Source: Chamaesiphon minutus PCC 6605
GTDB taxonomy: Bacteria; Cyanobacteriota; Cyanobacteriia; Cyanobacteriales; Chamaesiphonaceae
DNA length: 64,000 bases
Assembly: GCF_000317145.1 (NCBI RefSeq)
Contig: NC_019697.1
Location: forward strand, 5,817,889-5,881,888
Direction: 5' to 3'
Notes under the pieces: model-generated
What the model was told of the DNA's origin: nothing
What the model saw: only the letters and a program-made list of their open reading frames with translations
Database searches by the model: none
In this document: positions 1 to 64,000 of the stretch, piece by piece
Layout of the letters: each line of letters begins with the position of its first letter
How positions within the stretch are numbered: position 1 is the first letter of the stretch
Translations under genes and position numbers: made by a program

Positions 1-21
1 TTTTATGAGTATATGGGTTTT

Positions 22-37
22 GGAACGCTTGCGTTCC
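22..37. repeat. 16-bp perfect palindrome
   Basis: GGAACGCTTGCGTTCC is a perfect palindrome. Related palindromes with an ACGC...GCGT core occur at 7236-7249, 26294-26309 and 40327-40342, mostly beside heptamer repeats. It has no T-run, so it is not an obvious terminator. Confidence 0.6.
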
Positions 38-60
38 TTAAGTTTTGCTCAGATTCAGAG

Positions 61-118
61 CCTAAGACCTAAAGCCTAAAGCCTAAAGCCTAATCCCTAA
101 AGCCTCATCCCTAACCCC
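61..118. repeat. CCTAAAG heptamer tandem repeat
   Basis: Tandem degenerate copies of CCTAAAG/CCTAATC lie upstream of tkt. Such 7-bp tandem arrays are the STRR class described in cyanobacteria. The same unit recurs, in both orientations, in at least eight other spacers of this window. The remaining sequence up to 318 shows no gene and presumably holds the tkt promoter. Confidence 0.8.
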
Positions 119-318
119 TTGCTCATCCATCCACCAAATGGGATGATGGTTAGAAATTGTTAAGATCGATGCAGATCTTTTGGCGAATTTCCAGTTGTGG
201 CATAAAAATATTGTGCCGATCGTCCCCCGGAAAATTGTAAACTAGATAATCGGCCCACACTTGTCTAGCAGCAATAAGCAAATCTTCCCACTAGTCATTA
301 GTTTAATTAATATATATC

Positions 319-2331
319 ATGCCTGTAACCGCTCAATCTTTAGACCAACTTGCTATTAATTCAATTCGTTTTCTCGCTGTAGATGCGATCGAGAAAGCAA
401 AATCCGGTCACCCAGGTTTACCGATGGGTGCGGCTCCGATGGCATATGTACTGTGGCAAAATTTCATGCGGTACAACCCCAAGAACCCCCAATGGTTCAA
501 CCGCGATCGGTTCGTACTCTCTGCTGGACACGGTTCGATGCTGCAATATGCCCTGTTGCACCTAACTGGCTACGATAGCGTCAGTATCGAAGATATCAAG
601 AACTTCCGTCAGTGGGGTTCGAGCACTCCCGGACACCCCGAAAACTTTGAGACTGCGGGTATTGAAGTAACCACTGGCCCGCTCGGACAAGGGATTGCAA
701 ATGGTGTCGGCTTGGCTTTAGCTGAAGCGCACCTAGCGGCTAAATATAACAAACCCGATGCCACCATCGTCGATCATTACACTTACGTCATCGTCGGCGA
801 TGGTTGTAATATGGAAGGCATTTCCGGCGAAGCCGCTTCGATCGCGGGTCACTGGGGCTTAGGTAAGCTAATTGTCTTGTATGATGACAACCACATCTCG
901 ATCGATGGTTCGACCGATGTTGCCTTTACTGAAGATGTCTCCAAGCGATTTGAAGCTTACGGGTGGCACACCATCCACGTTGAAGATGGTAACACTGACT
1001 TAGCCGCGATTTCGGCAGCTCTAGAAGAAGCTAAGAAAGTCACCGACAAACCCACGATGATCAAAGTCACCACGATCATCGGTTACGGCTCCCCCAACAA
1101 ATGCAACACAGCAGGCATCCACGGTGCGGCTCTCGGTGGTGATGAAGTCAAACTCACCCGCGAGAATCTCGGCTGGGAATACGCTCCGTTTGAATTACCC
1201 GCCGATGCCGTCGCTCACATGCGCGAAGCAATCGATCGCGGTGCCAAATATGAAGGCGAATGGGAAGCAACTCTAGCTACCTACAAATCCAAATATCCTC
1301 AAGAAGCTGCCGAATTTGAAGGCTTGCTCACTCGCCAACTCCCTGCTGGTTGGGATAGCGTCTTGCCTACCTATACCCCCGAAGATAAACCAGTCGCTTC
1401 GCGCAAACACTCGGAAATTTGCCTCAACAAACTCGCTCCCGTTTTACACGGCTTAATCGGCGGTTCGGCTGACTTAACCCACTCCAACCTCACCGAAATC
1501 AAAGGTTCTGGCGATTTCCAAAAAGACGCATACCAAAATCGTAACGTCCACTTCGGCGTGCGCGAACATGCCATGGGTGCGATCTGTAACGGGATGGCTC
1601 TCCACAACTCCGGTTTGATTCCTTACGGTGCGACCTTCTTAATCTTCACCGACTACATGCGCGCCGCGATTCGCCTCTCCGCATTGTCTCAAGTCGGTAC
1701 ATTGTGGGTAATGACTCACGATTCGATCGGTCAAGGTGAAGATGGCCCCACGCACCAACCGATCGAAACGATCGCCTCCTTGCGCGCTATCCCCAACCTC
1801 ACCGTCATTCGTCCCGCCGATGGTAACGAAACCTCTGGCGCGTACAAAGTTGCGATCGAGAAAGCCAGCCAACAAGCTCCCACCCTCCTCGCATTATCCC
1901 GTCAAAATCTACCTAACTTAGCCGGAACTTCGATCGAAGGTGTAACTAAAGGTGCTTACACGATTGTCGATTCCCAAGGTACTCCCGATATCATTTTGAT
2001 CGGAACGGGTTCCGAAGTCAGCTTGTGCGTCTCTGCGGCTGAAAAACTCACCGCTGAAGGCAAAAAAGTCCGCGTTGTCTCCATGCCTTCGTGGGAGTTA
2101 TTCGACGCTCAAGATGCCGCTTACCAAGAATCTGTCTTACCTAAGGCAGTTACCAAACGCGTCGCTGTCGAAGCTGCTTGCAGCATGGGTTGGCACCGTT
2201 TCGTCGGTATGGATGGCGGTTTAGTCACAGTCGATCGTTTTGGTGCTTCGGCTCCAGGTGGCGTAGTGATGGAGAAATATGGTTTCACAGTCGATAACGT
2301 CGTTGCTACAGCCAAGAAAGTTTTAGGTTAA
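319..2331 (+). CDS. tkt: Transketolase
   Basis: A cytosolic thiamine-diphosphate enzyme that transfers two-carbon ketol units in the Calvin cycle and the pentose phosphate pathway. The 670-residue length is normal for the family. Visible marks are the N-terminal SGHPGLPMG segment (His31), LSAGHGS (His71), and the ThDP/Mg motif GDGCNMEG near residues 159-166. A pyrimidine-binding domain (about 350-530, containing FGVREHAMG) and a C-terminal domain follow. It stands alone on the plus strand and is followed by a terminator hairpin at 2355. In a cyanobacterium it would serve both CO2 fixation and dark sugar catabolism. The assignment is secure. Confidence 0.97.
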
Positions 2332-2354
2332 TTAAAACTTGAATTTTGAGATAG

Positions 2355-2379
2355 AGGTGGGATAATTCCCACCTTTTTC
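2355..2379 (+). terminator. Rho-independent terminator of tkt
   Basis: An 8-bp stem AGGTGGGA/TCCCACCT with a 4-nt loop is followed directly by TTTTC, 24 nt after the tkt stop codon. Confidence 0.85.
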
Positions 2380-2524
2380 TATAGTGACATTACCTCACGC
2401 GGTGGCATAGAAAAAATCAGGAAATGGTTACTATCTGCTCGATAAATAAATGAACCTATCTATCTACATCACCAGAATAATTAGATTAATTGAAAGTGAC
2501 CTAAGCGATCTATCGACTTAGAGA

Positions 2525-2671
2525 TTACCGGATCTCATTTTGTAGGGAACGGATAAACTCTCGAATAATGTCAGTTTTCGTTCTTTGAGTTTTCTCTGAA
2601 AAGGCTTCAAGGATTTCGATATCTTGCTTGAGCAACTTGACATTCAACTGTCTTGGAGATTTTGTACGCAC
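2525..2671 (-). CDS. Small ribbon-helix-helix (CopG/Arc-type) protein
   Basis: A 48-residue reading frame on the minus strand with a GTG start. Its translation shows the ribbon-helix-helix layout: a short basic beta strand (RQLNVKLLKQDIE), helix 1 (ILEAFSEKT), a turn, then a helix 2 of the form RTKTDIIREFIRSL. This spacing is typical of CopG-like DNA-binding proteins and of type II antitoxins. The GTG has no clear Shine-Dalgarno sequence. The frame stays open upstream without an ATG, so the start is uncertain. It lies downstream of the unknown gene at 2852-3112 on the same strand, but a toxin-antitoxin pairing is not shown. Confidence 0.6.
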   Translation of the reverse strand: MRTKSPRQLNVKLLKQDIEILEAFSEKTQRTKTDIIREFIRSLQNEIR

Positions 2672-2851
2672 GAATAATAAGTGAATTGGATGTATGAATG
2701 TTGAATTTTTAGTGCTTTGGCGGATGACAAGATAAATATTTTGTGACTATTGTTCGGGATGAGATTGCTAATAAGATTCGATCGAGATTCAAACCAAATA
2801 TTGGCTCGCTCTTTATATTACGCGATCGCTTCGCTTCCTCATCAGCTAAAT

Positions 2852-3112
2852 TTACCTAACTAAAGCCCCAATTACCAAGCTCATGATGATTTGATGCTGA
2901 ATGGGGGTATCATCTGATATTTCACTAATTATGCCATCTACGCAAGCATATTTTGCTTCGCGGATAATTTTTTCTATTCTGTATTTTCGATCGTGATATT
3001 TAAAGTAATCGTCAATTTTCCAAGGGTATAAAACTGAAGTGCTTATTTCTACAGTTACCTTAGATATTGTATTCGTTCGATGTCTTATCATTATTACCAC
3101 CATTAAAAACAA
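2852..3112 (-). CDS. Hypothetical protein, 86 aa
   Basis: I do not recognise a family. The translation looks protein-like: a beta-rich N-terminal part (KVTVEISTSVLYPWKIDD), a basic tyrosine-rich middle and a hydrophobic C-terminal end. The start could be the first Met or an internal Met eight codons later (MIRHR). It is about 180 bp upstream of the ribbon-helix-helix frame on the same strand. The local DNA is more AT-rich than tkt or nnr. Confidence 0.4.
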   Translation of the reverse strand: MFLMVVIMIRHRTNTISKVTVEISTSVLYPWKIDDYFKYHDRKYRIEKIIREAKYACVDGIISEISDDTPIQHQIIMSLVIGALVR

Positions 3113-3796
3113 TTTAAATTATAAGCATCTTTACTGGCAATTAGCGCGATCGGAAGACTAAATAATTGAGACTTGCCGCTCTGACTATTAATAAATTGGC
3201 TGAGTCCTCGGAAATATTAATGTTCTAAGCCATTGAATACTTTTTTTGTTAATCTGAAAATTAGTTAGTCCGCGTAGGCGATGCGTAAATCGCAGCTTGT
3301 AGTGCGATTTCAATCGTCAGCGGTTGTTACCCAACAAGTATTGCTATACCATTAATCTGTTTGTAACTAATAAGCTGTTGACTCACATAAATAAATTAGC
3401 TTACATAATACTTCAAGCAGTAACTATTTAGTGTGCTTATAATTAGTATTTTTTATATCTCAAACCATAACTGAAGCAAGATGGTGATTTTGTTGTCAAC
3501 GCTACTATTTACTATGCAGTATGCATAATCTGCATCTATTAGTTTCGATATGTGCAAAAAATTTCCAGAATTGGTAGATAGAATACAAATTTAGTTAGAA
3601 TCATACCGCTCGCTAAATCTCGATCGTCTCGATTGGGGTTGAGATTATCGATCGAAATAGCCAAAACTCATTGATTTGGTTGTAAAATCGCTCTTGAGAT
3701 GGTAGCCGTTTGCCAATTCCCTAATTCGGTACTATAGCTGCGATCGAGTGCTGACAAGTTACTGTCAATATCGGCAACTTTAGCCCGATATTATGA
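3113..3796. other. 684-bp spacer, no gene seen
   Basis: AT-rich intergenic DNA with several in-frame stops on both strands. I see no tRNA, no strong hairpin with a T-run and no repeat array. It lies beyond the 3' end of the nnr gene and the 5' end of the 86-aa gene. Confidence 0.5.
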
Positions 3797-5368
3797 TTAG
3801 ATATCGCAGTCTAAATTATTTGAATCGGTGCTGATTACTGTATTTAAATAGTGAATCAAAGTCAGCGGATCGACTCCCAATTCAGAGCGTTCTGTAGCTG
3901 CTAAAATTGCAGCTTGAGAGTGCCACCAAGCAGCAGTTGCAACAACTTCAGCAATATCTAGATCTGCCCGTCGATCTGTCGCAATTAAACCGCCAATTAG
4001 TCCAGTCAAAATATCGCCACTTCCACCTCTCGCTAAAGCTGGAGTACTATCAGGAATGACGATCGATCGACCATTGTGGGCGATAACAGTTCGCGCTCCT
4101 TTGACTAAAATAACTGCACCGCTAGCTTGCGTGGCGGCACTAGCAGCACCGAGTTTATTAGTTGTGGGAATCTTGGTAAATAGCCGTTTAAATTCACCGA
4201 TATGAGGCGTTAGAATTGTCGGCTGGCTGCGGTTAGATAAGGAGATTTCCGTGCCGAGTTTGGCAATAATATTCAGAGCATCGGCATCTAGCACGATCGG
4301 ACAATTTGCCGCTAAAATTTGTTTGACTACTTTCGATGGTCGCTCGGTTAAACCACAACCGCAAGCGATCGCTTGATATTTATTAAAATCTAGTTCTGGT
4401 AGCGATTTAATCGTTCCGGCTTCTGTTTCTGGGCAACCAATAATTAGAGCTTCTGGTAAATAGTTTAATAATACTGGCTTGAGTGAAGCGGGAACGGCGA
4501 TCGATAGCATCCCGATGCCAGTTGCTCTAGCTCCCAAGCTCGATAAAATTGCGGCTCCACTATACTGTGCCGAACCGACGACTAACAATAAATGTCCTTC
4601 ATGATATTTGTGGGTAATTGACGATCGCGGCAGTGGTAAATTAGAGATCGCCCGATCGGCAGTCATCCGCGTTATCGTCGGCTGTTTGCCTAAGATCTGC
4701 TGGATATCTGCAAGCGGGATATCGAAATCAATTAATTCAGCTCTACCTAAATATGCGATCGCCTGTTCGTGAATAAAAGCTAATTTCCAGATTCCCAAAC
4801 ACAGAGTTACCGTCGCTTTAATAGCAATGCCTAAAACACACCCAGTATCAGCCTGAATGCCAGAAGGTAAATCGATACTGACAACAGGTATCTGCGATTT
4901 ATTAACCAACTCGATCGCTTCAAAGAGATTGCCGCTAATTTCGCGGTTCAAACCAAAACCAAATAAGCCATCAATAATGACATCACAATCGGTCAGATCT
5001 TTGACATTATCGACAATCCTTACACCCAAACTCGAAACATAACAATAGTGTTGATTTGTTAATTCGCTTAATTGCTCCGACGGCACATAGATCGCAATCT
5101 CATAGCCCCGAACATATAACTCGCGGGCAACCACAAGCGCATCGCCACCATTATGACCCATCCCTACCAAAATACCCACTCGTTGATGAGTAGTGCGCGG
5201 GTAAAGAATTTGAAATCGCCGCGCAATTAAACCGCCGACTTTTTCCATTAGTGCCGCCACAGGCATCCCAGCGGCAAATATCTTGCTTTCGATTTGCTGC
5301 ATCTGTTCGGTAGAAACCAGGAATCGAGCTAATAATCGATCGCGATCGCGCATTGTTTCTGGCATCAT
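3797..5368 (-). CDS. nnr: Bifunctional NAD(P)H-hydrate epimerase / ADP-dependent dehydratase
   Basis: Repairs hydrated NADH and NADPH. The N-terminal YjeF_N domain (about 1-220) epimerises R-NAD(P)HX and the C-terminal ribokinase-like domain (about 235-515) dehydrates S-NAD(P)HX with ADP. Evidence is the glycine motif GMGHNGGDA (residues 70-78) in the first domain. The second has LTPHIGEFKRLF, a VLDADALNII strand and the nucleotide-binding ARGGSGDILTG near the C terminus. The 523-residue length fits the fused bacterial form. It may share a direction with the cmk-panC-prs block upstream, but a 190-bp low-complexity spacer separates them. Confidence 0.95.
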   Translation of the reverse strand: MMPETMRDRDRLLARFLVSTEQMQQIESKIFAAGMPVAALMEKVGGLIARRFQILYPRTTHQRVGILVGMGHNGGDALVVARELYVRGYEIAIYVPSEQLSELTNQHYCYVSSLGVRIVDNVKDLTDCDVIIDGLFGFGLNREISGNLFEAIELVNKSQIPVVSIDLPSGIQADTGCVLGIAIKATVTLCLGIWKLAFIHEQAIAYLGRAELIDFDIPLADIQQILGKQPTITRMTADRAISNLPLPRSSITHKYHEGHLLLVVGSAQYSGAAILSSLGARATGIGMLSIAVPASLKPVLLNYLPEALIIGCPETEAGTIKSLPELDFNKYQAIACGCGLTERPSKVVKQILAANCPIVLDADALNIIAKLGTEISLSNRSQPTILTPHIGEFKRLFTKIPTTNKLGAASAATQASGAVILVKGARTVIAHNGRSIVIPDSTPALARGGSGDILTGLIGGLIATDRRADLDIAEVVATAAWWHSQAAILAATERSELGVDPLTLIHYLNTVISTDSNNLDCDI

Positions 5369-5425
5369 CGCATCCTCTTTTGGTTTTTAAAAACGATCTG
5401 CGGTCGTATTAATTAGCGTAACGCG

Positions 5426-5545
5426 ATGGAGGGGGAGGGGGAGAGGGGGAGACGGGGAGACTGGGAGACGGGGAGAGGGGGAGACGGGGAGACTGGGTGG
5501 ATAGGTAGCAACAACCCAATCCGCAATCCGCAATCCGCAATCCAA
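5426..5545. repeat. G-rich minisatellite and CCGCAAT repeat
   Basis: A purine-rich tract of degenerate GGGGAGACT/GGGGAGAGG units (5426-5502) is followed by tandem CCGCAAT units (5518-5543). It fills the spacer between nnr and cmk. Confidence 0.8.
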
Positions 5546-5557
5546 AATCCTCTAAAT

Positions 5558-6229
5558 CTAGGTGCTAGTTGCCTCACGGTACATGTTGACAATTCGATCG
5601 ACTACTTCATCGATGCTGAGATTATCGGTAACTATTTCTACGGCATCGGCTGCTTTTTTGAGTGGGGCAATTTCGCGGGTACTGTCGATGCGATCTCGTT
5701 CGGCGATTGAGTGCTCCAATTCTACCAAACTCACCTCACCTTGACCCCGATCGATTAGATCCTGTTGGCGGCGTCTGGCGCGTTCGGGTACCGATGCAGT
5801 CAGAAAAATCTTGACTTTGGCATTTGGAAAGACATGAGTACACATATCTCGCCCTTCCGCGACGATACCACCATTAGCACCGATTGCTTGTTGTTGGGTG
5901 ACTAATGCGGCTCTGACTACGCCTAGAGCGGCAATTGCCGAGACTTTGCCCGTGACTGCTGGCATCCTGATCGCCTCTGTGACATCGATGTCGTTAACGA
6001 CCACTCGATCGCCAGTCAAGACGATCTTGGCCTCCTGCACCAAGCGGGCAATACTTAGCTCGTCATCTAGGGCTAAATTGGCCTCTAACACCAGCCAAGC
6101 GATCGCGCGGTACATTGCACCCGTATCCAAAAATAACAGCCCTAAACGGGCGGCTACGAGTTTGGTAACAGTAGATTTGCCTGCCCCTGCGGGGCCGTCA
6201 ATGGCGATGATGGGAAGGGGGGAGAGCAT
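5558..6229 (-). CDS. cmk: Cytidylate kinase
   Basis: Phosphorylates CMP and dCMP to the diphosphates. The Walker A motif GPAGAGKST is at residues 12-20, followed by LDTGAMYRAIAW, the CMP-site segment GRDMCTHVFP and the lid RARRRQQDL. The 223-residue length is right for a free-standing enzyme. In most cyanobacteria this domain is the C-terminal half of a PanC-Cmk fusion. Here it has its own ATG and is separated from panC by a panC stop codon and 105 bp of tandem repeat. No Shine-Dalgarno sequence is visible, so expression may depend on panC transcription. Confidence 0.95.
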   Translation of the reverse strand: MLSPLPIIAIDGPAGAGKSTVTKLVAARLGLLFLDTGAMYRAIAWLVLEANLALDDELSIARLVQEAKIVLTGDRVVVNDIDVTEAIRMPAVTGKVSAIAALGVVRAALVTQQQAIGANGGIVAEGRDMCTHVFPNAKVKIFLTASVPERARRRQQDLIDRGQGEVSLVELEHSIAERDRIDSTREIAPLKKAADAVEIVTDNLSIDEVVDRIVNMYREATST

Positions 6230-6334
6230 GAGGGTGGATGGGTGGATGGGTAGATGGGTGGATGGGGATGGGTGGAACTGCGCGCCACAAGGCTTCTATT
6301 CACTATCCACTATCCACTATCCACTACCCTCTAC
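6230..6334. repeat. Repeat spacer between panC and cmk
   Basis: Tandem GGTGGATGG-type units (6231-6270) and CACTATC heptamers (6299-6326) make up nearly the whole spacer that separates the two genes. Confidence 0.85.
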
Positions 6335-7189
6335 CTAAACAGCAGGCAAAATGCCAATATTATCAATCAAGCGGGTATTTTCGATGCGTCCAGCAATCGC
6401 GATTAAAGCTGGTTTATCTAGGGTGTCGATCGATTGTAAAGTGTGCGGATCGACAATTTCTAGGTATTCGAGGTGAAATTCGGGGACGGTATTTAGTTCG
6501 GTTTGAGCGGCTGTGAGGAGTTTGTGGGGGTCGGTTTCGCCGTTTTGGGCTAATTTTTGGGCTTGGTTGAGGCTGCGGTAGATTACGGCTGCTTGCGAGC
6601 GTCCGGTGGGCGATAGATATTGATTGCGAGAGCTATGTGCCAAGCCAGAATTGGCACGTAAGGTAGGGCAACCGATAATGCTGACAGGGAGATTGAGATC
6701 GGTGACGATGCGGCGGATAATGGCTAGTTGCTGGGCATCTTTCTCACCAAAATAGGCGCGATCGGGTTGGACGATGTTGAGTAGTTTAGCAACGATCGTG
6801 GCGACACCTTGAAAGTGTCCGGTGCGGGTGTTACCACAGAGCCGATTTACCATCGATGCTGGGGGGACGACTTGAGTGAGTGTATCCCTAATGCCCATAC
6901 TTTCGACAGTGGGGACGAATAATAAATCTACACCTGCGGCTTCGCAAATGACGCGATCGATTTCGAGCTGACGCGGATATCGATCGAGATCTTCATCTGC
7001 TGCAAATTGTAAGGGATTGACAAAAATACTGACAATTACGACTGTATTTTCCGATCTGGCACGTTCGATCAAACTCTGATGTCCCACATGTAACGCTCCC
7101 ATCGTTGGTACAAAGCCAATTGATTGAGAGCGATGGGACTGGAGGTAACGATCTAGTTCGTTGGGAGTAGTGAGGAGCGGCAGATTCAT
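6335..7189 (-). CDS. panC: Pantoate--beta-alanine ligase (pantothenate synthetase)
   Basis: Joins pantoate and beta-alanine with ATP to give pantothenate, the coenzyme A precursor. Evidence is the HIGH-type ATP site in PTMGALHVGHQSL, the segment SIFVNPLQF, FGEKDAQQL, and SSRNQYLSP near residue 190. I place the start at the ATG before NLPLLTTPNEL (7189). A longer frame begins at 7243, but its first 18 residues (HYPLSTIHYPLS-like) are translated heptamer repeat. This gives 284 residues, right for PanC alone. It ends at TAG with no cytidylate kinase domain attached, unlike the usual cyanobacterial fusion. Confidence 0.93.
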   Translation of the reverse strand: MNLPLLTTPNELDRYLQSHRSQSIGFVPTMGALHVGHQSLIERARSENTVVIVSIFVNPLQFAADEDLDRYPRQLEIDRVICEAAGVDLLFVPTVESMGIRDTLTQVVPPASMVNRLCGNTRTGHFQGVATIVAKLLNIVQPDRAYFGEKDAQQLAIIRRIVTDLNLPVSIIGCPTLRANSGLAHSSRNQYLSPTGRSQAAVIYRSLNQAQKLAQNGETDPHKLLTAAQTELNTVPEFHLEYLEIVDPHTLQSIDTLDKPALIAIAGRIENTRLIDNIGILPAV

Positions 7190-7300
7190 TAGAGATAGTG
7201 GATAGTGAATAGTGGATAGTGGATAGTGAATTTTTGAACGCAAGCGTTCCCCAGTCTCCTCGTCTCCTCGTCTCCTCGTCTCCCAGTCCCACTCTACCCT
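7190..7300. repeat. Heptamer and octamer repeats upstream of panC
   Basis: ATAGTGG heptamers (7193-7228), a palindrome at 7236-7249 and CGTCTCCT octamers (7255-7285) occupy the spacer between prs and panC. Reading the heptamers in frame gives the spurious N-terminal extension of panC. Confidence 0.85.
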
Positions 7301-8290
7301 CTAGCGAAACATGCTGCTAACTGAATTATCTTCATGCACCCGCCAGATGGCTTCGCCCAATAAATTGGCGACAGAGAGCACTTTGAGCTGGGGAAATGGC
7401 TGCTTGACTGGCGGTAGCGTATCGGTGACGATAACTTCTTCAAATACGCCGCTGGAGAGCCGTTCGATCGCAGGTGGCGAAAATACCGCATGGATCGCAC
7501 AAGCATAAACTTGACGCGCACCCTGTTGGCGCAAAATTTTTGCACCTTCGGTAATCGTCCCACCCGTATCGATCATGTCATCGACGAGAATCGCCGTTTT
7601 GCCAGCAACGTCACCGATGACATTCATCACTTCCGCGACATTATGCGCCTGACGCCGTTTGTCGATGATGGCTAGTGGGGCATCGTTGAGTTTTTTGGCA
7701 AATGCACGCGCACGCGCGACCCCGCCGACATCTGGCGATACGACGACAACATCTGGCAGATTTTTGGCAAGCAGATAATCGATAATTACTGGCGAACCGT
7801 AAATATGATCCAGCGGAATATCAAAGTAGCCTTGGATCTGAGCGGAATGGAGATCCATCGCCAAGACGCGATCGGCACCAGCCATAGTAATCTGATTGGC
7901 AACTAATTTTGCTGTAATCGATTCGCGTCCGGCAGTTTTGCGATCGGCACGAGCATAGCCATAATAGGGCAGCACCGCCGTAATCTGTCGCGCCGATGCC
8001 CGCCGACAAGCGTCGATCAGGATGAATAATTCCATCAAGTTATCGTTCACTGGATGGCAAGTCGGTTGAATTAAATAAACGTCACAACCACGAATAGATT
8101 CTTGGATCTGAACGTAAATTTCTCCATCTGCAAATCGTTTTCGCATCATCGGGCCGAGATCTAACCCTAAATAACGAGCGATTTCTTTGGCTAGGGGCAC
8201 GTTAGCATTGCCAGAAAACAGTCGAAGACGGCTGTTATCATTACTAATCGATGGGATTGTCGGAAGCGTCAAGGTAGCAGACCGGATCAC
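7301..8290 (-). CDS. prs: Ribose-phosphate pyrophosphokinase
   Basis: Makes PRPP from ribose 5-phosphate and ATP for purine, pyrimidine, histidine and tryptophan synthesis. Motifs seen are RLFSGNANVPLAKEIA at the N terminus, KRFADGEIYVQIQESI, YYGYARADRK, the ATP/Mg site MDLHSAQIQGYFD, and the PRPP loop VDDMIDTGGT near residue 235. The start is GTG at 8290, because an in-frame TGA lies a few codons upstream and no ATG is available. The 329-residue length is normal. The first codons and the upstream region are repeated in decayed form at 8445-8707, so prs appears to have acquired a duplicated promoter region. Confidence 0.95.
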   Translation of the reverse strand: MIRSATLTLPTIPSISNDNSRLRLFSGNANVPLAKEIARYLGLDLGPMMRKRFADGEIYVQIQESIRGCDVYLIQPTCHPVNDNLMELFILIDACRRASARQITAVLPYYGYARADRKTAGRESITAKLVANQITMAGADRVLAMDLHSAQIQGYFDIPLDHIYGSPVIIDYLLAKNLPDVVVVSPDVGGVARARAFAKKLNDAPLAIIDKRRQAHNVAEVMNVIGDVAGKTAILVDDMIDTGGTITEGAKILRQQGARQVYACAIHAVFSPPAIERLSSGVFEEVIVTDTLPPVKQPFPQLKVLSVANLLGEAIWRVHEDNSVSSMFR

Positions 8291-8707
8291 AGCAGACCCT
8301 CAATAAGTTCTATATTTTGCAAGGCAATTCTAACACTCTGATTCACCACTCGTCTCTTTCGACCGAAAAAAAAATGATTTCGACTAAATTTTGGTAAAGT
8401 ACATACCACAAAAATTAACCATGTCGTTTTAGGTGCCGATTGGGACGAGCGATTTCTCTCGATCGCGGTACATTAGCGTTGCCACAATACAATCGCAGGT
8501 GGCTGCAATCGTTACTAATCGATGGGATTGTCGGCAGCGTCAAGGTAGCAGACCGATCGCCGTAGACCCTCAATAAGTTCTAAATTTTGCAAGGCAATCC
8601 TAACACTCTGATTCACAACTCGTCTCTTTCGACCAAAAAAAAATGATTTCGACTAATTTTGGTAAAGTATTTGACAAAAAAATTAACGATGTCATTTTAT
8701 GTTGCGA
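8174..8707 (-). repeat. Diverged tandem duplication of the prs 5' end and upstream region
   Basis: Two direct copies about 263 bp long lie at an offset of 271 bp: 8174-8436 (inside and upstream of prs) and 8445-8707. Shared blocks include ACGAGCGATTTCT, ATCGATGGGATTGTCGG, AGCGTCAAGGTAGCAGACC, AGACCCTCAATAAGTTCTA and TTTTGCAAGGCAAT. The outer copy has lost the reading frame by small indels, so it is a prs fragment. No other gene is convincing between 8291 and 8899. Confidence 0.85.
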
Positions 8708-8899
8708 TCGATGTCTATTCGAGTAACGATCGAGCCACAAGGCTCTAGTAGCAGCTAAAATCGGCATTAGTCGATCGGTCCCACTCAATTGTGTGGAAAC
8801 CTCTACATTTAGTAGATTGTCTTTCGAGAGGGGGAAGATACAATAGAAACCAGGTTGCTTCGATAGAGCGCACATAATTTACCGTACATAGCCAAGATT

Positions 8900-9142
8900 A
8901 TGACCAATACTCAAGAAACGCAGATGACACTAGAAGACCGGATCGAGCAAGCACGGGAAGCTGCTCATCAGGCTGGCGAAAAGTTTGGTAAAACTTCTCC
9001 TGAATTTGCTGTAGCGATGGAAATTTTAGAAGAACTACATCAAGAATCGGGACACCAACGTAGCGCGCAGCCTAAAAATTCCCTCGAACGCTTTTGTTCG
9101 GACAATCCAGAGTCTCCAGAGTGTTTGCTCTACGATACCTAA
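8900..9142 (+). CDS. cp12: CP12 Calvin-cycle regulator
   Basis: CP12 is a small, largely disordered protein that ties GAPDH and phosphoribulokinase into an inactive complex in the dark. The 80-residue product ends with the canonical C-terminal element SLERFCSDNPESPECLLYD, with Cys66 and Cys75 forming the redox loop that binds GAPDH. The N-terminal cysteine pair of plant CP12 is absent. The AWD_VEEL core is degenerate: VAMEILEELHQESGHQR keeps the EEL but not the Trp. The gene stands alone, divergent from prs. The family call is firm. How strongly it binds PRK is open. Confidence 0.93.
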   Translation: MTNTQETQMTLEDRIEQAREAAHQAGEKFGKTSPEFAVAMEILEELHQESGHQRSAQPKNSLERFCSDNPESPECLLYDT

Positions 9143-9288
9143 ATTCTCTCAAACTCAAGTTCTGACACCAGTTTGACAGATGGATAGAGCTTTGTAGATG
9201 ATTTTAAATCTTAGTCGCACTCCCCGATGGGTTCGCTCGATGGCAAGTAATACCAATTACTTGCCATTATCATTTGGAGCTGTCAGTT

Positions 9289-10260
9289 TCAGATCGTTTG
9301 CACTTCGCGCCGATCGATGAGGTAACTCAGATCGGGTAGCTGGGGAATAATCCCGCCCGGATTGAGTGGAAATAAATTGCCATAATAATCTGCCAAAATT
9401 GTCGGAAAATCACAAGTAGCGGCGACACCAGGCAGATGATAAATCCGGTAAACGTAGTCCTGAAGCTGGGGATAATCGCGAATTCGCCGTCGGTTGCACT
9501 TGAAGAGGGTGTGGTAAACCAGATCGAAGCGAATTAAAGTTGTAAATAACCGCACATCCGCCAACGTCAATCGATCGCCGCACAGGTAAGCTTGATTTGC
9601 TAGCAGATTGTCAATGCGATCGAGTGTGGCAAATAACTCGCGATAAGCTCGATCGTAAGCCGTCTGTGTCTGGGCAAAACCGCAGCGGTAGACGCCATTA
9701 TTGACTGTATGGTAAATAGTCTCATTCCATCGATAGATCGCGTCCTGGAGGTCGTCAGGAGCCAGATCGAGATCGGGATGCGCCGCATACTCATTAAATT
9801 CTGAGTTAAGAATTTCAATTATTTCGGCACTCTCATTATTGACGATCGAATATGTCTGGGTATCCCACAACATTGGGACTGTCGATCTTCCGGTATAACC
9901 AGTTTTTCCATATCGATATAATTCTGCCAGCGTTTGACACCCATGTGCTGGCTCTGGCAATCGCCACCCACCTGCATTGGCGTCGCCCTGAAGTAAGGTA
10001 ACGTCAATCGCGCCTTCTAAGCCTTTCAATGCCCGCACGACTAGGGTACGATGCGCCCAAGGACAGCTCCACCCGACATACAACCGATATCGATTGGGTT
10101 GTGGAATATAAATGCCCTCGATGTGCTGTCGAAATTCACTTTGGGGACGTTGATATTCACCTCGATCGTCTCTTGGTGCGAGTTGTGACATCATTAGTTG
10201 CCAAATCTGCGTCCAGATCGATCGACCTGTTTGAATTATCCAGCTTGGGGGAATTGCCAT
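9289..10260 (-). CDS. Glutathionyl-hydroquinone reductase (GST omega/ECM4-like)
   Basis: Predicted to reduce glutathionyl-hydroquinones with glutathione. The 323-residue protein has the family's catalytic segment WSCPWAHRTLVVRALKG, with the active cysteine at residue 66. The partner motif STVPMLWDTQT follows, and an all-helical GST C-terminal domain (about 160-310) contains CGDRLTLADVRLFTTLIRFD. A second possible start is Met24 (MSQLAPRDDRG). It stands alone on the minus strand and converges on CP12 from the right. The family is clear. The physiological substrate is not known from sequence. Confidence 0.88.
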   Translation of the reverse strand: MAIPPSWIIQTGRSIWTQIWQLMMSQLAPRDDRGEYQRPQSEFRQHIEGIYIPQPNRYRLYVGWSCPWAHRTLVVRALKGLEGAIDVTLLQGDANAGGWRLPEPAHGCQTLAELYRYGKTGYTGRSTVPMLWDTQTYSIVNNESAEIIEILNSEFNEYAAHPDLDLAPDDLQDAIYRWNETIYHTVNNGVYRCGFAQTQTAYDRAYRELFATLDRIDNLLANQAYLCGDRLTLADVRLFTTLIRFDLVYHTLFKCNRRRIRDYPQLQDYVYRIYHLPGVAATCDFPTILADYYGNLFPLNPGGIIPQLPDLSYLIDRREVQTI

Positions 10261-10367
10261 AATTTAGGGGATAAAGAATTATAAAAAGCAGCTTAGATTT
10301 ACCAACAAAACGTAGGTTTATGATTTCGCTCCAGATGCTACGCAAATGATGAAAAAACAGGGTTTAT

Positions 10368-10406
10368 AAATTAAGCGATCGAATATCACGTTCGATCGCT
10401 TAATTT
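10368..10406 (-). terminator. Long hairpin downstream of the 138-aa membrane gene
   Basis: A 16-bp perfect stem AAATTAAGCGATCGAA/TTCGATCGCTTAATTT with a 7-nt loop lies 43 bp beyond the stop of the minus-strand gene at 10449. A long U-run is missing, so it could be a transcript-end stabiliser rather than a classic terminator. The stem contains a HIP1 octamer. Confidence 0.55.
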
Positions 10407-10448
10407 ATGTTCGATCGAATCATTATTTTATCGCGATAACTTCGATAT

Positions 10449-10865
10449 TTAGCGATCGTCGCGTTTTCTCATAATCGCCGCGCCTAAATCTTTAAAAATT
10501 CCACTCCACCCGGCGATACTTATCGGAATCATCCATCCAAAAAAAGCCATTACTGAATTCAGATGTGCTTGTCCGCCATTGCGGGTAAACGAAGCATCTA
10601 AGTAAATAGTACCAATAGCAATCGCCAAACCGAGCGCACAGGTGAATATTAAATAAGCACTTGTTTTCTTTTGCGAAATTATTAATAAAGAAATTACAAT
10701 TCCGAAGGCACCGAAAAGGAAGTTATCGATAATTAATCGATCGATAAGAGCGTAATTTCTCTGACGATCGAGCGATGAAAAGTCAATTCGCGTCAGATAT
10801 TTATATTGATTTAGCAACCAGAGTGTGACAAAAACCAGATAGAGATACCTATGCATATTCTTCAT
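10449..10865 (-). CDS. Hypothetical membrane protein, 138 aa
   Basis: No family recognised. Four hydrophobic stretches are visible: residues about 7-20 (YLYLVFVTLWLL), 48-64, 70-88 and 105-122, so it should sit in a membrane. It ends in a basic, acidic-capped tail (MRKRDDR). It lies 24 bp downstream of folD on the same strand and may be read with it, but nothing ties it to folate metabolism. Confidence 0.7.
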   Translation of the reverse strand: MKNMHRYLYLVFVTLWLLNQYKYLTRIDFSSLDRQRNYALIDRLIIDNFLFGAFGIVISLLIISQKKTSAYLIFTCALGLAIAIGTIYLDASFTRNGGQAHLNSVMAFFGWMIPISIAGWSGIFKDLGAAIMRKRDDR

Positions 10866-10889
10866 GCTCGATCGATATCCTCGGTACTA

Positions 10890-11774
10890 TTAAACCAGAC
10901 CATGGGTATTGGCATAGCTCCAAACCGTATTTTCAAGTAGCATCGTCACTGTCATTGCGCCCACGCCACCAGGAACGGGGGTAATCCAACTAGCGACTTC
11001 TTTAACTGGCTCGAAATCGACATCGCCGACCAATCGCGACTTACCAGTCGTCGGATCGGTGAGCCGATTGATGCCGACATCGATAACTACCGCACCTGGC
11101 TTGACCATCTCCGCACTTATCATTTGGGTTCTACCGACAGCCGCGACCAAAATATCGGCTTGGCGACAGACAGCGGCCAAATCGGGCGTGCGCGAGTGTG
11201 CGATCGTTACGGTGGCGTCGGCAGCTAGCAGCATTAATGCTAAGGGTTTACCGACCAAAATACTCCGCCCGACCACTACCGCATGTTTGCCCCGGACATC
11301 TAATTTATATTCGCTTAGTAAGCGCATTACGCCTGCTGGCGTACAACTTTGCAGTCCGGGTTCTCCCCTGACCAATTTTCCTAAATTGAGAGCGTGGAGG
11401 CCATCTACGTCCTTGTGGGGGGCGATTTCATGCAGCAATGCTACGCTGTCGAAGCCATCTGGTAACGGTAATTGAACTAAAATCCCGTCTACGCGATCGT
11501 CAGCATTGAGTTCATGAATGATGGCGGTGAGTTTTTCCTGACTGACATCGGTAGGAAAGTGCTGCCCGAATGACCTAATACCGACCTTGGCACAAGCTTT
11601 TTCTTTACCACCGACATACGCAGCACTTGCCGGATTATCGCCGACCATCAGTACTGCCAATCCCGGCTGGCGACCGATTTGGGGCTGTAATTTGGCAATT
11701 TTTTGTTGCAGTGCATCCTGCATCTTTGAAGCCAAAGCTTTACCATCGAGAATGCGATCTGTAGGTGTAGTCAT
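10890..11774 (-). CDS. folD: Bifunctional methylenetetrahydrofolate dehydrogenase / methenyltetrahydrofolate cyclohydrolase
   Basis: Interconverts methylene-, methenyl- and formyl-tetrahydrofolate using NADP. The 294 residues hold the family signatures: a [13 protein letters not shown] segment with the catalytic Lys, [33 protein letters not shown], the nucleotide-binding [16 protein letters not shown], and the C-terminal [15 protein letters not shown]. The ATG at 11774 gives a normal N terminus. A small membrane gene follows 24 bp downstream. Confidence 0.96.
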
Positions 11775-12301
11775 AACTATTGTGGGTGTTTTAGTGGGTA
11801 TTCTTACTAAGATGGGAATCTGGATCGATGAAGATCGGCAACAGCCTGATGGTTGAAGATCGATCTTAGCCGATCGCTACAGGAGTAGATCTCGTCGATA
11901 TCAACATATCGGTCTGGCTCGATCGAGACTACAATTGTGTCGGGAGCGAGATCGATTACAACTCTGGATCTGGCTGCTGGCTTAGTATCGCCCTAACTTT
12001 GCTCCTACGCTCGCTAGATATGCGTCAAATTGCCGTTTAACTTTTTCAGATATGTACTTTACTCTAGTTAATAACAGCCAGGTTATCTCGTAAGGCTGTA
12101 AAGATATTCTACCTTTGGTGGCAAAACTAGCGATTACAGCACTTCTGCCAGTAGATGCGATCTTCGTTTGCCTAGATGTTGTCAATTCTGGTGCGAGCGA
12201 TTCTAAGTTAACGGGCGATAATCGGCACTAACGGCTCTCTTCATTTAGAGACTCCGCCAGAGACATTCTCCTTTTCCTAAATCTATACTTGTTGAGAGCC
12301 A
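11775..12301. other. Spacer between folD and the glycosyltransferase
   Basis: 527 bp with divergent genes at both ends, so promoters for both are expected here. A 67-codon minus-strand frame at 11982-12185 has no family resemblance and I do not call it. No hairpin with a T-run or repeat array is visible. Confidence 0.45.
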
Positions 12302-13417
12302 ATGAAAATTACACTGATTAGTTCTTCGCTGAATGTTGGGGGTGCAGAACGAGTCATGTCAATTATTGCCAACTATTGGGCTGCTAGAAATTGGCAAGTA
12401 ACCATCCTAACCTTCGACGATGGATCGACACCACCATTCTACGAGCTTGACAAGCAGATCGAGCATCGTCCACTAGGCATCAATATTTATAGGGGCTTGA
12501 ATTTTTTCGCATTAAGTCAAAATATCCAACAAATTGGCAAACTCAAAAAAGCAATTGTCGCCAGTCGTCCGCAAGTGGTAATTAGCTGTGTCAATCTGAC
12601 GAATATTATGACACTGCTCGCCTGTTGGCGACTCAAAGTACCCACGATCGTCTGCGAACATGTCTATCCAGCTTTTAGCGGACTGGGTAAATTTGCGGCA
12701 CTACTCCAAAAATGGACGTATAAACGCGCCGATCTGATTACCTTACAGACGCATAGTGCATTATCATTTTTTCCTTTGGAGCGAGGCTATCAGACAGCAG
12801 TAGTTCCCAATCCTGTAGCCTTACCCGAATCAGAAGCGATCGAGTCTCAACTATACACCGACGATCGGCATGTCATCGCGATCGGGAAACTAATTCCCCA
12901 AAAAGGTTTCGATGTGCTGATTCAGGCTTTCGCGCAAATTTGCAACGAACATCCTGAATGGACTTTGACCATTTTTGGTGAAGGCGAAATGCGCGGCGAA
13001 CTCGAAGATTTATGCTCGCGATTACGGTTAGAAGAACGGGTGTATTTGCCTGGAGTCGTCACCAATATCGATGCGCAGTTACGCAAAGCAGATATTTTCG
13101 CCCTCAGCTCTCGGTTTGAAGGTTTCCCCGTCACCTTGTGCGAAGCAATGGCTTGTGGAGTACCCGTAATTGCTGCCGACTGTTTGAGCGGGCCGCGCGA
13201 AATTATCCATAATGGTATCGACGGACTCTTAGTGGTACCCGATAATGTCGATGCTTTAGCAGTCGGACTAGATATCTTAATGACCGATCCAGTCAAACGT
13301 CAATATTTCTCGCACTACGCACCCAAAGTTCTCGACAGATTTGGTGTAGAGCCAGTGATGGCAATCTGGGACGGCGTTCTCAGACAAGCGATCGATCGTC
13401 GATCGAATAGAGGGTAG
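12302..13417 (+). CDS. GT4 family glycosyltransferase
   Basis: A GT-B fold sugar transferase that uses a nucleotide sugar, probably in polysaccharide or glycolipid synthesis. The N-terminal domain begins with ITLISSSLNVGGAERVM, the usual acceptor-side glycine loop. The C-terminal domain has VIAIGKLIPQKGFDVLIQAF and the donor-site block SRFEGFPVTLCEAMACGVPV followed by GPREII, including the E-x7-E pair of GT4 enzymes. It has 371 residues and resembles AmsD-type exopolysaccharide transferases. It is isolated from other sugar genes, so the substrate cannot be inferred. Confidence 0.9.
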   Translation: MKITLISSSLNVGGAERVMSIIANYWAARNWQVTILTFDDGSTPPFYELDKQIEHRPLGINIYRGLNFFALSQNIQQIGKLKKAIVASRPQVVISCVNLTNIMTLLACWRLKVPTIVCEHVYPAFSGLGKFAALLQKWTYKRADLITLQTHSALSFFPLERGYQTAVVPNPVALPESEAIESQLYTDDRHVIAIGKLIPQKGFDVLIQAFAQICNEHPEWTLTIFGEGEMRGELEDLCSRLRLEERVYLPGVVTNIDAQLRKADIFALSSRFEGFPVTLCEAMACGVPVIAADCLSGPREIIHNGIDGLLVVPDNVDALAVGLDILMTDPVKRQYFSHYAPKVLDRFGVEPVMAIWDGVLRQAIDRRSNRG

Positions 13418-13419
13418 AA

Positions 13420-13450
13420 GGCTTTAGGCTTTAGGCTTTAGGCTTTAGGT
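13420..13450. repeat. GGCTTTA heptamer tandem repeat
   Basis: Four copies of GGCTTTA directly after the glycosyltransferase stop. This is the reverse complement of the CCTAAAG family. Confidence 0.85.
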
Positions 13451-13516
13451 GAGGAGTAATGGGTAATTGGTAAGGATTGAGAAAAAATGCTCCCCATCCA
13501 CCCATTCACCCATCCA

Positions 13517-14737
13517 CTAATTACAATACTTCTCCACGCACCGCACAAACATCTCCACCCCAGTACCTAAAGCTGTTTCGTCAAAGTCAAATCGGGGATG
13601 GTGATGGGGATATGCTAGAGATCGATCGGGATTTGCCGCACCGAGAAAGAAGTAACAACCGGGGACAGCTTGCAAGAAAAAGGACATATCTTCCCCACCC
13701 ATAGTTTGACACTCAGGCACCACTCCCAGCGGCGTCTCTACCAAATCTGTCGCCACAGATCTGACAAGTTCGGCGATCTTGGGATCGTTAATTACAGGCG
13801 GATAAAGTTTGGTGTAGTCTAGCTGATAAGTCGCGCCATGGCTGGTACAAATTCCAGCGACAATCGCGTCGAGCCGCTGGTGAAAAAAGTCAGTTAATTC
13901 GGGATTAAAATACCGGACTGTCCCAGCTAAAGTAGCTGTATCGGCAATGACATTGCAGGCGGTACCAGCCCGAAATTCACCGATCGTTACCACCGCAGAA
14001 TCGATCGGATTGACATTGCGCGCGACGATCGTCTGGAGCGAATTGACAATTTGACTGCCCAAGACGATCGCATCTACAGTCTGATGGGGCATCGCGCCAT
14101 GTCCGCCCTTACCCTGAATCTTCAGTGTAAATCGTTCCACCGCCGCCATCAATGCCCCACTGCGCACCCCGATCGTGCCGAGCGGTAAATTATTCCACAG
14201 ATGCAGCCCGATAATGGCATCGACATCGGGGTTTTGGAGCACTCCCGCATCGAGCATCGGTTTGGCACCGCCAGGGCCTTCCTCGGCGGGCTGGAAGATA
14301 ATTTTGACCATCCCTGCAAAGTCATTTTGATGCTGCGATAGATAATATGCCGTCATCAAGGCGATCGCCACATGCCCATCGTGTCCGCAAGCGTGCATGA
14401 TCCCATCATGTTTAGATTTATAGGGTACCTCATTGGCTTCTTGAATCGGTAAAGCATCCATATCCGCCCGAATCGCCAATGTCTTAAGCCGAAAACTCGT
14501 CTTGCGTCCCTGAATCATGGCGACGATACCCGTTTTGGCGATGCCAACTTGGTGGGGTATCTTCCATTCTGTGAGCTTTTTAGCGATCGCCTCAGCCGTA
14601 AGTCGTTCCTGAAAGCCAAGTTCTGGTTGTTGGTGGATCTGTCGTCTAAAGGCAACTAAATGAGGCTGTAATGCTTGAATCTCCGGTCGAATCTTGTCCG
14701 GATTAATTGGTTGGGTGGGTGCGTTAGTGGCAAACAT
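13517..14737 (-). CDS. M20 family amidohydrolase (N-acyl-amino-acid hydrolase type)
   Basis: A zinc-dependent hydrolase of the amidohydrolase/hippuricase branch of M20. Metal-site segments are HACGHDGHVAIAL, FQPAEEGPGGAKPM with the catalytic Glu pair, and IIGLHLWNNLPLG. A dimerisation domain (about 190-300) carries GKGGHGAMPHQTVDAI. A C-terminal MGGEDMSFFLQAVPG supplies the last ligand region. The 406 residues fit. Family members deacylate amino acids or hydrolyse auxin-like conjugates. The substrate here is unknown. It converges with the glycosyltransferase gene. Confidence 0.9.
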   Translation of the reverse strand: MFATNAPTQPINPDKIRPEIQALQPHLVAFRRQIHQQPELGFQERLTAEAIAKKLTEWKIPHQVGIAKTGIVAMIQGRKTSFRLKTLAIRADMDALPIQEANEVPYKSKHDGIMHACGHDGHVAIALMTAYYLSQHQNDFAGMVKIIFQPAEEGPGGAKPMLDAGVLQNPDVDAIIGLHLWNNLPLGTIGVRSGALMAAVERFTLKIQGKGGHGAMPHQTVDAIVLGSQIVNSLQTIVARNVNPIDSAVVTIGEFRAGTACNVIADTATLAGTVRYFNPELTDFFHQRLDAIVAGICTSHGATYQLDYTKLYPPVINDPKIAELVRSVATDLVETPLGVVPECQTMGGEDMSFFLQAVPGCYFFLGAANPDRSLAYPHHHPRFDFDETALGTGVEMFVRCVEKYCN

Positions 14738-15421
14738 TGGGTTGTAGGGATGAGTGAGCCAATCGTAGAAGCCGTGTCGAGTCCAAGAGCCTCGGATTAT
14801 GTTGATTTTAACGCTACGGCTGGTTTAGTGACTAGTCGCATCGAGATCTGATTGGCACAGCTTGCACCAAATCTATCTTTGACTACAGCCTACCAAAAAA
14901 TTAATTTAAAATTTACTGGTCACAGCCGACAGTTTGTTTTACCATGGTACTAATAGTTACAGTTTCTCAAAACTATCGCTCGTAGCCAACCCAGCTAGCC
15001 ATAGCGTCGAGTTGGGAGTTGAACCAGCCCATTTAGTCTTAGTAACCTCAACTCATTCATCACAGCAGGTCATAAATTTAGGCAAGTGAATGACCTTGAG
15101 TACATTACAGACTAAACATCGCCATCGAGTTTGCCCGAATCACCCAAATATTTAGGATCTCATGTATTTATATAGTTGGCATCGATTTAGAATCTAGCAC
15201 TTAGTTAGGCCCAGTTGAGGGCAATAGATCGATCGATGCTTACTTCCGTTTCCGCTATGAGATTATTACTAAAATACGCCTGACGATCCCTTTCGCGATC
15301 GCGAGAACGGACATTGGCAGTATGAGAGTAAGAAGATTGTAGACTGCGATATCCCCAGGCAGCAAGGTCGCGATCGCTTCAACAAACATACAACACACTT
15401 ATCTTCGTCTCTCCATTCATC
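14738..15421. other. 684-bp spacer between divergent genes
   Basis: This is the 5' side of both the M20 gene and DAHP synthase, so it should carry both promoters. I see no conserved small gene, tRNA, repeat array or strong terminator. It contains a GCGATCGCGA-rich segment near 15294-15305. Confidence 0.45.
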
Positions 15422-16540
15422 ATGCAAAATCCAACATCCGTCAGCACAGACTCGCCTTTGGAGAATGCGGATATCCAGAGCCTGGAAAATATTATGGATT
15501 CTAACGTCCTCGGCGATGCGAATATCAACTACTCAAAAATCTTGATCACGCCCAAAGAACTTAAGGAAAAATTACCCCTATCTCCCGAATTAGAACAACG
15601 TATCCTCGACTACCGCCAACAGATTCAAAAAATCTTAGACTTCCAGGATCATCGCAAATTCATCGTTGTCGGCCCCTGCTCGATCCACGATGTCGATGCC
15701 GCCCAAGAATACGCCCACAAACTCAAAGATTTAGCCGATCGAGTCAAAGATAAATTCCTCCTCATCATGCGAGTTTATTTTGAGAAACCTCGCACCACTG
15801 TCGGCTGGAAAGGCTTGATTAACGACCCAGATATGAACGAGTCTTTCGATGTCGAAAAAGGCTTATATACTGGCAGAAATTTACTAATTAAAATCACTGA
15901 AATCGGGTTGCCAACCGCTACCGAAGCTCTCGATCCGATCGTTCCTCAATACCTCGATGAATTAATCTCCTGGGCGGCAATCGGTGCTCGCACTACCGAA
16001 TCCCAAACCCACCGCGAAATGGCCAGCGGCCTATCGATGCCCGTCGGTTTCAAGAATGGTACCGACGGCAGCGTTAAGGTAGCCTTAAACGCCCTCCAAT
16101 CGGCCAAACAACCCCACAATTTCCTGGGGATCGATAAGCATGGCAAAGTTAGCGTTTTTCAAACCAGAGGCAATGCTTACGGACACATTATCTTGCGCGG
16201 CGGCGAAGGTAAACCAAACTACGATCCCGTCAGCGTTCAAGCCGCAGAAACCGAACTCAAAAAAGCCAATTTACCACCCCGCATCGTTGTCGATTGCAGT
16301 CACGGCAATTCTAATAAAGATTATCGCCTCCAACCGATCGTCTTTGAAAGCACGATCCAACAAATCGTCAATGGCAATACCTCAATGGTAGGGATGATGT
16401 TGGAATCCAATCTCCACGAAGGCGGACAATCGATCCCCGAAGATCTCAGTCAGCTCAAATACGGCGTTTCGGTCACCGATAAATGTATCAATTGGGCAGA
16501 CACCGAGCGGATTATTATGGCAGCATACGATCGACTATAA
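15422..16540 (+). CDS. aroF: 3-deoxy-7-phosphoheptulonate synthase (DAHP synthase, type I)
   Basis: Condenses erythrose 4-phosphate with phosphoenolpyruvate, the first step of the shikimate pathway. The 372 residues match the AroF/G/H class: VVGPCSIHDVDAAQEYA, MRVYFEKPRTTVGWKGLINDP, GARTTESQTHREMASGLSMP, VGFKNGTDG, GHIILRGG and VDCSHGNSNKD are all present. The N terminus (about 50 residues before the ILITPKEL segment) is where feedback ligands act in this class, but which amino acid inhibits it cannot be told. The gene symbol among aroF/G/H is arbitrary. Confidence 0.95.
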   Translation: MQNPTSVSTDSPLENADIQSLENIMDSNVLGDANINYSKILITPKELKEKLPLSPELEQRILDYRQQIQKILDFQDHRKFIVVGPCSIHDVDAAQEYAHKLKDLADRVKDKFLLIMRVYFEKPRTTVGWKGLINDPDMNESFDVEKGLYTGRNLLIKITEIGLPTATEALDPIVPQYLDELISWAAIGARTTESQTHREMASGLSMPVGFKNGTDGSVKVALNALQSAKQPHNFLGIDKHGKVSVFQTRGNAYGHIILRGGEGKPNYDPVSVQAAETELKKANLPPRIVVDCSHGNSNKDYRLQPIVFESTIQQIVNGNTSMVGMMLESNLHEGGQSIPEDLSQLKYGVSVTDKCINWADTERIIMAAYDRL

Positions 16541-16641
16541 CCCCAATTAGCACGATCTAAAAAAATCCCCTCCACGGAGCGGCGGTTTTATTAGGAGGTT
16601 CCATCCGAATAAAAAAACCGACAAGATAGGTGTACCCGTAG

Positions 16642-16679
16642 GGCTTGTGGGTGGGTAAGATCTCCACCACCCACAAGCC
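16642..16679. terminator. Strong hairpin downstream of DAHP synthase
   Basis: A 13-bp perfect stem GGCTTGTGGGTGG/CCACCCACAAGCC with a 12-nt loop, about 100 bp after the aroF stop. No U-run follows, so termination is only likely. The preceding GTACCCGTAGGG also occurs at 48453-48464, beside another AGGAGG. Confidence 0.5.
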
Positions 16680-16921
16680 ATCTATCGATCGTCGAATTTG
16701 GAATTAAAAGCGATCGGGTAAAGCAACCATAGTTTAATAAAAATTTGATACTTATTAAGTTTCATTCAAGAATAAATTGTCTAAAGGTTAATAACACATC
16801 ATTTTAGCAAAGCTGTAGAGTCGTAACTTTAGTTTGAGTTGTAAAATGTGTACCCGAACTATCCACAATCTCCACCCGATCGCGATAAACTAGAATATTG
16901 CTCTCTTGTGTTCAGAATTTT

Positions 16922-18280
16922 ATGTCGCTGCCGATCGTTGCTATTATAGGTCGTCCCAATGTGGGTAAATCCACACTCGTCAATCGTTTGGCGGGAGCGC
17001 GGGAATCGATCGTGCATGATGAGCCAGGAGTTACCCGCGATCGTACATATCGACGGGCATTTTGGCAAGATCGTGAGTTTGTGGTCGTCGATACGGGTGG
17101 ACTCGTATTCGATGACGAAACCGAATTTTTACCGTTAATTCGCGAACAGGCGATGACGGCTCTATCGCAGGCAAGTGCGGCGATATTTGTGGTGGACGGA
17201 CAACAGGGAATTACTGGTGGCGACCAGGAAATTGCCTCTTGGTTGCGGGTACAAAAAATCCCCGTATTTGTCGCGGTTAATAAGTGCGAATCGGAAACCG
17301 TTGGCGCGATGCAGACTGCCGATTTTTGGGAGTTGGGTATCGGCGAACCTTATGCCATTTCTAGTATTCACGGTAGTGGTACGGGAGAATTATTAGACGA
17401 ATTAATTCTCCATTTACCCATCATGGAGGAAGTTGACGAGCCAGAAGTGCGGATTGCTATTATCGGCCGTCCGAATGTCGGTAAATCAAGTTTGCTCAAT
17501 GCGTTCTTGGGTGAAAATCGATCGATCGTCAGTCCGATTTCTGGGACTACCCGCGATGCGATCGATACTGTAATTACTCGCAATGGTGCCAACTATCGGT
17601 TGATCGATACAGCGGGAATTCGGCGCAAAAAAAACGTCGATTATGGGCCAGAATTTTTTGGCATCAACCGCGCCTTTAAAGCAATCGATCGTTGTGATGT
17701 CGTCCTCCTGGTTTTAAATGCTGTCGATGGTGTCACCGAGCAGGATCAAAAATTAGCCGGACGGATTTCCGAAGAAGGTCGGGCGTGTGTAATTGTGGTC
17801 AATAAATGGGATGCTGTCGAAAAGGATTCCTACACGATTTATGACTATCAAGAACAATTGAATAGTCGGCTCAACTTCACTGAATGGGCGGAAAATATCT
17901 TCGTCAGTGCCCTTACCGGACAACGAGTTGATAAAATCTTAGAAATAGTCGATCGCGCCGTCGAACAACACCGTCGCCGTGTCAGTACCGCCGTAATTAA
18001 CGAAGTCCTCGAAGAATCCACCACTTGGCATAATCCTCTGGTTACGCGGCAGGGTAAACAGGGTAAAATCTATTACGGTACCCAAGTTAGCTCCCAACCG
18101 CCGACGATCGCTCTATTTGTCAACGACCCTTCGCGGTTTAATGATAACTACCGTCGTTATATCGAAAACCAGTTTCGGACGCAACTCGGCTTTGCTGGTA
18201 CTCCTCTGCGCCTCCTCTGGCGCGGGAAGAAACAACGCGAAGGCGAGAAAATCGTCAATCGTGCGACTAGAGTTAAATAA
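16922..18280 (+). CDS. der: Ribosome biogenesis GTPase Der (EngA)
   Basis: A double-GTPase that binds the 50S subunit during assembly. Two G domains follow each other. The first has [14 protein letters not shown] near the N terminus, DTGGL and NKCE. The second has [14 protein letters not shown] near residue 180, DTAGI and NKWD. A KH-like C-terminal domain ends in a basic tail. I start it at the ATG before [11 protein letters not shown] (16922), which matches the family N terminus and gives 452 residues. A frame eight codons longer exists. It heads a plus-strand run with the EcfT-like and chorismate-enzyme genes. Confidence 0.95.
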
Positions 18281-18289
18281 GGAATAGGG

Positions 18290-18396
18290 GATAGGCTTTA
18301 GGCTTTAGGTTTTACGCTTTGGGGGTTACCTCATTACCCATTACCTATTACCTATTACCCATCCACCCATCCACTCATCCACCCCTCTCCCCTAGT
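18290..18396. repeat. Tandem repeats between der and the EcfT-like gene
   Basis: GGCTTTA units (18292-18310), CATTACC/TATTACC heptamers (18331-18360) and CCACCCAT units (18359-18385) fill the spacer. Confidence 0.8.
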
Positions 18397-18398
18397 AG

Positions 18399-19289
18399 AT
18401 GGATCTCCTCCGCTCCTTACCCATTGGATTATATTTAGAACAGCCCATTACTTGGCTGCATCGTCTAGATCCTAGAGTTAAACTCGGCTGGCTGCTGAGT
18501 TTTTTATTAGCTCCGGTGCTGGCTAGTGCAAGCTGGAAATTAAGCTTAGTCGCCCTGTTAGTTTTAATTAGTGTGCTCGCTCGGATTCCCTGGCGGGCAC
18601 TCAAACAACAGATGGGCTGGTTATTACTCATTGGCAGCATCATTTTCGTAGTAGGTATTTTTGCGCCCGATAGTATTAATGTCACTCATCAACTCCGCTC
18701 TCCGCCAGATGCGGCTGTAGAATTTCCCCAACCATATCAATATGTATCGTTCAAAATTGATAGTGGTTTTATCCATCTCAAAGTTACCAAAAAATCGCTC
18801 GATAATGCGATCTATGCCAGTACGCTGATCTTTACATCGGTGTACAGCGTCACAGTGTATCTACTTACTACTTCGCCCGAAGAAGTTACCACAGGATTAG
18901 ACAATCTCATGGCACCGCTGCGCCGCTATAACGTCCCGGTGACTGAAATTACCCTGACTCTGACTCTAGCTTTAAGATTTATTCCCTTGGTATTAGAAGA
19001 AATCCAAAACCTAGTGAGATCGGTATACACCCGCGCGATCGATTGGCAAAAATTAGGTCTTAAAAATAGTGCTAAAGTGTGGCTGACTGTCGCCGAAAAA
19101 GCGATCGAAAATCTCTTAGTCAGAGCAGAACAAATCGCGATCGCCATGCAAGCACGCGGCTTCACTACTCCCAATACCCACCACGTTGAATGGCATCAAT
19201 TAAAATTAGGCACTACCGACTTTTTAGCGATCGCCATTCTCTTTGTCTTCTGGGCAGCTAGAATTGTTGTCGGGGGTCAATATGCTTGA
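18399..19289 (+). CDS. EcfT/CbiQ-family transporter membrane protein
   Basis: A transmembrane coupling component of energy-coupling-factor importers. At least four hydrophobic segments are visible (about residues 28-45, 48-62, 76-92 and 135-155) and another near the C terminus. The family's cytoplasmic motif region is present in LTLALRFIPLVLEEIQNL and the long coupling helix ending AEQIAIAMQARGF, which contains the conserved ARG. A periplasmic insert (about 95-135) is longer than in textbook CbiQ. No ATPase or S component lies nearby. In cyanobacteria this gene commonly follows der, so the substrate cannot be inferred. Confidence 0.88.
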   Translation: MDLLRSLPIGLYLEQPITWLHRLDPRVKLGWLLSFLLAPVLASASWKLSLVALLVLISVLARIPWRALKQQMGWLLLIGSIIFVVGIFAPDSINVTHQLRSPPDAAVEFPQPYQYVSFKIDSGFIHLKVTKKSLDNAIYASTLIFTSVYSVTVYLLTTSPEEVTTGLDNLMAPLRRYNVPVTEITLTLTLALRFIPLVLEEIQNLVRSVYTRAIDWQKLGLKNSAKVWLTVAEKAIENLLVRAEQIAIAMQARGFTTPNTHHVEWHQLKLGTTDFLAIAILFVFWAARIVVGGQYA

Positions 19290-19381
19290 GTTAGTTGATA
19301 GTTGATAGTTGATAGTTGATAACGATTCTCCCTGTCCCTCCCCCTCTCCCCCTCCCCCTCTCCCCCTCTCCCCGTCCCCCC
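19289..19381. repeat. TTGATAG heptamers and CT-rich tract at the start of the chorismate enzyme
   Basis: Four TTGATAG units (19294-19320) and a C/T-only stretch of CTCCCC units (19327-19380). The tract reads as a Pro/Leu/Ser peptide in the frame of the next gene. Confidence 0.85.
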
Positions 19382-20755
19382 TTGCACTCCACTCTTCCTC
19401 TCAACAATCGTACTGGCTCGCAAATATTCGATCGATTATTCAGACACGAGCCGATTGCGACATTATTAGAAAGTCCTAGTCATGGCGAGCGCGATTTGTT
19501 AACAAGGTACTCGATTTGTGCGGGGTCACCACAAATTATTAACCAACAGCCGCAGCTTTTTACCCCAGCAGTCGGCGAAATTTTAGATTGTTTGCGTGGT
19601 TTACTCGCAACTGTCGATAACCAACAAACATCGAGCTTGCCAGCCCATTTACCCTTCACTGGCGGCTGGTTGGGCTGGTTGGGCTACGAATTAGCCTGGG
19701 AAATCGAAAAACTCCCAGATCGGCGAGTAGATCCCCTACCCTTCCCGGTGGCTTATTGGTATGAGCCATCTGCTTTTGCAATCGTGGATAATTGGGAGCA
19801 AGTACTATATTTATCCGCCAATACAACCACAGAATTAGACGCGCTCATCGCCAAACTCGATCGAGCTGATGAGATTGACATTAAGCCTTCTAGCGGTTCA
19901 GTATCAGCGATCCCCGCAGCGACAACAGCGACAGATTTACATTTTTTCACCACCGAAGCAGAATATATCCAATCGATAGACAAAGCCCAAAAGTATATTC
20001 AAGCTGGGGATATTTTTCAGACGAATTTATCCGTCCGGTTTAGTTGCCAAGCCTCGATCGAGAGTTGGGAAATCTATCAAAGATTGCAACGCATCAACCC
20101 TTCACCATTTGCCAGCTATTGGCAAACACCTTGGGGATCGATGGTAAGTTGCTCTCCCGAACGACTGGTGAAATTGCAACAACAGCAAGCGACGACGCGC
20201 CCGATTGCCGGAACCAGAAAACGCGGTCAAAGTCAAGCCCAAGACGAGTTGTTAGCGATCGAATTAACGACTAATACTAAAGAAATTGCCGAGCATATCA
20301 TGCTAGTAGATCTCGAACGCAACGATCTCGGACGCGTCTGTGAATGGGGTAGCGTTAAAGTCGATGAATTACTCTCGATCGAGCGATACAGTCATGTCAT
20401 GCACTTAGTGAGTAATGTTACTGGCAAATTAGCTCCCCAGTTCGACTCGATCGATCTCATTGGTGCGATGTTTCCTGGCGGGACGATTACAGGCTGTCCC
20501 AAAGTTCGCTGCATGGAAATTATTGCTGAACTCGAACCATTACAGCGCAATCTGTTCTATGGCTCCTGCGGATACCTAGATAAACGTGGCTATCTAGATC
20601 TAAATATTTTGATTCGGACATTGCTGTATCATAGAGGCACAGTATGGGGTCAAGTTGGTGCGGGTATCGTCGCCGATAGTCATCCCCAACAAGAGTGGCA
20701 AGAATCTCTTCAGAAAGCTGCCGCTCAAATTGCCGCTTTGGGCATTATAAATTAG
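19316..20755 (+). CDS. pabB: Chorismate-binding enzyme: aminodeoxychorismate or anthranilate synthase component I
   Basis: Converts chorismate with ammonia to aminodeoxychorismate (PabB) or anthranilate (TrpE). The C-terminal catalytic half has GDIFQTNLSVRF, TRPIAGTRKRG, DLERNDLGRVC and FPGGTITGCPKVRCMEII. The N-terminal half carries LLES and an RYSI strand like the tryptophan-binding region. The position that is Lys in E. coli PabB (PIKGT) is Ala here, so PabB and TrpE cannot be separated with confidence. I lean to PabB from the FPGGTITGCPK form. The start is unclear. The longest frame starts at a TTG (19316) and reads a translated CT repeat. A TTG at 19382 would begin just before HSTLPLNNRTG. 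Confidence 0.82.
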   Translation: MITILPVPPPLPLPLSPSPRPPLHSTLPLNNRTGSQIFDRLFRHEPIATLLESPSHGERDLLTRYSICAGSPQIINQQPQLFTPAVGEILDCLRGLLATVDNQQTSSLPAHLPFTGGWLGWLGYELAWEIEKLPDRRVDPLPFPVAYWYEPSAFAIVDNWEQVLYLSANTTTELDALIAKLDRADEIDIKPSSGSVSAIPAATTATDLHFFTTEAEYIQSIDKAQKYIQAGDIFQTNLSVRFSCQASIESWEIYQRLQRINPSPFASYWQTPWGSMVSCSPERLVKLQQQQATTRPIAGTRKRGQSQAQDELLAIELTTNTKEIAEHIMLVDLERNDLGRVCEWGSVKVDELLSIERYSHVMHLVSNVTGKLAPQFDSIDLIGAMFPGGTITGCPKVRCMEIIAELEPLQRNLFYGSCGYLDKRGYLDLNILIRTLLYHRGTVWGQVGAGIVADSHPQQEWQESLQKAAAQIAALGIIN

Positions 20756-21000
20756 GGGGTAGGCTTAGGCTTAGGCTTTAGGCTTTAGGCTTTAGGCTTT
20801 AGGCTTTAGGCTTTAGGCTTTAGGCTTCAGGCTTTAGGCTTTAGAACTGCGTTCTCTATTCTCTCACTCCCAGTCCTCGCATCCCTTCACACTATCCATT
20901 ACCTATTCCCTATTCCCTATTCCCTATTCCCTATTCCCTATCCACTATCCACTATCCACTATCCACTATCTACACCTAACATCTAACACCTAAAGCCTAA
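20756..21000. repeat. Composite repeat block, left arm of a large inverted repeat
   Basis: GGCTTTA heptamers (20761-20844), a unique core at 20841-20908, then CCCTATT heptamers (20905-20940) and CCACTAT heptamers (20941-20968), ending in CCTAAAG-like units before pipX. The 68-nt core is present in exact reverse complement at 25462-25529. Confidence 0.9.
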
Positions 21001-21003
21001 CTA

Positions 21004-21276
21004 ATGACTTCCGAAAACTATCTCAACCACCCTACCTTCGGCTTGCTATATCGCATCTGTGTTGTTGAGGAAAACCAAGAATTATTTACCACTCTATACG
21101 CACAGCGGATTTTTTTTCTAGTTACCAATAACGCTGACGGATTATCGTTTCAGCCGCTGACTCGTGCTGATGCGCGGTTGACGCTCGATAACCGTATCCG
21201 CGTCCTCAAACGTAACGGACAAATCCTCGAATACCAAGAGCTACAAGCCATGATTCAACAAAACTTTCCTGGGTAA
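21004..21276 (+). CDS. pipX: PII-interacting protein X
   Basis: A small cyanobacterial coactivator that binds either the PII protein GlnB or the nitrogen regulator NtcA, according to 2-oxoglutarate and ATP/ADP levels. The 90 residues match the family closely. The N-terminal Tudor-like domain reads NYLNHPTFGLLYRIC, then LFTTLYAQRIFFLVTN. Two C-terminal helices follow (RADARLTLDNRIRVLKRNG and EYQELQAMIQQNF). It is followed 108 bp on by pipY, the usual cyanobacterial pairing. Repeats fill the upstream spacer, so its promoter must lie in or before them. Confidence 0.96.
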   Translation: MTSENYLNHPTFGLLYRICVVEENQELFTTLYAQRIFFLVTNNADGLSFQPLTRADARLTLDNRIRVLKRNGQILEYQELQAMIQQNFPG

Positions 21277-21384
21277 CACATTGCCACCCTAGAGATTGCA
21301 CCAACAGACAGAAGAATAATTAGGATAATAAATATATTAGTGGAGCAATCCTCAGCCCCCAATCCCCAATCCCCAATTCCCTAG

Positions 21385-22053
21385 ATGACGATCGCGCATA
21401 ACATTGAGACTATTCGTCGAGATTTGCCAGCTTCGGTAAAATTGATGGCAGTGAGCAAGCAAGTGTCTGTCGCGCAAATGCGAGAGGCTTATGCCGCTGG
21501 GATTCGAGATTTTGGTGAGAGTCGGATTCAAGAAGCGCAGGCAAAACAACAGGAATTGAGCGATTTATCCGATATCTGCTGGCATCTGATCGGACATTTG
21601 CAAGGAAATAAGGTTCGCAAAGCCGTCCAAATATTTGACTGGATTCACTCAGTCGATAGCCTCAAACTGTTGCATCAGATAGATCGTGTTGCTGGCGAAT
21701 TGTCAAAAAGTCCTCGGATTTGTTTGCAAGTTAAGATTTTGCCAGATCCAGACAAATATGGCTGGACTATTCCTGAATTAATAGCAGATTTAACTCAAAT
21801 AAACTGTTGCGAATTTATCAAAATTAGTGGTTTGATGGCAATTCCGCCACTAGGATTGACGATCGAGCAAACGCAAGAATTGTTCGATAACGCACGAGAT
21901 CTCAGCCATCAGATATCGCAGCAGCCAGGATTGCAGCTCCAGATGACAGAGTTATCCATGGGGATGTCTGGAGACTATCGCTCGGCGATCGCGGCTGGTA
22001 CGACAATTATTCGCTTAGGAAGTATTATATTTGGCGATCGAACGGAAAACTAA
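21385..22053 (+). CDS. pipY: YggS/PROSC-type PLP homeostasis protein PipY
   Basis: A pyridoxal-phosphate-binding protein of the YggS/PLPBP family, involved in vitamin B6 and amino acid balance and genetically linked to pipX. The 222 residues fold as a single TIM barrel. The PLP lysine sits in KLMAVSKQVS near residue 25. Further marks are DFGESRIQEAQAK, WHLIGHLQGNKVRK, LSMGMSGDYRSAIAAG and TIIRLGSIIFG. Cyanobacterial pipX-pipY are normally co-transcribed. Here the gap is 108 bp. Confidence 0.95.
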   Translation: MTIAHNIETIRRDLPASVKLMAVSKQVSVAQMREAYAAGIRDFGESRIQEAQAKQQELSDLSDICWHLIGHLQGNKVRKAVQIFDWIHSVDSLKLLHQIDRVAGELSKSPRICLQVKILPDPDKYGWTIPELIADLTQINCCEFIKISGLMAIPPLGLTIEQTQELFDNARDLSHQISQQPGLQLQMTELSMGMSGDYRSAIAAGTTIIRLGSIIFGDRTEN

Positions 22054-22717
22054 ACTATCGTCACTATGCACGGATTTGTAATAAAAGTGCGTTTCGATCT
22101 ATTTATTTAATTGATGTTAATTAAAGCTGTTGGTTTGACTGACAATAATTTATTCTCGTCTTAAAATACTAAAACTGTGTTAAGTAGTATTCTCTAAGTA
22201 TTAATACCTACTTCTGCTGTCTGAGTACCACTACTCCTAATGCTAACTAGGCAATTACTTAAAATATAGTACGACCCAGTACCGATTTCGATAAGTGGAC
22301 ATATTTTATACGTCAATTGGCTGACGAGCCAGATCTAGTTACAAAAAGCTGCGACTTACGGCAAGGGAAAATAGCTATCGTAGACGAAACCTATACGGGT
22401 ATTAGAGAATTTAATTTTTTAATATTTTCTAAATATCTGTAATTCCATGGTATTATTCTCTCTAGATTGGCATTGCGTGTGTATTTGTACTACTCACACC
22501 TGTGAGTTCGGTCGCAGTACATCCGTAAATTTTAAGTAATTATGCTTAGACAACAACCGATGCTACTTTTTACCTGCGGAACATTTCGCGAACGCAAAAA
22601 GACCATATCGATGGGTTGCTAAGCTGGCAGCTTTAAGTTAGCCATTCCGAGCATGATTTATCAGTATCTGACAGTCAAAAAGCATCTATACCATCACAGG
22701 GCGCAGGAGTAGTAAAA
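22054..22717. other. 664-bp spacer upstream of sepF, no gene seen
   Basis: AT-rich, with no open frame that looks coding on either strand, no tRNA and no tandem repeat. It probably contains a long sepF leader or an unrecognised small RNA, but I see no structure to support either. Confidence 0.4.
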
Positions 22718-23299
22718 GTGAAAGTTTTAGATCGATTCAAAGATTTCATGGGTTTAAACGAAGACGAATACAGTGATTACGATGAAACGGATAGTGACGC
22801 TTATCGTGGCGAATATCAACCACCCGAACCCCCAGTCGCACAACCCGTAGTAGAAGAAGAACGTCGTGGGTTCCGCCGCGTTACCGAAACGCGTGGGGCG
22901 AGCAAAATTAATAATGTAGTCGGGATGCCAGGAATCGTTCATGGCGTTTCGGAAATGATTTTAATCGAGCCGCGTTCTTTTGAAGAAATGCCGCAAGTAA
23001 TTGATGCTTTACGCCACAGAAAGTCGGTGATCCTCAATATGACCTTGATCCGGCAAGAGGAAGCTCAAAGATCGGTGGATTTTGTCGCAGGTGGAACATA
23101 CGCCATCGACGGCCACTATGAACGGATTGGTGATAATATTTTCCTGTTCACGCCCAATTGCGTTCAAGTTAGCACTCCGACAAACGTCATTCACGATCCG
23201 GTCAACCAACAAACACCGATCGAGAAGACAGTTCGCAACAATCGCACTAGCACGCCATTGTCCACCTGGGGTAACGAACCGATCCAAGCAGCTCAATAA
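22718..23299 (+). CDS. sepF: Cell division protein SepF
   Basis: A membrane-associated FtsZ-bundling protein (Cdv2/YlmF family). The 193 residues show an acidic, disordered N-terminal linker ([19 protein letters not shown]) after a short amphipathic start ([12 protein letters not shown]) suited to membrane binding. The conserved SepF core follows at about 80-160: [38 protein letters not shown], and [18 protein letters not shown] six bases upstream is possible, but the ATG is preferred. It lies between pipY and proC, a conserved cyanobacterial order. Confidence 0.95.
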
Positions 23300-23370
23300 C
23301 ATTAGTCAACCTAATCGATGGCAACTACAATCGGTACCCAAATCTGTTCGATAACTGAAAGTAGTAACTT

Positions 23371-24171
23371 ATGGCTGTCAAGTTAGGTGTAATCGGTGGC
23401 GGGGTCATGGCATCGGCGATCGTATCCCGCCTGCTCGCTGGTGGTACTTATCAAAGTACCGAAATCCTCATTAGCGAACCGACACTCTCTCAACGAGAAG
23501 CTCTCCACCAACAGTATGGAGTAGGGGTAACTGATGATAATAATTTGGCGGCAATGTCTCCAGTCCTGATGCTGGCAATCAAGCCCCAAGTCTTCGATCG
23601 GGTTGTGGCTCAATTATCGCCACTGAGCAACAACCCCCAATTAGTACTTTCGATTCTAGCAGGAGTCAAGATCGCCCAGCTAGAAGGCGCGTTTCCCGAT
23701 CGAGCCGTCATCCGGACAATGCCCAATACGCCTGCAACTGTCGGGATGGGCATTACCGCGCTTTCAGCCGGAGCGCGGGTTGACGCTGCACAAATAGAAC
23801 TAGCAACCCAAATCTTTCAAGCCGTGGGTGAAGTCATCACCGTGCCAGAATCTTTGCTGGATGCGGTGACTGGTTTGTCTGGTTCTGGCCCTGCATATAT
23901 AGCCATCGCGATCGAGGCTCTAGCCGATGGCGGTGTCGCCGCAGGTCTCCCTCGTCCGATTGCCGATCGGCTGGCATTACAGACCGTTTTAGGCACGGCT
24001 ACACTCTTAAATGAATCGCAGATACACCCCGCCCAATTAAAGGATCGCGTTACTAGTCCGGGCGGGACGACTATTGCCGGAATTACTAAATTAGAGCAAG
24101 CAGGTTTTCGATCGGCTCTTATTGAAGCTGTCATTGCCGCAGCCACTCGATCGCAGGAGTTGGGCAAGTAG
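23371..24171 (+). CDS. proC: Pyrroline-5-carboxylate reductase
   Basis: Makes proline from pyrroline-5-carboxylate with NAD(P)H. The N-terminal Rossmann motif is GVIGGGVMASAIVSRLL. The middle has MLAIKPQVF and RTMPNTPATVGMGITAL. The C-terminal dimer domain contains the family signature LSGSGPAYIAIAIEALADG and DRVTSPGGTTIAGITKLE. The 266 residues are the standard length. It sits 71 bp after sepF on the same strand. Confidence 0.96.
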   Translation: MAVKLGVIGGGVMASAIVSRLLAGGTYQSTEILISEPTLSQREALHQQYGVGVTDDNNLAAMSPVLMLAIKPQVFDRVVAQLSPLSNNPQLVLSILAGVKIAQLEGAFPDRAVIRTMPNTPATVGMGITALSAGARVDAAQIELATQIFQAVGEVITVPESLLDAVTGLSGSGPAYIAIAIEALADGGVAAGLPRPIADRLALQTVLGTATLLNESQIHPAQLKDRVTSPGGTTIAGITKLEQAGFRSALIEAVIAAATRSQELGK

Positions 24172-24273
24172 AGAATCGCTTTTTTCCCACAACCCGCTTC
24201 CCACTCCCCGCTGCCTCGTCTAGCTTTTCATCCTGCGAGCCAGCACTGGTTATATCTAACCCATTTTTAACCT

Positions 24274-25446
24274 ATGGCTTCAAATTCTAGTGCCGATCGC
24301 CGCTCCCCACCAAAATCCCGTCAACAAAATCGCTCGCGGTCGCACTCGCAACGACAGCAAGTTCAGCAGTTAAATTCGCCACAAGAGCGAGAATGCCGAC
24401 AATCTGTCTCAATCTTCATTCATCTGGTGCGGCTGAGTATTTGTGGACTGGGAGCCAGTACGATCGCTGGTACCACGATCTCGATTCTGAATCCACCCCA
24501 ACAGGCGGCCAAGATCGAACCGCACGTACTACCACCGACACTACCACAGATCGAAGATATCAAAATCACTCATATCATTCCCGCACTCGATCGCCGCCTT
24601 CAAGCAACGCTGAATCGGAGCGATAAAATCGATCCCAGCTATCTATTCGTCGATCTAAATTCAGGAGAATATACCCAACTGGGAGCCGATCGCGTATTGC
24701 CTGCGGCAAGTACGATTAAATTACCGATTTTAATCGCTCTATTTCAGGATGTGGATGCCCAGAAAGTCCAACTCGAAGAGAAACTCACCATCGACAAAAA
24801 TTCGATCGCTGGGGGTTCGGGGGATTTGCAAGCGCAAAAACCGGGAACGCAGGTCAGCATCCTCGTCGCCGCCACCAAGATGATGACCATCAGCGACAAT
24901 ACCGCCACCAACCTAATTATCAACCGCTTAGGCGGAGCCACCAAACTCAATCAACGCTTTCGGAATTGGGGACTGAAAGTGACGACCATCAATCGTCCCC
25001 TGCCAGATCTCGAAGGTAAAAATACTACCACACCTAGAGAATTAGCCCGAACGATGATGGCGATCGATCCGCCAACGCGATCGCCCCACGGTGGTAAACT
25101 GCTCTCAGATTCGTCAACAAGCCAAATTCTCAGCATCATGAGCAACACCATAGGCAACACGATGTTGCCCAAAGGTTTGGGTGCAGGCGCGAAAATTGCC
25201 CACAAGACAGGCGATATCGGCTCGACAATTGCCGATGTCGGCGCGATCGAGCTACCATCGGGTAAAAAATATCTCGCCGCAGTCATCGCCAAACGCCCCT
25301 ACAACGACCCCGATGGCCCCGCCTTAGTCCGCAGCATGTCCAAAATCGTCTACGAACAATTCTCGCGTCCGCTCCCCACCGCCACACCTAATCCCCAAGC
25401 AGATGCGGGGTTTCCGAAAACGGTCTTTATTAGGACTAGAGAATAG
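24274..25446 (+). CDS. Class A beta-lactamase-like serine hydrolase
   Basis: A penicillin-recognising hydrolase. A basic disordered N terminus (about 1-45) is followed by one hydrophobic segment (about 54-72), so it is probably membrane-anchored with the enzyme outside. The catalytic motifs are in order: STIK with Ser146 and Lys149, SDN near residue 210, and HKTGD near residue 310. The 390 residues exceed a secreted beta-lactamase because of the N-terminal part. It could be a true beta-lactamase or a cell-wall carboxypeptidase-like enzyme. Cyanobacteria carry several such proteins without resistance roles. Its 3' end abuts a repeat block. Confidence 0.88.
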   Translation: MASNSSADRRSPPKSRQQNRSRSHSQRQQVQQLNSPQERECRQSVSIFIHLVRLSICGLGASTIAGTTISILNPPQQAAKIEPHVLPPTLPQIEDIKITHIIPALDRRLQATLNRSDKIDPSYLFVDLNSGEYTQLGADRVLPAASTIKLPILIALFQDVDAQKVQLEEKLTIDKNSIAGGSGDLQAQKPGTQVSILVAATKMMTISDNTATNLIINRLGGATKLNQRFRNWGLKVTTINRPLPDLEGKNTTTPRELARTMMAIDPPTRSPHGGKLLSDSSTSQILSIMSNTIGNTMLPKGLGAGAKIAHKTGDIGSTIADVGAIELPSGKKYLAAVIAKRPYNDPDGPALVRSMSKIVYEQFSRPLPTATPNPQADAGFPKTVFIRTRE

Positions 25447-25577
25447 GGAATAGGGAATAGTGAATAGGTAATGGATAGTGTGAAGGGATGCGAGGACTGG
25501 GAGTGAGAGAATAGAGAACGCAGTTCTAAAGCCTAAAGCCTAAAGCCTAAAGCCTAAAGCCTAAAGCCTAAAGCCTA
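25441..25577. repeat. Composite repeat block, right arm of the large inverted repeat
   Basis: Contains AATAGGG heptamers, the 68-nt core at 25462-25529 (exact reverse complement of 20841-20908) and CCTAAAG heptamers (25527-25577). The order of the parts mirrors the block at 20756-21000. Confidence 0.92.
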
Positions 25578-25586
25578 TCTACTATC

Positions 25587-26267
25587 ATGCACTTATTAAT
25601 TCCCGCCGCTGGCATGGGTAAACGGATGGGGAGCGATCGTAATAAGCTCCTAATTACCCTACTTGGCAAACCCTTACTCGCTTGGACGTTAATTGCTGCC
25701 GAAAATGCAACATCGATTAGTTGGATTGGCATTATCGGACAGCCAGAAGATCGAGCCGATCTCGAAAATATTCTCAGCAACATATTTATATCCAAACCCG
25801 TCCAATTTATCCAAGGTGGCTCTACTCGGCAACAATCGGTCTATAACGGCTTGCAGGAATTACCAGATGAAGCAGAGCGAGTATTAATTCACGATGGGGC
25901 TAGATGCCTAGCGACACCAGATTTACTCGATCGATGTGCCGCCATTCTTGCCACCTGTCCCGGATTAATTGCCGCCGTTACCGTAAAAGATACAATTAAA
26001 GTTGTAGATAATACGGGCATCGTTATCGATACCCCCGACAGATCCAATCTGTGGGCAGCTCAAACACCCCAAGGATTTGAGGTCAAACTGCTCAAAGCCT
26101 GTCACGACAAAGGACGCGACCTCGGCTGGGAAGTCACTGACGACGCCGCATTATTTGAAAAATGCAGTCTCCCCGTCACCATCGTTCCCGGTGAAGAAAC
26201 CAACCTTAAAATCACCACTCCAGTCGATCTAGCGATCGCGGAATTTATTCTTAAGAGTAGGGGTTAA
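25587..26267 (+). CDS. ispD: 2-C-methyl-D-erythritol 4-phosphate cytidylyltransferase
   Basis: Third step of the MEP isoprenoid pathway, which feeds carotenoid and phytol synthesis in cyanobacteria. The CTP-binding loop is PAAGMGKRMGSDRNKLL at the N terminus. Further family marks are GGSTRQQSVYNGL, VLIHDGARCL, AVTVKDTIK, RSNLWAAQTPQGF, VTDDAALFE and the C-terminal NLKITTPVDLAIAE. The 226 residues are standard. The ATG follows directly on the right arm of the inverted repeat, so the repeat block replaces a normal leader. Confidence 0.95.
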   Translation: MHLLIPAAGMGKRMGSDRNKLLITLLGKPLLAWTLIAAENATSISWIGIIGQPEDRADLENILSNIFISKPVQFIQGGSTRQQSVYNGLQELPDEAERVLIHDGARCLATPDLLDRCAAILATCPGLIAAVTVKDTIKVVDNTGIVIDTPDRSNLWAAQTPQGFEVKLLKACHDKGRDLGWEVTDDAALFEKCSLPVTIVPGEETNLKITTPVDLAIAEFILKSRG

Positions 26268-26293
26268 GCTTTAGGCATTAGGCATGAGGATTG

Positions 26294-26309
26294 AAGACGC
26301 TTGCGTCTT
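26294..26309. repeat. 16-bp perfect palindrome
   Basis: AAGACGCTTGCGTCTT, related to the palindromes at 22-37, 7236-7249 and 40327-40342. It lies 27 bp after the ispD stop without a T-run. Confidence 0.6.
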
Positions 26310-26340
26310 GCTAATTCTCCCTGCTGATTCACTAATCCCT

Positions 26341-26455
26341 GGCGTTGCTGATTTCAGGTATGATTTCTTACTTTGGCAATCTCTTCTCCCCGCTGTCTTG
26401 ATGCGCGCTCCCCCGCTTTCCTGCCTAGCCTTTCATACATCAATCCAGCAACGCC
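26341..26455. mobile_element. Small inverted-repeat (MITE-like) element
   Basis: A 115-bp element whose ends are GGCGTTGCTG at the left and its reverse complement CAGCAACGCC at the right. The similarity extends inward to a TATGA motif on both sides. It has no coding capacity. A shorter relative with the same ends lies at 44415-44479. No target duplication is clear. Confidence 0.65.
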
Positions 26456-26457
26456 TA

Positions 26458-26577
26458 ATCCCTAATTCACTAACCCCTAAAGCCTAAAACCTAAAGCCTA
26501 AACCCTAAAGCCTAAAGCCTACCCCTAAAACCTAAAGCCTAAAGCCGAAACCCTAAAGCCTAAAGCCTAAAGTCCCA
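26458..26577. repeat. CCTAAAG heptamer array
   Basis: About fifteen degenerate CCTAAAG/CCTAAAA/CCCTAAAG units between ispD and the metallopeptidase gene. Confidence 0.85.
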
Positions 26578-26602
26578 TCCACCCTCCCACCCCTACACCC
26601 AT

Positions 26603-27202
26603 ATGAACCTGGGGAAATTCCTCACTCGCGTTAGCCTTGCCTTTGTTACCACTATTGCCACCCATGCCCCACTCCAGGCAAGACAGCTTGGGCCAGAAGT
26701 TGTTCTCAAAGCTGTATATTTGGGATTGCGTCAAGTAGATACGACCCGAGCGAATCCGAAAGTGAGATGGAATGTACCCAATGGGGTCTCTAGTCCCTGC
26801 GGACGGATCGGTGGCAGTCTTTACTGTACCCGTAACAATACGATTTATATTACCCAGCAACATATTCAGATGGCTTATAAATATGGAGATGCGGCATTAG
26901 CCTACATCCTCGCCCATGAATATGCTCATGCCGCACAGACAATCGGCGGATTTAGACCCAATAATATTACCGCGATCGAACTTCAGGCCGACTGCTTGGC
27001 AGGTTTTTATATGGGTGCGATGCCGAATGTCACATTCGATCGTCAAGATATCGAGCAAATTGCCGAGATTGCCTATCAGGTTGGGGATTATGAATTTAAC
27101 AATCGCCAACATCACGGTACCCCCGAACAGCGTGCTAAAGCAGTACTTTTAGGCTTTCAGGCGTCTCAAAAGAATGGGATTTCGGCTTGTCGGGTGCGGT
27201 AG
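26603..27202 (+). CDS. Putative zinc metallopeptidase, secreted
   Basis: The 199-residue protein starts with a basic, hydrophobic segment resembling a signal peptide (FLTRVSLAFVTTIATHAPLQA). The zincin motif is HEYAH in LAHEYAHAAQTIGG, followed by a second acidic ligand region ELQADCLAGFYMG. This spacing is like the YpfJ/neutral zinc metallopeptidase family, where ELQADC is conserved. It is shorter than typical YpfJ proteins. It stands alone, with heptamer repeats upstream. The substrate is unknown. Confidence 0.78.
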   Translation: MNLGKFLTRVSLAFVTTIATHAPLQARQLGPEVVLKAVYLGLRQVDTTRANPKVRWNVPNGVSSPCGRIGGSLYCTRNNTIYITQQHIQMAYKYGDAALAYILAHEYAHAAQTIGGFRPNNITAIELQADCLAGFYMGAMPNVTFDRQDIEQIAEIAYQVGDYEFNNRQHHGTPEQRAKAVLLGFQASQKNGISACRVR

Positions 27203-27259
27203 AAAATCTCAGGTATAAGTGCGAAAATCAAGGAGAATAACTATTAATTTAAATACAGC

Positions 27260-28168
27260 ATGAAGATTGCGATCGTGGGAGCGACTGGATTTGTGGGCAG
27301 TCGGCTAGTCGAGAGACTCCAAGCACAGGGGCATCAAATTGTCATACTGACGCGGAGTCTCCAGCAGGCGCGCAACCGCTTTCCCCAAGCACAGGTAGTC
27401 GGCTACAACCCTCTCGAATCGGGGGAGTGGCAAGAGTCGCTCTCTGGCTGCGATGCTGTGGTTAATTTAGCTGGAGAACCGATCGCCGAAAAACGCTGGA
27501 CGCCGGAGCAAAAACGCACGATCTTAGAAAGTCGGCAAATCGGCACTCAAAAAATCGTCGAAGCAATTGCTGCCGCCAGCGTCAAACCTTCAGTCCTAAT
27601 TAATGCTTCCGCGATCGGCTATTATGGCACTAGCGAAACTGCTAAATTCGATGAAAATAGTCCGGCGGGAACGGATTTCTTAGCCGAAGTATGCACTAAG
27701 TGGGAAGCAGCCGCTACAGCCGTAACAGCGACTGGAACTAGACTAGTTATCGTCCGTTTGGGAATCGTTCTGGGCGAAAATGGTGGCGCGCTGGGCAAGA
27801 TGTTAGCACCATTTAGTGCCTTTGTCGGCGGCCCGATCGGTAGTGGCAAGCAGTGGTTTTCGTGGGTACACCGCGATGATGTCGTCAAATTGATAATTCA
27901 AGCCATTACCGATACGCAAATGCAAGGCGTTTATAATGCCACAGCACCCAACCCCGTCACGATGGCAAGTTTTGCCCAGACATTAGGCACCGTCATGAAC
28001 CGCCCCTCCTGGTTGCCCGTTCCTAATTTTGCCCTCGAAGCCATGTTAGGCGAAGGCGCGATCGTCGTTCTGCAAGGCCAACAAGTTGTCCCTAACCACA
28101 CATTAGGGCAAAACTTTGAGTTTGAATATCCTACTCTTCAACCAGCCCTCAAAGCGATTTTAGGTTAG
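27260..28168 (+). CDS. TIGR01777 family NAD-dependent epimerase
   Basis: An extended short-chain dehydrogenase of the YfcH/TIGR01777 group. The Rossmann motif is AIVGATGFVGSRL at the start. The family signature region is VVNLAGEPIAEKRWTPEQK, followed by INASAIGYYGTS with the active Tyr, FLAEVCTKWE and a C-terminal DUF1731-type tail (MNRPSWLPVPNFALEAMLGE). It has 302 residues. Enzymatic function is not established for most members. In plants a relative (GC1/SulA-like) affects plastid division, which is only a hint. Confidence 0.9.
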   Translation: MKIAIVGATGFVGSRLVERLQAQGHQIVILTRSLQQARNRFPQAQVVGYNPLESGEWQESLSGCDAVVNLAGEPIAEKRWTPEQKRTILESRQIGTQKIVEAIAAASVKPSVLINASAIGYYGTSETAKFDENSPAGTDFLAEVCTKWEAAATAVTATGTRLVIVRLGIVLGENGGALGKMLAPFSAFVGGPIGSGKQWFSWVHRDDVVKLIIQAITDTQMQGVYNATAPNPVTMASFAQTLGTVMNRPSWLPVPNFALEAMLGEGAIVVLQGQQVVPNHTLGQNFEFEYPTLQPALKAILG

Positions 28169-28314
28169 ATAAAATCATTTTTTCATCACAAATCTGAAAA
28201 CTTGACCTGTTGTAATAAATCTAATGCCATTATTGCTATAAATTTGAGTCGTGCGATTGGCGACTAGATTTTTAGAGTACTAATGGAGCCAGGGAGTTTC
28301 CGAAGATGATGTAG

Positions 28315-28440
28315 ATAGTGGATAGTGGATAGTGGATAGTGGATAGGGATTAGGGATTAGGCTTTAGGAACTGGAGTGAGGAGGTACCCATCCACCCATT
28401 CACCCATCTACCCATCTACTCATCCACTCATCCACTAGTT
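28315..28440. repeat. Tandem repeats upstream of the subtilase
   Basis: GATAGTG heptamers (28315-28345), GGATTAG/GGCTTTA units (28345-28368) and CCACCCATC-type units (28389-28436). The spacer 28169-28524 shows nothing else recognisable. Confidence 0.8.
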
Positions 28441-28524
28441 AAAGATCGTTACCCAGTCACTGCGGAAACCAAAATGTTGAGCTATGCTGGTGATACTAAT
28501 TAAGAAAATGAGCAATCGCGGTAT

Positions 28525-30288
28525 ATGCGGAAACTGTTAATCTTGTGCTTATTTTGTCTAGGCATGGGGTTTGCCATCTTTAACTTCCCAGGATTGGCAA
28601 CCAAAGGAGAATTTGACTCCCTAGTTATTGACTTTAAAGAGAATATTCCTGCTAGAGAAATAGAAAACCAATTGCTACGATTGGGTACTGAATATCACAT
28701 CGCCCCACGTCTGAATAGTCAATTTTCTCAGTCCGAGCATACATATACCGTCAAAGGCGATCGAGCATTACTGGACAAACTGCGCGCATCGAGCCTGAGC
28801 CAAGATACAGAAGCGATCGAGCCAAACTATATCTATCGCTCTACAGTTGCTCCCAACGACCCTCAGTACAGTAAACAATGGCATTTACACAATATTCATG
28901 CCGAACAAGCATGGGAAGAAAATCGCGGTAAAGGCATTACTGTCGCTATTATCGATACAGGTGTCAGCAAAGTTCCCGACTTAGATAAGACCGAATTTGT
29001 CGCGGGTTATGATTTTGTAAACGATCGAGTCAACGCCGAAGATGACAATGGACACGGCACCCACGTAGCGGGCACTGTTGCCCAATCTACCAACAATAGC
29101 TATGGTGTGGCTGGAGTTGCCTACGAAGCCAAAATCATGCCCCTCAAGGTCTTATCAGCCGCAGGTGGGGGCACGATTAGCGATATCGCCGAAGCAATTC
29201 GATTTGCCGCCGATAACAAAGCCGATGTCATCAACATGAGTCTAGGCGGCGGTGGCGAAAGTCAAGTCATGAAAGAGGCGATCGAATATGCTTACAACAA
29301 AGGCGTCGTCATTGTTGCCGCTGCTGGTAATGAAAATAATAACTCGGCATCTTATCCTGCCCGTTACGCCCGCGTCATCAGTGTTGCCGCCACAGATGCT
29401 CAAGGCGAGAAAGCCGAATTTTCTAACTATGGTGCGGGTGTAGATATTGCCGCTCCAGGTGGTGGACACGGCAGCAAAATCTGGCAAGAAACGATCGACC
29501 CCAGTACCAATCAGCCGATTATTTCTGGCTTCCAAGGTACCAGTATGGCAGCTCCCCACGTCGCTGGGGTAGCCGCTTTAATTAAATCTACAGGCGTCAC
29601 CGCTCCCGATGAAGTCTTAGCAGTTTTACAACAATCCGTCCGCAAAATTGACGCCGATCCGCAAAATTATTACGGTGCGGGACATTTAGACGCCGCCGCT
29701 GCCGTCAAACTCGCCCAAAAAGGCAAGATCACCTTCAATGATTTCTTCCGTTGGTTGCGCGATAATGGTTATCTCAACCTCCGGTTTTGGATCGATGGTG
29801 GCGCGATTGCCCTATTACCAAAAGTCGCCATGGTATTAGGTTCTTACTTGCTAGCTTTCTTAATTCGCAATTACCTCCCCTTTGGCTTGCCACTGTCTAG
29901 CGGTCTGATTGCTGGCAGTAGTGGGTTGTTTTTCCTCAAAGGATTGTATATATTCGATTTACCACAAGCACCATTTCGAGTCCTTGGCAGTTCGATTCCC
30001 GAATTAGGTAATGCAATTTCAGGTAACAGTATTTTAAATCCTGTGTTCGCAAGTGTCCTAATTCCGCTACTATTACTTGTGGTCTGTTGGTCGCTTCCTG
30101 CTGGAAAATGGTTTGCAGTGGGGACTAGTCTGGGTGTAGCAGCTTGTCTGTTGGTGAATGCGGTAATCGATCCCCATGTCTGGGTATTAGGCGACGGCGG
30201 GCTTGCCCGTGGTTTCTTAGTAGTGAATGGGTTGTTATGTTTTGGTTTAGCAAGGTTCGCGGCGAGAGGAGATTCTCAAACAGTATGA
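28525..30288 (+). CDS. Subtilisin-like (S8) serine protease with C-terminal membrane domain
   Basis: A secreted or membrane-tethered subtilase. A signal-like N terminus (residues 1-24) and an inhibitor-like propeptide (about 30-105) precede the catalytic domain. The triad is visible as Asp144 (AIIDTGV), His177 (NGHGTHVAG) and Ser340 (GTSMAAPHVAG), with AAAGNENN supplying the oxyanion Asn. After residue about 400 come at least four hydrophobic helices (about 430-450, 455-475, 510-530, 538-580), unusual for secreted subtilases and suggesting membrane anchoring. The stop codon overlaps the start of the next small gene (ATGA). Confidence 0.92.
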   Translation: MRKLLILCLFCLGMGFAIFNFPGLATKGEFDSLVIDFKENIPAREIENQLLRLGTEYHIAPRLNSQFSQSEHTYTVKGDRALLDKLRASSLSQDTEAIEPNYIYRSTVAPNDPQYSKQWHLHNIHAEQAWEENRGKGITVAIIDTGVSKVPDLDKTEFVAGYDFVNDRVNAEDDNGHGTHVAGTVAQSTNNSYGVAGVAYEAKIMPLKVLSAAGGGTISDIAEAIRFAADNKADVINMSLGGGGESQVMKEAIEYAYNKGVVIVAAAGNENNNSASYPARYARVISVAATDAQGEKAEFSNYGAGVDIAAPGGGHGSKIWQETIDPSTNQPIISGFQGTSMAAPHVAGVAALIKSTGVTAPDEVLAVLQQSVRKIDADPQNYYGAGHLDAAAAVKLAQKGKITFNDFFRWLRDNGYLNLRFWIDGGAIALLPKVAMVLGSYLLAFLIRNYLPFGLPLSSGLIAGSSGLFFLKGLYIFDLPQAPFRVLGSSIPELGNAISGNSILNPVFASVLIPLLLLVVCWSLPAGKWFAVGTSLGVAACLLVNAVIDPHVWVLGDGGLARGFLVVNGLLCFGLARFAARGDSQTV

Positions 30289-30524
30289 TTACAGCGATCG
30301 GTGGAATTGAACATAGAGGTTTTGGTACTGGTGCTTGGGCATTAGTGGCTGAGGATGGGACTACTTACGAGTTGCTAGATTGTCCGCGCGATCTGCGTCA
30401 GGCTGGATTGCACGTCAAGGTTCAAGGCACATTAAATGACGATGTGATGACCCTGGCAATGATTGGTAAGGTCTTAAATGTCAATTCTTTTGAGATTTTG
30501 GAAAACCCATCTTCAGTAGAATAA
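30285..30524 (+). CDS. Small conserved-looking protein, 79 aa, coupled to the subtilase
   Basis: No family recognised. The ATG at 30285 overlaps the TGA of the protease gene (ATGA), which indicates translational coupling. The product is a compact beta-rich domain: ITAIGGIEHRGFGTGAWALV, TTYELLDCPRDL, HVKVQGTL and GKVLNVNSFEIL. It looks like a small OB- or SH3-like fold, but that is a guess. A longer frame from 30144 would lie inside the protease gene and is not credible. A terminator follows at 30546. Confidence 0.7.
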   Translation: MITAIGGIEHRGFGTGAWALVAEDGTTYELLDCPRDLRQAGLHVKVQGTLNDDVMTLAMIGKVLNVNSFEILENPSSVE

Positions 30525-30545
30525 ATTTCTACAAACTCTCATCGG

Positions 30546-30575
30546 AACCCGACTTCGCAGAGAAGTCGGGTTTTT
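30546..30575 (+). terminator. Rho-independent terminator after the subtilase operon
   Basis: An 11-bp stem AACCCGACTTC/GAAGTCGGGTT with a 5-nt loop and a TTTTT tail, 22 bp after the stop of the 79-aa gene. Confidence 0.9.
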
Positions 30576-30816
30576 GTCTTGGTAGTTAAGTTGAGACAAT
30601 CGTTCGATCGAAAAGGGCGAACAATAGAGCGATCGTGTGCTATAATACGATGTTTGGACTCTAAATATAAACTCTTCGACGTTCTCGTAACGAGACGAAT
30701 AGAGATATGTAGGTGTAAGCGACACATTATTAGCCGATCTACTTTGGTCAACATGCGCGTACATTTACAGGAGGCAAAGTAATTACGGAGAAAAAACCAC
30801 TAGGATAATTTATTGC

Positions 30817-31836
30817 ATGGTCAGTCAGAAAACAACCTCTACAGATATCGGCTTCACTCTCGACGATTTCGCAGCCCTTCTCGACAAATACGATTACCAC
30901 TTTAGCCCGGGAGATGTCGTCGCTGGTACCGTATTTAGTCTGGAGCCAAGGGGTGCCCTGATTGACATTGGCGCGAAGACTGCTGCCTACATTCCAATTC
31001 AGGAGATGTCGATCAACCGCGTCGATCAACCTGAAGAGGTACTGCAATCCAACGAAACTCGCGAATTTTTCATTCTCACAGATGAAAACGAAGACGGGCA
31101 GCTCACCCTCTCCATTCGCCGGATCGAGTACATGCGCGCCTGGGAACGGGTTCGCCAACTTCAAGCCGAAGATGCGACCGTTCGCTCACAAGTATTTGCG
31201 ACCAACCGTGGTGGTGCTCTAGTCCGCATTGAAGGACTGCGCGGATTTATCCCCGGCTCGCACATCAGCACTCGCAAAGCCAAAGAAGAATTAGTTAACG
31301 AAGAACTCCCCCTCAAGTTCCTCGAAGTAGACGAAGATCGCAACCGTCTAGTTCTGAGCCACCGTCGCGCGCTTGTCGAACGGAAGATGAATCGCCTAGA
31401 AGTTGGCGAAGTCGTGATCGGTTCGGTACGTGGTATCAAACCTTACGGTGCGTTTATCGATATCGGTGGTGTCAGCGGACTGCTGCACATTTCGGAGATT
31501 TCGCACGACCACATCGACACGCCTCACAGCGTCTTTAATGTCAACGATGAAGTCAAAGTGATGATCATCGATCTCGACGCCGAGCGCGGACGGATCTCGC
31601 TCTCGACCAAGCAATTGGAACCAGAACCAGGCGACATGATCAAAAATCGCGATCGCGTCTATGAAATGGCCGATGAAATGGCAGCTAAATATCGCGAGAT
31701 GTTATTAGCTAAAGCTTCCGGTCAACCTTTAGAATCGATCGAGTTGCCTGCTGCTGCCGCCGAAGCTATCCCCGACATCGTAGAAGAAGAAATTCCTTCC
31801 GCCATCGACGACGAAGAAGAAGTTGCAGCAACCTAG
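30817..31836 (+). CDS. rpsA: 30S ribosomal protein S1
   Basis: Binds mRNA on the small subunit. Three S1 (OB-fold) domains are visible. The first begins GDVVAGTVFSLEPRGALIDI (about 28-95), the second follows AEDATVRSQVFATNRGGALV (about 112-180), and the third begins GEVVIGSVRGIKPYGAFIDI (about 195-265). An acidic C-terminal tail rich in Glu and Asp follows. The 339 residues fit the three-domain cyanobacterial/chloroplast S1. The 5' leader after the preceding terminator is about 240 bp, long enough for autoregulation, but I see no specific structure. A terminator follows. Confidence 0.95.
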   Translation: MVSQKTTSTDIGFTLDDFAALLDKYDYHFSPGDVVAGTVFSLEPRGALIDIGAKTAAYIPIQEMSINRVDQPEEVLQSNETREFFILTDENEDGQLTLSIRRIEYMRAWERVRQLQAEDATVRSQVFATNRGGALVRIEGLRGFIPGSHISTRKAKEELVNEELPLKFLEVDEDRNRLVLSHRRALVERKMNRLEVGEVVIGSVRGIKPYGAFIDIGGVSGLLHISEISHDHIDTPHSVFNVNDEVKVMIIDLDAERGRISLSTKQLEPEPGDMIKNRDRVYEMADEMAAKYREMLLAKASGQPLESIELPAAAAEAIPDIVEEEIPSAIDDEEEVAAT

Positions 31837-31865
31837 ATCCATTTCTACACCTAGTGATTAGAATA

Positions 31866-31889
31866 AAGAGAGGGCTAGTCCCTCTTTTT
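31866..31889 (+). terminator. Rho-independent terminator of rpsA
   Basis: Stem AGAGGG/CCCTCT with a 5-nt loop, extended by A-T pairs and followed by TTTTTA, 30 bp after the rpsA stop. Confidence 0.85.
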
Positions 31890-31967
31890 ATTAACCCAAT
31901 ATTTACGGGTGGCAACGATCGACTATCTTGCTTCGCTATCAACTATCAACTATCAACTAATTGAATT

Positions 31968-32219
31968 ATGCCTCCCCGTTGGCCGCGCGAACCCGATCGA
32001 AACGACCCTGCATTCCGTAAACTAGATGACAGAATGACATTTGCCTTTCATGTCGCCCTCTTTTCAGCATCAAACTCCGGAATGTGGTTTTTTAAGCTTT
32101 TCCAAAAAGCTGACTGGAGCTGGTCTGTATGGGTAACTGGAGTCTGGGCGACGATCTTGTTGGCACACGCTTTGTATATTTTCACCATTGCTAATTACTC
32201 CCCTAATACCGATGGCTAA
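31968..32219 (+). CDS. Two-transmembrane-segment (2TM-domain) protein, 83 aa
   Basis: A small membrane protein. The first 35 residues are polar and basic (PRWPREPDRNDPAFRKLDDRM). Two hydrophobic helices follow (about 24-45, TFAFHVALFSASNSGMWFF, and 54-74). The arrangement resembles the 2TM domain family, often found alone or next to kinases. The stop overlaps the start of the next gene by 8 nt, so the two are translated together. TCAACTA heptamers lie just upstream (31937-31959). Confidence 0.72.
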   Translation: MPPRWPREPDRNDPAFRKLDDRMTFAFHVALFSASNSGMWFFKLFQKADWSWSVWVTGVWATILLAHALYIFTIANYSPNTDG

Positions 32220-32508
32220 CAATCAACAAATCGAAGATCTCGCAGCGGAAATTGGCGATAAAGTATATATCGACGTCGCTAAATGGCACCTCTATCTTAA
32301 AGATGCCAAACTCCACACCACTTTAGCCGAACAAATATATCCATTACTGAATAATGGTTTGAACGGCAACAAACTCACCGAAATTTTGACTAACATCTCG
32401 ATCGATCTCGGCGGCGGCAGACAAAAAACCTCCCTCCTCAATCTCATCCCCGTCACCGCTCAAGCCCGTCTCATGGACGTCCTCCAAGACTACGAACGAG
32501 ATATGTAA
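32212..32508 (+). CDS. DUF3181-like cyanobacterial protein, 98 aa
   Basis: A conserved cyanobacterial protein of unknown function. I start it at the ATG before ANNQQIEDLAAEIG (32212), which overlaps the end of the upstream 2TM gene by 8 nt. A frame eight codons longer is less likely. The product is soluble: EIGDKVYIDVAKWHLYLKDA, TTLAEQIYPLLNNG, ISIDLGGGRQKTSLLNLIP, QARLMDVLQDYERDM. This agrees with my memory of the DUF3181 family. Function is not known. The overlap with a membrane protein gene hints at a shared role. Confidence 0.75.
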   Translation: MANNQQIEDLAAEIGDKVYIDVAKWHLYLKDAKLHTTLAEQIYPLLNNGLNGNKLTEILTNISIDLGGGRQKTSLLNLIPVTAQARLMDVLQDYERDM

Positions 32509-32618
32509 CGTTCGGAATCGCTAGCTGTTGGGTTTAGCTAGCTGTTGGGTAGAGCGATAGCAAAACCCAACCGACAGGCTATCCACTATTCACTATCCAC
32601 TATCCACTACCCACTAGA

Positions 32619-33735
32619 ATGATCGACCTCGTAGACATCAAACGCGATATTAACACCCTATCCGATCGCCTGGGCAAGACCCAGCAATATCTTTGACATC
32701 CCCGCACTGACGGCCAAAATTCAAGACTTAGAGCAAGTCGCCGCCCAGCCAGAGTTTTGGGATAACCAAAATGTGGCTCAAGCTGCGATGCAAGAACTCA
32801 ACGACTATAAGTCTCACTTAGAGCAGTTTCAACACTGGCAAAGCAGTGTTGCCGACGCTCAAACCGCCCTAGAACTGCTCGAACTCGAACCAGACGAGGC
32901 TTTGTACCAAGAAGCCAAACAGAACCTCTCCCAGATGAGTTTAGAACTCGATCGATGGGAATTAGAACAGCTATTATCGGGGACTTATGATGCGAAGGGG
33001 GCAATACTCACTATCAACGCTGGTGCTGGGGGCACAGATGCCCAGGACTGGGCTGAGATGCTCTTGCGGATGTACACCCGTTGGGCGGAAGATCGTAAAT
33101 ATAAAGTCCAACTTGCCGAAATTTCCGAAGGAGAAGAAGCCGGATTAAAATCTGCCACCCTAGAAATCGAAGGTAAATACGCCTACGGTTATCTTCGTAG
33201 CGAAAAAGGCACCCACCGTCTAGTCAGAATTTCGCCCTTCAATGCCAATGACAAACGGCAAACGAGTTTTGCAGGCGTAGAAGTGATGCCGCTAATCGAT
33301 AATTCCGTCCAACTCGATATTCCCGACACCGATTTGGAAATCACCACCACCCGTGCGGGCGGTAAAGGTGGGCAAAATGTGAACAAAGTAGAAACAGCCG
33401 TGCGGATCGTTCACAAGCCTACAGGCGTCGCCGTGCGCTGTACGCAGGAACGCAGTCAGCTTCAGAATAAAGAAAAAGCCCTAGTAATTCTCAAAGCTAA
33501 ATTACTCATCATCGCGCAAGAGCAAAAGACCAAAGAAATCGCCGAAATTCGCGGCGATATGGTGGAAGCTGCCTGGGGTCAACAAATTCGTAACTATGTT
33601 TTTCATCCCTATCAAATGGTGAAGGATTTACGCACTAGCGTGGAAACAACGGCGGTTGGTGACGTGATGAATGGGGAGATCGATGAGTTTATCGAAGCCT
33701 ATTTACGCCAGGAAAATATGATGGTAAGTGAGTAA
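32619..33735 (+). CDS. prfB: Peptide chain release factor 2, with programmed +1 frameshift
   Basis: Releases peptides at UGA and UAA. The gene starts at ATG 32619 and reads 25 codons to TAT CTT TGA C. The TGA at 32694-32696 is in frame and is bypassed by a +1 shift on CTT, continuing with GAC at 32695. The joined protein is 371 residues, normal for RF2. Downstream marks are the RF2-specific SPF tripeptide ([15 protein letters not shown]) and the catalytic GGQ in [16 protein letters not shown]. The frameshift site lacks the AGGGGG Shine-Dalgarno-like stimulator of E. coli; the bases before TATCTTTGAC are GACCCAGCAA. Annotation from the first in-frame ATG (32773) would lose the N terminus. Confidence 0.95.
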
Positions 33736-33966
33736 AGATTGATGATTTTTGAGAATTTATCTATCGATCGTATGTCAATTAGCCAGACAAAAATAATCAT
33801 TCAAAGTTTGAAAAGAATAGATCGTTATATTTCCCAAACTATATCTAAATAAGAAGATATTATCGATATAGGCTGGTTCTCCAGCAACTCCATATAATGC
33901 CATTTCTTCCAACAAAACACAATTCATAAATAGTTACTAATTTTTGTTAAACAGTAGGCATTCATC

Positions 33967-34000
33967 AAAAAGCCCGATCGAATTCGATCGGGCTTTTTTT
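33967..34000. terminator. Bidirectional terminator
   Basis: A palindromic stem AGCCCGATCG/CGATCGGGCT with A-run before and T-run after, serving prfB (plus) and the lipoprotein-like gene fragment (minus). Confidence 0.9.
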
Positions 34001-34016
34001 AATACTCTGATTAAAA

Positions 34017-34442
34017 CTATTTAGGATTAGCTTGAGGCGCAGCATTGTTGGCTGCTGCTCTATCGCCAACTTGTCGAGGAACTTCGACACCAACTTCTTC
34101 TAGTACGACAGTCGGAGTTAGACTTTGTTGGCCTTCGACTCGTTTGACTAATACTCTACCATTTGAGACACGATCGCCGACATCGATATAGCGACTGAAT
34201 GATTCGTTTGGTAATTTGACGATAACTTGAGTTCTGCCGTCTACTTCAATTACTCCAGATATTTCTACTGCCAATGCCTGAAGCGGTTTTTCGGCAACTT
34301 TTTCTGTTCTAGCCGCAATTGTCGTTCCTCCAGATGTTGTTGAGGGAGTAGCACCGATATTTGTAGGGCGCAGGACATTATTGTTGCCAGCTTTATTGTT
34401 CAGGGTGAACGCATCAAAATCGGGTGTAATTCGATCGATCAA
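34017..34442 (-). pseudogene. 3' half of an IS-interrupted lipoprotein-like gene
   Basis: C-terminal part of the gene whose 5' half lies at 35878-36573. True gene sequence runs from 34017 to the target duplication at 34391-34400. The first 14 residues of the open frame (MIDRITPDFDAFTL) are read from the end of the insertion sequence. The product contains a compact beta domain: ALAVEISGVIEVDGRTQVIV, PNESFSRYIDVGDRVSNG, VLVKRVEG, PTVVLEEVGVEV. This looks like a periplasmic PilP/GspC-like domain, only by general pattern. Without the IS and one duplication copy it continues in frame from the 5' half. Whether it is still expressed from IS sequence is unknown. Confidence 0.85.
34391..34400. repeat. 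Target-site duplication, left copy
   Basis: CTTTATTGTT, identical to 35886-35895 on the other side of the insertion sequence. A 10-bp duplication fits the ISAs1 family. Confidence 0.93.
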
Positions 34443-35885
34443 AACTAGAATAGCTAACTCAATCGTACTTACTAACTAATTGCACTTATTACAATGCCAA
34501 TTGAAACTAAAATCAAACATGAGATCCGATTAATTTAATTTAGTGTAGCAGAAAGCTCGACCAACTCATTAGTCAAGCCGAGATTAATTAGTGCAAATAA
34601 ATTACAAAATAGCTTCTAAAAGTTCAGTTGAATATTCTTCGTCAAGTGTCGCCAAGAATCTCTTACTTCTAACACTTAACTTTCGACTTTTATTTTCACT
34701 AATTATGTTAACTGCTATATGTCGTAAAATCGCAAAATTAGCTGGAGCATTATCTTTCCTAATTCGACTATCATCTTCTTTAAAAGCAACATCAAGCACC
34801 CAGTGAAGAGAATTTTCTATCGACCAATGACTTCTAATTCCCTCTGCTAATTTTTGAGCATCGCTCTCTAGACTACTGATAAAATAACGAGTTTCTACAC
34901 TCGTCTTTCCGCCGACAACTCGAACTGATTCTACCATGCCAATACTAGTTAACTTTTTCCATTTTTGCAGTGGATCTATTTGCTCCGCAACATCTGTTAT
35001 CATTAAATAATTACGAATTTCTTCTCTACCTCTATTCATCTCTCTACTGTTGAAGCTACTCAGGTTGAGGTCTTTTCCCTGAGTTTCAATTGCTTGTTTA
35101 AATAGCTGCTTTACTTGTTTGTACAAGGTCGGTTGATTCTTTTTTACAGCAATTACATAATCTGCATCTTTTTCGACGATTTTTTTGACTATTTCTCTTT
35201 GACATCCCATTGCGTCGATGGTAACGATACATCCTGCTAAATCCAAGATTTGAATCAGTTCGGGAAGTGCTGTGATTTCATTAGATTTTCCTTCTACTTT
35301 CTTTTGACCTAATACTAATCTATTACTTGCAGCCCAGGCACTGACTGTATTAATTACACCTTGACCATTCTTTTCATCTCCTGAGTTTCGAGATTGTTTT
35401 CCATCAAAGGCAATTATTTCTCCTGCGGTTATTTTACTTATTCCTTTAATCCAACTCAGGAATGATTTATTAAATTCATCAGGATTAATTTGTGAAAATA
35501 CTCTAGCAAATGTATCATGAGATGGGATTCCATTCGGTAGTTCTAGGAACTTTTCTAACCATTTTTTTCTGGCTATACCATACATTTCTATATCTATCCA
35601 TCCGTCCGCCCCACATACTACAGCACAAATGGAGATCGTGATGATGTCGATTAGTTTATGTTTTTTTCCACGTTCAATCCTAATGTCTTCTATGTCGTCA
35701 AAGTGTTCTGCGATACTATGCTTAGGCTTCAGCTTCATTTTACATGATATTAGTTCCAAATCAACTTAACACAATTAATTAGCTAAAGCTATCGACGGGT
35801 ATAGATTTCACATCTTTGATGAATCAAATTTACATCTAGTTTCTAAGTGTTTTTAATAATATAAGATTTAAGTGCGTTCACCCTG
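34401..35885 (-). mobile_element. Complete ISAs1-family insertion sequence, 1485 bp
   Basis: Ends are terminal inverted repeats CAGGGTGAACGCA (13 perfect bases, 18 of 21 matching further in). A 10-bp target duplication CTTTATTGTT flanks it on both sides. It carries one intact transposase gene on the minus strand. About 200 bp of non-coding sequence lie between the transposase stop and the left end, and about 150 bp on the right. It is inserted in the same orientation as the gene it interrupts. Intact ends, an exact duplication and an intact transposase mean the insertion is recent. Confidence 0.95.
34602..35738 (-). CDS. ISAs1-family transposase
   Basis: A DDE transposase of the ISAs1 (H-repeat-associated) type. 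N-terminal DDE_Tnp_1-associated region: EHFDDIEDIRIERGKKHKLI, ICAVVCGADGWIDIEMYG. Catalytic residues appear as Asp in IIAFDGKQSR, Asp in IVTIDAMGCQREI and Glu in HWSIENSLHWVLDVAF. The start is the ATG before KLKPKHSI at 35738; a TTG seven codons earlier is possible. At 378 residues the protein is full length with no stop or frameshift, so it is probably active. Confidence 0.95.
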   Translation of the reverse strand: MKLKPKHSIAEHFDDIEDIRIERGKKHKLIDIITISICAVVCGADGWIDIEMYGIARKKWLEKFLELPNGIPSHDTFARVFSQINPDEFNKSFLSWIKGISKITAGEIIAFDGKQSRNSGDEKNGQGVINTVSAWAASNRLVLGQKKVEGKSNEITALPELIQILDLAGCIVTIDAMGCQREIVKKIVEKDADYVIAVKKNQPTLYKQVKQLFKQAIETQGKDLNLSSFNSREMNRGREEIRNYLMITDVAEQIDPLQKWKKLTSIGMVESVRVVGGKTSVETRYFISSLESDAQKLAEGIRSHWSIENSLHWVLDVAFKEDDSRIRKDNAPANFAILRHIAVNIISENKSRKLSVRSKRFLATLDEEYSTELLEAIL

Positions 35886-36573
35886 CTTTATTGTTTTTGG
35901 CAATTTTGCCGCCTGCGGGAGATTTTGCACCATTAGTTGGTTTAACGGCAACAGCAATTTTTGGTAAAGCTCTATTGATTCCAGTTCTAGGAATCGAGGA
36001 AACCGATCCATCGCGAGTAATGCTACCTTCTACAGAAGTCGAACCTCTACGTGCAATTCGTTTGCCAGAAACTTTAGTTGTTGTCGGCAAACTTGAAGCG
36101 ACTTTGATGGTTGGGAGGGATTTATTTACCCCAGATTTGATTGTAGGAGCATTGCCAGCGATCGAAGCAGATCCTGGTCTGCCAATTACTTGACCGAACT
36201 CATCTAATTTATCGGGAGCTACGACTGGTTGTAAGGAGAGTGTCGCAAATGGATCGGGGCGACCTTTGGTGACGGTTTTGGCCCAACTATCGCCATCGGT
36301 AGGCGCGATCAAACCAGCAGCAACGTCAACAGATACGGATTTTTTGCCTGGGATGGTGGGTGTGGCAGTTGCAGGAACGAGCGCGGTTGGGGTTGTAGGA
36401 GCAACAACTGGAGCTGTAGCGGTGGGAGCCGCTGTGGTGGGTGCAGTCGCCGCAGGACTAGTAGCGGGAGTAGGACTTGCAGGTGGGGTTGCCGCAGGCT
36501 GGCTATTGCCACAGCTATTCGCGAGGATTGCCAAACTACCGATCGCGATTTGGTAAAACCAAGATTTATTCAT
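35878..36573 (-). pseudogene. 5' half of an IS-interrupted lipoprotein-like gene
   Basis: N-terminal part of a gene split by the insertion sequence. The product starts with a lipoprotein-type signal (NKSWFYQIAIGSLAILANSCG, lipobox-like Cys21). A low-complexity Pro/Ala/Thr linker (about 25-75) follows, then the segment GRPDPFATLSLQP and a basic Ser/Thr-rich stretch. It ends at KNNKAG, where the IS supplies a stop codon. Joining it through CTTTATTGTT to the 3' half restores about 353 residues. Cyanobacterial proteins with a similar order (signal, GR-DPF motif, linker, beta domain) are known to me only as hypothetical. It lies beside sigF, a pilus/motility sigma factor in other cyanobacteria. 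Confidence 0.85.
35886..35895. repeat. Target-site duplication, right copy
   Basis: CTTTATTGTT, the second copy of the 10-bp duplication bordering the ISAs1-family element. Confidence 0.93.
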
Positions 36574-36741
36574 ATAATTTCTATACCTCGCTTCCCTGAA
36601 TATCTATATACATATAACGTTGATAATGGTCGGGATAATTTAGACCTCTACTCTGCGCTATCACCTGAAATCCTCAGATACTCACAGAAAATGGCTTGTC
36701 TATTTTTATACTACCCAAATCTTTATCGACAATATCGTTTT

Positions 36742-37515
36742 CTAGGCATCATTATTAACCAACATTGACTTGAGCACGTTAAGTCCCTTTTTGACATGGC
36801 GAGATACGGTGATGACACTAATGTCCATCCGCTCAGCGACTTGTTTTTGCGTCAGATCGTGGAGGAAGACAAATTCGAGAATTTGGCGGGTATGTTGTTC
36901 GAGAGAGACGAGACTTTGTTGGACGCGCATCCGATCTTCCTGAGTCAGTTGAAAGCTCTGGTAGTGTTTATCTGGTAAAAGATCGGCGAGGTTATTTGCT
37001 TCTTCGTCGCTGCCGACAGGACAGTCCAAACTCACTGGCTGGCGGTTTTGGTACGCCATTTTAATTTCTTGCCACTCGATGAGGGAAATATCCAATGCTT
37101 GGGCAATTTCGGTTTCGGTAGGTTGGCGTTGATATTCTGCTTGAAAATTTTTGATAATAGTTGCCGATTGTTGGATCAGTGCGAACCACTTTCGGGGCAT
37201 TTTTAAGACCGAACTCTTATCGCGTAGATAGTGTTGAATTTCACCCCTAATGTAGGGCATTGCGAAAGTACTAAAGGCATATCCTTTACTGACTTCAAAT
37301 TTATCGATCGCGTTAATCAGTCCGATACTGCCAACTTGCAGCAAATCGTCATAAGTCTCTTTGCACTGACTCACCCAGTAGTGTGCTTCTTTCCGCACCA
37401 ATCCCAAGTTTAGTTCCACAATCTGGTTGCGCAGTCTTGCTTTGCCAGTCTGCTGATATTCGCGCAATAGTTGTAAACTGTGGTGCTTCAGATCGCATTC
37501 TAAAACGGTAGTCAT
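36742..37515 (-). CDS. sigF: RNA polymerase sigma factor, group 3 SigF type
   Basis: An alternative sigma factor of the SigB/F/G class. The 257 residues show region 2 (DDLLQVGSIGLINAIDKFEVSKGYAFSTFA, about 54-85, with the core-binding and -10 parts), region 3 (about 110-150, PTETEIAQALDISLIEWQEI), and region 4 ending in the helix-turn-helix LTQKQVAERMDISVITVSRHVK. The early LVRKEAHYW and PYIRGEIQHYLRDKSS segments are typical of cyanobacterial SigF, which controls type IV pilus genes in Synechocystis. The neighbouring lipoprotein-like gene is on the same strand, separated by about 170 bp. Confidence 0.92.
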   Translation of the reverse strand: MTTVLECDLKHHSLQLLREYQQTGKARLRNQIVELNLGLVRKEAHYWVSQCKETYDDLLQVGSIGLINAIDKFEVSKGYAFSTFAMPYIRGEIQHYLRDKSSVLKMPRKWFALIQQSATIIKNFQAEYQRQPTETEIAQALDISLIEWQEIKMAYQNRQPVSLDCPVGSDEEANNLADLLPDKHYQSFQLTQEDRMRVQQSLVSLEQHTRQILEFVFLHDLTQKQVAERMDISVITVSRHVKKGLNVLKSMLVNNDA

Positions 37516-38198
37516 GACAATTTTATAAATAAGAGTTGATAGTAGATCGCGAACAATGCGAAACCATAGTTTAAAATTGGCAGCAATCGCTAATTGCTAG
37601 CAAAAATACTAGTCATGCTGCTGTAACTCATCTAAATCGATCGTTACCAGCACCTCTGGACAAGAGGAGCGCAGATAGTGAATCGGTGTTTTTAGATGTG
37701 CTGAAATGGTGAACTGGGCGAGCGAATTTTTTTGTGATGACTTACTTAGATTGCTTTCGAGGATGAGCCTACAGCTCTTCGGTCAAGCAGTTGAAACAAA
37801 AGTTGCTATTATATAGTTCACTTAATAGATCGCATAATCTCTATTTACTCAATTTCGCTCGATCCTTTTGTGAGTTGCGGATCTTAGCTCGTCAAGTTTA
37901 GTCTCAAATCTTCATAAATTCCATCAGTGGGATTACCAGTTGTCAATAGCCTAGCAATATTCGATCGAGTCTTCTACGTAATTTCACTTATCTGCCTGCT
38001 CCCCGATGTTTACTATGGACTTGTCCTTATTGTGGGCGATTCTTTGGCGATCGGTTGTGATAACATCACAAGTCCGACATCGATCTCGATCGCATGTCAA
38101 TCGCAAATGGCGATTTGAGTGGGTATTGCGGCAATTTATGCCAAAAATAAATTGCGAATCGATTAAAATGACAGATAAATAGGAGGTGAATATCACTC
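37516..38198. other. 683-bp spacer between sigF and hli
   Basis: Divergent genes at both ends, so two promoters are expected. Short frames on both strands (for example 37927-38118) show no family resemblance. No repeat array or strong terminator is visible. Confidence 0.45.
38181..38190 (+). promoter_or_regulatory. Strong ribosome binding site of hli
   Basis: AGGAGGTGAA, a near-perfect anti-16S complement, ends 8 bp before the GTG start at 38199. Most genes in this window lack such a site, so it decides the start here. Confidence 0.85.
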
Positions 38199-38378
38199 GT
38201 GACGATCGAAACATCAACAGACTCAAACATTATTACTCCCCCAGTCGAGCCTAGTTTTGGCTGGAATGTCTATGCCGAACGCACAAATGGTCGCTTTGCA
38301 ATGGTGGGATTTGTCTTGTTATTGCTTTTAGAATTAGTAACAGGACAAGATCTCTGGACGTGGCTGGGGCTGCGCTAA
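38199..38378 (+). CDS. High-light-inducible protein (Hlip/SCP)
   Basis: A single-helix member of the light-harvesting-like superfamily that binds chlorophyll and carotenoid and protects photosystem II assembly. The 59-residue product has a short polar N terminus, then FGWNVYAERTNGRFAMVGF with the chlorophyll-binding E-x-x-N-G-R motif, and a hydrophobic helix ending LVTGQDLWTWLGL. It starts at GTG and is preceded by a strong Shine-Dalgarno sequence. Such genes are induced by high light through the NblS/Hik33 system, whose partner SipA is encoded 4 kb away. Confidence 0.93.
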   Translation: MTIETSTDSNIITPPVEPSFGWNVYAERTNGRFAMVGFVLLLLLELVTGQDLWTWLGLR

Positions 38379-38469
38379 CACTGTTAGATCCTCGACCCTC
38401 TTGACTGGTACTATAAATCGTGGTAGATTAACAAAGCGCATAAAACGCACCTCAAGAAAAAATTAACAA

Positions 38470-38551
38470 GCGGATGTGGCGGAATTGGTATACGCGCACG
38501 CTTGAGGTGCGTGTGGCTTAGTCCTTGGGAGTTCGAGTCTCCCCATCCGCA
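38470..38551 (+). tRNA. tRNA-Leu (GAG)
   Basis: Acceptor stem GCGGATG/CATCCGC with discriminator A. The anticodon stem CACGC/GCGTG holds the loop TTGAGGT, giving anticodon GAG. A long variable arm (class II) and the T arm GTTCGAG are present. The 3' CCA is not encoded. Confidence 0.96.
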
Positions 38552-38573
38552 TTAGGTTCGGTCTCGACCGACA

Positions 38574-38613
38574 ACAAAGCCCAGATTTCGCTATTGAAAT
38601 CTGGGCTTTGTCT
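38574..38613 (+). terminator. Terminator hairpin after tRNA-Leu
   Basis: A 16-bp stem from ACAAAGCCCAGATTTC to GAAATCTGGGCTTTGT with a 6-nt loop, 22 bp downstream of the tRNA. The tail TCTTAATT is only weakly T-rich. Confidence 0.75.
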
Positions 38614-38911
38614 TAATTAGATTACCCAAAAACTGCCACAATTGTAACTTGAGATTGTCGTAGTTACTCCTTTCCAACTCCAGAAGTAGACAATCTCGCA
38701 CTGTGATTTCGTTCGTCTTTGGTTGTGCCTACGGCAGGCTACGCCAATGAATCTACTCGATCGAATGAGTTGACAAAATAGAATGTCTTATTTAGATGTT
38801 CGACAGCTCAGCCACTATCCACTATTGACTCGCTACTCTGAGAGAGTAGATTCGATCGGTTAACCGCGATCGAAATTTTCTAGATAGGTTGTGATATAAT
38901 TGCATAAGTTA

Positions 38912-38984
38912 GGGCACGTGGCTCAGTGGATAGAGCATCAGGTTCCGGTCCTGAGGATCGGGGGTTCGAATCCCTCCGTGCTCA
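38912..38984 (+). tRNA. tRNA-Arg (CCG)
   Basis: Acceptor stem GGGCACG/CGTGCTC (one G-T pair), discriminator A. The D arm contains CAGTGGATAGAGC. The anticodon loop TTCCGGT lies between TCAGG and CCTGA, giving anticodon CCG. The T arm holds GGTTCGAATCC. CCA is not encoded. Confidence 0.96.
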
Positions 38985-38995
38985 TCATAACTAGA

Positions 38996-39030
38996 AGCAG
39001 CCGACATAATTTATGTCGGCTGCTTTTTTG
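38996..39030. terminator. Bidirectional terminator between tRNA-Arg and grxC
   Basis: A 13-bp stem AGCAGCCGACATA/TATGTCGGCTGCT with a 3-nt loop followed by TTTTTT. It sits 11 bp after the tRNA and 8 bp before the grxC stop on the opposite strand. Confidence 0.9.
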
Positions 39031-39037
39031 TTTAGCA

Positions 39038-39313
39038 CTAATTATTAGATTTAGCAATTCCCAATAGCGAATCTAATTTATCGCTATCGTCCAAGTCGTG
39101 GAGATCGTCACAACCACCAATGTGAGCGTCATCGATAAAAATTTGCGGTAATGAGCGTCTACCATTAGCTCTTTTGGCCATTTCCGAACGTGCCTGCTCG
39201 TCACCATCGACCGCATACTCAGTAAACTCAACACCTTTACTCTTTAACAATGCCTTTGCGCGGATACAATAGGGACAACTACGCCAGGTATAGATCTCAA
39301 TATTTGGCTGCAT
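39038..39313 (-). CDS. grxC: Glutaredoxin 3
   Basis: A small glutathione-dependent disulfide reductase. The 91 residues include the active site CPYC in YTWRSCPYCIRAKALL, the cis-Pro segment SLPQIFIDDAHIGGCDDL, which also carries the glutathione-binding GGCDDL, and the usual thioredoxin fold length. It is a dithiol (class I) glutaredoxin. It stands alone, transcribed toward tRNA-Arg. Confidence 0.95.
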   Translation of the reverse strand: MQPNIEIYTWRSCPYCIRAKALLKSKGVEFTEYAVDGDEQARSEMAKRANGRRSLPQIFIDDAHIGGCDDLHDLDDSDKLDSLLGIAKSNN

Positions 39314-39724
39314 AGCAACTTTAGCTAATTCAATCCAGGTTTTACCTATCTATATTGGCACTTTTCGACGGAGATCGATCGCTAGCAGCGATACGTTATC
39401 GCAGATTGTCTCGCATGGGTTAGCGATCGCCCTCCAAATATAGATACAAAAAATAGACCACCAGTAAATAGCGATCTAAGTTGCAGTAGTTATTGGGTAA
39501 CTAATAAGCTTAATCCTACTCGTAAACTAACGATCGGCAATCCGCCAATTGCATGGATCGATCTCGGCATTTTTGCCGATCTTTGCCAATCGATCTCGAT
39601 CGGGCATCGCAGCAGAAAGCCCGATAGCCAGCAGATTTGTGTCGATTTGCTCGCGTCTAGCTGGCTAAATTTGCTATAGTCAGCATAGAGTAAAAATACT
39701 ACTAATTTTAGGAGAGCATCCCCA
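39314..39724. other. 411-bp spacer between grxC and sodB
   Basis: Divergent genes, so both promoters lie here. No small gene or repeat array is visible. A clear ribosome binding site AGGAG (39710-39714) precedes the sodB ATG by 10 bp. Confidence 0.5.
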
Positions 39725-40318
39725 ATGGCGTTCGTACAAGAAGCTTTGCCTTATGATGTCAGTGCTTTAGAGCCACACATGTCCGCAAAGACGTTTGAGT
39801 TTCACTATGGTAAGCACCATGCTACTTATGTGACTAACCTCAACAATCTTACCAAAGATACGCCGATGGCGGATATGTCGATCGAAGATGTTGTTAGAGG
39901 TAGTTTTGGTGATGCCAGTAAAGCAGGTATCTTCAATAATGCCGCTCAGGTTTGGAATCATGCTTTTTTCTGGAAATCCATGAAGCCTAATGGCGGTGGT
40001 GCCCCAACTGGCGAATTGGCTGCCAAAATCGATGCTGACTTCGGTAGCTTCGACCAATTTAAAACAGACTTTAAAGCTGCTGCTACGACTCAATTTGGTA
40101 GTGGTTGGGCTTGGTTAGTTAACGATGGCGGTACGCTCAAGATTACCAAAACTGGTAACGCTGAAAATCCCCTCGTTCACGGCCAAACTCCCCTGCTAAC
40201 GTTAGACGTGTGGGAACATGCCTACTACCTCGATTTCCAAAATCGTCGCCCAGACTTTATCAGTACCTACTTAGATAGCTTGGTCAACTGGGATTTTGCT
40301 GCGGCTAATTTCAAATAG
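39725..40318 (+). CDS. sodB: Iron superoxide dismutase
   Basis: Converts superoxide to peroxide and oxygen in the cytosol. The 197 residues follow the Fe/Mn-SOD pattern: LPYDVSALEPHMSAKTFEFH, GKHHATYVTNLN, NNAAQVWNHAFFW with metal His, GSGWAWLV, and the metal-binding signature DVWEHAYYLD. The His30-Tyr34 (HATY) and the AAQVWNH context are more like the iron form, which is the usual cytosolic enzyme in cyanobacteria, but metal choice is not certain from sequence. Confidence 0.94.
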   Translation: MAFVQEALPYDVSALEPHMSAKTFEFHYGKHHATYVTNLNNLTKDTPMADMSIEDVVRGSFGDASKAGIFNNAAQVWNHAFFWKSMKPNGGGAPTGELAAKIDADFGSFDQFKTDFKAAATTQFGSGWAWLVNDGGTLKITKTGNAENPLVHGQTPLLTLDVWEHAYYLDFQNRRPDFISTYLDSLVNWDFAAANFK

Positions 40319-40326
40319 TCGCCAGT

Positions 40327-40342
40327 GGACGCGCAAGCGTCC
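40327..40342. repeat. Imperfect palindrome
   Basis: GGACGC/GCGTCC arms around GCAA, 9 bp after the sodB stop. The spacer 40319-40620 shows nothing else recognisable. Confidence 0.5.
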
Positions 40343-40620
40343 ATCCCCACTCCAACTCCATTATTTAAATTACAACTGTTGTGGAGGCGATTTTGACTGG
40401 CACTCCACTTCAATTTGCCCCTGCCACCCCCAATAGTTCGCTCTTTACTGACAACAGCAAGTCTTCAATCCATCTCACCCGGAGCTAGAGATCGCGGTCT
40501 TCTGGGTTTAGTGGTATAAAATACGAACAGATGGACGATCGCATAACTGTCCGATCGAGCATTAAGTAGACAAGTTTAGGGATTAAGTTAAGAATATGCT
40601 TCCCGTTCTCAATTTAATCG

Positions 40621-41325
40621 ATGAAATCGACCCATAATATCTATTTAATCGAACGCAATCGCTCGATTCTGGCATTATTATTAATCGTGCCCATCACCAG
40701 CCTCGGCGCGCTGTTTTCGACAGTTATTGCCCCAGGCGCAACCGGACAAATCATCGCGGTTTGTTGTGGCATCTGGCTGTTGGTATTTCCGCTCTGGTGG
40801 CATGTATCGGTAGAGCGACAGCAGCTAAAGTTGAGATTGGCTCCCGATGGCTGGGCGATCGGCGTTATCCTGGGATTGGTGATGTTGAGTGCGATCTTGG
40901 CTAGCTACTGGTCTGCGGGCAGATATTGGTTGAATATTCCCGATATTAGAGCTAGAGTCACCCAGATGGGGATGAACATTCCCTTGATGGTATTTGGATT
41001 TGGGACTTTCCAGACTTTAGTTAATTCGCTAATTGAAGAGTATGTCTGGCGGTGGTTTGTCTACCGTCACTGTGCCAGATTATGGACGCAGGAGCAGGCG
41101 GTATGGATTTCGGCGGGGTTCTTTACGCTGCACCATATCATTTTGCTGGTTGCTTATTGTGATGATTGGCGGTTGGTAGTTGTCGGCTCGATCGCAGTGT
41201 TTGTGGCAGGAGTATTATGGGCTAGATGTACCAAGATCTATAACTCGCTATTGCCTGGTTATCTGAGCCATCTCGCAGCGGATTTGGCTTTGCAAATCGT
41301 TAGTTGGCATATCCTCTTGGGGTGA
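40621..41325 (+). CDS. CPBP family intramembrane metalloprotease
   Basis: A membrane-embedded CAAX-protease/bacteriocin-processing family protein. The 234 residues carry about six hydrophobic segments. The catalytic motifs are the glutamate pair EEYVWR (in LIEEYVWRWFVYRH) and FFTLHHI with the second-motif His, followed by a third helix with SHLAADLAL. Family members process membrane peptides or act in stress and immunity functions. No specific substrate is suggested by neighbours. Confidence 0.88.
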   Translation: MKSTHNIYLIERNRSILALLLIVPITSLGALFSTVIAPGATGQIIAVCCGIWLLVFPLWWHVSVERQQLKLRLAPDGWAIGVILGLVMLSAILASYWSAGRYWLNIPDIRARVTQMGMNIPLMVFGFGTFQTLVNSLIEEYVWRWFVYRHCARLWTQEQAVWISAGFFTLHHIILLVAYCDDWRLVVVGSIAVFVAGVLWARCTKIYNSLLPGYLSHLAADLALQIVSWHILLG

Positions 41326-41465
41326 GTGGTATTTACTCTAAATTTGGGCGATAAATTTAGACGCCCCCAGGTTTACAATACATATATACCAAAAATCTGC
41401 TCGATCGAGTCATAAGTACTCACCGAACAGATCTATAGGTTTAAATACTTGAGATAACAGGCAGA

Positions 41466-41654
41466 TTAAGTGCGGAACCGACGCTTATTCTGTCTGTGTC
41501 TGGCAATTGCCTTGCGCTTGCGCTTCTCAATTGGAGTTTCAAAGTGTCTGTGTTTGCGCATATCAGGAAAAATCCCCGCTTTGGAGACTTCTCGCTTGAA
41601 TCGGCGTAGCACTGACTCAATGCCTTCACTTTCACCGGGAATAACTTGAGACAT
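41466..41654 (-). CDS. rpsU: 30S ribosomal protein S21
   Basis: The 62-residue basic protein has the S21 pattern: [20 protein letters not shown], followed by a long C-terminal run of Lys and Arg ([17 protein letters not shown]). A frame overlapping it on the same strand (41441-41668) is an out-of-frame shadow. It lies 140 bp downstream of the RNA-binding protein gene on the same strand. The rbp-rpsU order is known in cyanobacteria, where the pair responds to cold. Confidence 0.95.
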
Positions 41655-41794
41655 CCTAACCCATCCAAAAAACTTACTAACTAATCATTATGGCTGAAAG
41701 AGTGGTATTCTTCCAACTATTTACCAACCAAAATAAGGACAAACTTGACGTCTGTCCTTAAAGACCTTACGAGCGCGAACTTTGGGGTTCGGGC

Positions 41795-42076
41795 TTAGTA
41801 GCGGCGGTTGCCACCACCGAAGGAGCCTTTTTCTTCACGAGGTTTGGCTTTGTTGACTTTGAGGTCGCGACCCATCCATTCAGCACCATCGAGAGCTTCG
41901 ATAGCAGCAGATTCTTCGGCGTCGGTTTCCATTTCGACAAAAGCAAAACCGCGTAGACGACCAGTTTCCCGATCGGTAGGCAATTGAACTCGTTTGACTT
42001 TACCGTATTCGGCAAAAGTCTGAGTCAGGTCATCCTGCGTAACTTCGTAGGATAAATTGCCGACGTAAATTGACAT
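41795..42076 (-). CDS. RRM-type RNA-binding protein (Rbp)
   Basis: A single RNA-recognition-motif protein of the cyanobacterial Rbp family, often cold-induced. RNP2 is SIYVGNLSYEV and RNP1 is RGFAFVEME; the Gly-rich tail is GSFGGGNRRY. I start it at the ATG at 42076, preceded by GGAGAC, giving 93 residues. A longer frame adds 52 residues with no resemblance to the family and reads the leader. The leader is long, as in cold-regulated rbp genes. Confidence 0.94.
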   Translation of the reverse strand: MSIYVGNLSYEVTQDDLTQTFAEYGKVKRVQLPTDRETGRLRGFAFVEMETDAEESAAIEALDGAEWMGRDLKVNKAKPREEKGSFGGGNRRY

Positions 42077-42472
42077 ATCGCTGTCTCCAGAATCCTGTAG
42101 GTGTAGAGAGTTAGATTCGGAGAAAAGCTTGTAAAAAGAACCATACAGCCGAAAATAATCTTCATTTATAATGGTAGCACAAGATCTTGGAAACCGATCG
42201 TTTACCATAATATCGATCGATTTCCATTGCAAGTGATGGATTCTGACTCATGCTATTTTTTTAAATAAGTGTAGATGTTATAACTATGTCCCCGCTCTAA
42301 TGTATGAGTGCTGACGATCGAAACACCAGTGATGCTCTCCACCGCTAGCAATTACCAGTTAGATCGAGCGCAGCTACTTTTGTAAAATCATTCGATCGAC
42401 TGTTGCAGAAATTATTTAATCGACTCTATGTAATTGCTAAATAATAATCGATATTTGCTGAATTAATAAATT
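42077..42472. other. 396-bp divergent promoter region of rbp and sipA
   Basis: No coding frame looks real. The part next to rbp is probably its 5' untranslated leader. No repeat array is visible. Confidence 0.5.
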
Positions 42473-42694
42473 ATGTCTCAAGAATTTAACATTGGTGCAA
42501 CGGTAAAGATTATTGCGTTACCACCGTATCTAAAAACTGCCGATCCGATGCCGATGTTGCGCCCCCCCACTCTATTAGAGATTGGTGCCGAGGGCATAAT
42601 TATCGATCGCAAACCCGGCAATTATTGGGCAGTCAAATTCGATCGCAGCTCCTTTTTGCTTGAAGATCGTTATTTAGAGGTAGTTGTTAGCTAG
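42473..42694 (+). CDS. sipA: NblS-interacting protein SipA
   Basis: A small SH3-like protein (DUF3148) that binds the sensor kinase NblS/Hik33 and modulates the response to high light and nutrient stress. The 73 residues match: FNIGATVKIIALPPYLKTAD, PMPMLRPP, LLEIGAEGIIIDRKPG, YWAVKFDRSSFLLEDRYLE. The gene stands alone on the plus strand, divergent from rbp. Confidence 0.93.
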   Translation: MSQEFNIGATVKIIALPPYLKTADPMPMLRPPTLLEIGAEGIIIDRKPGNYWAVKFDRSSFLLEDRYLEVVVS

Positions 42695-42778
42695 CTCCAG
42701 CTCGAAACTGTCACAAAGCAAGCTGACTTCGACACAAAAATTAGTACTGCTTATCAATGTCATAAGTTATCCTGAATA

Positions 42779-43339
42779 ATGAGGATCGCTAAAAAAGTAG
42801 ATGATATGACACAAGCATTTAATGGTGGAGACAAGAATAGCTTTTTAGTAGGACAGACTCCAGTCAGACAATGGCAGAATGTCGCGATCGGCAGCTTGGG
42901 TCTGTGGCTGAGTGGTAGTTTGCTATTAGATTTCGTCATCATGCCCACCCTCTGGACGACGGGGATGATGGAGAGTAGTGGCTTTGCCTCGGCGAGTTAT
43001 AGTATTTTTTGGATTTTCAATCGGGTCGAGTTATTATGTGCGGCTGCGGCACTTAGCAGCATGTGGGCATTGAGTGAGGTATCTAGAGCCGATTTAGAAA
43101 CTAAACGGGAAATGATTGCTAGTGCTGTGATGCTGCTGCTAATCGCCCTGAGCTATACTTTTGTGCTCACGCCTTATATGAGTGGCTTAGGGATAAATTT
43201 AGACGTCTTGGCGACGACAAAATCTCTGCCCGCAGAAATGACTCAACTGCACGCAATCTACTGGGTATTAGAAGCTAGCAAATTGGCGATTGCCGGGTTA
43301 TTGTTGTCAAAGTGTGGCAATCGGGCGATCGCTCGGTAA
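42779..43339 (+). CDS. DUF4149-like membrane protein
   Basis: A 186-residue membrane protein with four hydrophobic segments (about 34-56, 72-96, 110-132 and 160-176). Sequence such as WLSGSLLLDFVIMPTLW and SYSIFWIFNRVELLCA resembles the DUF4149/TMEM205-like group. Start may be the first ATG or the internal one nine codons later (MTQAF). Function unknown. Confidence 0.7.
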   Translation: MRIAKKVDDMTQAFNGGDKNSFLVGQTPVRQWQNVAIGSLGLWLSGSLLLDFVIMPTLWTTGMMESSGFASASYSIFWIFNRVELLCAAAALSSMWALSEVSRADLETKREMIASAVMLLLIALSYTFVLTPYMSGLGINLDVLATTKSLPAEMTQLHAIYWVLEASKLAIAGLLLSKCGNRAIAR

Positions 43340-43464
43340 GAAATTGTTGTATTTGAGGAGTCCTTAGCAACACTGCACGATCGAAACGATCGTGCATTCT
43401 GTCTTGTCTGGCTATACAGTCGGGTTTTGCCAGAGACGAGGCTAGGCCAACGCGGAGCGTCTAC

Positions 43465-43514
43465 GTGGTCGGGTCGAAGAAAATCGCGACGCTTTCGTCG
43501 TTCGACCCGACCAC
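43465..43514. repeat. 14-bp inverted repeat with 22-nt loop
   Basis: Arms GTGGTCGGGTCGAA and TTCGACCCGACCAC are perfectly complementary. It lies between convergent genes without a T-run on either side, overlapping no gene. It could be an mRNA 3' stabiliser or a REP-like element. Confidence 0.7.
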
Positions 43515-43538
43515 CAGAAATGCGAGCTGCTGCCTTCG

Positions 43539-44219
43539 CTAATGAAGTACGCCGATAAAGATTGCCGCAGCAGGTTTGTCTGTCTGCGGATGTAAGGGTT
43601 CGCGAATTTCGGCAATGGTAAATCCATGGGTAGTAAATAGCTCTACCCATGTTGCCACCGTGCGAAAATACCAAGGAGCCGGATCGGTAAAATCATCGCT
43701 AAAACCAGCCCATGACGATGCTCTCCAGCCATCTGAATATGGAAAATCGCCACAGGCGACAAGCGGATGCAGGGTTTGGACGATAAATGTGCCCCCATCG
43801 TTGAGTAGTGATGGAATCGATCGAAATAAATCGGTTACCGACTCATTGCCAAATAATGAAAAGTTTGCCACTGCGAGATCGAATTTTTCGCCAAGTTTAC
43901 CTGCTGCTATTTCGGCATAGGAAGCTAACTCAAATCTGCCTACACCCTGAGTTTGCGATCGTTCGATGAATGCCGGAACGACATCGACACCCAGTACATC
44001 CATTCCGCGCGCCGTCAATTCACGCGTCAGCCAGCCTTCACCACTACCGATATCGAGAACTTTACGGGCGCTACGACTGACGACGGCATCGATAATCGAT
44101 CGATTTGTGACTTGTTGACGGCTGGCGATTTGTTGTTCTGAGATTGCGACGCTCCAAGCTCTGGCATTTTGATGCCACGAGTCGATAATTTGTCGCTCTG
44201 CGGATAAATCGATCGTCAT
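43539..44219 (-). CDS. Class I SAM-dependent methyltransferase
   Basis: A Rossmann-fold methyltransferase of 226 residues. Motif I is KVLDIGSGEGWLTREL (about 52-67), followed by GVDVVPAFIE (motif II acidic end), FDLAVANFSLFG (motif IV) and a post-motif region GGTFIVQTLHPL. The N terminus is helical. The pattern is UbiE/methyltransferase-11-like. The substrate cannot be predicted. Confidence 0.88.
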   Translation of the reverse strand: MTIDLSAERQIIDSWHQNARAWSVAISEQQIASRQQVTNRSIIDAVVSRSARKVLDIGSGEGWLTRELTARGMDVLGVDVVPAFIERSQTQGVGRFELASYAEIAAGKLGEKFDLAVANFSLFGNESVTDLFRSIPSLLNDGGTFIVQTLHPLVACGDFPYSDGWRASSWAGFSDDFTDPAPWYFRTVATWVELFTTHGFTIAEIREPLHPQTDKPAAAIFIGVLH

Positions 44220-44414
44220 TCAGGTTACGCAGGGAAAGATTTATTCTGTATGTTAAGACAGGCAGAAGGTATAAGTAGATGGGCACAATTAAATATAAAA
44301 TACCGCGTAGGGTGGGCAGTGCCCACCATCTAGGTTTCAGGCATAATCTATTTGATAAATAATTGCACCTACTTACTTATCTTAGTATACTACATTGACA
44401 AAAAATGGATATTT

Positions 44415-44479
44415 GGCGTTGCTGAATTTTAGTATGATTTACTTTTTATGCACATTTCATACATCAATTCAGTAACGCG
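44415..44479. mobile_element. Small inverted-repeat (MITE-like) element, short form
   Basis: 65 bp with ends GGCGTTGCTGAATT and AATTCAGTAACGCG, plus inner TATGA and TCATA motifs. This is the same design as 26341-26455 but with a shorter centre. It has no coding capacity. Confidence 0.65.
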
Positions 44480-44488
44480 GATATTTTA

Positions 44489-44776
44489 TCAGTGAGCGAT
44501 CCACTGAGCGTCGGTAATGATGAAAATGCCACCGAGTTTTTTGAGTAGTGGTTGCATCGCATTCGAGAGCTTTTCAGCCATTTCTAGATCGGTACAAATA
44601 ATCATAATATAGCTATTAGTGATCAGATCGTCGCCAGAATAGCCATGTTCGCCACTACCAGAAACATTATTAATGACTGTATAACCTCGGATTGAATTCT
44701 TTTTAAGAATCTTCAGCACGGCAGGCACTTCTAAATAACTGACGATTATTTCAACTTTTTTAACAGGCTGAAGCAT
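44489..44776 (-). CDS. sbtB: PII-like protein SbtB
   Basis: A trimeric PII-like signalling protein that binds adenine nucleotides and controls the bicarbonate transporter SbtA. The 95 residues include the ferredoxin-like core (KKVEIIVSYLEVPAVLKILK) and the T-loop region GEHGYSGDDLITNSY. It ends IITDAQWIAH. The C-terminal redox hairpin with a CGPxGC motif described for the Synechocystis protein is absent. Its ATG is 2 bp after the sbtA stop, so the pair is one transcription and translation unit. Confidence 0.93.
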   Translation of the reverse strand: MLQPVKKVEIIVSYLEVPAVLKILKKNSIRGYTVINNVSGSGEHGYSGDDLITNSYIMIICTDLEMAEKLSNAMQPLLKKLGGIFIITDAQWIAH

Positions 44777-44778
44777 AG

Positions 44779-45849
44779 TTAGACTCCCAATAGTTTAATA
44801 GTTTGGAGATAGAGCGGAATTCCAACAATGATATTGAAAGGAAAAGTAATTGCTAAAGCCATCGATACATACAAACTGGGATTTGCTTCGGGGACTGTCA
44901 TCCGCATGGCTGCAGGTACGGCAATATAAGAAGCACTAGCGCACAATACGGCAAATAGCAGAGAGTTACCTTCACCCATACCGACTAATTTAGCGAGTAG
45001 AATTCCTAGCAAAGCATTAGCAAGTGGCATTAAAATTGCAAAGCTAATTAGAAACATGCCAGTTTTTTGCAGATCTTGAATCCTCCGGGCTGCCACTAAT
45101 CCCATATCGAGCAGGAAAAACATTAGTGCGCCATAAAATAGATCTTTTTCGACAAATAAATGCACTTTTGTCCAGCCATCACCACCAGTGAGTACTCCCG
45201 TGATGAGGCTACCAATTAATAATAAAACTGAGCCATTTAAAAAAGCCTCTCTTAAGACTTCACCCCAAGAAGTTTCTTGGTTATCTGCTTCATCCTTATT
45301 ATTTTTATTATCGACTTCATCTTTATGATGTTTGTTGTCGGTGTCATCCCGATCGTGTTTTTCATCAACAGAAATATCTAGTGCTTTGGGTGTAAATATC
45401 CTTACCAAAACCAAACCTACCACGATCGCGGGTGACTCCATTAGTGCTAAAGCGGCTACCATATGACCGCCATATGGAATCTCAATTTTGTCGAGCAAGG
45501 AACTAGCAGTAATAAACGTGACCGCACTAATCGAACCATAAGTAGCCGCAATTGCCGCAGCATTGTAATTATCTAATTTAACCCGCAGAATAAAGAAAGA
45601 ATATACTGGCACGATCGATGCCATAAATACCGCTGCGAGCAAGGTACTGATAATCATCGGACTCAAACCGCTCTCAAATAGCTCGTGTCCACCTTTGAAG
45701 CCGATAGCGACTAGTAGATAGAGCGAAAATAGTTTGGGTAAGGGATTGGGAATTTCTAAATCGGATCGTACAAAAACCGCCAGCATTCCCAAGAAAAAGA
45801 ACAACACTGGCGGATTTAAGATATTAGACAGAATTAAATTGCTATCCAT
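44779..45849 (-). CDS. sbtA: Sodium-dependent bicarbonate transporter SbtA
   Basis: A high-affinity HCO3- importer of the CO2-concentrating mechanism, in the plasma membrane. The 356 residues have about ten hydrophobic helices in two inverted halves. Family marks are FFLGMLAVFVRSDLEIPNPL and YGSISAVTFITASS, with the matching SASYIAVPAAMRMTVPEANP in the second half. The cytoplasmic loop between the halves (about 175-210) is an imperfect charged repeat (DDTDNKHHKDEVDNKNNKDE). sbtB follows at once. The operon is usually induced at low inorganic carbon. Confidence 0.95.
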   Translation of the reverse strand: MDSNLILSNILNPPVLFFFLGMLAVFVRSDLEIPNPLPKLFSLYLLVAIGFKGGHELFESGLSPMIISTLLAAVFMASIVPVYSFFILRVKLDNYNAAAIAATYGSISAVTFITASSLLDKIEIPYGGHMVAALALMESPAIVVGLVLVRIFTPKALDISVDEKHDRDDTDNKHHKDEVDNKNNKDEADNQETSWGEVLREAFLNGSVLLLIGSLITGVLTGGDGWTKVHLFVEKDLFYGALMFFLLDMGLVAARRIQDLQKTGMFLISFAILMPLANALLGILLAKLVGMGEGNSLLFAVLCASASYIAVPAAMRMTVPEANPSLYVSMALAITFPFNIIVGIPLYLQTIKLLGV

Positions 45850-45961
45850 CGGATCTTCAAAATTTAGTTATCAATGTCTGTTCATTATCCGGCTGTTAGT
45901 GACAACTCAGCAAATGTTTCAATTTGTTAACACCGATCGATAAATTCAAATGGCAAGATTC

Positions 45962-46061
45962 CTAATGGGGTGAATGGGTGGATGGGTGGATTGGTAATGA
46001 GTAATGGGTAATGACGTAACCCCTAAAACCTAAAACCTAAAACCTAAAGCCTATCCCCTAT
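45962..46061. repeat. GGGTGGAT and CCTAAAA tandem repeats
   Basis: GGGTGGAT/GAATGGGT units (45966-45991) and CCTAAAA/CCTAAAG heptamers (46021-46055) lie in the spacer beyond the 3' end of asnS. Confidence 0.8.
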
Positions 46062-46070
46062 CCCCTAATT

Positions 46071-47462
46071 TTAAAACTCGACAGTTAAGGGTGCGCGGGG
46101 GAAGGGAATGACATCGCGGATATTGGTCATTCCAGTCATAAATTGCACCAACCGCTCGAATCCTAACCCGAAGCCAGCATGAGGTACAGTACCGTAGCGG
46201 CGCAGATCCAGATACCACCAGTAGTCGGCAGGATTTAGTCCTTGAGCGAGCAGTCGGCGTTCGAGGACGTCGAGGCGTTCTTCGCGTTGTGAGCCACCGA
46301 TGATTTCACCGATTTTGGGAGCGAGAATATCCATAGCGGCGACGGTTTTGCCATCATCGTTGAGCCGCATGTAGAAAGCTTTGATTTCGACGGGATAATC
46401 GGTGAGGATGACTGGCTTTTTAAAAACTTCCTCGGCTAAATAGCGTTCGTGTTCGGACTGGAGATCGAGTCCCCAACTGACTGGGTATTCAAACTTTTGT
46501 CCCGATTTTTCGAGTAATTCGATCGCGTTAGTATAGGTGAGGCGTTCAAATTGATTGTTAATAATATTCTCCGCCGTGGCTAAGACCGATTTATCGATCC
46601 GCTCGTTGAAAAATTCCATATCCGCTTGACAGTTTTCCATCACATATTTAAATACATACTGGAGAAATGTTTCGGCCAGATCCATATCCTCGCGGAGATC
46701 GCAAAAGGCCATTTCTGGCTCGATCATCCAAAACTCGGCTAAGTGCCGCGACGTGTTGGAATTCTCGGCACGAAATGTCGGCCCAAATGTGTAAACATTA
46801 CTAAATGCCATCGCCATCACTTCGGCTTCTAATTGGCCGCTGACAGTCAAATATGCCGCCTTTCCGAAGAAATCCTGACTGTAATCGATCTGGCTGTCGG
46901 GAGTTAAGGGGACATTTTTGAGGTTGAGGGTGGTGACATTGAACATTTCCCCCGCACCTTCGCAGTCGCTAGCACTAATAATCGGCGTGTGTACCCACAA
47001 GAAGCCGCGTTCTTGGAAAAATTGATGGATGGCTGCGGCACAAGCATTACGCACCCGAAATACCGCGCTCAGGGTATTGGTACGCGATCGCAAGTGCCCG
47101 ATTTCGCGCAAAAATTCAAAGGAGTGGCGTTTTTTCTGTAACGGATAAGTTTCGGGATCTGCTTCGCCGTAAATTTTGACTTGACTGGCTTTGACTTCGA
47201 AGCGTTGTCCTTTGGCGGGGGACTCTACTAATTCGCCGATGACTTCGATCGAAGCTCCGGTATTAATTTGTTTGACAATGGTGTCATAGTTGGGGACATG
47301 GCGATCGACTACTACCTGAATATTTGCCATGCAGGAGCCATCGTTGATATCGACAAAGGCAAATTCTTTGGCTTCGCGTTTACTCCGAATCCACCCGCGC
47401 ACGGTAACGGCATCTCCGGGATTACCTCCACGAAGGATTGTAGAAATATAATTAGTAATCAT
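46071..47462 (-). CDS. asnS: Asparaginyl-tRNA synthetase
   Basis: A class IIb synthetase. The OB-fold anticodon-binding domain comes first (about 15-105; [21 protein letters not shown]). The catalytic core has motif 1 ([14 protein letters not shown]), motif 2 ([27 protein letters not shown]) and motif 3 ([13 protein letters not shown]). The [12 protein letters not shown] segment and [16 protein letters not shown] are typical of AsnRS rather than AspRS. The 463-residue length is standard. Confidence 0.96.
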
Positions 47463-47703
47463 CTTTAGTCAGGCTAGTAAATCGACGTATGGCAAATCCC
47501 ACACTCTCTAGTCTGCCATATTCAACCTGCTAAAGGTTTAGTGCGACCCTTATACCATTTTGGATTGGGGATTGCGGATTGGGAAAATCTTGCTGTACGT
47601 AGAGTCTACTGTCCCCATCTGTCATTCTTGTTTTTTAAGTATAGTGTTATGCAGATTTTAAAACCAAAATCGATCGAGCTACCAAGTCTAATTAAATTAA
47701 GAG

Positions 47704-47736
47704 CGGGGTGCTAACAATTAATTAGTTAGCACCCCG
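47704..47736 (-). terminator. 12-bp hairpin downstream of the 123-aa gene
   Basis: Stem CGGGGTGCTAAC/GTTAGCACCCCG with a 9-nt loop. On the minus strand it lies 145 bp after the 123-aa gene and ahead of asnS. A run of T is weak, so the terminator call is moderate. Confidence 0.55.
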
Positions 47737-47800
47737 ACTTATCTAGCTCATTGACGATCTATTCTTTACTCATATTACTTGTTGGCAAACGTCTCGTTCC

Positions 47801-47847
47801 CTAAAGCCTAAAGCCTAAAGCCTAAAGCCTAAAGCCTAAAGCCTAAT
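47801..47847. repeat. CCTAAAG heptamer array
   Basis: Six consecutive CCTAAAG units downstream of the 123-aa gene. Confidence 0.9.
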
Positions 47848-47880
47848 CCCTCCACCAAATCGAGTAACTAGCAACTTGGG

Positions 47881-48252
47881 TTACCTACATACAACCGTAT
47901 CGGTGACTCCCGCACGATCGATCCGATCGGAATTGCTACATTCCGAACCATGTTTGTAAATTTTGATGGTAATTGGCTCTTGGTTAGCTGTCGAACCATT
48001 TGCCGAAATTATCATATTTTTACCTGTAGAAAACTTAATCATCAGTGGCAGTTTTCCCACTGCCTGTTGGGTGGTGCTAATGCGGGAACGATCGTGCTGA
48101 GTCATGGTATAACTCCCCCACAATGTACTTCCAGCTTTGCCACTATATTCAACTCGATAATCCACTCGATCGCTAAACGGATTTCCAAATGTCCGAACGC
48201 CTAACAAACCCACACCAGTCACTAACGACCACAATACGTAAACGCTTTTCAC
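47881..48252 (-). CDS. Hypothetical exported protein, 123 aa
   Basis: No firm family. An N-terminal hydrophobic segment (about 4-20) suggests a signal anchor. The rest is beta-rich, with VDYRVEYSGKAGSTLWGSY, PLMIKFSTGKNMIISAN, PITIKIYKHG and two cysteines (Cys108 and the penultimate Cys122). The layout is somewhat like MmpS-type domains, but that is only pattern resemblance. CCTAAAG repeats and a hairpin follow. Confidence 0.6.
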   Translation of the reverse strand: MKSVYVLWSLVTGVGLLGVRTFGNPFSDRVDYRVEYSGKAGSTLWGSYTMTQHDRSRISTTQQAVGKLPLMIKFSTGKNMIISANGSTANQEPITIKIYKHGSECSNSDRIDRAGVTDTVVCR

Positions 48253-48805
48253 AGCTTTGCTAACCCAATGCTACACAAATTTAATATACCCAGTAAATTG
48301 ACACGAAATATGTCGAAAATACTTAAATAATTATGTGCTTTATGTGTAACGTTCGATCGCGATCTACGATTAACGGCTGGCTCTAAGCTAAATTGCTCAA
48401 ATCGCTCTAATAATTGGCGATGGTTGTCCTAAAAATCTCCTTCTAGGAGGGGTACCCGTAGGGCGAGGTGAATCACAGATCTGCGCTAACCGCCGATCGA
48501 TCGAGTGTGGGTACACTAACTCTGTAATTGAGATTGACTAGTGATGTTTGAGCATTCAACGTTGGAAGATTCGATCGAGATTATGCCATCTAATCTCGAT
48601 CGTTCGGAGTTAACTAGTGCCAGCGGAGATCTACCCACCGATCGCATTCCAACAATCTCACATTTGGAGATTTAGCACGAATTGTGCCAATACATGCGAA
48701 CTAACCAAACGGGTCTTAACGATCTTGGCTATTGCAATAATATCTAAATGTGTCGATCGAGCGAAAGTTGGGAATACTAAATCCATTCTTCGATCCTGTT
48801 GCAGC
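48253..48805. other. 553-bp spacer with GTACCCGTAGGG element
   Basis: Contains AGGAGGGGTACCCGTAGGG at 48445-48464, which shares GTACCCGTAGGG with 16632-16643. A 43-codon plus-strand frame from ATG 48544 looks acidic and protein-like but matches nothing I know. Promoters of the flanking divergent genes must lie here. Confidence 0.45.
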
Positions 48806-49060
48806 ATGAAAACATTATTTAGGCTAGTGATTTTTGGTGGTATCGCTTTATTTTCCAATCGTCTGCTGTCCCAAAATCTACTTCCCAAGCCAGGTTGCAA
48901 TATCAAGGGCAATATATCTTGGAATAAGAATCAGAAGCTCTATCACCTTCCTGGGATGAAAGACTACGAAATTACTGAGATTTCCCCCCAAAGAGGAGAA
49001 CGATGGTTTTGTGCCGAGTCAGAGGCAATTGCCAATGGCTGGAAGAAAGCACCAAGATAA
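48806..49060 (+). CDS. Small exported protein with sunset-like C-terminal domain, 84 aa
   Basis: The ATG at 48806 gives a typical signal peptide (KTLFRLVIFGGIALFSNRLL). The mature part has the pattern CNIKGNISWN, KLYHLPGMKDYE, RGERWFCAESEAIANGW, as found at the C terminus of some cyanobacterial thermonuclease-like proteins (sunset-domain type). A longer frame from 48617 adds residues that do not look like a signal peptide. Function unknown. The two cysteines may pair outside the cytoplasm. Confidence 0.72.
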   Translation: MKTLFRLVIFGGIALFSNRLLSQNLLPKPGCNIKGNISWNKNQKLYHLPGMKDYEITEISPQRGERWFCAESEAIANGWKKAPR

Positions 49061-49205
49061 GTAGGTATTTTCGGATCGAGAGCGGGTGTGGTTGACTAAA
49101 ATGAACCAATCCCAATCTCGATCGACAATTGTGTATGATTAAAAGTTCGCTAATATTGGCATGTAGATTGCGATCGACAACCGCTAGCGCACGAGCATCA
49201 AACAT

Positions 49206-50018
49206 ATGACAGACAATAATTCTAGCCAACTACTTCCTGCACTCCAAGGATTAATCGATGTTGTCGCCAAATTGCGAGATCCCGATGGGGGTTGTCCTTG
49301 GGATTTGGCACAGACACCGCAGAGTTTGACTCCATACATCGTCGAGGAGGCTTATGAGGCGGTACATGCGATTCGGAGTGGCGATCGAGACGCGATCGTG
49401 TCAGAGTTAGGGGATTTATTATTGCAAGTAGTGTTGCAGTCGCAAATAGCTAGTGAGGCGGGGCAATTTACGATCGAGGATGTCGCACGCGGCATTAGTG
49501 AGAAATTAATTCGCCGCCATCCACATGTATTTGGTGATGTTACAGTAGATGGTGTCGAAGATGTCCGCGCCAATTGGGAAGAAATTAAAGCGATCGAAAA
49601 AGGTCAGAAAACCGAATTACTCAGCGATAAATTGAGTAGTTATGCTGAGAAACTACCGCCGCTAACTGCGGCAATGAAGATCTCCAAGCGCGCTGCGGCG
49701 ATGGGATTTGAATGGGAGAATGTCGAGGGCGTGTGGGGAAAATTCGATGAAGAATTGGCAGAATTTAAAGAAGCATTAGCCACCCCCGATATCGCTCATC
49801 AAGAGACTGAATTAGGGGATTTATTATTTACCGTTGTAAATCTGGCGCGATGGTTTGAGTTAGATCCAGAGCGAGGTTTGAGCGGTACCAATCAACGCTT
49901 TATCGATCGCATCCAACAGATGGAATGCTATATTGATAAGCCTTTAACTGAATATTCGATCGGGGAATTAGAAACGCTATGGCAGCAAGCCAAGCAAAGA
50001 CTAAAAGCGGGTGGATAG
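49206..50018 (+). CDS. mazG: Nucleoside triphosphate pyrophosphohydrolase MazG
   Basis: Hydrolyses NTPs to NMP and pyrophosphate, cleaning the nucleotide pool. The 270 residues contain two MazG domains. The first has CPWDLAQTPQSLTPYIVEEAYE and ELGDLLLQVVLQSQIA; the second has KISKRAAAMGFEW, KFDEELAEFKEAL and ETELGDLLFTVVNLARW. Both metal-binding E-E-x-x-E/E-x-x-D patterns are intact. A hairpin follows. Confidence 0.94.
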   Translation: MTDNNSSQLLPALQGLIDVVAKLRDPDGGCPWDLAQTPQSLTPYIVEEAYEAVHAIRSGDRDAIVSELGDLLLQVVLQSQIASEAGQFTIEDVARGISEKLIRRHPHVFGDVTVDGVEDVRANWEEIKAIEKGQKTELLSDKLSSYAEKLPPLTAAMKISKRAAAMGFEWENVEGVWGKFDEELAEFKEALATPDIAHQETELGDLLFTVVNLARWFELDPERGLSGTNQRFIDRIQQMECYIDKPLTEYSIGELETLWQQAKQRLKAGG

Positions 50019-50020
50019 CT

Positions 50021-50052
50021 AGAAACCCGACTTTTCTAAAAATCGGGTTTCT
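50021..50052 (+). terminator. Hairpin downstream of mazG
   Basis: A 10-bp stem AGAAACCCGA/TCGGGTTTCT with a 12-nt loop, 2 bp after the mazG stop. No T-run follows it directly. Confidence 0.65.
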
Positions 50053-50140
50053 GAAACATTAGAGGGCTGGCATGAAACACCGCCCCACAGATTGTATTGC
50101 TTGTCGATCGAGACTAAAAAGATAACTAGGTAAGACTAAC

Positions 50141-50383
50141 TTAAAAAACTTGTTCGACACCAGAAATTTCGGGAATCATATCGCACAATTTGCGCTCGAT
50201 ACCCATTTTGAGGGTCATTGTCGAGCTGGGACAAGAACCGCAGGCACCTTGGAGGCGAAGCTTGACAATCGGGCCATCGATATCCACCAATTCTACGTTA
50301 CCACCATCAGCCATCAGGTAAGGGCGGAGGGTATCGAGTACGGTTTCGACGTTAGCAGGATTGAGTGTTAAAGATTCAGACAT
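50141..50383 (-). CDS. NifU C-terminal-domain (Nfu/CnfU-type) iron-sulfur scaffold
   Basis: An 80-residue scaffold that carries and transfers Fe-S clusters. The motif [21 protein letters not shown] has the CxxC cysteines. The N-terminal helix-turn [24 protein letters not shown] is standard. Free-standing Nfu domains are the usual form in cyanobacteria and chloroplasts (CnfU). It stands alone on the minus strand. Confidence 0.93.
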
Positions 50384-50528
50384 AGTTTACTAAACCAAAT
50401 TGAGCAGGAGTGACGAGCGATCTACTTCATCTCGATCGTAACCGATCCAGTCGATTATTTCCCGATTGTTTTGGGGCAGATCTCTCTATCTTTGTGAGGA
50501 ATTGATGAGTAATGGTTAATGAGTAATG

Positions 50529-50583
50529 TTACGCCTTCTACCTAGAGCCTAAAACCCAAAGCCTTCTACCTAAAACCTAAAGC
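50529..50583. repeat. CCTAAAG/CTACCTA repeat
   Basis: Degenerate CCTAGAG, CCTAAAA, CCAAAGC and CTACCTA units between the nfu and rdgB genes. Confidence 0.7.
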
Positions 50584-51174
50584 CTATTCTCCCGCAGCAA
50601 TCTCGGCTAACTTCTGGGTAATAATGCCAAAAGCAATCCCGCGATGACTGATGCTGCGTTTGGTTTCGACGGACATTTCGGCGAAGGCGAGTTGTTTGGA
50701 GGGGACGTAAAAAATTGGATCGTAGCCAAAACCATCGACACCGCGTGGAGCGGTGAGAATCTCGCCGCGACAGATACCTTCGGCTTGGGCGACGATTGTC
50801 CCGTCGGGACGGGCGACAGCTACAGCACACACAAATTGTGCTTGTCGTTGGTGCGGTTCGGGAAAATCGGCTAATTCTTGGAGAAGGCGATCGATTCTTG
50901 CTTTGTCGGTATCGGCATATCGGGCGGAATAAATTCCGGGCGCGCCATTGAGAGCATCTACTTGGAGTCCAGAATCATCAGCGATCGCCCACTCATTCAA
51001 CGCGATCGCCACTTCAGAGGCTTTGAGGCAAGCGTTAGTGGCGAAAGTGGTTCCCGTCTCATCGACATCTAATTCGGCGGGTTTGAGGCTCAATTCCCAG
51101 GAGCTACCACTCAGATAGGCTTGCATTTCTCTCAATTTACCAGGATTGCTAGTGGCTACAATTAGTTTAGGCAT
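50584..51174 (-). CDS. rdgB: dITP/XTP pyrophosphatase (Ham1/RdgB)
   Basis: Removes non-canonical purine nucleotides (dITP, XTP). I start it at the ATG before PKLIVATSNPGKLREM (51174), which gives 197 residues. A frame starting at 51303 adds 43 residues of leader. Marks are the substrate loop TSNPGKLREM, AIADDSGLQVDALNGAPGI with the catalytic Asp pair, GFGYDPIFYVP and KRSISHRGIA. Confidence 0.95.
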   Translation of the reverse strand: MPKLIVATSNPGKLREMQAYLSGSSWELSLKPAELDVDETGTTFATNACLKASEVAIALNEWAIADDSGLQVDALNGAPGIYSARYADTDKARIDRLLQELADFPEPHQRQAQFVCAVAVARPDGTIVAQAEGICRGEILTAPRGVDGFGYDPIFYVPSKQLAFAEMSVETKRSISHRGIAFGIITQKLAEIAAGE

Positions 51175-51358
51175 GAATTTAGTAACTAGTGGCTGGTGAA
51201 AATAGTGGATAGTCAATCTGACAACGATCGAAAGTCGGTGTTTGTGGCGATTGAAGTGCCACGATCCGATAATCGACGCTACAAATAGTTCGCTCGAAGG
51301 CAATTTTTGTAGAGACTTATTTTAACCGCAGCGGCGCAAAGGGCGCAGAGAAAATATT

Positions 51359-53152
51359 GTGGAGATTTTTAGAGGTTTTTATCGCTACACGTTGACGATT
51401 AGCTCATTTCTGATTCTAGCTAGTTCTGTCCCAGTTTTTGCGGCTTTTGTGCGCCCTACTCGCAGTCAAAATGCGATGGTAGCATCGGCGCATCCGCTGG
51501 CTACTCAGGCAGGGGTGGAGATCTTGCAACAGGGTGGTAATGCGATCGATGCAGCGGTAGCGACGACTTTGGCGATTTCGGTGGTGGAGCCGTTTGCGGC
51601 GGGAATTGGCGGAGGTGGTTTTATGATGACAAAAATGGGGAAGGAAATTAAATCTCTGGATTTTCGCGAGCGCGCGCCGCAAAAGGCATCGCGGAATATG
51701 TATTTGGATGCCCAAGGAAAGGTGCGCCCGAATGCCAGTCTGGAGGGACATTTGGCGGCGGGGGTACCGGGGACGATCGCGGGGTTGGCAGCGGCGCACA
51801 AACAGTACGGTAAGTTACCCTGGCGGACGGTTGTCGCGCCAGCAATTAAGCTGGCGCGGGATGGCTTTAATGTGAGTGAGCTTTATACCGAGCAAGCCAA
51901 ATCAAAGCAGAAACTTTTAGCCAGCAATCCAGCCGCACGAGCTATTTTTACGCGCAACGGACGCCCGTTACAAGCGGGAGAACGTCTCGTACAGAGGGAT
52001 CTAGCGCGGACATTAATGGCGATCGCGCGCAATCCTCAGAATTTTTATACCGGATCGATTGCTAGTGCGATCGATCGCGATATGCGTCAAAACAAAGGCT
52101 TAATTACTCTTGCCGATCTCCAAGCCTATCGCCCCAAGTGGCGCGCGCCTGTCTGCGGCAAATTCCGCAAATACGATGTCTGCTCGATGGCTCCGCCGTC
52201 ATCTGGCGGCGTGCATTTAATCCAAATCTTAAATACGATCGGTAATACGGATTTAGCCACGCTGGGTTGGCATAGTCCTAATGCGCTGCATCTTCTCGTC
52301 GAATCGATGCGGATTGCTTATGCCGATCGATCTGAATATCTCGGCGATCCCGATTTTACCAAAGTTCCCGTCTCCGCTCTAATTAATCCAGCCTACGCTG
52401 CCAAACGTCGCCAAGAAATTAATCCAGAACGAGCGCGGATCTCTAGCAGCGTCAAACCTGCTACCCCATCACTGTTAAAACAATTCGATCGTACCGCATC
52501 ACCCGTGCTAAATCGATCGTCTACAGGGGTATTCAACGCAAGCAAGGTGTACGCCTACAAATCTCCAGAATCACTCGAAACTAGCCACCTGACTGTAGTC
52601 GATCGCGATCGCAATGTTGTCAGCCTGACTTTTACGGTTAATTATCGATTTGGTGCGGGGGTGGTAGTCCCGGGGACGGGGATTTTATTAAATGATGAGA
52701 TGGATGATTTTGCGATCGCACCAGGGGTACCCAATGTGTTTGGCTTAGTCGGGGGTGAGAAAAACTCGATCGCGCCTGGTAAGACACCACTATCGAGCAT
52801 GACACCCACGATCGTCACCGAAAACGGTAAATTTCGCCTAGCTGTCGGCGCACCAGGTGGGAGCACGATTATTACAACCGTCTTGCAAGTCTTGCTCAAT
52901 GTCTTGGAGTACAAGATGGATGTCGGCGCGGCAGTTGCTGCGGGACGAATTCATCAGCAATGGCTACCAGACAAGGTAAATGTCGAGCCGTGGGGATTCG
53001 AGCCTGCCACTCTAGCCGAACTCCGCCGTCGGGGACATCAAATCGAGCAACGCGAAGATTGGGGTAATGCTAACGCCATTCAACAGCTCCCTGATGGTAG
53101 GCTCGAAGGTGCCGCAGATCCGCGCGGAGAAGGCACCGCACGGGGCTTCTAA
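51359..53152 (+). CDS. ggt: Gamma-glutamyltransferase
   Basis: A secreted N-terminal-nucleophile hydrolase that cleaves glutathione and other gamma-glutamyl compounds. A GTG start (51359) gives a signal peptide (about 5-30, YTLTISSFLILASSVPVFA). The large subunit includes GGNAIDAAVATTLAISVVEP and GIGGGGFMM. The autocatalytic site is Thr408 in ESLETSHLTVVD, and the small subunit continues with SMTPTIV and GAPGGSTIITTV. The 597 residues are normal. No ATG lies near the start, so the GTG is chosen. Confidence 0.93.
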   Translation: MEIFRGFYRYTLTISSFLILASSVPVFAAFVRPTRSQNAMVASAHPLATQAGVEILQQGGNAIDAAVATTLAISVVEPFAAGIGGGGFMMTKMGKEIKSLDFRERAPQKASRNMYLDAQGKVRPNASLEGHLAAGVPGTIAGLAAAHKQYGKLPWRTVVAPAIKLARDGFNVSELYTEQAKSKQKLLASNPAARAIFTRNGRPLQAGERLVQRDLARTLMAIARNPQNFYTGSIASAIDRDMRQNKGLITLADLQAYRPKWRAPVCGKFRKYDVCSMAPPSSGGVHLIQILNTIGNTDLATLGWHSPNALHLLVESMRIAYADRSEYLGDPDFTKVPVSALINPAYAAKRRQEINPERARISSSVKPATPSLLKQFDRTASPVLNRSSTGVFNASKVYAYKSPESLETSHLTVVDRDRNVVSLTFTVNYRFGAGVVVPGTGILLNDEMDDFAIAPGVPNVFGLVGGEKNSIAPGKTPLSSMTPTIVTENGKFRLAVGAPGGSTIITTVLQVLLNVLEYKMDVGAAVAAGRIHQQWLPDKVNVEPWGFEPATLAELRRRGHQIEQREDWGNANAIQQLPDGRLEGAADPRGEGTARGF

Positions 53153-53289
53153 GAAATTGATAATTGGATTTTTAAGATGAGTTGGTGGTAGGGGTAATTC
53201 ATGGCTTACCCTTACCATCGATTTCGATGTAAATTAGCATAATCCGAGATCTGTAGCCCAAGCTCAAATTAACTGCCCGCGAAATTAAC

Positions 53290-54216
53290 ATGTTTAAATT
53301 CTTGCTCGGAACTCTCATCCTGACAGCACCGATGGTTGTGACTCACACTTTGCAAGCTCAACTTCCACCCGCAACACCAGACTCGTCAACGCCACCCTCA
53401 TCTCAGCCACAACCAAAACCGTCAGTCTCGCCCCAGCCTTCAGTTGCGCCGCAACCTTCTACCGCTCCTTTGCCAACGACAGCAACCGAGCCAGATTTGA
53501 CATTGTTGGGTAAAGTTCTGGGTGCGTTTTTACAAACTAATAAAGCGAGAACCGAGTCCCAAATTGTGATGAAATTGCAAGGTAAAGATGGGGATGTCGA
53601 GATTTATGCTCGCTCCAAAACAGTCGCCAAAACTAGTGGTGAGTTTCGATCGGAACTAACTTTTGCCCAACCAGGTCAACCACCGACAGCTAGTTATACG
53701 ATCGTTTCTAATGGTAGCAAAGTCTGGATTTATCGACCCGATCGTCGTCAATACGCTCAGACTACTCTCGCCAAATTTCAAGCACAACCCTATTCATATT
53801 TAGTCGGTTTATCAACCATCTTCTTTTTAAGCGTTACCGAATCCAATCGTCGGGAAATCAATGCAGCTTTGGCCGTTAGCCCAAGTTTTTTAACTTCGCT
53901 ACCTAAAGAACAAATCAAAGATTTACAAGGGAGTAGACGACAATTAGAGGGACAAGAGTTATACGCTTACTCTTATGAAAATAAGACTGAGAACTGGTCA
54001 TTTAATAGTTTAGTCAATCCTCAAACCGGAATTATCAGACAGATTGAGTTTACTGGTAAACTCGATGCCAAGGATGGTGGCACGAACTTTACACTCACTG
54101 AGAAAATTATCGATCGCAATTCTCAACCGACGATCGCTAATTCTCTATTCAAATTTTCGCCACCAAAGGGTAGCAAAAAAGTTAAATCTCTAGATATCGA
54201 TCTCATCGGTCGTTAA
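53290..54216 (+). CDS. LolA/DUF2092-like periplasmic protein
   Basis: A 308-residue exported protein. A signal peptide (about 1-23, FKFLLGTLILTAPMVVTHTL) is followed by a Pro/Ser/Gln-rich linker (about 26-65). The folded domain resembles lipoprotein-carrier (LolA) or DUF2092 proteins: RTESQIVMKLQGKDG, SYTIVSNGSKVWIYRPDRRQ, QLEGQELYAYSY and NPQTGIIRQIEFTG. It could carry or sense lipid or lipoprotein, but this is only by fold resemblance. It is on the plus strand 137 bp after ggt. Confidence 0.72.
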   Translation: MFKFLLGTLILTAPMVVTHTLQAQLPPATPDSSTPPSSQPQPKPSVSPQPSVAPQPSTAPLPTTATEPDLTLLGKVLGAFLQTNKARTESQIVMKLQGKDGDVEIYARSKTVAKTSGEFRSELTFAQPGQPPTASYTIVSNGSKVWIYRPDRRQYAQTTLAKFQAQPYSYLVGLSTIFFLSVTESNRREINAALAVSPSFLTSLPKEQIKDLQGSRRQLEGQELYAYSYENKTENWSFNSLVNPQTGIIRQIEFTGKLDAKDGGTNFTLTEKIIDRNSQPTIANSLFKFSPPKGSKKVKSLDIDLIGR

Positions 54217-54288
54217 ATAACCCCAAGATTCCGCGATCGACATCAACGATGTCGATCGCACTTGCTTGTCTGGCTCCCTCCTTTCTAA

Positions 54289-54490
54289 GAGGATGTCTGA
54301 AAAGTCTAATTGCTTCGTTTGCAGTGGGTAAATCCCCCTGTCTTGTCGCACACAAACGGGAGGGAACCTCCCGTTCGATGCGCCGCTAAATCCCCCTTAA
54401 AAAGGGGGACTAAGAGTCTGGTTCCCCCCTTTTTAAGGGGGGGATTTTCTAGGGTTTAAGCTTAACGGAATTGAGTTTTCAGACATCCTC
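54289..54490. mobile_element. IS5-like MITE, 202 bp
   Basis: Terminal inverted repeats GAGGATGTCTGAAAA at the left and TTTTCAGACATCCTC at the right. A TAA target duplication (54286-54288 and 54491-54493) lies in a CTAAG context on both sides, the target type of the IS1031 branch of IS5. The interior holds nested hairpins (AACGGGAGG/CCTCCCGTT at 54355-54375 and CCCCCTT/AAGGGGG pairs) but no gene. The flanking spacer 54217-54611 contains no other gene. Confidence 0.88.
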
Positions 54491-54611
54491 TAAGGGAAGA
54501 ACTGGGGTAACTCCTGAGCATATCAAAGGGTGGAGTAAAAAAGGGACTACGCATCACTCCTTAATATACCTCCGTGTAAGGATTAGACTTGCACGATCGC
54601 ATGTTTCAAGC

Positions 54612-56210
54612 TTACACTCCCACCCGCATGGGCGATCGTGTCGATTGGAACTCTACCAAGGTGGGCACTACCATCGATTTTCCTGTCATTTCGACAGGTT
54701 GGGGGATCTGGAGAATCTCTAGAATCGTGGGAGCTAAGTCGGCTAATTTACCATCAGTGCGTAAGGTGACATCGTTGCCATGTCCTGGTAATTGGCGGCG
54801 TTCGCCTTCGACTAAAATCAAGGGGACTTGACTGGTAGTATGTGCCGTCCAAGGATTGCCATCTTCATCACACATGTATTCGGCATTGCCATGATCGGCG
54901 GTAATGATGGTCGTCCCGCCGACCTTGCCGACACCTTCGAGTAGCTTACCCAGACAAGCATCTACCGTTTCGATCGCTGTAATCGTCGGGGACATTTTTC
55001 CGGTATGTCCGACCATATCGGGGTTAGCATAGTTGACGACGATTAGCGTGTAGATCTGTTTGGCTAATGCGGCTAGAACGGTATCGGTAACTAGATCCGC
55101 AGACATTGAGGGTGCCCGATCGTAAGTACTCACCTGCGGACTGGGAATCAATTCTCGATCTTCGCCAGGAAGCGGTTCTTCTCGTCCGCCGTTAAAGAAG
55201 TAGGTGACGTGGGCATATTTCTCGGTTTCGGCGACTCGAAACTGCCGCAAACCGCGATCGGCAAGTACTTCTCCCAATAAATTTTGGAGCTGTTGCGGTT
55301 CAAATGCTACGAGTACTGGTAGCGTTGAATCGTATTGGGTAAAAGTTGCAAATGTCAGGGGGGTAATTTGCGATCGAATAAAACCCGTAAAAGTCGGCTC
55401 TACCAGGGCACTAGCGAGCTGCCTAGACCGATCGGGGCGGAAATTAAAGAAAATGACTCCATCGCCAGATTCGATCGCGCCTGGAGCGATTCTCGTTGGG
55501 GTAATAAATTCGTCGGTTTTGTCTTCGGCATAGCTATCGGTTAGGACTTCAGTAGCAGTTTTGCCGCTGCCTGGTCCAGCTTCGGTCATCACATCGTAAG
55601 CTAGCTTGACTCGATCCCAACGCCGATCGCGATCGAGTGCATAATAACGACCGCCGATCGTCACGATCCTACCAACGCCAATTTCGGCAATCGCGTCTTC
55701 AATTTTCTGGACGGCAAGCAATCCATCGCGCGGATCGGTATCGCGTCCGTCAGTAATCACATGAATGCAGACGTCTTGAATATTTTGGCTGTGGGCTAAC
55801 TGCAATAACCCGATTAAGTGATCGAGATGGGAATGAACGCCCCCATCCGAGCAAAGTCCTAAGAGATGTAGTTTGCTCTGACGCTGTTTGACATCTTCAC
55901 AAACTTTGACCAGAGCCGGATTTGTTAAGATACTGCCATCTTTGACGGCATCCGAAATCCGCACTAATTCCTGCGGGACGATTCTCCCCGCGCCGATATT
56001 GAGATGTCCGACTTCCGAATTGCCCATCTGTCCGTCTGGCAACCCTACCGCTCGTCCCGATGTATCGATGAGTGTGTGTGGATAAGCAGCCCAGAGGCTA
56101 TCAACATTTGGTGTGTTGGCTTGCGCGATCGCATTGCCGTGGATATCTGGACGGTATCCCCAACCGTCTAGAATTACTAGCACCACCGGAGCTACAGGTG
56201 CCTGCGCCAT
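54612..56210 (-). CDS. gpmI: Phosphoglycerate mutase, cofactor-independent
   Basis: Interconverts 3- and 2-phosphoglycerate using two Mn ions. I start it at the ATG before AQAPVAPVVLVILDGWG (56210), giving 532 residues. Frames reaching 56279 add an unsupported 23-residue extension. Marks are ILDGWGYRP, the catalytic Ser in GQMGNSEVGHLNIGAG, HVITDGRDTDPR, GRYYALDRDRRW, the metal ligands in VNYANPDMVGHTG and TADHGNAEYM. It converges on the MITE. Confidence 0.95.
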   Translation of the reverse strand: MAQAPVAPVVLVILDGWGYRPDIHGNAIAQANTPNVDSLWAAYPHTLIDTSGRAVGLPDGQMGNSEVGHLNIGAGRIVPQELVRISDAVKDGSILTNPALVKVCEDVKQRQSKLHLLGLCSDGGVHSHLDHLIGLLQLAHSQNIQDVCIHVITDGRDTDPRDGLLAVQKIEDAIAEIGVGRIVTIGGRYYALDRDRRWDRVKLAYDVMTEAGPGSGKTATEVLTDSYAEDKTDEFITPTRIAPGAIESGDGVIFFNFRPDRSRQLASALVEPTFTGFIRSQITPLTFATFTQYDSTLPVLVAFEPQQLQNLLGEVLADRGLRQFRVAETEKYAHVTYFFNGGREEPLPGEDRELIPSPQVSTYDRAPSMSADLVTDTVLAALAKQIYTLIVVNYANPDMVGHTGKMSPTITAIETVDACLGKLLEGVGKVGGTTIITADHGNAEYMCDEDGNPWTAHTTSQVPLILVEGERRQLPGHGNDVTLRTDGKLADLAPTILEILQIPQPVEMTGKSMVVPTLVEFQSTRSPMRVGV

Positions 56211-56403
56211 ATTATTCTTTAGCCTTTTTGTTGTTAAGAATAAGATCGTGTTTATCATAGCAGTTATTCGCCACCTCATTCTGCTCGAAACACTGCCTCA
56301 GATTTCTGAAATGTCTACTGACAAACAGTTTGCAGGTAGATTACGATAATTTTCGATCGGAGCTAAATTTGTAAGGAGAGGGTGGGGAGTAAAAAACACT
56401 CAC

Positions 56404-58125
56404 CTACCCACCCAGCTTCCGCAACTCTTGAGTCAATCGCTCTACCTGCGAGGTGTCTCCTTGTTGGCGGTATAGTTCGATCGATTTACGATAATCGGCG
56501 ATCGCGCCCGCCCGATCTTTCAGCTCTAACTTAGCTTCAGCACGATCGGCTAAATAATAGCCTTGATTGGGATTGAGCCGCACCAGTCCATCCAAAGCAT
56601 TAACAACTCCTCGAAAATCTTTGAGCTGTCGATAAATCTTCAACTGTTCGCTGTAGGCTTCAGTTTCATTGGGATTGATTTTTAACATACTGGCATAGTC
56701 TTTGAGTGCCAGCGTCCACTCTTTGCGCTCCTGATAAATTGCTGCTCGGTATGAATAAGCGCGCAGATTATTCGGGCTAATCTGAATAATTTTGGTGTAA
56801 TCGGCGATCGCACCAGCGATATCGCCTGTAGCTTTACGAAAATTCGCTCGACTATCGTAAGCACTAGTAGTTTCTGGCGCGATCTTAATTACTTCCGAAA
56901 AATCCTCGATCGCGCCTGGAAAATTATTGAGCTGCACCCGCACCCCCGCTCGATTGTTATAAGCCAAAGTATTTTGGGGATCGGCGGCAATCATTTTGGT
57001 ATAAGCAGCTTGTGCCCCTGGTAAATCGCCCTGTACCTGCGCGGTAATTGCTCGTAGCAAGTAAGCTTGAGTATACTTGGGGTCGATCGCAATAGTTCGA
57101 TCGAAATCTGCCGCAGCCCCTTTATAGTCTTGATTGGCATATAAGATATTGCCACGCAGATAATAAGCACTGGCATTCTTGGTATCTAACTCGATCGCTT
57201 TATTTAAATCTGCCAAAACTTGGGGGCGATCGCCTAACATTTGATGGACATTCGATCGCATATAATATGCCGCCGCCTTTTTGGGATTAGCCGCAATCGC
57301 GCGATTTAACTCGGCTAACGCGCCCTGATAATCGCCGGACTGCAATTTGACAGTCGCACTTACCAACGCATCGCCACCGAGATCGATAGTTTTATTGTTA
57401 GCAGTAGCCACCTCCATTTTCACGCCAGTCTGAGTAGCTAATGGTACGAATACACTTGCCAAAATGCCCAAGTTAAAGCCAGTTTTCACTCTCACGTTAG
57501 GGTTGAGTGTAGAAGCCGTGGTGCTTTTTTCGACATCCCCGCGCCCGTGAATAGCAATCAATTCGCCCCGGTCGTTTAAGACACTACCACCGCTCATCCC
57601 TGGTAAAGTCAAGTTGGTATACACCAACCCATAACCATTTTGTAACGGCTGCTTGCTACTCGCCGTCACCCGCCCTTCTGTAAAATTAAACAACGGTTTG
57701 CTAATTGTCTGAGTAGTCAAGGGAAAACCCCCGACATACACCGTCGAACCTTCGGCGATTGCATTAGCTTGTCTGACTTTGACGGTACGATAAGCTTGTG
57801 TGCTCACAAATGATACCAACGCCAAGTCAGCACCAGGTAAGATTTTGATTTTCGATCGATCGATCCCATACTTACGTCCGTCGGGCGCAACCAGTTGATA
57901 TTGTTGCTCGTCGCGCACCACATGAGCGGCGGTAAGTACCGTGTATCCTTGAGAATTTTTAGCTACTAATACACCAGATCCAACCGAGTTTGGCGTCTTA
58001 ATTTCGACAGTTACCGCCTTAGCTACTTGCGCGACTTGGCTGGCGGATAAGCCCCAAGCAGGTGCATTAGCTGCCAAAATTATGCCCGCGATCGGTAATC
58101 CTAGTAATTGCCAATATTTATCCAT
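56404..58125 (-). CDS. Trypsin-like serine protease with C-terminal TPR array
   Basis: An exported protein of 573 residues. A signal peptide (about 5-25) is followed by an S1-type protease domain whose triad is His68 (LTAAHVV), Asp100 (GADLALVSF) and Ser178 (GMSGGSVL). From about residue 250 there are about nine tetratricopeptide repeats (patterns such as GDYQGALAELNRAIAANPKKAAAYYMR). The fusion of an HhoA/Deg-like protease with TPRs is common in cyanobacteria, probably for protein-protein targeting in the periplasm. It is the last gene before a spacer and the 58.5-61.2 kb accessory locus. Confidence 0.9.
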   Translation of the reverse strand: MDKYWQLLGLPIAGIILAANAPAWGLSASQVAQVAKAVTVEIKTPNSVGSGVLVAKNSQGYTVLTAAHVVRDEQQYQLVAPDGRKYGIDRSKIKILPGADLALVSFVSTQAYRTVKVRQANAIAEGSTVYVGGFPLTTQTISKPLFNFTEGRVTASSKQPLQNGYGLVYTNLTLPGMSGGSVLNDRGELIAIHGRGDVEKSTTASTLNPNVRVKTGFNLGILASVFVPLATQTGVKMEVATANNKTIDLGGDALVSATVKLQSGDYQGALAELNRAIAANPKKAAAYYMRSNVHQMLGDRPQVLADLNKAIELDTKNASAYYLRGNILYANQDYKGAAADFDRTIAIDPKYTQAYLLRAITAQVQGDLPGAQAAYTKMIAADPQNTLAYNNRAGVRVQLNNFPGAIEDFSEVIKIAPETTSAYDSRANFRKATGDIAGAIADYTKIIQISPNNLRAYSYRAAIYQERKEWTLALKDYASMLKINPNETEAYSEQLKIYRQLKDFRGVVNALDGLVRLNPNQGYYLADRAEAKLELKDRAGAIADYRKSIELYRQQGDTSQVERLTQELRKLGG

Positions 58126-58574
58126 ATTAAGTTAGGTCGGGATCGAGTAAGTTGTTATCTAACATTAATCTGTTCGATCGAAAAAACAAGCAATCTTCAT
58201 CTTGTTTTTAAAAACTACCGTTATCGATCTATCTCGTAACTTTGGTAGCTATCGAGCCGTAGAAGTTAGGCTTGTTTTAAGTTGGCACGACAAATTTATC
58301 AGGATGAATGCCATGATTTATTTACCCAAGTAATTGCAGCTTCGGCACTGTCATCTCTGGCGTTACTCTGAGGATATGAATATGCCCAATCAATGGACAG
58401 GTCATCTCGATCGATACTTTTCGGTTAAGTGAATATTTGCTCTAGTTTCAGTCCGCCTACACGAACTTTGCAACACTAGCGGCGGTTTCAACCGCTGTTT
58501 GGTTAGACAGTCAAACAGTATTGGTATCTCGCTTACCTCTAGTAGAGAGCTTAGGTTCGATCGCTTTTTATCTT
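58126..58574. other. 449-bp spacer
   Basis: Contains the AGCGGCGG...CCGCT hairpin near 58478-58496 in front of a T-rich stretch. No gene is convincing. A 67-codon plus-strand frame (58521-58724) mostly overlaps the antisense of the 131-aa gene and is rejected. Confidence 0.45.
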
Positions 58575-58970
58575 TCAAACATCCTCTTCTTCATGGTGCT
58601 TACTAAACCTTGCGATCCAGCCTTCATCATTATAAAGTTCCATTCGCAGACGATCGCCATTTTCAGCTACAGTTCGATCGTCTATACAGATAGAAATGTC
58701 AGATTTACAATTATTTTTATCTAAATTATATAGTAGCTCTGCTATGGTATCATCTATACAATAAGTAATTATTTTTCTGACGATCGCTAATTGTTCTTGT
58801 GTGAAATTCTCATCAACCTTTCTTCTGAGTTTGCGACCAAAGAAAGGAGCATAACTGTTAGCAACTAATTCATCAAAACTATCGATATTAAAATCTCTAA
58901 TATGTTCGACAAGAAACTTACCTAGCTTATCTAATTGTTCTGAGTTCATGTTTTCATCCATACACATCAT
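58575..58970 (-). CDS. Hypothetical protein, 131 aa
   Basis: No family recognised. The protein is acidic and helical (SEQLDKLGKFLVEHIRDF, LAIVRKIITYCIDDTIAELL) with a C-terminal beta stretch ending MELYNDEGWIARFSKHHEEED. The start is uncertain among several Met codons (MMCMDENM). It is the last gene of the minus-strand group with Thg1-like and kinase genes, 122 bp downstream of the former. Co-transcription is plausible but not shown. Confidence 0.55.
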   Translation of the reverse strand: MMCMDENMNSEQLDKLGKFLVEHIRDFNIDSFDELVANSYAPFFGRKLRRKVDENFTQEQLAIVRKIITYCIDDTIAELLYNLDKNNCKSDISICIDDRTVAENGDRLRMELYNDEGWIARFSKHHEEEDV

Positions 58971-59092
58971 ACGCCCCTAATCATTGATAATAAACATATA
59001 AACTTTACATGAGAAGCTTAACTCCTAGATGGCAGAACATAGGGGAAAACTGCCCGCCACATATATTTTAGATATTATTGATTTAATAAACA

Positions 59093-59860
59093 TCAGAGTT
59101 GAATTGAATCGACTAAGTTACGAATGAAATCACTATATTTATCCTGCATTGGTAATTCTAGATCTACCTTAATCCGCTGGCGTTCGGTAAATACCTGTTG
59201 ATTAGCGATCGGATTGAAACCTTCTTTCATATAGGTTTCCCAATAGCAGCCAACGCCGCGCTTTTGCCATAATGGTAAATCGTTGAAATTAATTCCATTT
59301 TGGAATAATAGCTCGTTTTTCTCCGACTTTAAGAGATGTTCGATTTGGCTATTGGCAGATCTCCCGCTCTTACCTTGTTTGCGCAGCATCCAATAACAAT
59401 GAGCGTTCAAAGCATTGCGATGAGCGTCTTCATTGCGCCAGCGAAAATAATCGACGACTAGTTCGATATTTGGTAACTGCGAGATCCGACAATCGAAGGC
59501 GGCTACCGTACCTAGCACCGTCGAAAGTTTGGCACTAGCTTCGCCAGCTAATACCGAATTGAGTTTGCGTAATTTGCGATCGAATGTCACGTCTTCTGGA
59601 TGCAATAGTAGCGAGATTTCATCGCTCTCGGTGTAGCCATACACCACCTTAAAGCCACACTGCATTAAGTGTTGGAGGGTAGCAACCATCGCATCGCGAA
59701 ACATCGGATCGAAGGGTGCTTCAAATTTACATGTCTCCTTTGTCAGGCGCGTAAAACCGCGTCCATCGACTCTGGCTACCATAAATATCCCCGGTAGCAC
59801 ATAAAGATCGTTGGTGGTTTCAAACACCCGCATTTTTGTATCTAGTTCGTCAAACTTCAT
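59093..59860 (-). CDS. Thg1-like tRNA 5'-end 3'-5' polymerase (TLP)
   Basis: Thg1 enzymes add nucleotides 3'-to-5' to RNA ends. Bacterial Thg1-like proteins repair 5'-truncated tRNAs in a template-dependent way. Start is the ATG before KFDELDTK (59860), giving 255 residues. Metal-binding residues are visible: Asp32 in VARVDGRGFTRLTK, and Asp80-Glu81 in GYTESDEISLLL. The conserved segment RWRNEDAHRNALNAHCYW follows, and the C terminus carries RQRIKVDLELP. The HINNLYN motif of eukaryotic Thg1 is absent, as usual for TLPs. The gene overlaps the kinase gene by 11 nt. Confidence 0.92.
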   Translation of the reverse strand: MKFDELDTKMRVFETTNDLYVLPGIFMVARVDGRGFTRLTKETCKFEAPFDPMFRDAMVATLQHLMQCGFKVVYGYTESDEISLLLHPEDVTFDRKLRKLNSVLAGEASAKLSTVLGTVAAFDCRISQLPNIELVVDYFRWRNEDAHRNALNAHCYWMLRKQGKSGRSANSQIEHLLKSEKNELLFQNGINFNDLPLWQKRGVGCYWETYMKEGFNPIANQQVFTERQRIKVDLELPMQDKYSDFIRNLVDSIQL

Positions 59861-60299
59861 CTTGCCACGGCTCCACTGCAAATTGCAGCTCCGGTAATAA
59901 TTTTACGTAATATAGTTCGTCAAAACCTTCATTATAACTCGGTAATTCCAATCTTTTGGCAGTTCCGGCAATTCCTTTGTCAGGAATCTGTTGTGCGACT
60001 GGACGTTGACTATTTCGCTCGATCGCATCTCGAACTCGCGACTCAAAATAATAGCCGATAATCTTAAATTTATGTTGTTTGGCTGGCTCGATATATCGCT
60101 GCCTGTCGAGTTTTGTTGGATTAGTATTGTCGATGACGAATGATTGTTGAATCTCTAAACAGGTCTCCAACATCCGCTGTTCGCGATGCCTAGTTTTGAG
60201 CATATCTAGATTAATCCGGACGTGAGTCAGTCCAAATTTGTGATAATAAAAGGTGGACTTGCCACAAGCTTGGATACCAATAAATACGATCGCTTGCAT
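59850..60299 (-). CDS. Polynucleotide-kinase-like P-loop ATPase
   Basis: A 149-residue kinase of the AAA/T4 Pnkp-like type. The Walker A motif is GIQACGKST (residues 8-16). INLDMLKTRHREQ, the strand SFVIDNTNPTKLDRQRYI and the lid region AIERNSQRP, with the conserved Arg, follow the 5'-polynucleotide kinase pattern. No phosphatase domain is attached. The stop overlaps the Thg1-like start by 11 nt, so the two are translationally coupled. Together they could phosphorylate and then extend an RNA 5' end. The specific substrate is inferred, not seen. Confidence 0.85.
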   Translation of the reverse strand: MQAIVFIGIQACGKSTFYYHKFGLTHVRINLDMLKTRHREQRMLETCLEIQQSFVIDNTNPTKLDRQRYIEPAKQHKFKIIGYYFESRVRDAIERNSQRPVAQQIPDKGIAGTAKRLELPSYNEGFDELYYVKLLPELQFAVEPWQDEV

Positions 60300-60416
60300 C
60301 AGTTATATAGTTGATAATTGATAGTTACCTCTTCTTGAAGGATACTAGTACTATGCGACAGAAATTAACCAACCATTTCTTTCCCCGCTGTCTTGTCTTG
60401 TCTTGTCTCGCATAAT

Positions 60417-60435
60417 CCGGGAGGAAACCTCCCGG
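60417..60435. repeat. Hairpin with GGGAGG/CCTCCC stem
   Basis: Stem CCGGGAGG/CCTCCCGG with an AAA loop, in a spacer that also holds CCCCGCTGTCTTGTC. The stem and the CTGTCTTG tract resemble the interior of the MITE at 54289-54490. Confidence 0.6.
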
Positions 60436-60550
60436 CTGCGAGCCGCTGACGCGCTAACCCGTCGGGAAACCAGACTTTTCGCGCATCGCTCCCCGCAAAA
60501 TAGTAACCTTATTTATGCCGTAGACTACTAGCTTGTATGAAAATCACCGC

Positions 60551-61201
60551 TTATCTGAATCGAGTCAATAGATCGGTAACTGGTGTATTCAACCAACTGG
60601 TGCTCTTTTCTTTATGAAAGTTTCTCGAAAAAGCTCCATAGGTTCTGAGTTTAATTGGTGATTTTTTATTAATATCACGTTTGCGTTCTTGTTTCTTACG
60701 ATCGTGAAAAAAATCTTTGTCTTGACCGATTATTAGTAATCCATAAATCTGCTCTGGATCGACTTCTTCAGCTAATTGACTATCAACTAAGATCTTATCT
60801 AAATTACTCGTACAATAATTTAGTCGATCGAATGCAGATTTTGCGGCTGGCGTTAATTGTAGATCTTCATCCCAAGTCTGCTCTTGAGGCCCAGCAAAAA
60901 CAATTGCATACCAACTGATTCCTCTTTGCTGATGGTAGCAACCACAAAGATAGTCAGGACGATTATCTGGATTTGAAATTAAATTAACCGATAAAAAGTA
61001 AATATCATCATATTTAATATAAGAATTGAGTAAGTAAGCACATAGAGAAATGTTCAGATCGAATAATCCGTGAATTTCACTAGCTTTACTATTACTGCTA
61101 ACTTTGCTGACCAAGTTAGCAATCTCTTTACGCTCGATCCGATTGGGATCGACTTGAAATGGTTGAAGGTACTGGAGAGACATATATAAACCAGTTGACA
61201 A
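60551..61201 (-). CDS. Hypothetical protein, 216 aa
   Basis: No confident family. It is a mixed alpha-beta protein: LQPFQVDPNRIERKEIANL at the N terminus, ISWYAIVFAGPQEQTW in the middle, then YGLLIIGQDKDFFHDRKKQER. The last segment is weakly like the C-terminal strand of DUF4263/Shedu-type nucleases, but no catalytic set is visible and I do not rely on it. A start at Met7 (MSLQYLQPF) is possible. It is 251 bp upstream of the kinase gene on the same strand and has the same AT-rich character. Confidence 0.6.
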   Translation of the reverse strand: MSTGLYMSLQYLQPFQVDPNRIERKEIANLVSKVSSNSKASEIHGLFDLNISLCAYLLNSYIKYDDIYFLSVNLISNPDNRPDYLCGCYHQQRGISWYAIVFAGPQEQTWDEDLQLTPAAKSAFDRLNYCTSNLDKILVDSQLAEEVDPEQIYGLLIIGQDKDFFHDRKKQERKRDINKKSPIKLRTYGAFSRNFHKEKSTSWLNTPVTDLLTRFR

Positions 61202-61282
61202 TTACTAATTGACACCTGTCGAGCGCGATTATTAGTTATGGTACCCAGCTATCGGTCGGTTATTGAGGTGTTGGTGTGACAT

Positions 61283-61354
61283 CGTGGGGATAGGCTTTGG
61301 GCTTTAGGCTTTAGGCTTTATGTTTTAGGCTTTAGGCTTTAGGCTTTAGGCTTT
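61283..61354. repeat. GGCTTTA heptamer array
   Basis: Ten degenerate GGCTTTA/TGTTTTA units between the 216-aa gene and the PD-(D/E)XK gene. Confidence 0.85.
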
Positions 61355-61402
61355 AGGGTAAATATAACTAGCTCCCAGTCCCCCGCTCCCCGCTCCCCGC
61401 TC

Positions 61403-62203
61403 CTAACTCCCTACTGCATACGCACAGTAATAGTTAAAGGCACAAGCGCGACAGTGAGTACCGGGATGGGGAGGAAATAAGCGATCGAAGCAATCGGGAT
61501 TGAGTTGGTATTCTTGGAGTTGTTGTTGGTGTAACTTAGCAATTTGGGCTAATTTACGTGCGATTTTCATTAATCGATCGGGAGTGGCGGTGACTAGTTC
61601 GGAGCTAGTCATGGTCTCTAAATTATAAAAATAAGCCACCGCCTCACAATCGGGGTATAGATAGCTACAGGCTAACAAATATACCTCCGCTTGCCGGAAG
61701 TCGGGATCTGCCAGTCCGGTTTTGAAATCGATAATCTGAATTTGGTGAGGACTGGATCGAATAATACAGTCAAAAGCCGCCAGCAGTTGAAACCCTTCGC
61801 CCCCAACTGCAATTTCGATCGGTGATGGAATTGGCTCATCACCGCGATTGAGAAGGAGAATATCGCGATCGAGCAACCACGGATCGGCCTGATATTGCCG
61901 GAGAATCTGCATCACTCGATCGCGCACGGTGGCAATTTCATAATACAAATACAATCGATCGGCAACTCGTTCGCAGCCGCGCGGGTGTTTTAGCAGTAGT
62001 GGCTGTTGATGGAATTCATATATTCCGGCTTGGGCTAATTTGCCGACTTTTTGCCAAATTGTCTCAGTAAATGCTACTTTGGGCGATCGATCGCGGGCGA
62101 GGGTTTGAATTGCTCGCCATCCCCGTTGCATCTGACAATGTGTATCTTCCCAACCCAGCGCAGGCTCAAACTGCGACCATAGATGATAGCTGGCAAAGTC
62201 CAT
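61403..62203 (-). CDS. PD-(D/E)XK nuclease-family protein with C-terminal Fe-S cysteines
   Basis: A RecB/Cas4-like fold protein of 266 residues. The nuclease core has Asp in LAAFDCIIRSS and the D-x-K in IIDFKTGLADPDFRQAEVYLLACSYLYP. A conserved C-terminal cluster (HCRACAFNYYCAYA) with three closely spaced cysteines, plus an earlier Cys in NPDCFDRL, could bind a 4Fe-4S cluster, as in Cas4/AddB-type nucleases. No Cas genes or CRISPR array are visible here, so it is not called Cas4. It is isolated between repeat-rich spacers. Confidence 0.85.
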   Translation of the reverse strand: MDFASYHLWSQFEPALGWEDTHCQMQRGWRAIQTLARDRSPKVAFTETIWQKVGKLAQAGIYEFHQQPLLLKHPRGCERVADRLYLYYEIATVRDRVMQILRQYQADPWLLDRDILLLNRGDEPIPSPIEIAVGGEGFQLLAAFDCIIRSSPHQIQIIDFKTGLADPDFRQAEVYLLACSYLYPDCEAVAYFYNLETMTSSELVTATPDRLMKIARKLAQIAKLHQQQLQEYQLNPDCFDRLFPPHPGTHCRACAFNYYCAYAVGS

Positions 62204-62206
62204 GAA

Positions 62207-62280
62207 CGGGGAGTGAATGGGTAGATGGTTGGGTAATGGAATGAGTAATGGAATAAGTAATGGGTTGGTTAATGGACAAC
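62207..62280. repeat. GTAATGGAATGA-type short repeats
   Basis: Units of GGGTAATGGAATGAGTAATGG (one partial) in front of the PD-(D/E)XK gene. Confidence 0.6.
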
Positions 62281-62379
62281 GGGTAAGACTACGATCGATC
62301 GTCCTCTACTGGTCAACAAGGCGGCGACGCTGCCCATTACCCTCTACCGAACCGCTACTTTCTGCCTAAAACCTGAAGC

Positions 62380-64000
62380 CTACTGCTCGCTGGAACGACG
62401 GCGACGGCGGCGACGGGGACTTTCTTCCGAACTGTTACTAGTATTAGTAGTGGTAGTATTATTGCTAGTGCTAGCTTCTGCCGAACGGCGACGGCGGCGA
62501 CGGGGACTTTCTTCCGAACTGTTACTAGTATTAGTAGTGGTAGTATTATTGCTAGTGCTAGCTTCTGCCAAACGGCGACGGCGGCGACGGGGACTTTCTT
62601 GAGAACTAGAGCTGTTATTTGTTGTTGTTGTCTCCTCGAAACGGCGACGGCGACGACGGGGACGGTCTTCAGAATTAGTTCTGTTATCGTCATCAACGCG
62701 CTCGCCATCTTTAGGCATGGGGAGATCGCGCCGATAGCGAGGCTTAATTGGGTCGAGTTTGAGTTCGGGTTTGCGTCTGCTAAGATTGTCGGGACGAGCG
62801 GGGAAGTCTTGGGAGGGAAAATCTTTGACGGCAACTTTCATAAACCGCGACCAGGCGTAGGCGGCAGTACTACTAGCATTACCCGTGGGTCGGTTGTTAT
62901 CGTTACCCAGCCAGACGCCAGTAACTAATTGGGGCACAAAGCCGATGAACCAGAGATCCCGTTCTTTATCGGTAGTTCCGGTTTTACCCGCTACTGGACG
63001 ACCGATTTGGGCTGAGGTAGCCGTTCCTTCATTGACGACTCCCCTCATCATCCAGGTCATAATTGCATTAGTATCGGGTTCAAAGACTTTGGTGGGTTGG
63101 GGTTTGTTGTAATAGATAACTTCGCCTTTTTGGTTGATGACTCTGGTGATGCCATGGACGGGGTTGTGAATTCCCCGTGCGGCAAAGGTAGAATAAGCAC
63201 CAGTTATCTCTAGCAAGTTGACTTCCAATCCACCTAACGCCAAGGAATAAAAAGGTTCGAGTTTGGATTCGATGCCCATTTTTTTGGCATTATCGATGAC
63301 GGGTTCCCAGCCCGTATCGAGCAGGATTTTGATGGCGATGATGTTGATTGAATTAATCAGTGCATCGTGCATCGTGATGTAGCCTCTGAATTTTTTACCC
63401 GCATTTTTGGGCTTATAACCATCAACGTCAAACGGCGCATCGAGGTAGGATTTATTCGGGCTGATGCCACCAGCGATCGCGGTAGCATAGACGATCGGTT
63501 TGAAGGTCGATCCGGGTTGGCGTTTGGCTTGGGTGACGCGGTTGAATTGGTGGGTTTCAAAGTCGGTACCGCCCACCATCGATCGAATCCCGCCCGTGCG
63601 GGGATCGATACTTACCATGGCAGCTTGCCCGAAGGAGCCGCGATTATTTCTGACGGTGGAGTTGACGATTTCTTCAGCTTTGTTTTGCCACTCTGGATTG
63701 AGAGTGGTTTCGACAGTCAAGCCGCCTGCTTTGATGGCTTTAGCAGAGATGTACTTGGGTAGTTCTTGCTCGATATATTTAGTAAAATATCGGGCTTCTT
63801 GTAGTTCGCGTTTGATCGGGCTGCGTTTGGTCTTGAGTGGCTCTGCTTTTGCGGCTTTGGCTTCAGCAGCAGTGATAAATTTAGCTTCCAACATCCGATC
63901 GATCACCAGGTTGCGGCGTTGCTTGGCAAAGTTGGGATTGACAAAGGGGGAGTATTTATTGGGTGCTGGCGGCATTGCGGCGAGGGTGGCCATTTCAGCG
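62380..64000 (-). CDS. Class A penicillin-binding protein (PBP1A-like), 5' end outside the window
   Basis: A peptidoglycan synthase; the visible 540 residues hold the end of the glycosyltransferase domain (MATLAAMPPAPNKYSPFVNP) and the transpeptidase domain. The frame is open at the right edge, so the gene starts beyond 64000. Transpeptidase motifs are GSTFKP with the active Ser, SIN in DALINSINIIAIK, and KTGTT in VAGKTGTTDKERDLW. The C-terminal tail (about 410-537) is a basic tandem repeat of 29 residues, ESPRRRRRRS followed by an AEASTSNNTTTTNTS segment, an unusual end for a PBP. Confidence 0.93.
   Translation of the reverse strand, partial: AEMATLAAMPPAPNKYSPFVNPNFAKQRRNLVIDRMLEAKFITAAEAKAAKAEPLKTKRSPIKRELQEARYFTKYIEQELPKYISAKAIKAGGLTVETTLNPEWQNKAEEIVNSTVRNNRGSFGQAAMVSIDPRTGGIRSMVGGTDFETHQFNRVTQAKRQPGSTFKPIVYATAIAGGISPNKSYLDAPFDVDGYKPKNAGKKFRGYITMHDALINSINIIAIKILLDTGWEPVIDNAKKMGIESKLEPFYSLALGGLEVNLLEITGAYSTFAARGIHNPVHGITRVINQKGEVIYYNKPQPTKVFEPDTNAIMTWMMRGVVNEGTATSAQIGRPVAGKTGTTDKERDLWFIGFVPQLVTGVWLGNDNNRPTGNASSTAAYAWSRFMKVAVKDFPSQDFPARPDNLSRRKPELKLDPIKPRYRRDLPMPKDGERVDDDNRTNSEDRPRRRRRRFEETTTTNNSSSSQESPRRRRRRLAEASTSNNTTTTNTSNSSEESPRRRRRRSAEASTSNNTTTTNTSNSSEESPRRRRRRRSSEQ
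62396..62640 (-). repeat. 87-bp tandem repeat in the PBP tail
   Basis: Two nearly identical 87-bp units and part of a third (the GGGGAC anchor recurs at 62415, 62502 and 62589). Each codes for a 29-residue unit with a block of Arg (RRRRRR) and a run of Thr/Asn. Length variation between strains is likely. Confidence 0.9.

Follow-up and report, generated by a model that had tools for sequence, protein, structure and literature searches.

The inverted repeat that flanks the pipX-pipY-sepF-proC-bla block of Chamaesiphon minutus PCC 6605 consists of two copies of one composite non-coding Chamaesiphon spacer module. We consider it likely that these are related by a recent inverted copy or conversion from the ispD spacer to the pipX spacer, and that the gene block between them is not a switch. 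Coordinates refer to the window, the whole 64,000-nt stretch of DNA that was analysed.

Structure and genomic uniqueness of the two arms

Arm A (20793..20937, plus strand) lies in the spacer between pabB and pipX, and arm B (25433..25577, minus strand) in the spacer between bla and ispD, where it takes up 131 nt of the 140 nt that separate the bla stop codon from the ispD ATG. Aligned without gaps, the two 145-nt arms are 97% complementary with four mismatches, and they are separated by 4495 nt. The preliminary description had reported an exact 68-bp inverted repeat with mirrored heptamer arrays and arms of about 140 bp. Sequence comparison of both arms confirmed that the cores (20841-20908 and 25462-25529) are exact reverse complements and that the arrays are mirrored; the exact match is in fact longer, extending over 80 nt (20829-20908 on the plus strand in arm A and 25462-25541 on the minus strand in arm B). 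Chance is ruled out as the source of this match; a 21-nt piece of the core occurs twice in the window, whereas 100 shuffled windows contained it 0.00 times on average. Misassembly of the repeat pair was also rejected, given that the gene order is the same as in relatives and that the arms differ at four positions.

The names of the block genes and their neighbors, all on the plus strand, were checked against Pfam. Upstream of arm A is a gene for a chorismate-binding enzyme of the pabB/trpE type, here called pabB (19316..20755; PF00425, PF04715). It is followed by pipX (21004..21276; PF12058), a pipY-type gene (Ala_racemase_N, 21385..22053; PF01168), sepF (22718..23299; PF04472), proC (P5CR_dimer, 23371..24171; PF14748, PF03807), and a beta-lactamase family gene, here called bla (Beta-lactamase2, 24274..25446; PF13354), with ispD (25587..26267; PF01128) downstream of arm B. 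The module consists, in this order, of a G-rich heptamer array, a small hairpin (GAAC-TGC-GTTC), a C-rich stretch, and a second, C-rich array. At arm A, TRF delineated a TAGGCTT array of 12.4 copies (20760..20844, plus strand) and, upstream of pipX, C-rich arrays of ATTCCCT and then CTATCCA (20898..20970, plus strand), while the hairpin AGAAC-TGC-GTTCT, a member of a dispersed family, occupies 20843..20855 (plus strand). At arm B, TRF delineated a GGAATAG array at the end of bla, with the bla stop codon inside it (25433..25472, plus strand), and a CTAAAGC array of 7.4 copies (25526..25577, plus strand) that ends 10 bp before ispD; the hairpin (25515..25527, minus strand) is oriented opposite to that of arm A.

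A 19-mer of the TAGGCTT array had 552 exact matches in the C. minutus genome (overlapping registers counted separately), compared with none for its reversed control, and because the array part matches so often, only the central ~70 nt of the arms are informative. A 75-nt probe from this center gave 20 matches in the same genome at E values up to 10. It matched at full length in two places, both in the window, and the next-best places covered 39 nt (97% identity) and 32 nt (94%). The preliminary description had proposed a genome search for more copies of the core, and had set against its own reading the prospect of a common dispersed repeat; the full core proved to be confined to the two copies in the window, and it is its parts, the hairpin and the heptamers, that are common and dispersed.

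The hairpin family and the heptamer arrays

The hairpin 11-mer was found at 24 sites in the C. minutus chromosome (reversed control, 4), and at 21 and 29 sites in two further Chamaesiphon genomes, G003 and G005 (reversed controls, 5 and 0). Of the 21 genomes searched, just these 3 showed a clear excess, and they share one genus. Across these three genomes, 68 of the 72 sites read had a G-rich left flank and a C-rich right flank (23/24 in C. minutus, 19/19 of those fetched from the 21 existing in G003, and 26/29 in G005), a polarity that is unchanged by inversion. The base pair immediately outside the 11-mer was G-C at 43 of the 72 sites, G-T at 18, A-T at 6, and T-G at 1, and was unpaired at 4. 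As a genome-wide rule, the G-left/C-right arrangement is weak, with 43 strong G-to-C flip points compared with 33 of the opposite kind. A general association of hairpins with G-to-C flip points was rejected, as a stem of at least 6 was present at only 3 of the 43, two of them belonging to this hairpin family (2/33 at C-to-G flip points; displaced controls, 0.000 and 0.009). We likewise set aside the idea that hairpins cluster locally as inverted pairs, since just two pairs closer than 10 kb among the 24 sites are too few.

Heptamer arrays fill many spacers of the C. minutus genome and vary between hairpin sites. On the basis of crude gene calls, period-7 runs were found in 26/195 spacers between tandem genes, 5/64 between convergent genes, and 3/59 between divergent genes, compared with 5/379 coding ORFs. 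Across 464 kb, arrays nearest a stop codon were G-rich on the coding strand in 25 of 35 cases and those nearest a start codon were C-rich in 22 of 25 (Fisher p = 5e-6), the count having dropped 22 of 82 arrays (16 without clear skew and 6 in genes or at edges). One tentative and rather doubtful scenario is that the hairpin is a tiny Chamaesiphon-specific mobile or seeding element, which would insert, or start array growth, at a G-to-C change in a spacer; arrays would grow outwards on both strands, and the resulting array-hairpin-array spacers would then be copied between neighboring gaps in either orientation. That three Chamaesiphon genomes have this hairpin at G-to-C junctions offers a concrete target for asking how heptamer arrays originate.

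Probable copying between spacers and the conservation of gene order

To the right of the hairpin, the two arms are identical over 54 nt. On the same side, the next-best pair of exact hairpins agreed over 5 nt in C. minutus, 14 nt in G003, and 11 nt in G005, and the closest other site, the hairpin variant L003, had 22 nt in common with the arms. Across the three genomes, exact runs left of the hairpin reached 25, 24, and 35 nt in other pairs, compared with 15 nt for the arms; only the right side distinguishes the arms, because arrays give other pairs long matches on the left. The arms are therefore far more alike than the other family sites compared, which speaks for a recent copying or conversion event linking the two spacers, as the preliminary description had suggested from the perfect match.

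The sister species Chamaesiphon polymorphus bears on the direction of this event. Its ispD contig, 95% identical to the window over 763 nt, carries seven heptamers, as in the window, and ends 9 nt past the hairpin, so that its arm B shows just 27 nt of the 75-nt core probe. By contrast, the 123 bp preceding its pipX lacked the hairpin and aligned to the window spacer in short, low-scoring pieces only (best E value, 0.15); the contig ends at this point, and an older arm A farther upstream would escape view. Because the sister has array and hairpin at ispD and shows neither in the 123 bp before pipX, copying probably ran from the ispD spacer (arm B) to the pipX spacer (arm A). Hairpins are unevenly oriented with respect to tandem genes (14 with, 4 against), and arm B falls in the minority class, which would instead favor arm A as the source. 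We propose that one copy, most likely that between pabB and pipX, was made recently from the bla-ispD spacer by inverted copying or gene conversion, and the recipient and donor spacers may already have carried similar heptamer arrays. An inverted copy may have been tolerated because the module keeps its polarity on reversal, so that either orientation would suit the spacer. This symmetric strand composition would explain in a simple way how copies of this kind can turn up inverted.

Alternatively, each arm could be a mobile miniature element of MITE- or REPIN-like type, inserted twice in opposite orientations with no copying between the sites. The hairpin is dispersed, and a search of seven other genomes of the same genus detected no core in the pabB-pipX or bla-ispD spacers. 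Furthermore, beside an ABC-transporter gene (one site, at a contig end), C. polymorphus carries this hairpin together with the same 9 nt and array, where C. minutus has neither, and the location of the module thus differs between closest relatives. This explanation is nevertheless unlikely, since no fixed-length 145-nt element occurs elsewhere in the C. minutus genome, where the full core is limited to two places, arrays vary between sites, and outside the pair the sequence in common to the right of exact hairpins is limited to 5–14 nt (22 nt at the one variant site). On reading the sequence, we noticed no terminal inverted repeats or target-site duplication at the arms, but the ends of both arms lie within arrays, which may hide such features, and the repeat list covered repeats of at least 20 nt.

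A further explanation, selection on a shared operator, terminator, or RNA structure at both spacers, agrees with the retention of the hairpin in three genomes and with the mostly G-C flanking pair, but appears highly improbable. The spacers fold no better than their shuffles (RNA z scores, −0.32 and 0.09; DNA z score, −0.13), which also led us to reject the idea that the arms form a stable RNA or DNA structure. Neither arm contains a terminator- or promoter-like site, and such sites show no excess in 20400-26400. In the seven other species, no core was detected in the orthologous spacers, and the 54 nt are not kept by other members of the family. A known RNA family was rejected too, as only two tRNAs in the window pass Rfam thresholds. 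A LexA box was rejected as well; LexA boxes have 4 nt between half sites, compared with 3 here.

The preliminary description had raised the possibility that recombination between the arms inverts the 4.6-kb block, and such a switch would alter expression of the nitrogen regulator and the division gene. Inverted arms with 80 nt of exact identity are in principle long enough for homologous recombination, and RecA-dependent inversion through 80–145 bp of homology may occur rarely, as at any such repeat. A dedicated switch is, however, very unlikely. At least one block junction was visible in 7 of 8 genomes of the same genus, and the order and orientation of the genes were those of the window in all seven (the sister species is uninformative here, its contigs ending within the spacers). 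As no core was detected in the spacers of these seven genomes, the conserved order shows just that the assembled orientation is ancestral. No site-specific recombinase was recognized among the 36 ORFs scanned of the 43 window ORFs of at least 150 aa, and the arms are members of a spacer family that is dispersed. The scanned ORFs include one DDE transposase gene (34602-35759). The pabB and bla genes of the sister were not found in the C. polymorphus assembly, which yielded only remote homologs with 29–43% identity.

Local inverted pairs occur elsewhere in the genome. In two of twenty 20-kb stretches of C. minutus, we found three other pairs (cutoffs, 50 nt and 90%; arrays excluded), namely a hairpin-rich 117-nt pair inside a heptamer array in one stretch (L269), and pairs of 68 and 53 nt that seem to resemble gene pieces in the other (L259). 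Coverage of the window and of the further stretches L222-L224 added one array inverted pair, in L222. In repeat-rich genomes of this kind, a gene block flanked by exact inverted repeats need not be a switch, and the present case illustrates how repeat-rich cyanobacteria can exchange spacer sequence with no change in the genes or their order.

Relation to known repeat classes

The pair is best regarded as a local copy, and the class to which it belongs, short tandem and small dispersed repeats, is already known from cyanobacteria. Elhai et al. are said to have noted in 2008 that cyanobacterial SDRs form hairpins and adjoin tandem heptamers. SDRs are named in PMC3733652, PMC2884548, and PMC3116915, the second of which gives them as ~20 bp long, dispersed, and possibly mobile. 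The present hairpin is similarly short and recurs many times across the chromosome, a likeness at the level of description; set against SDRs, its clear excess among the genomes searched is confined to one genus. REP/REPIN elements and MITEs are also short, palindromic, intergenic, and dispersed, but the present hairpin lacks the GTAG or CGTC tag given for REP/REPIN elements in PMC3733652, and its sites, unlike MITEs and REPINs, show no constant element length. Among the literature matches listed, no title or abstract opening concerned this Chamaesiphon repeat.

As for the arrays, STRRs are usually 7-bp repeats of unknown function, according to PMC2670836, and the STRR heptanucleotides of Calothrix and Nostoc have in common with ours the seven-base unit, the intergenic location, and the many occurrences per genome. 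According to PMC4692102, G-rich heptamers of Xanthomonas and Nostoc occur on the sense strand within 50 bp of stop codons and on the anti-sense strand within 50 bp of starts. The stop/start skew of the present arrays follows this pattern, whereas their unit sequences differ from those given there. Unlike STRRs, the module described here joins two different arrays through a specific hairpin, and two whole spacers carry it in near-identical, inverted form.

The inverted pair and its gene setting

The inverted repeat that the preliminary description placed around pipX-pipY-sepF-proC-bla is present there, and its exact part amounts to 80 nt (20829-20908 and 25462-25541). Without gaps, each arm extends over 145 nt (20793-20937 and 25433-25577); the two differ at 4 positions, and 4495 nt lie between them. 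Arm A is located in the spacer between the gene of a chorismate-binding enzyme (called pabB) and pipX, while arm B, facing the opposite way, takes up 131 of the 140 nt from the stop of bla (a beta-lactamase family gene) to the ATG of ispD, the bla stop codon itself being provided by the array of this arm. The + strand carries the named genes between 16.9 and 30.3 kb; der was named by reading, consistent with its Pfam domains, and cbiQ is a putative name from reading of the sequence. The called TTG start of the chorismate-binding enzyme gene passes through a CTCCCCCT array (19316-19382), giving an N-terminus rich in Pro and Leu; the genuine start probably lies further inside the gene.

In both arms, a TAGGCTT-type heptamer array is followed by the hairpin AGAAC-TGC-GTTCT, then by a C-rich stretch and finally by another heptamer array. 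The array unit gave 552 overlapping exact 19-mer matches in the C. minutus genome (6.76 Mb in three contigs, with the window on the 6,284,095-bp contig) and none for the reversed control, and the 19-mer found matches in each of 8 same-genus genomes and in none of the 12 others searched. A genome search for further copies of the core (75-nt probe) returned full-length matches at only two places, the next best matches covering 39 nt (97%) and 32 nt (94%).

Other local repeats were also seen. The module forms another, weaker inverted pair (stretch L222, C1:5461062-5461100 and 5462444-5462482, 1.4 kb apart; 52 nt of its array part matched at 94%) on the two sides of a citrate-synthase-like gene, named by reading, and a hairpin-rich inverted pair within GTGGATA-type heptamers (L269:2189-2305 and 2877-2993; 117 nt, 96%) is a further local inverted spacer copy. 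A 271-bp unit is present at 8174-8699 in two tandem copies that match at 86% and overlap the start of the ribose-phosphate pyrophosphokinase gene (7301-8290, - strand).

Probable recent copying and its likely direction

Right of the hairpin, the two arms are identical over 54 nt, compared with 5 nt for the next-best exact-hairpin pair in the C. minutus genome, 14 nt in the sister species Chamaesiphon polymorphus CCALA 037 and 11 nt in a third same-genus genome (G005). This comparison left out sites with an altered hairpin, the closest of which (L003, C1:5462444) has 22 nt beyond its hairpin in common with the arms. The left side is uninformative, because shared heptamers extend exact identity in other pairs to as much as 25 nt (C. 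minutus), 24 nt (C. polymorphus) and 35 nt (G005), against 15 nt for the arms. On the ispD side, C. polymorphus and C. minutus are 95% identical over 763 nt; had the arms diverged for as long as the species, the chance of 80 identical positions would be about 0.95^80 = 0.02 (hand calculation), which makes it probable that copying or homogenisation of the pair took place after the two species separated, or close to that time, in line with the recent copying or gene conversion suggested in the preliminary description.

In C. polymorphus the ispD contig has seven AAAGCCT units, the number found in the window, and then the hairpin, and it stops 9 nt beyond the latter, with 27 nt of the core probe visible; the ispD array and hairpin are thus common to both species. 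No hairpin was found in the 123 bp upstream of C. polymorphus pipX, where the contig ends, and these aligned with the window spacer in short pieces only (best E 0.15). The same 27 nt and array also occur beside an ABC-transporter gene (named by reading) in C. polymorphus, a site where C. minutus lacks array and hairpin alike. The somewhat favored direction of copying is from ispD to pipX, although the hairpin orientation of arm B relative to genes is the rarer one. In C. minutus, an ABC-transporter gene (C1:2444938-2446474; L357, L352) that reads as a single ORF in C. polymorphus seems to be missing about 230 bp toward its 3' end.

Gene order, inversion and function

The order der-cbiQ-pabB-pipX-pipY-sepF-proC-bla-ispD is conserved as far as the same-genus contigs extend, the pabB-pipX junction being present in 6 of 8 genomes, the bla-ispD junction in 5 and at least one junction in 7; bla of G002, a same-genus genome, was matched by a 51-residue piece only. 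All 7 same-genus genomes with a junction share the orientation of the window, C. polymorphus being uninformative. Since the core was not found at the pabB-pipX and bla-ispD spacers of seven same-genus genomes, the shared order says no more than that the assembled orientation is the ancestral one. Inversion of the block, as suggested in the preliminary description, is possible in principle by homologous recombination via the 80-145 bp of the arms. No recombinase gene was recognised among the 36 scanned of the 43 window ORFs of 150 aa or more, in which the sole recognised mobile-element gene is a DDE transposase gene (34602-35759; DDE_Tnp_1 and an associated domain).

The arms folded no better than shuffled sequence; terminator-like and promoter-like sites were absent from them, as were known RNA families scored at Rfam's thresholds. 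The orthologous spacers of the seven other same-genus genomes are unlike those of C. minutus in sequence, a comparison that gives no indication of a sequence-specific role for the module at pipX or ispD.

The hairpin family and array polarity

The hairpin 11-mer GAACTGCGTTC occurs 24 times in C. minutus (reversed control, 4) and is clearly in excess in 2 of 20 relatives, both same-genus (C. polymorphus, 21 vs 5; G005, 29 vs 0), with counts of 0-4 and controls of 0-9 in the remaining 18. Flanks of 80 nt were read at 72 sites (24/24 in C. minutus, 19/21 in C. polymorphus with two contig-end sites omitted, and 29/29 in G005). G exceeded C on the left and C exceeded G on the right at 23/24, 19/19 and 26/29 sites, respectively; this polarity is constant across the three genomes, while the array units vary between them. 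The pair adjoining the fixed 11-mer was G-C at 43 of the 72 sites, G-T at 18, A-T at 6 and T-G at 1, and unpaired at 4. Only one of the 24 C. minutus sites lies inside a predicted ORF; by crude gene calls, 14 point with the gene direction, 4 against it, and 5 lie between divergent genes. Hairpins GGAACGC-TT-GCGTTCC (22-37) and AAGACGC-TT-GCGTCTT (26294-26309), whose stems are unlike at several pairs, also adjoin heptamer arrays and possibly represent another dispersed family.

A survey of 464 kb, made up of the window plus twenty stretches of 20 kb, gave 82 heptamer or octamer arrays; 60 of them were classed relative to crude ATG-to-stop ORFs, the others being set aside for lack of a clear skew (16) or for lying in genes or at edges (6). 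Arrays nearest a stop codon were G-rich on the coding strand in 25 of 35 cases, and those nearest a start codon were C-rich in 22 of 25 (Fisher p = 5e-6). With this skew, the + strand of a spacer is G-rich on the left and C-rich on the right for any gene directions, and a reversed module therefore retains its polarity. Both arms keep it, arm A reading TAGGCTT, hairpin, CTATTCC and arm B GGAATAG, hairpin, CTAAAGC. Genome-wide, the polarity holds only weakly: strong flip points were G-to-C in 43 cases vs 33 of the opposite kind, and stems of 6 or more were found at 3/43 and 2/33 of them, respectively (displaced controls, 0.000 and 0.009).

Collectively, the arms form a real pair, likely copied recently, of a cyanobacterial spacer repeat whose kind is already known, mildly surprising in the fixed hairpin where oppositely skewed arrays join and in the inversion-symmetric design. 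The skew near stops and starts agrees with that described for other heptamers of Xanthomonas and Nostoc (PMC4692102).
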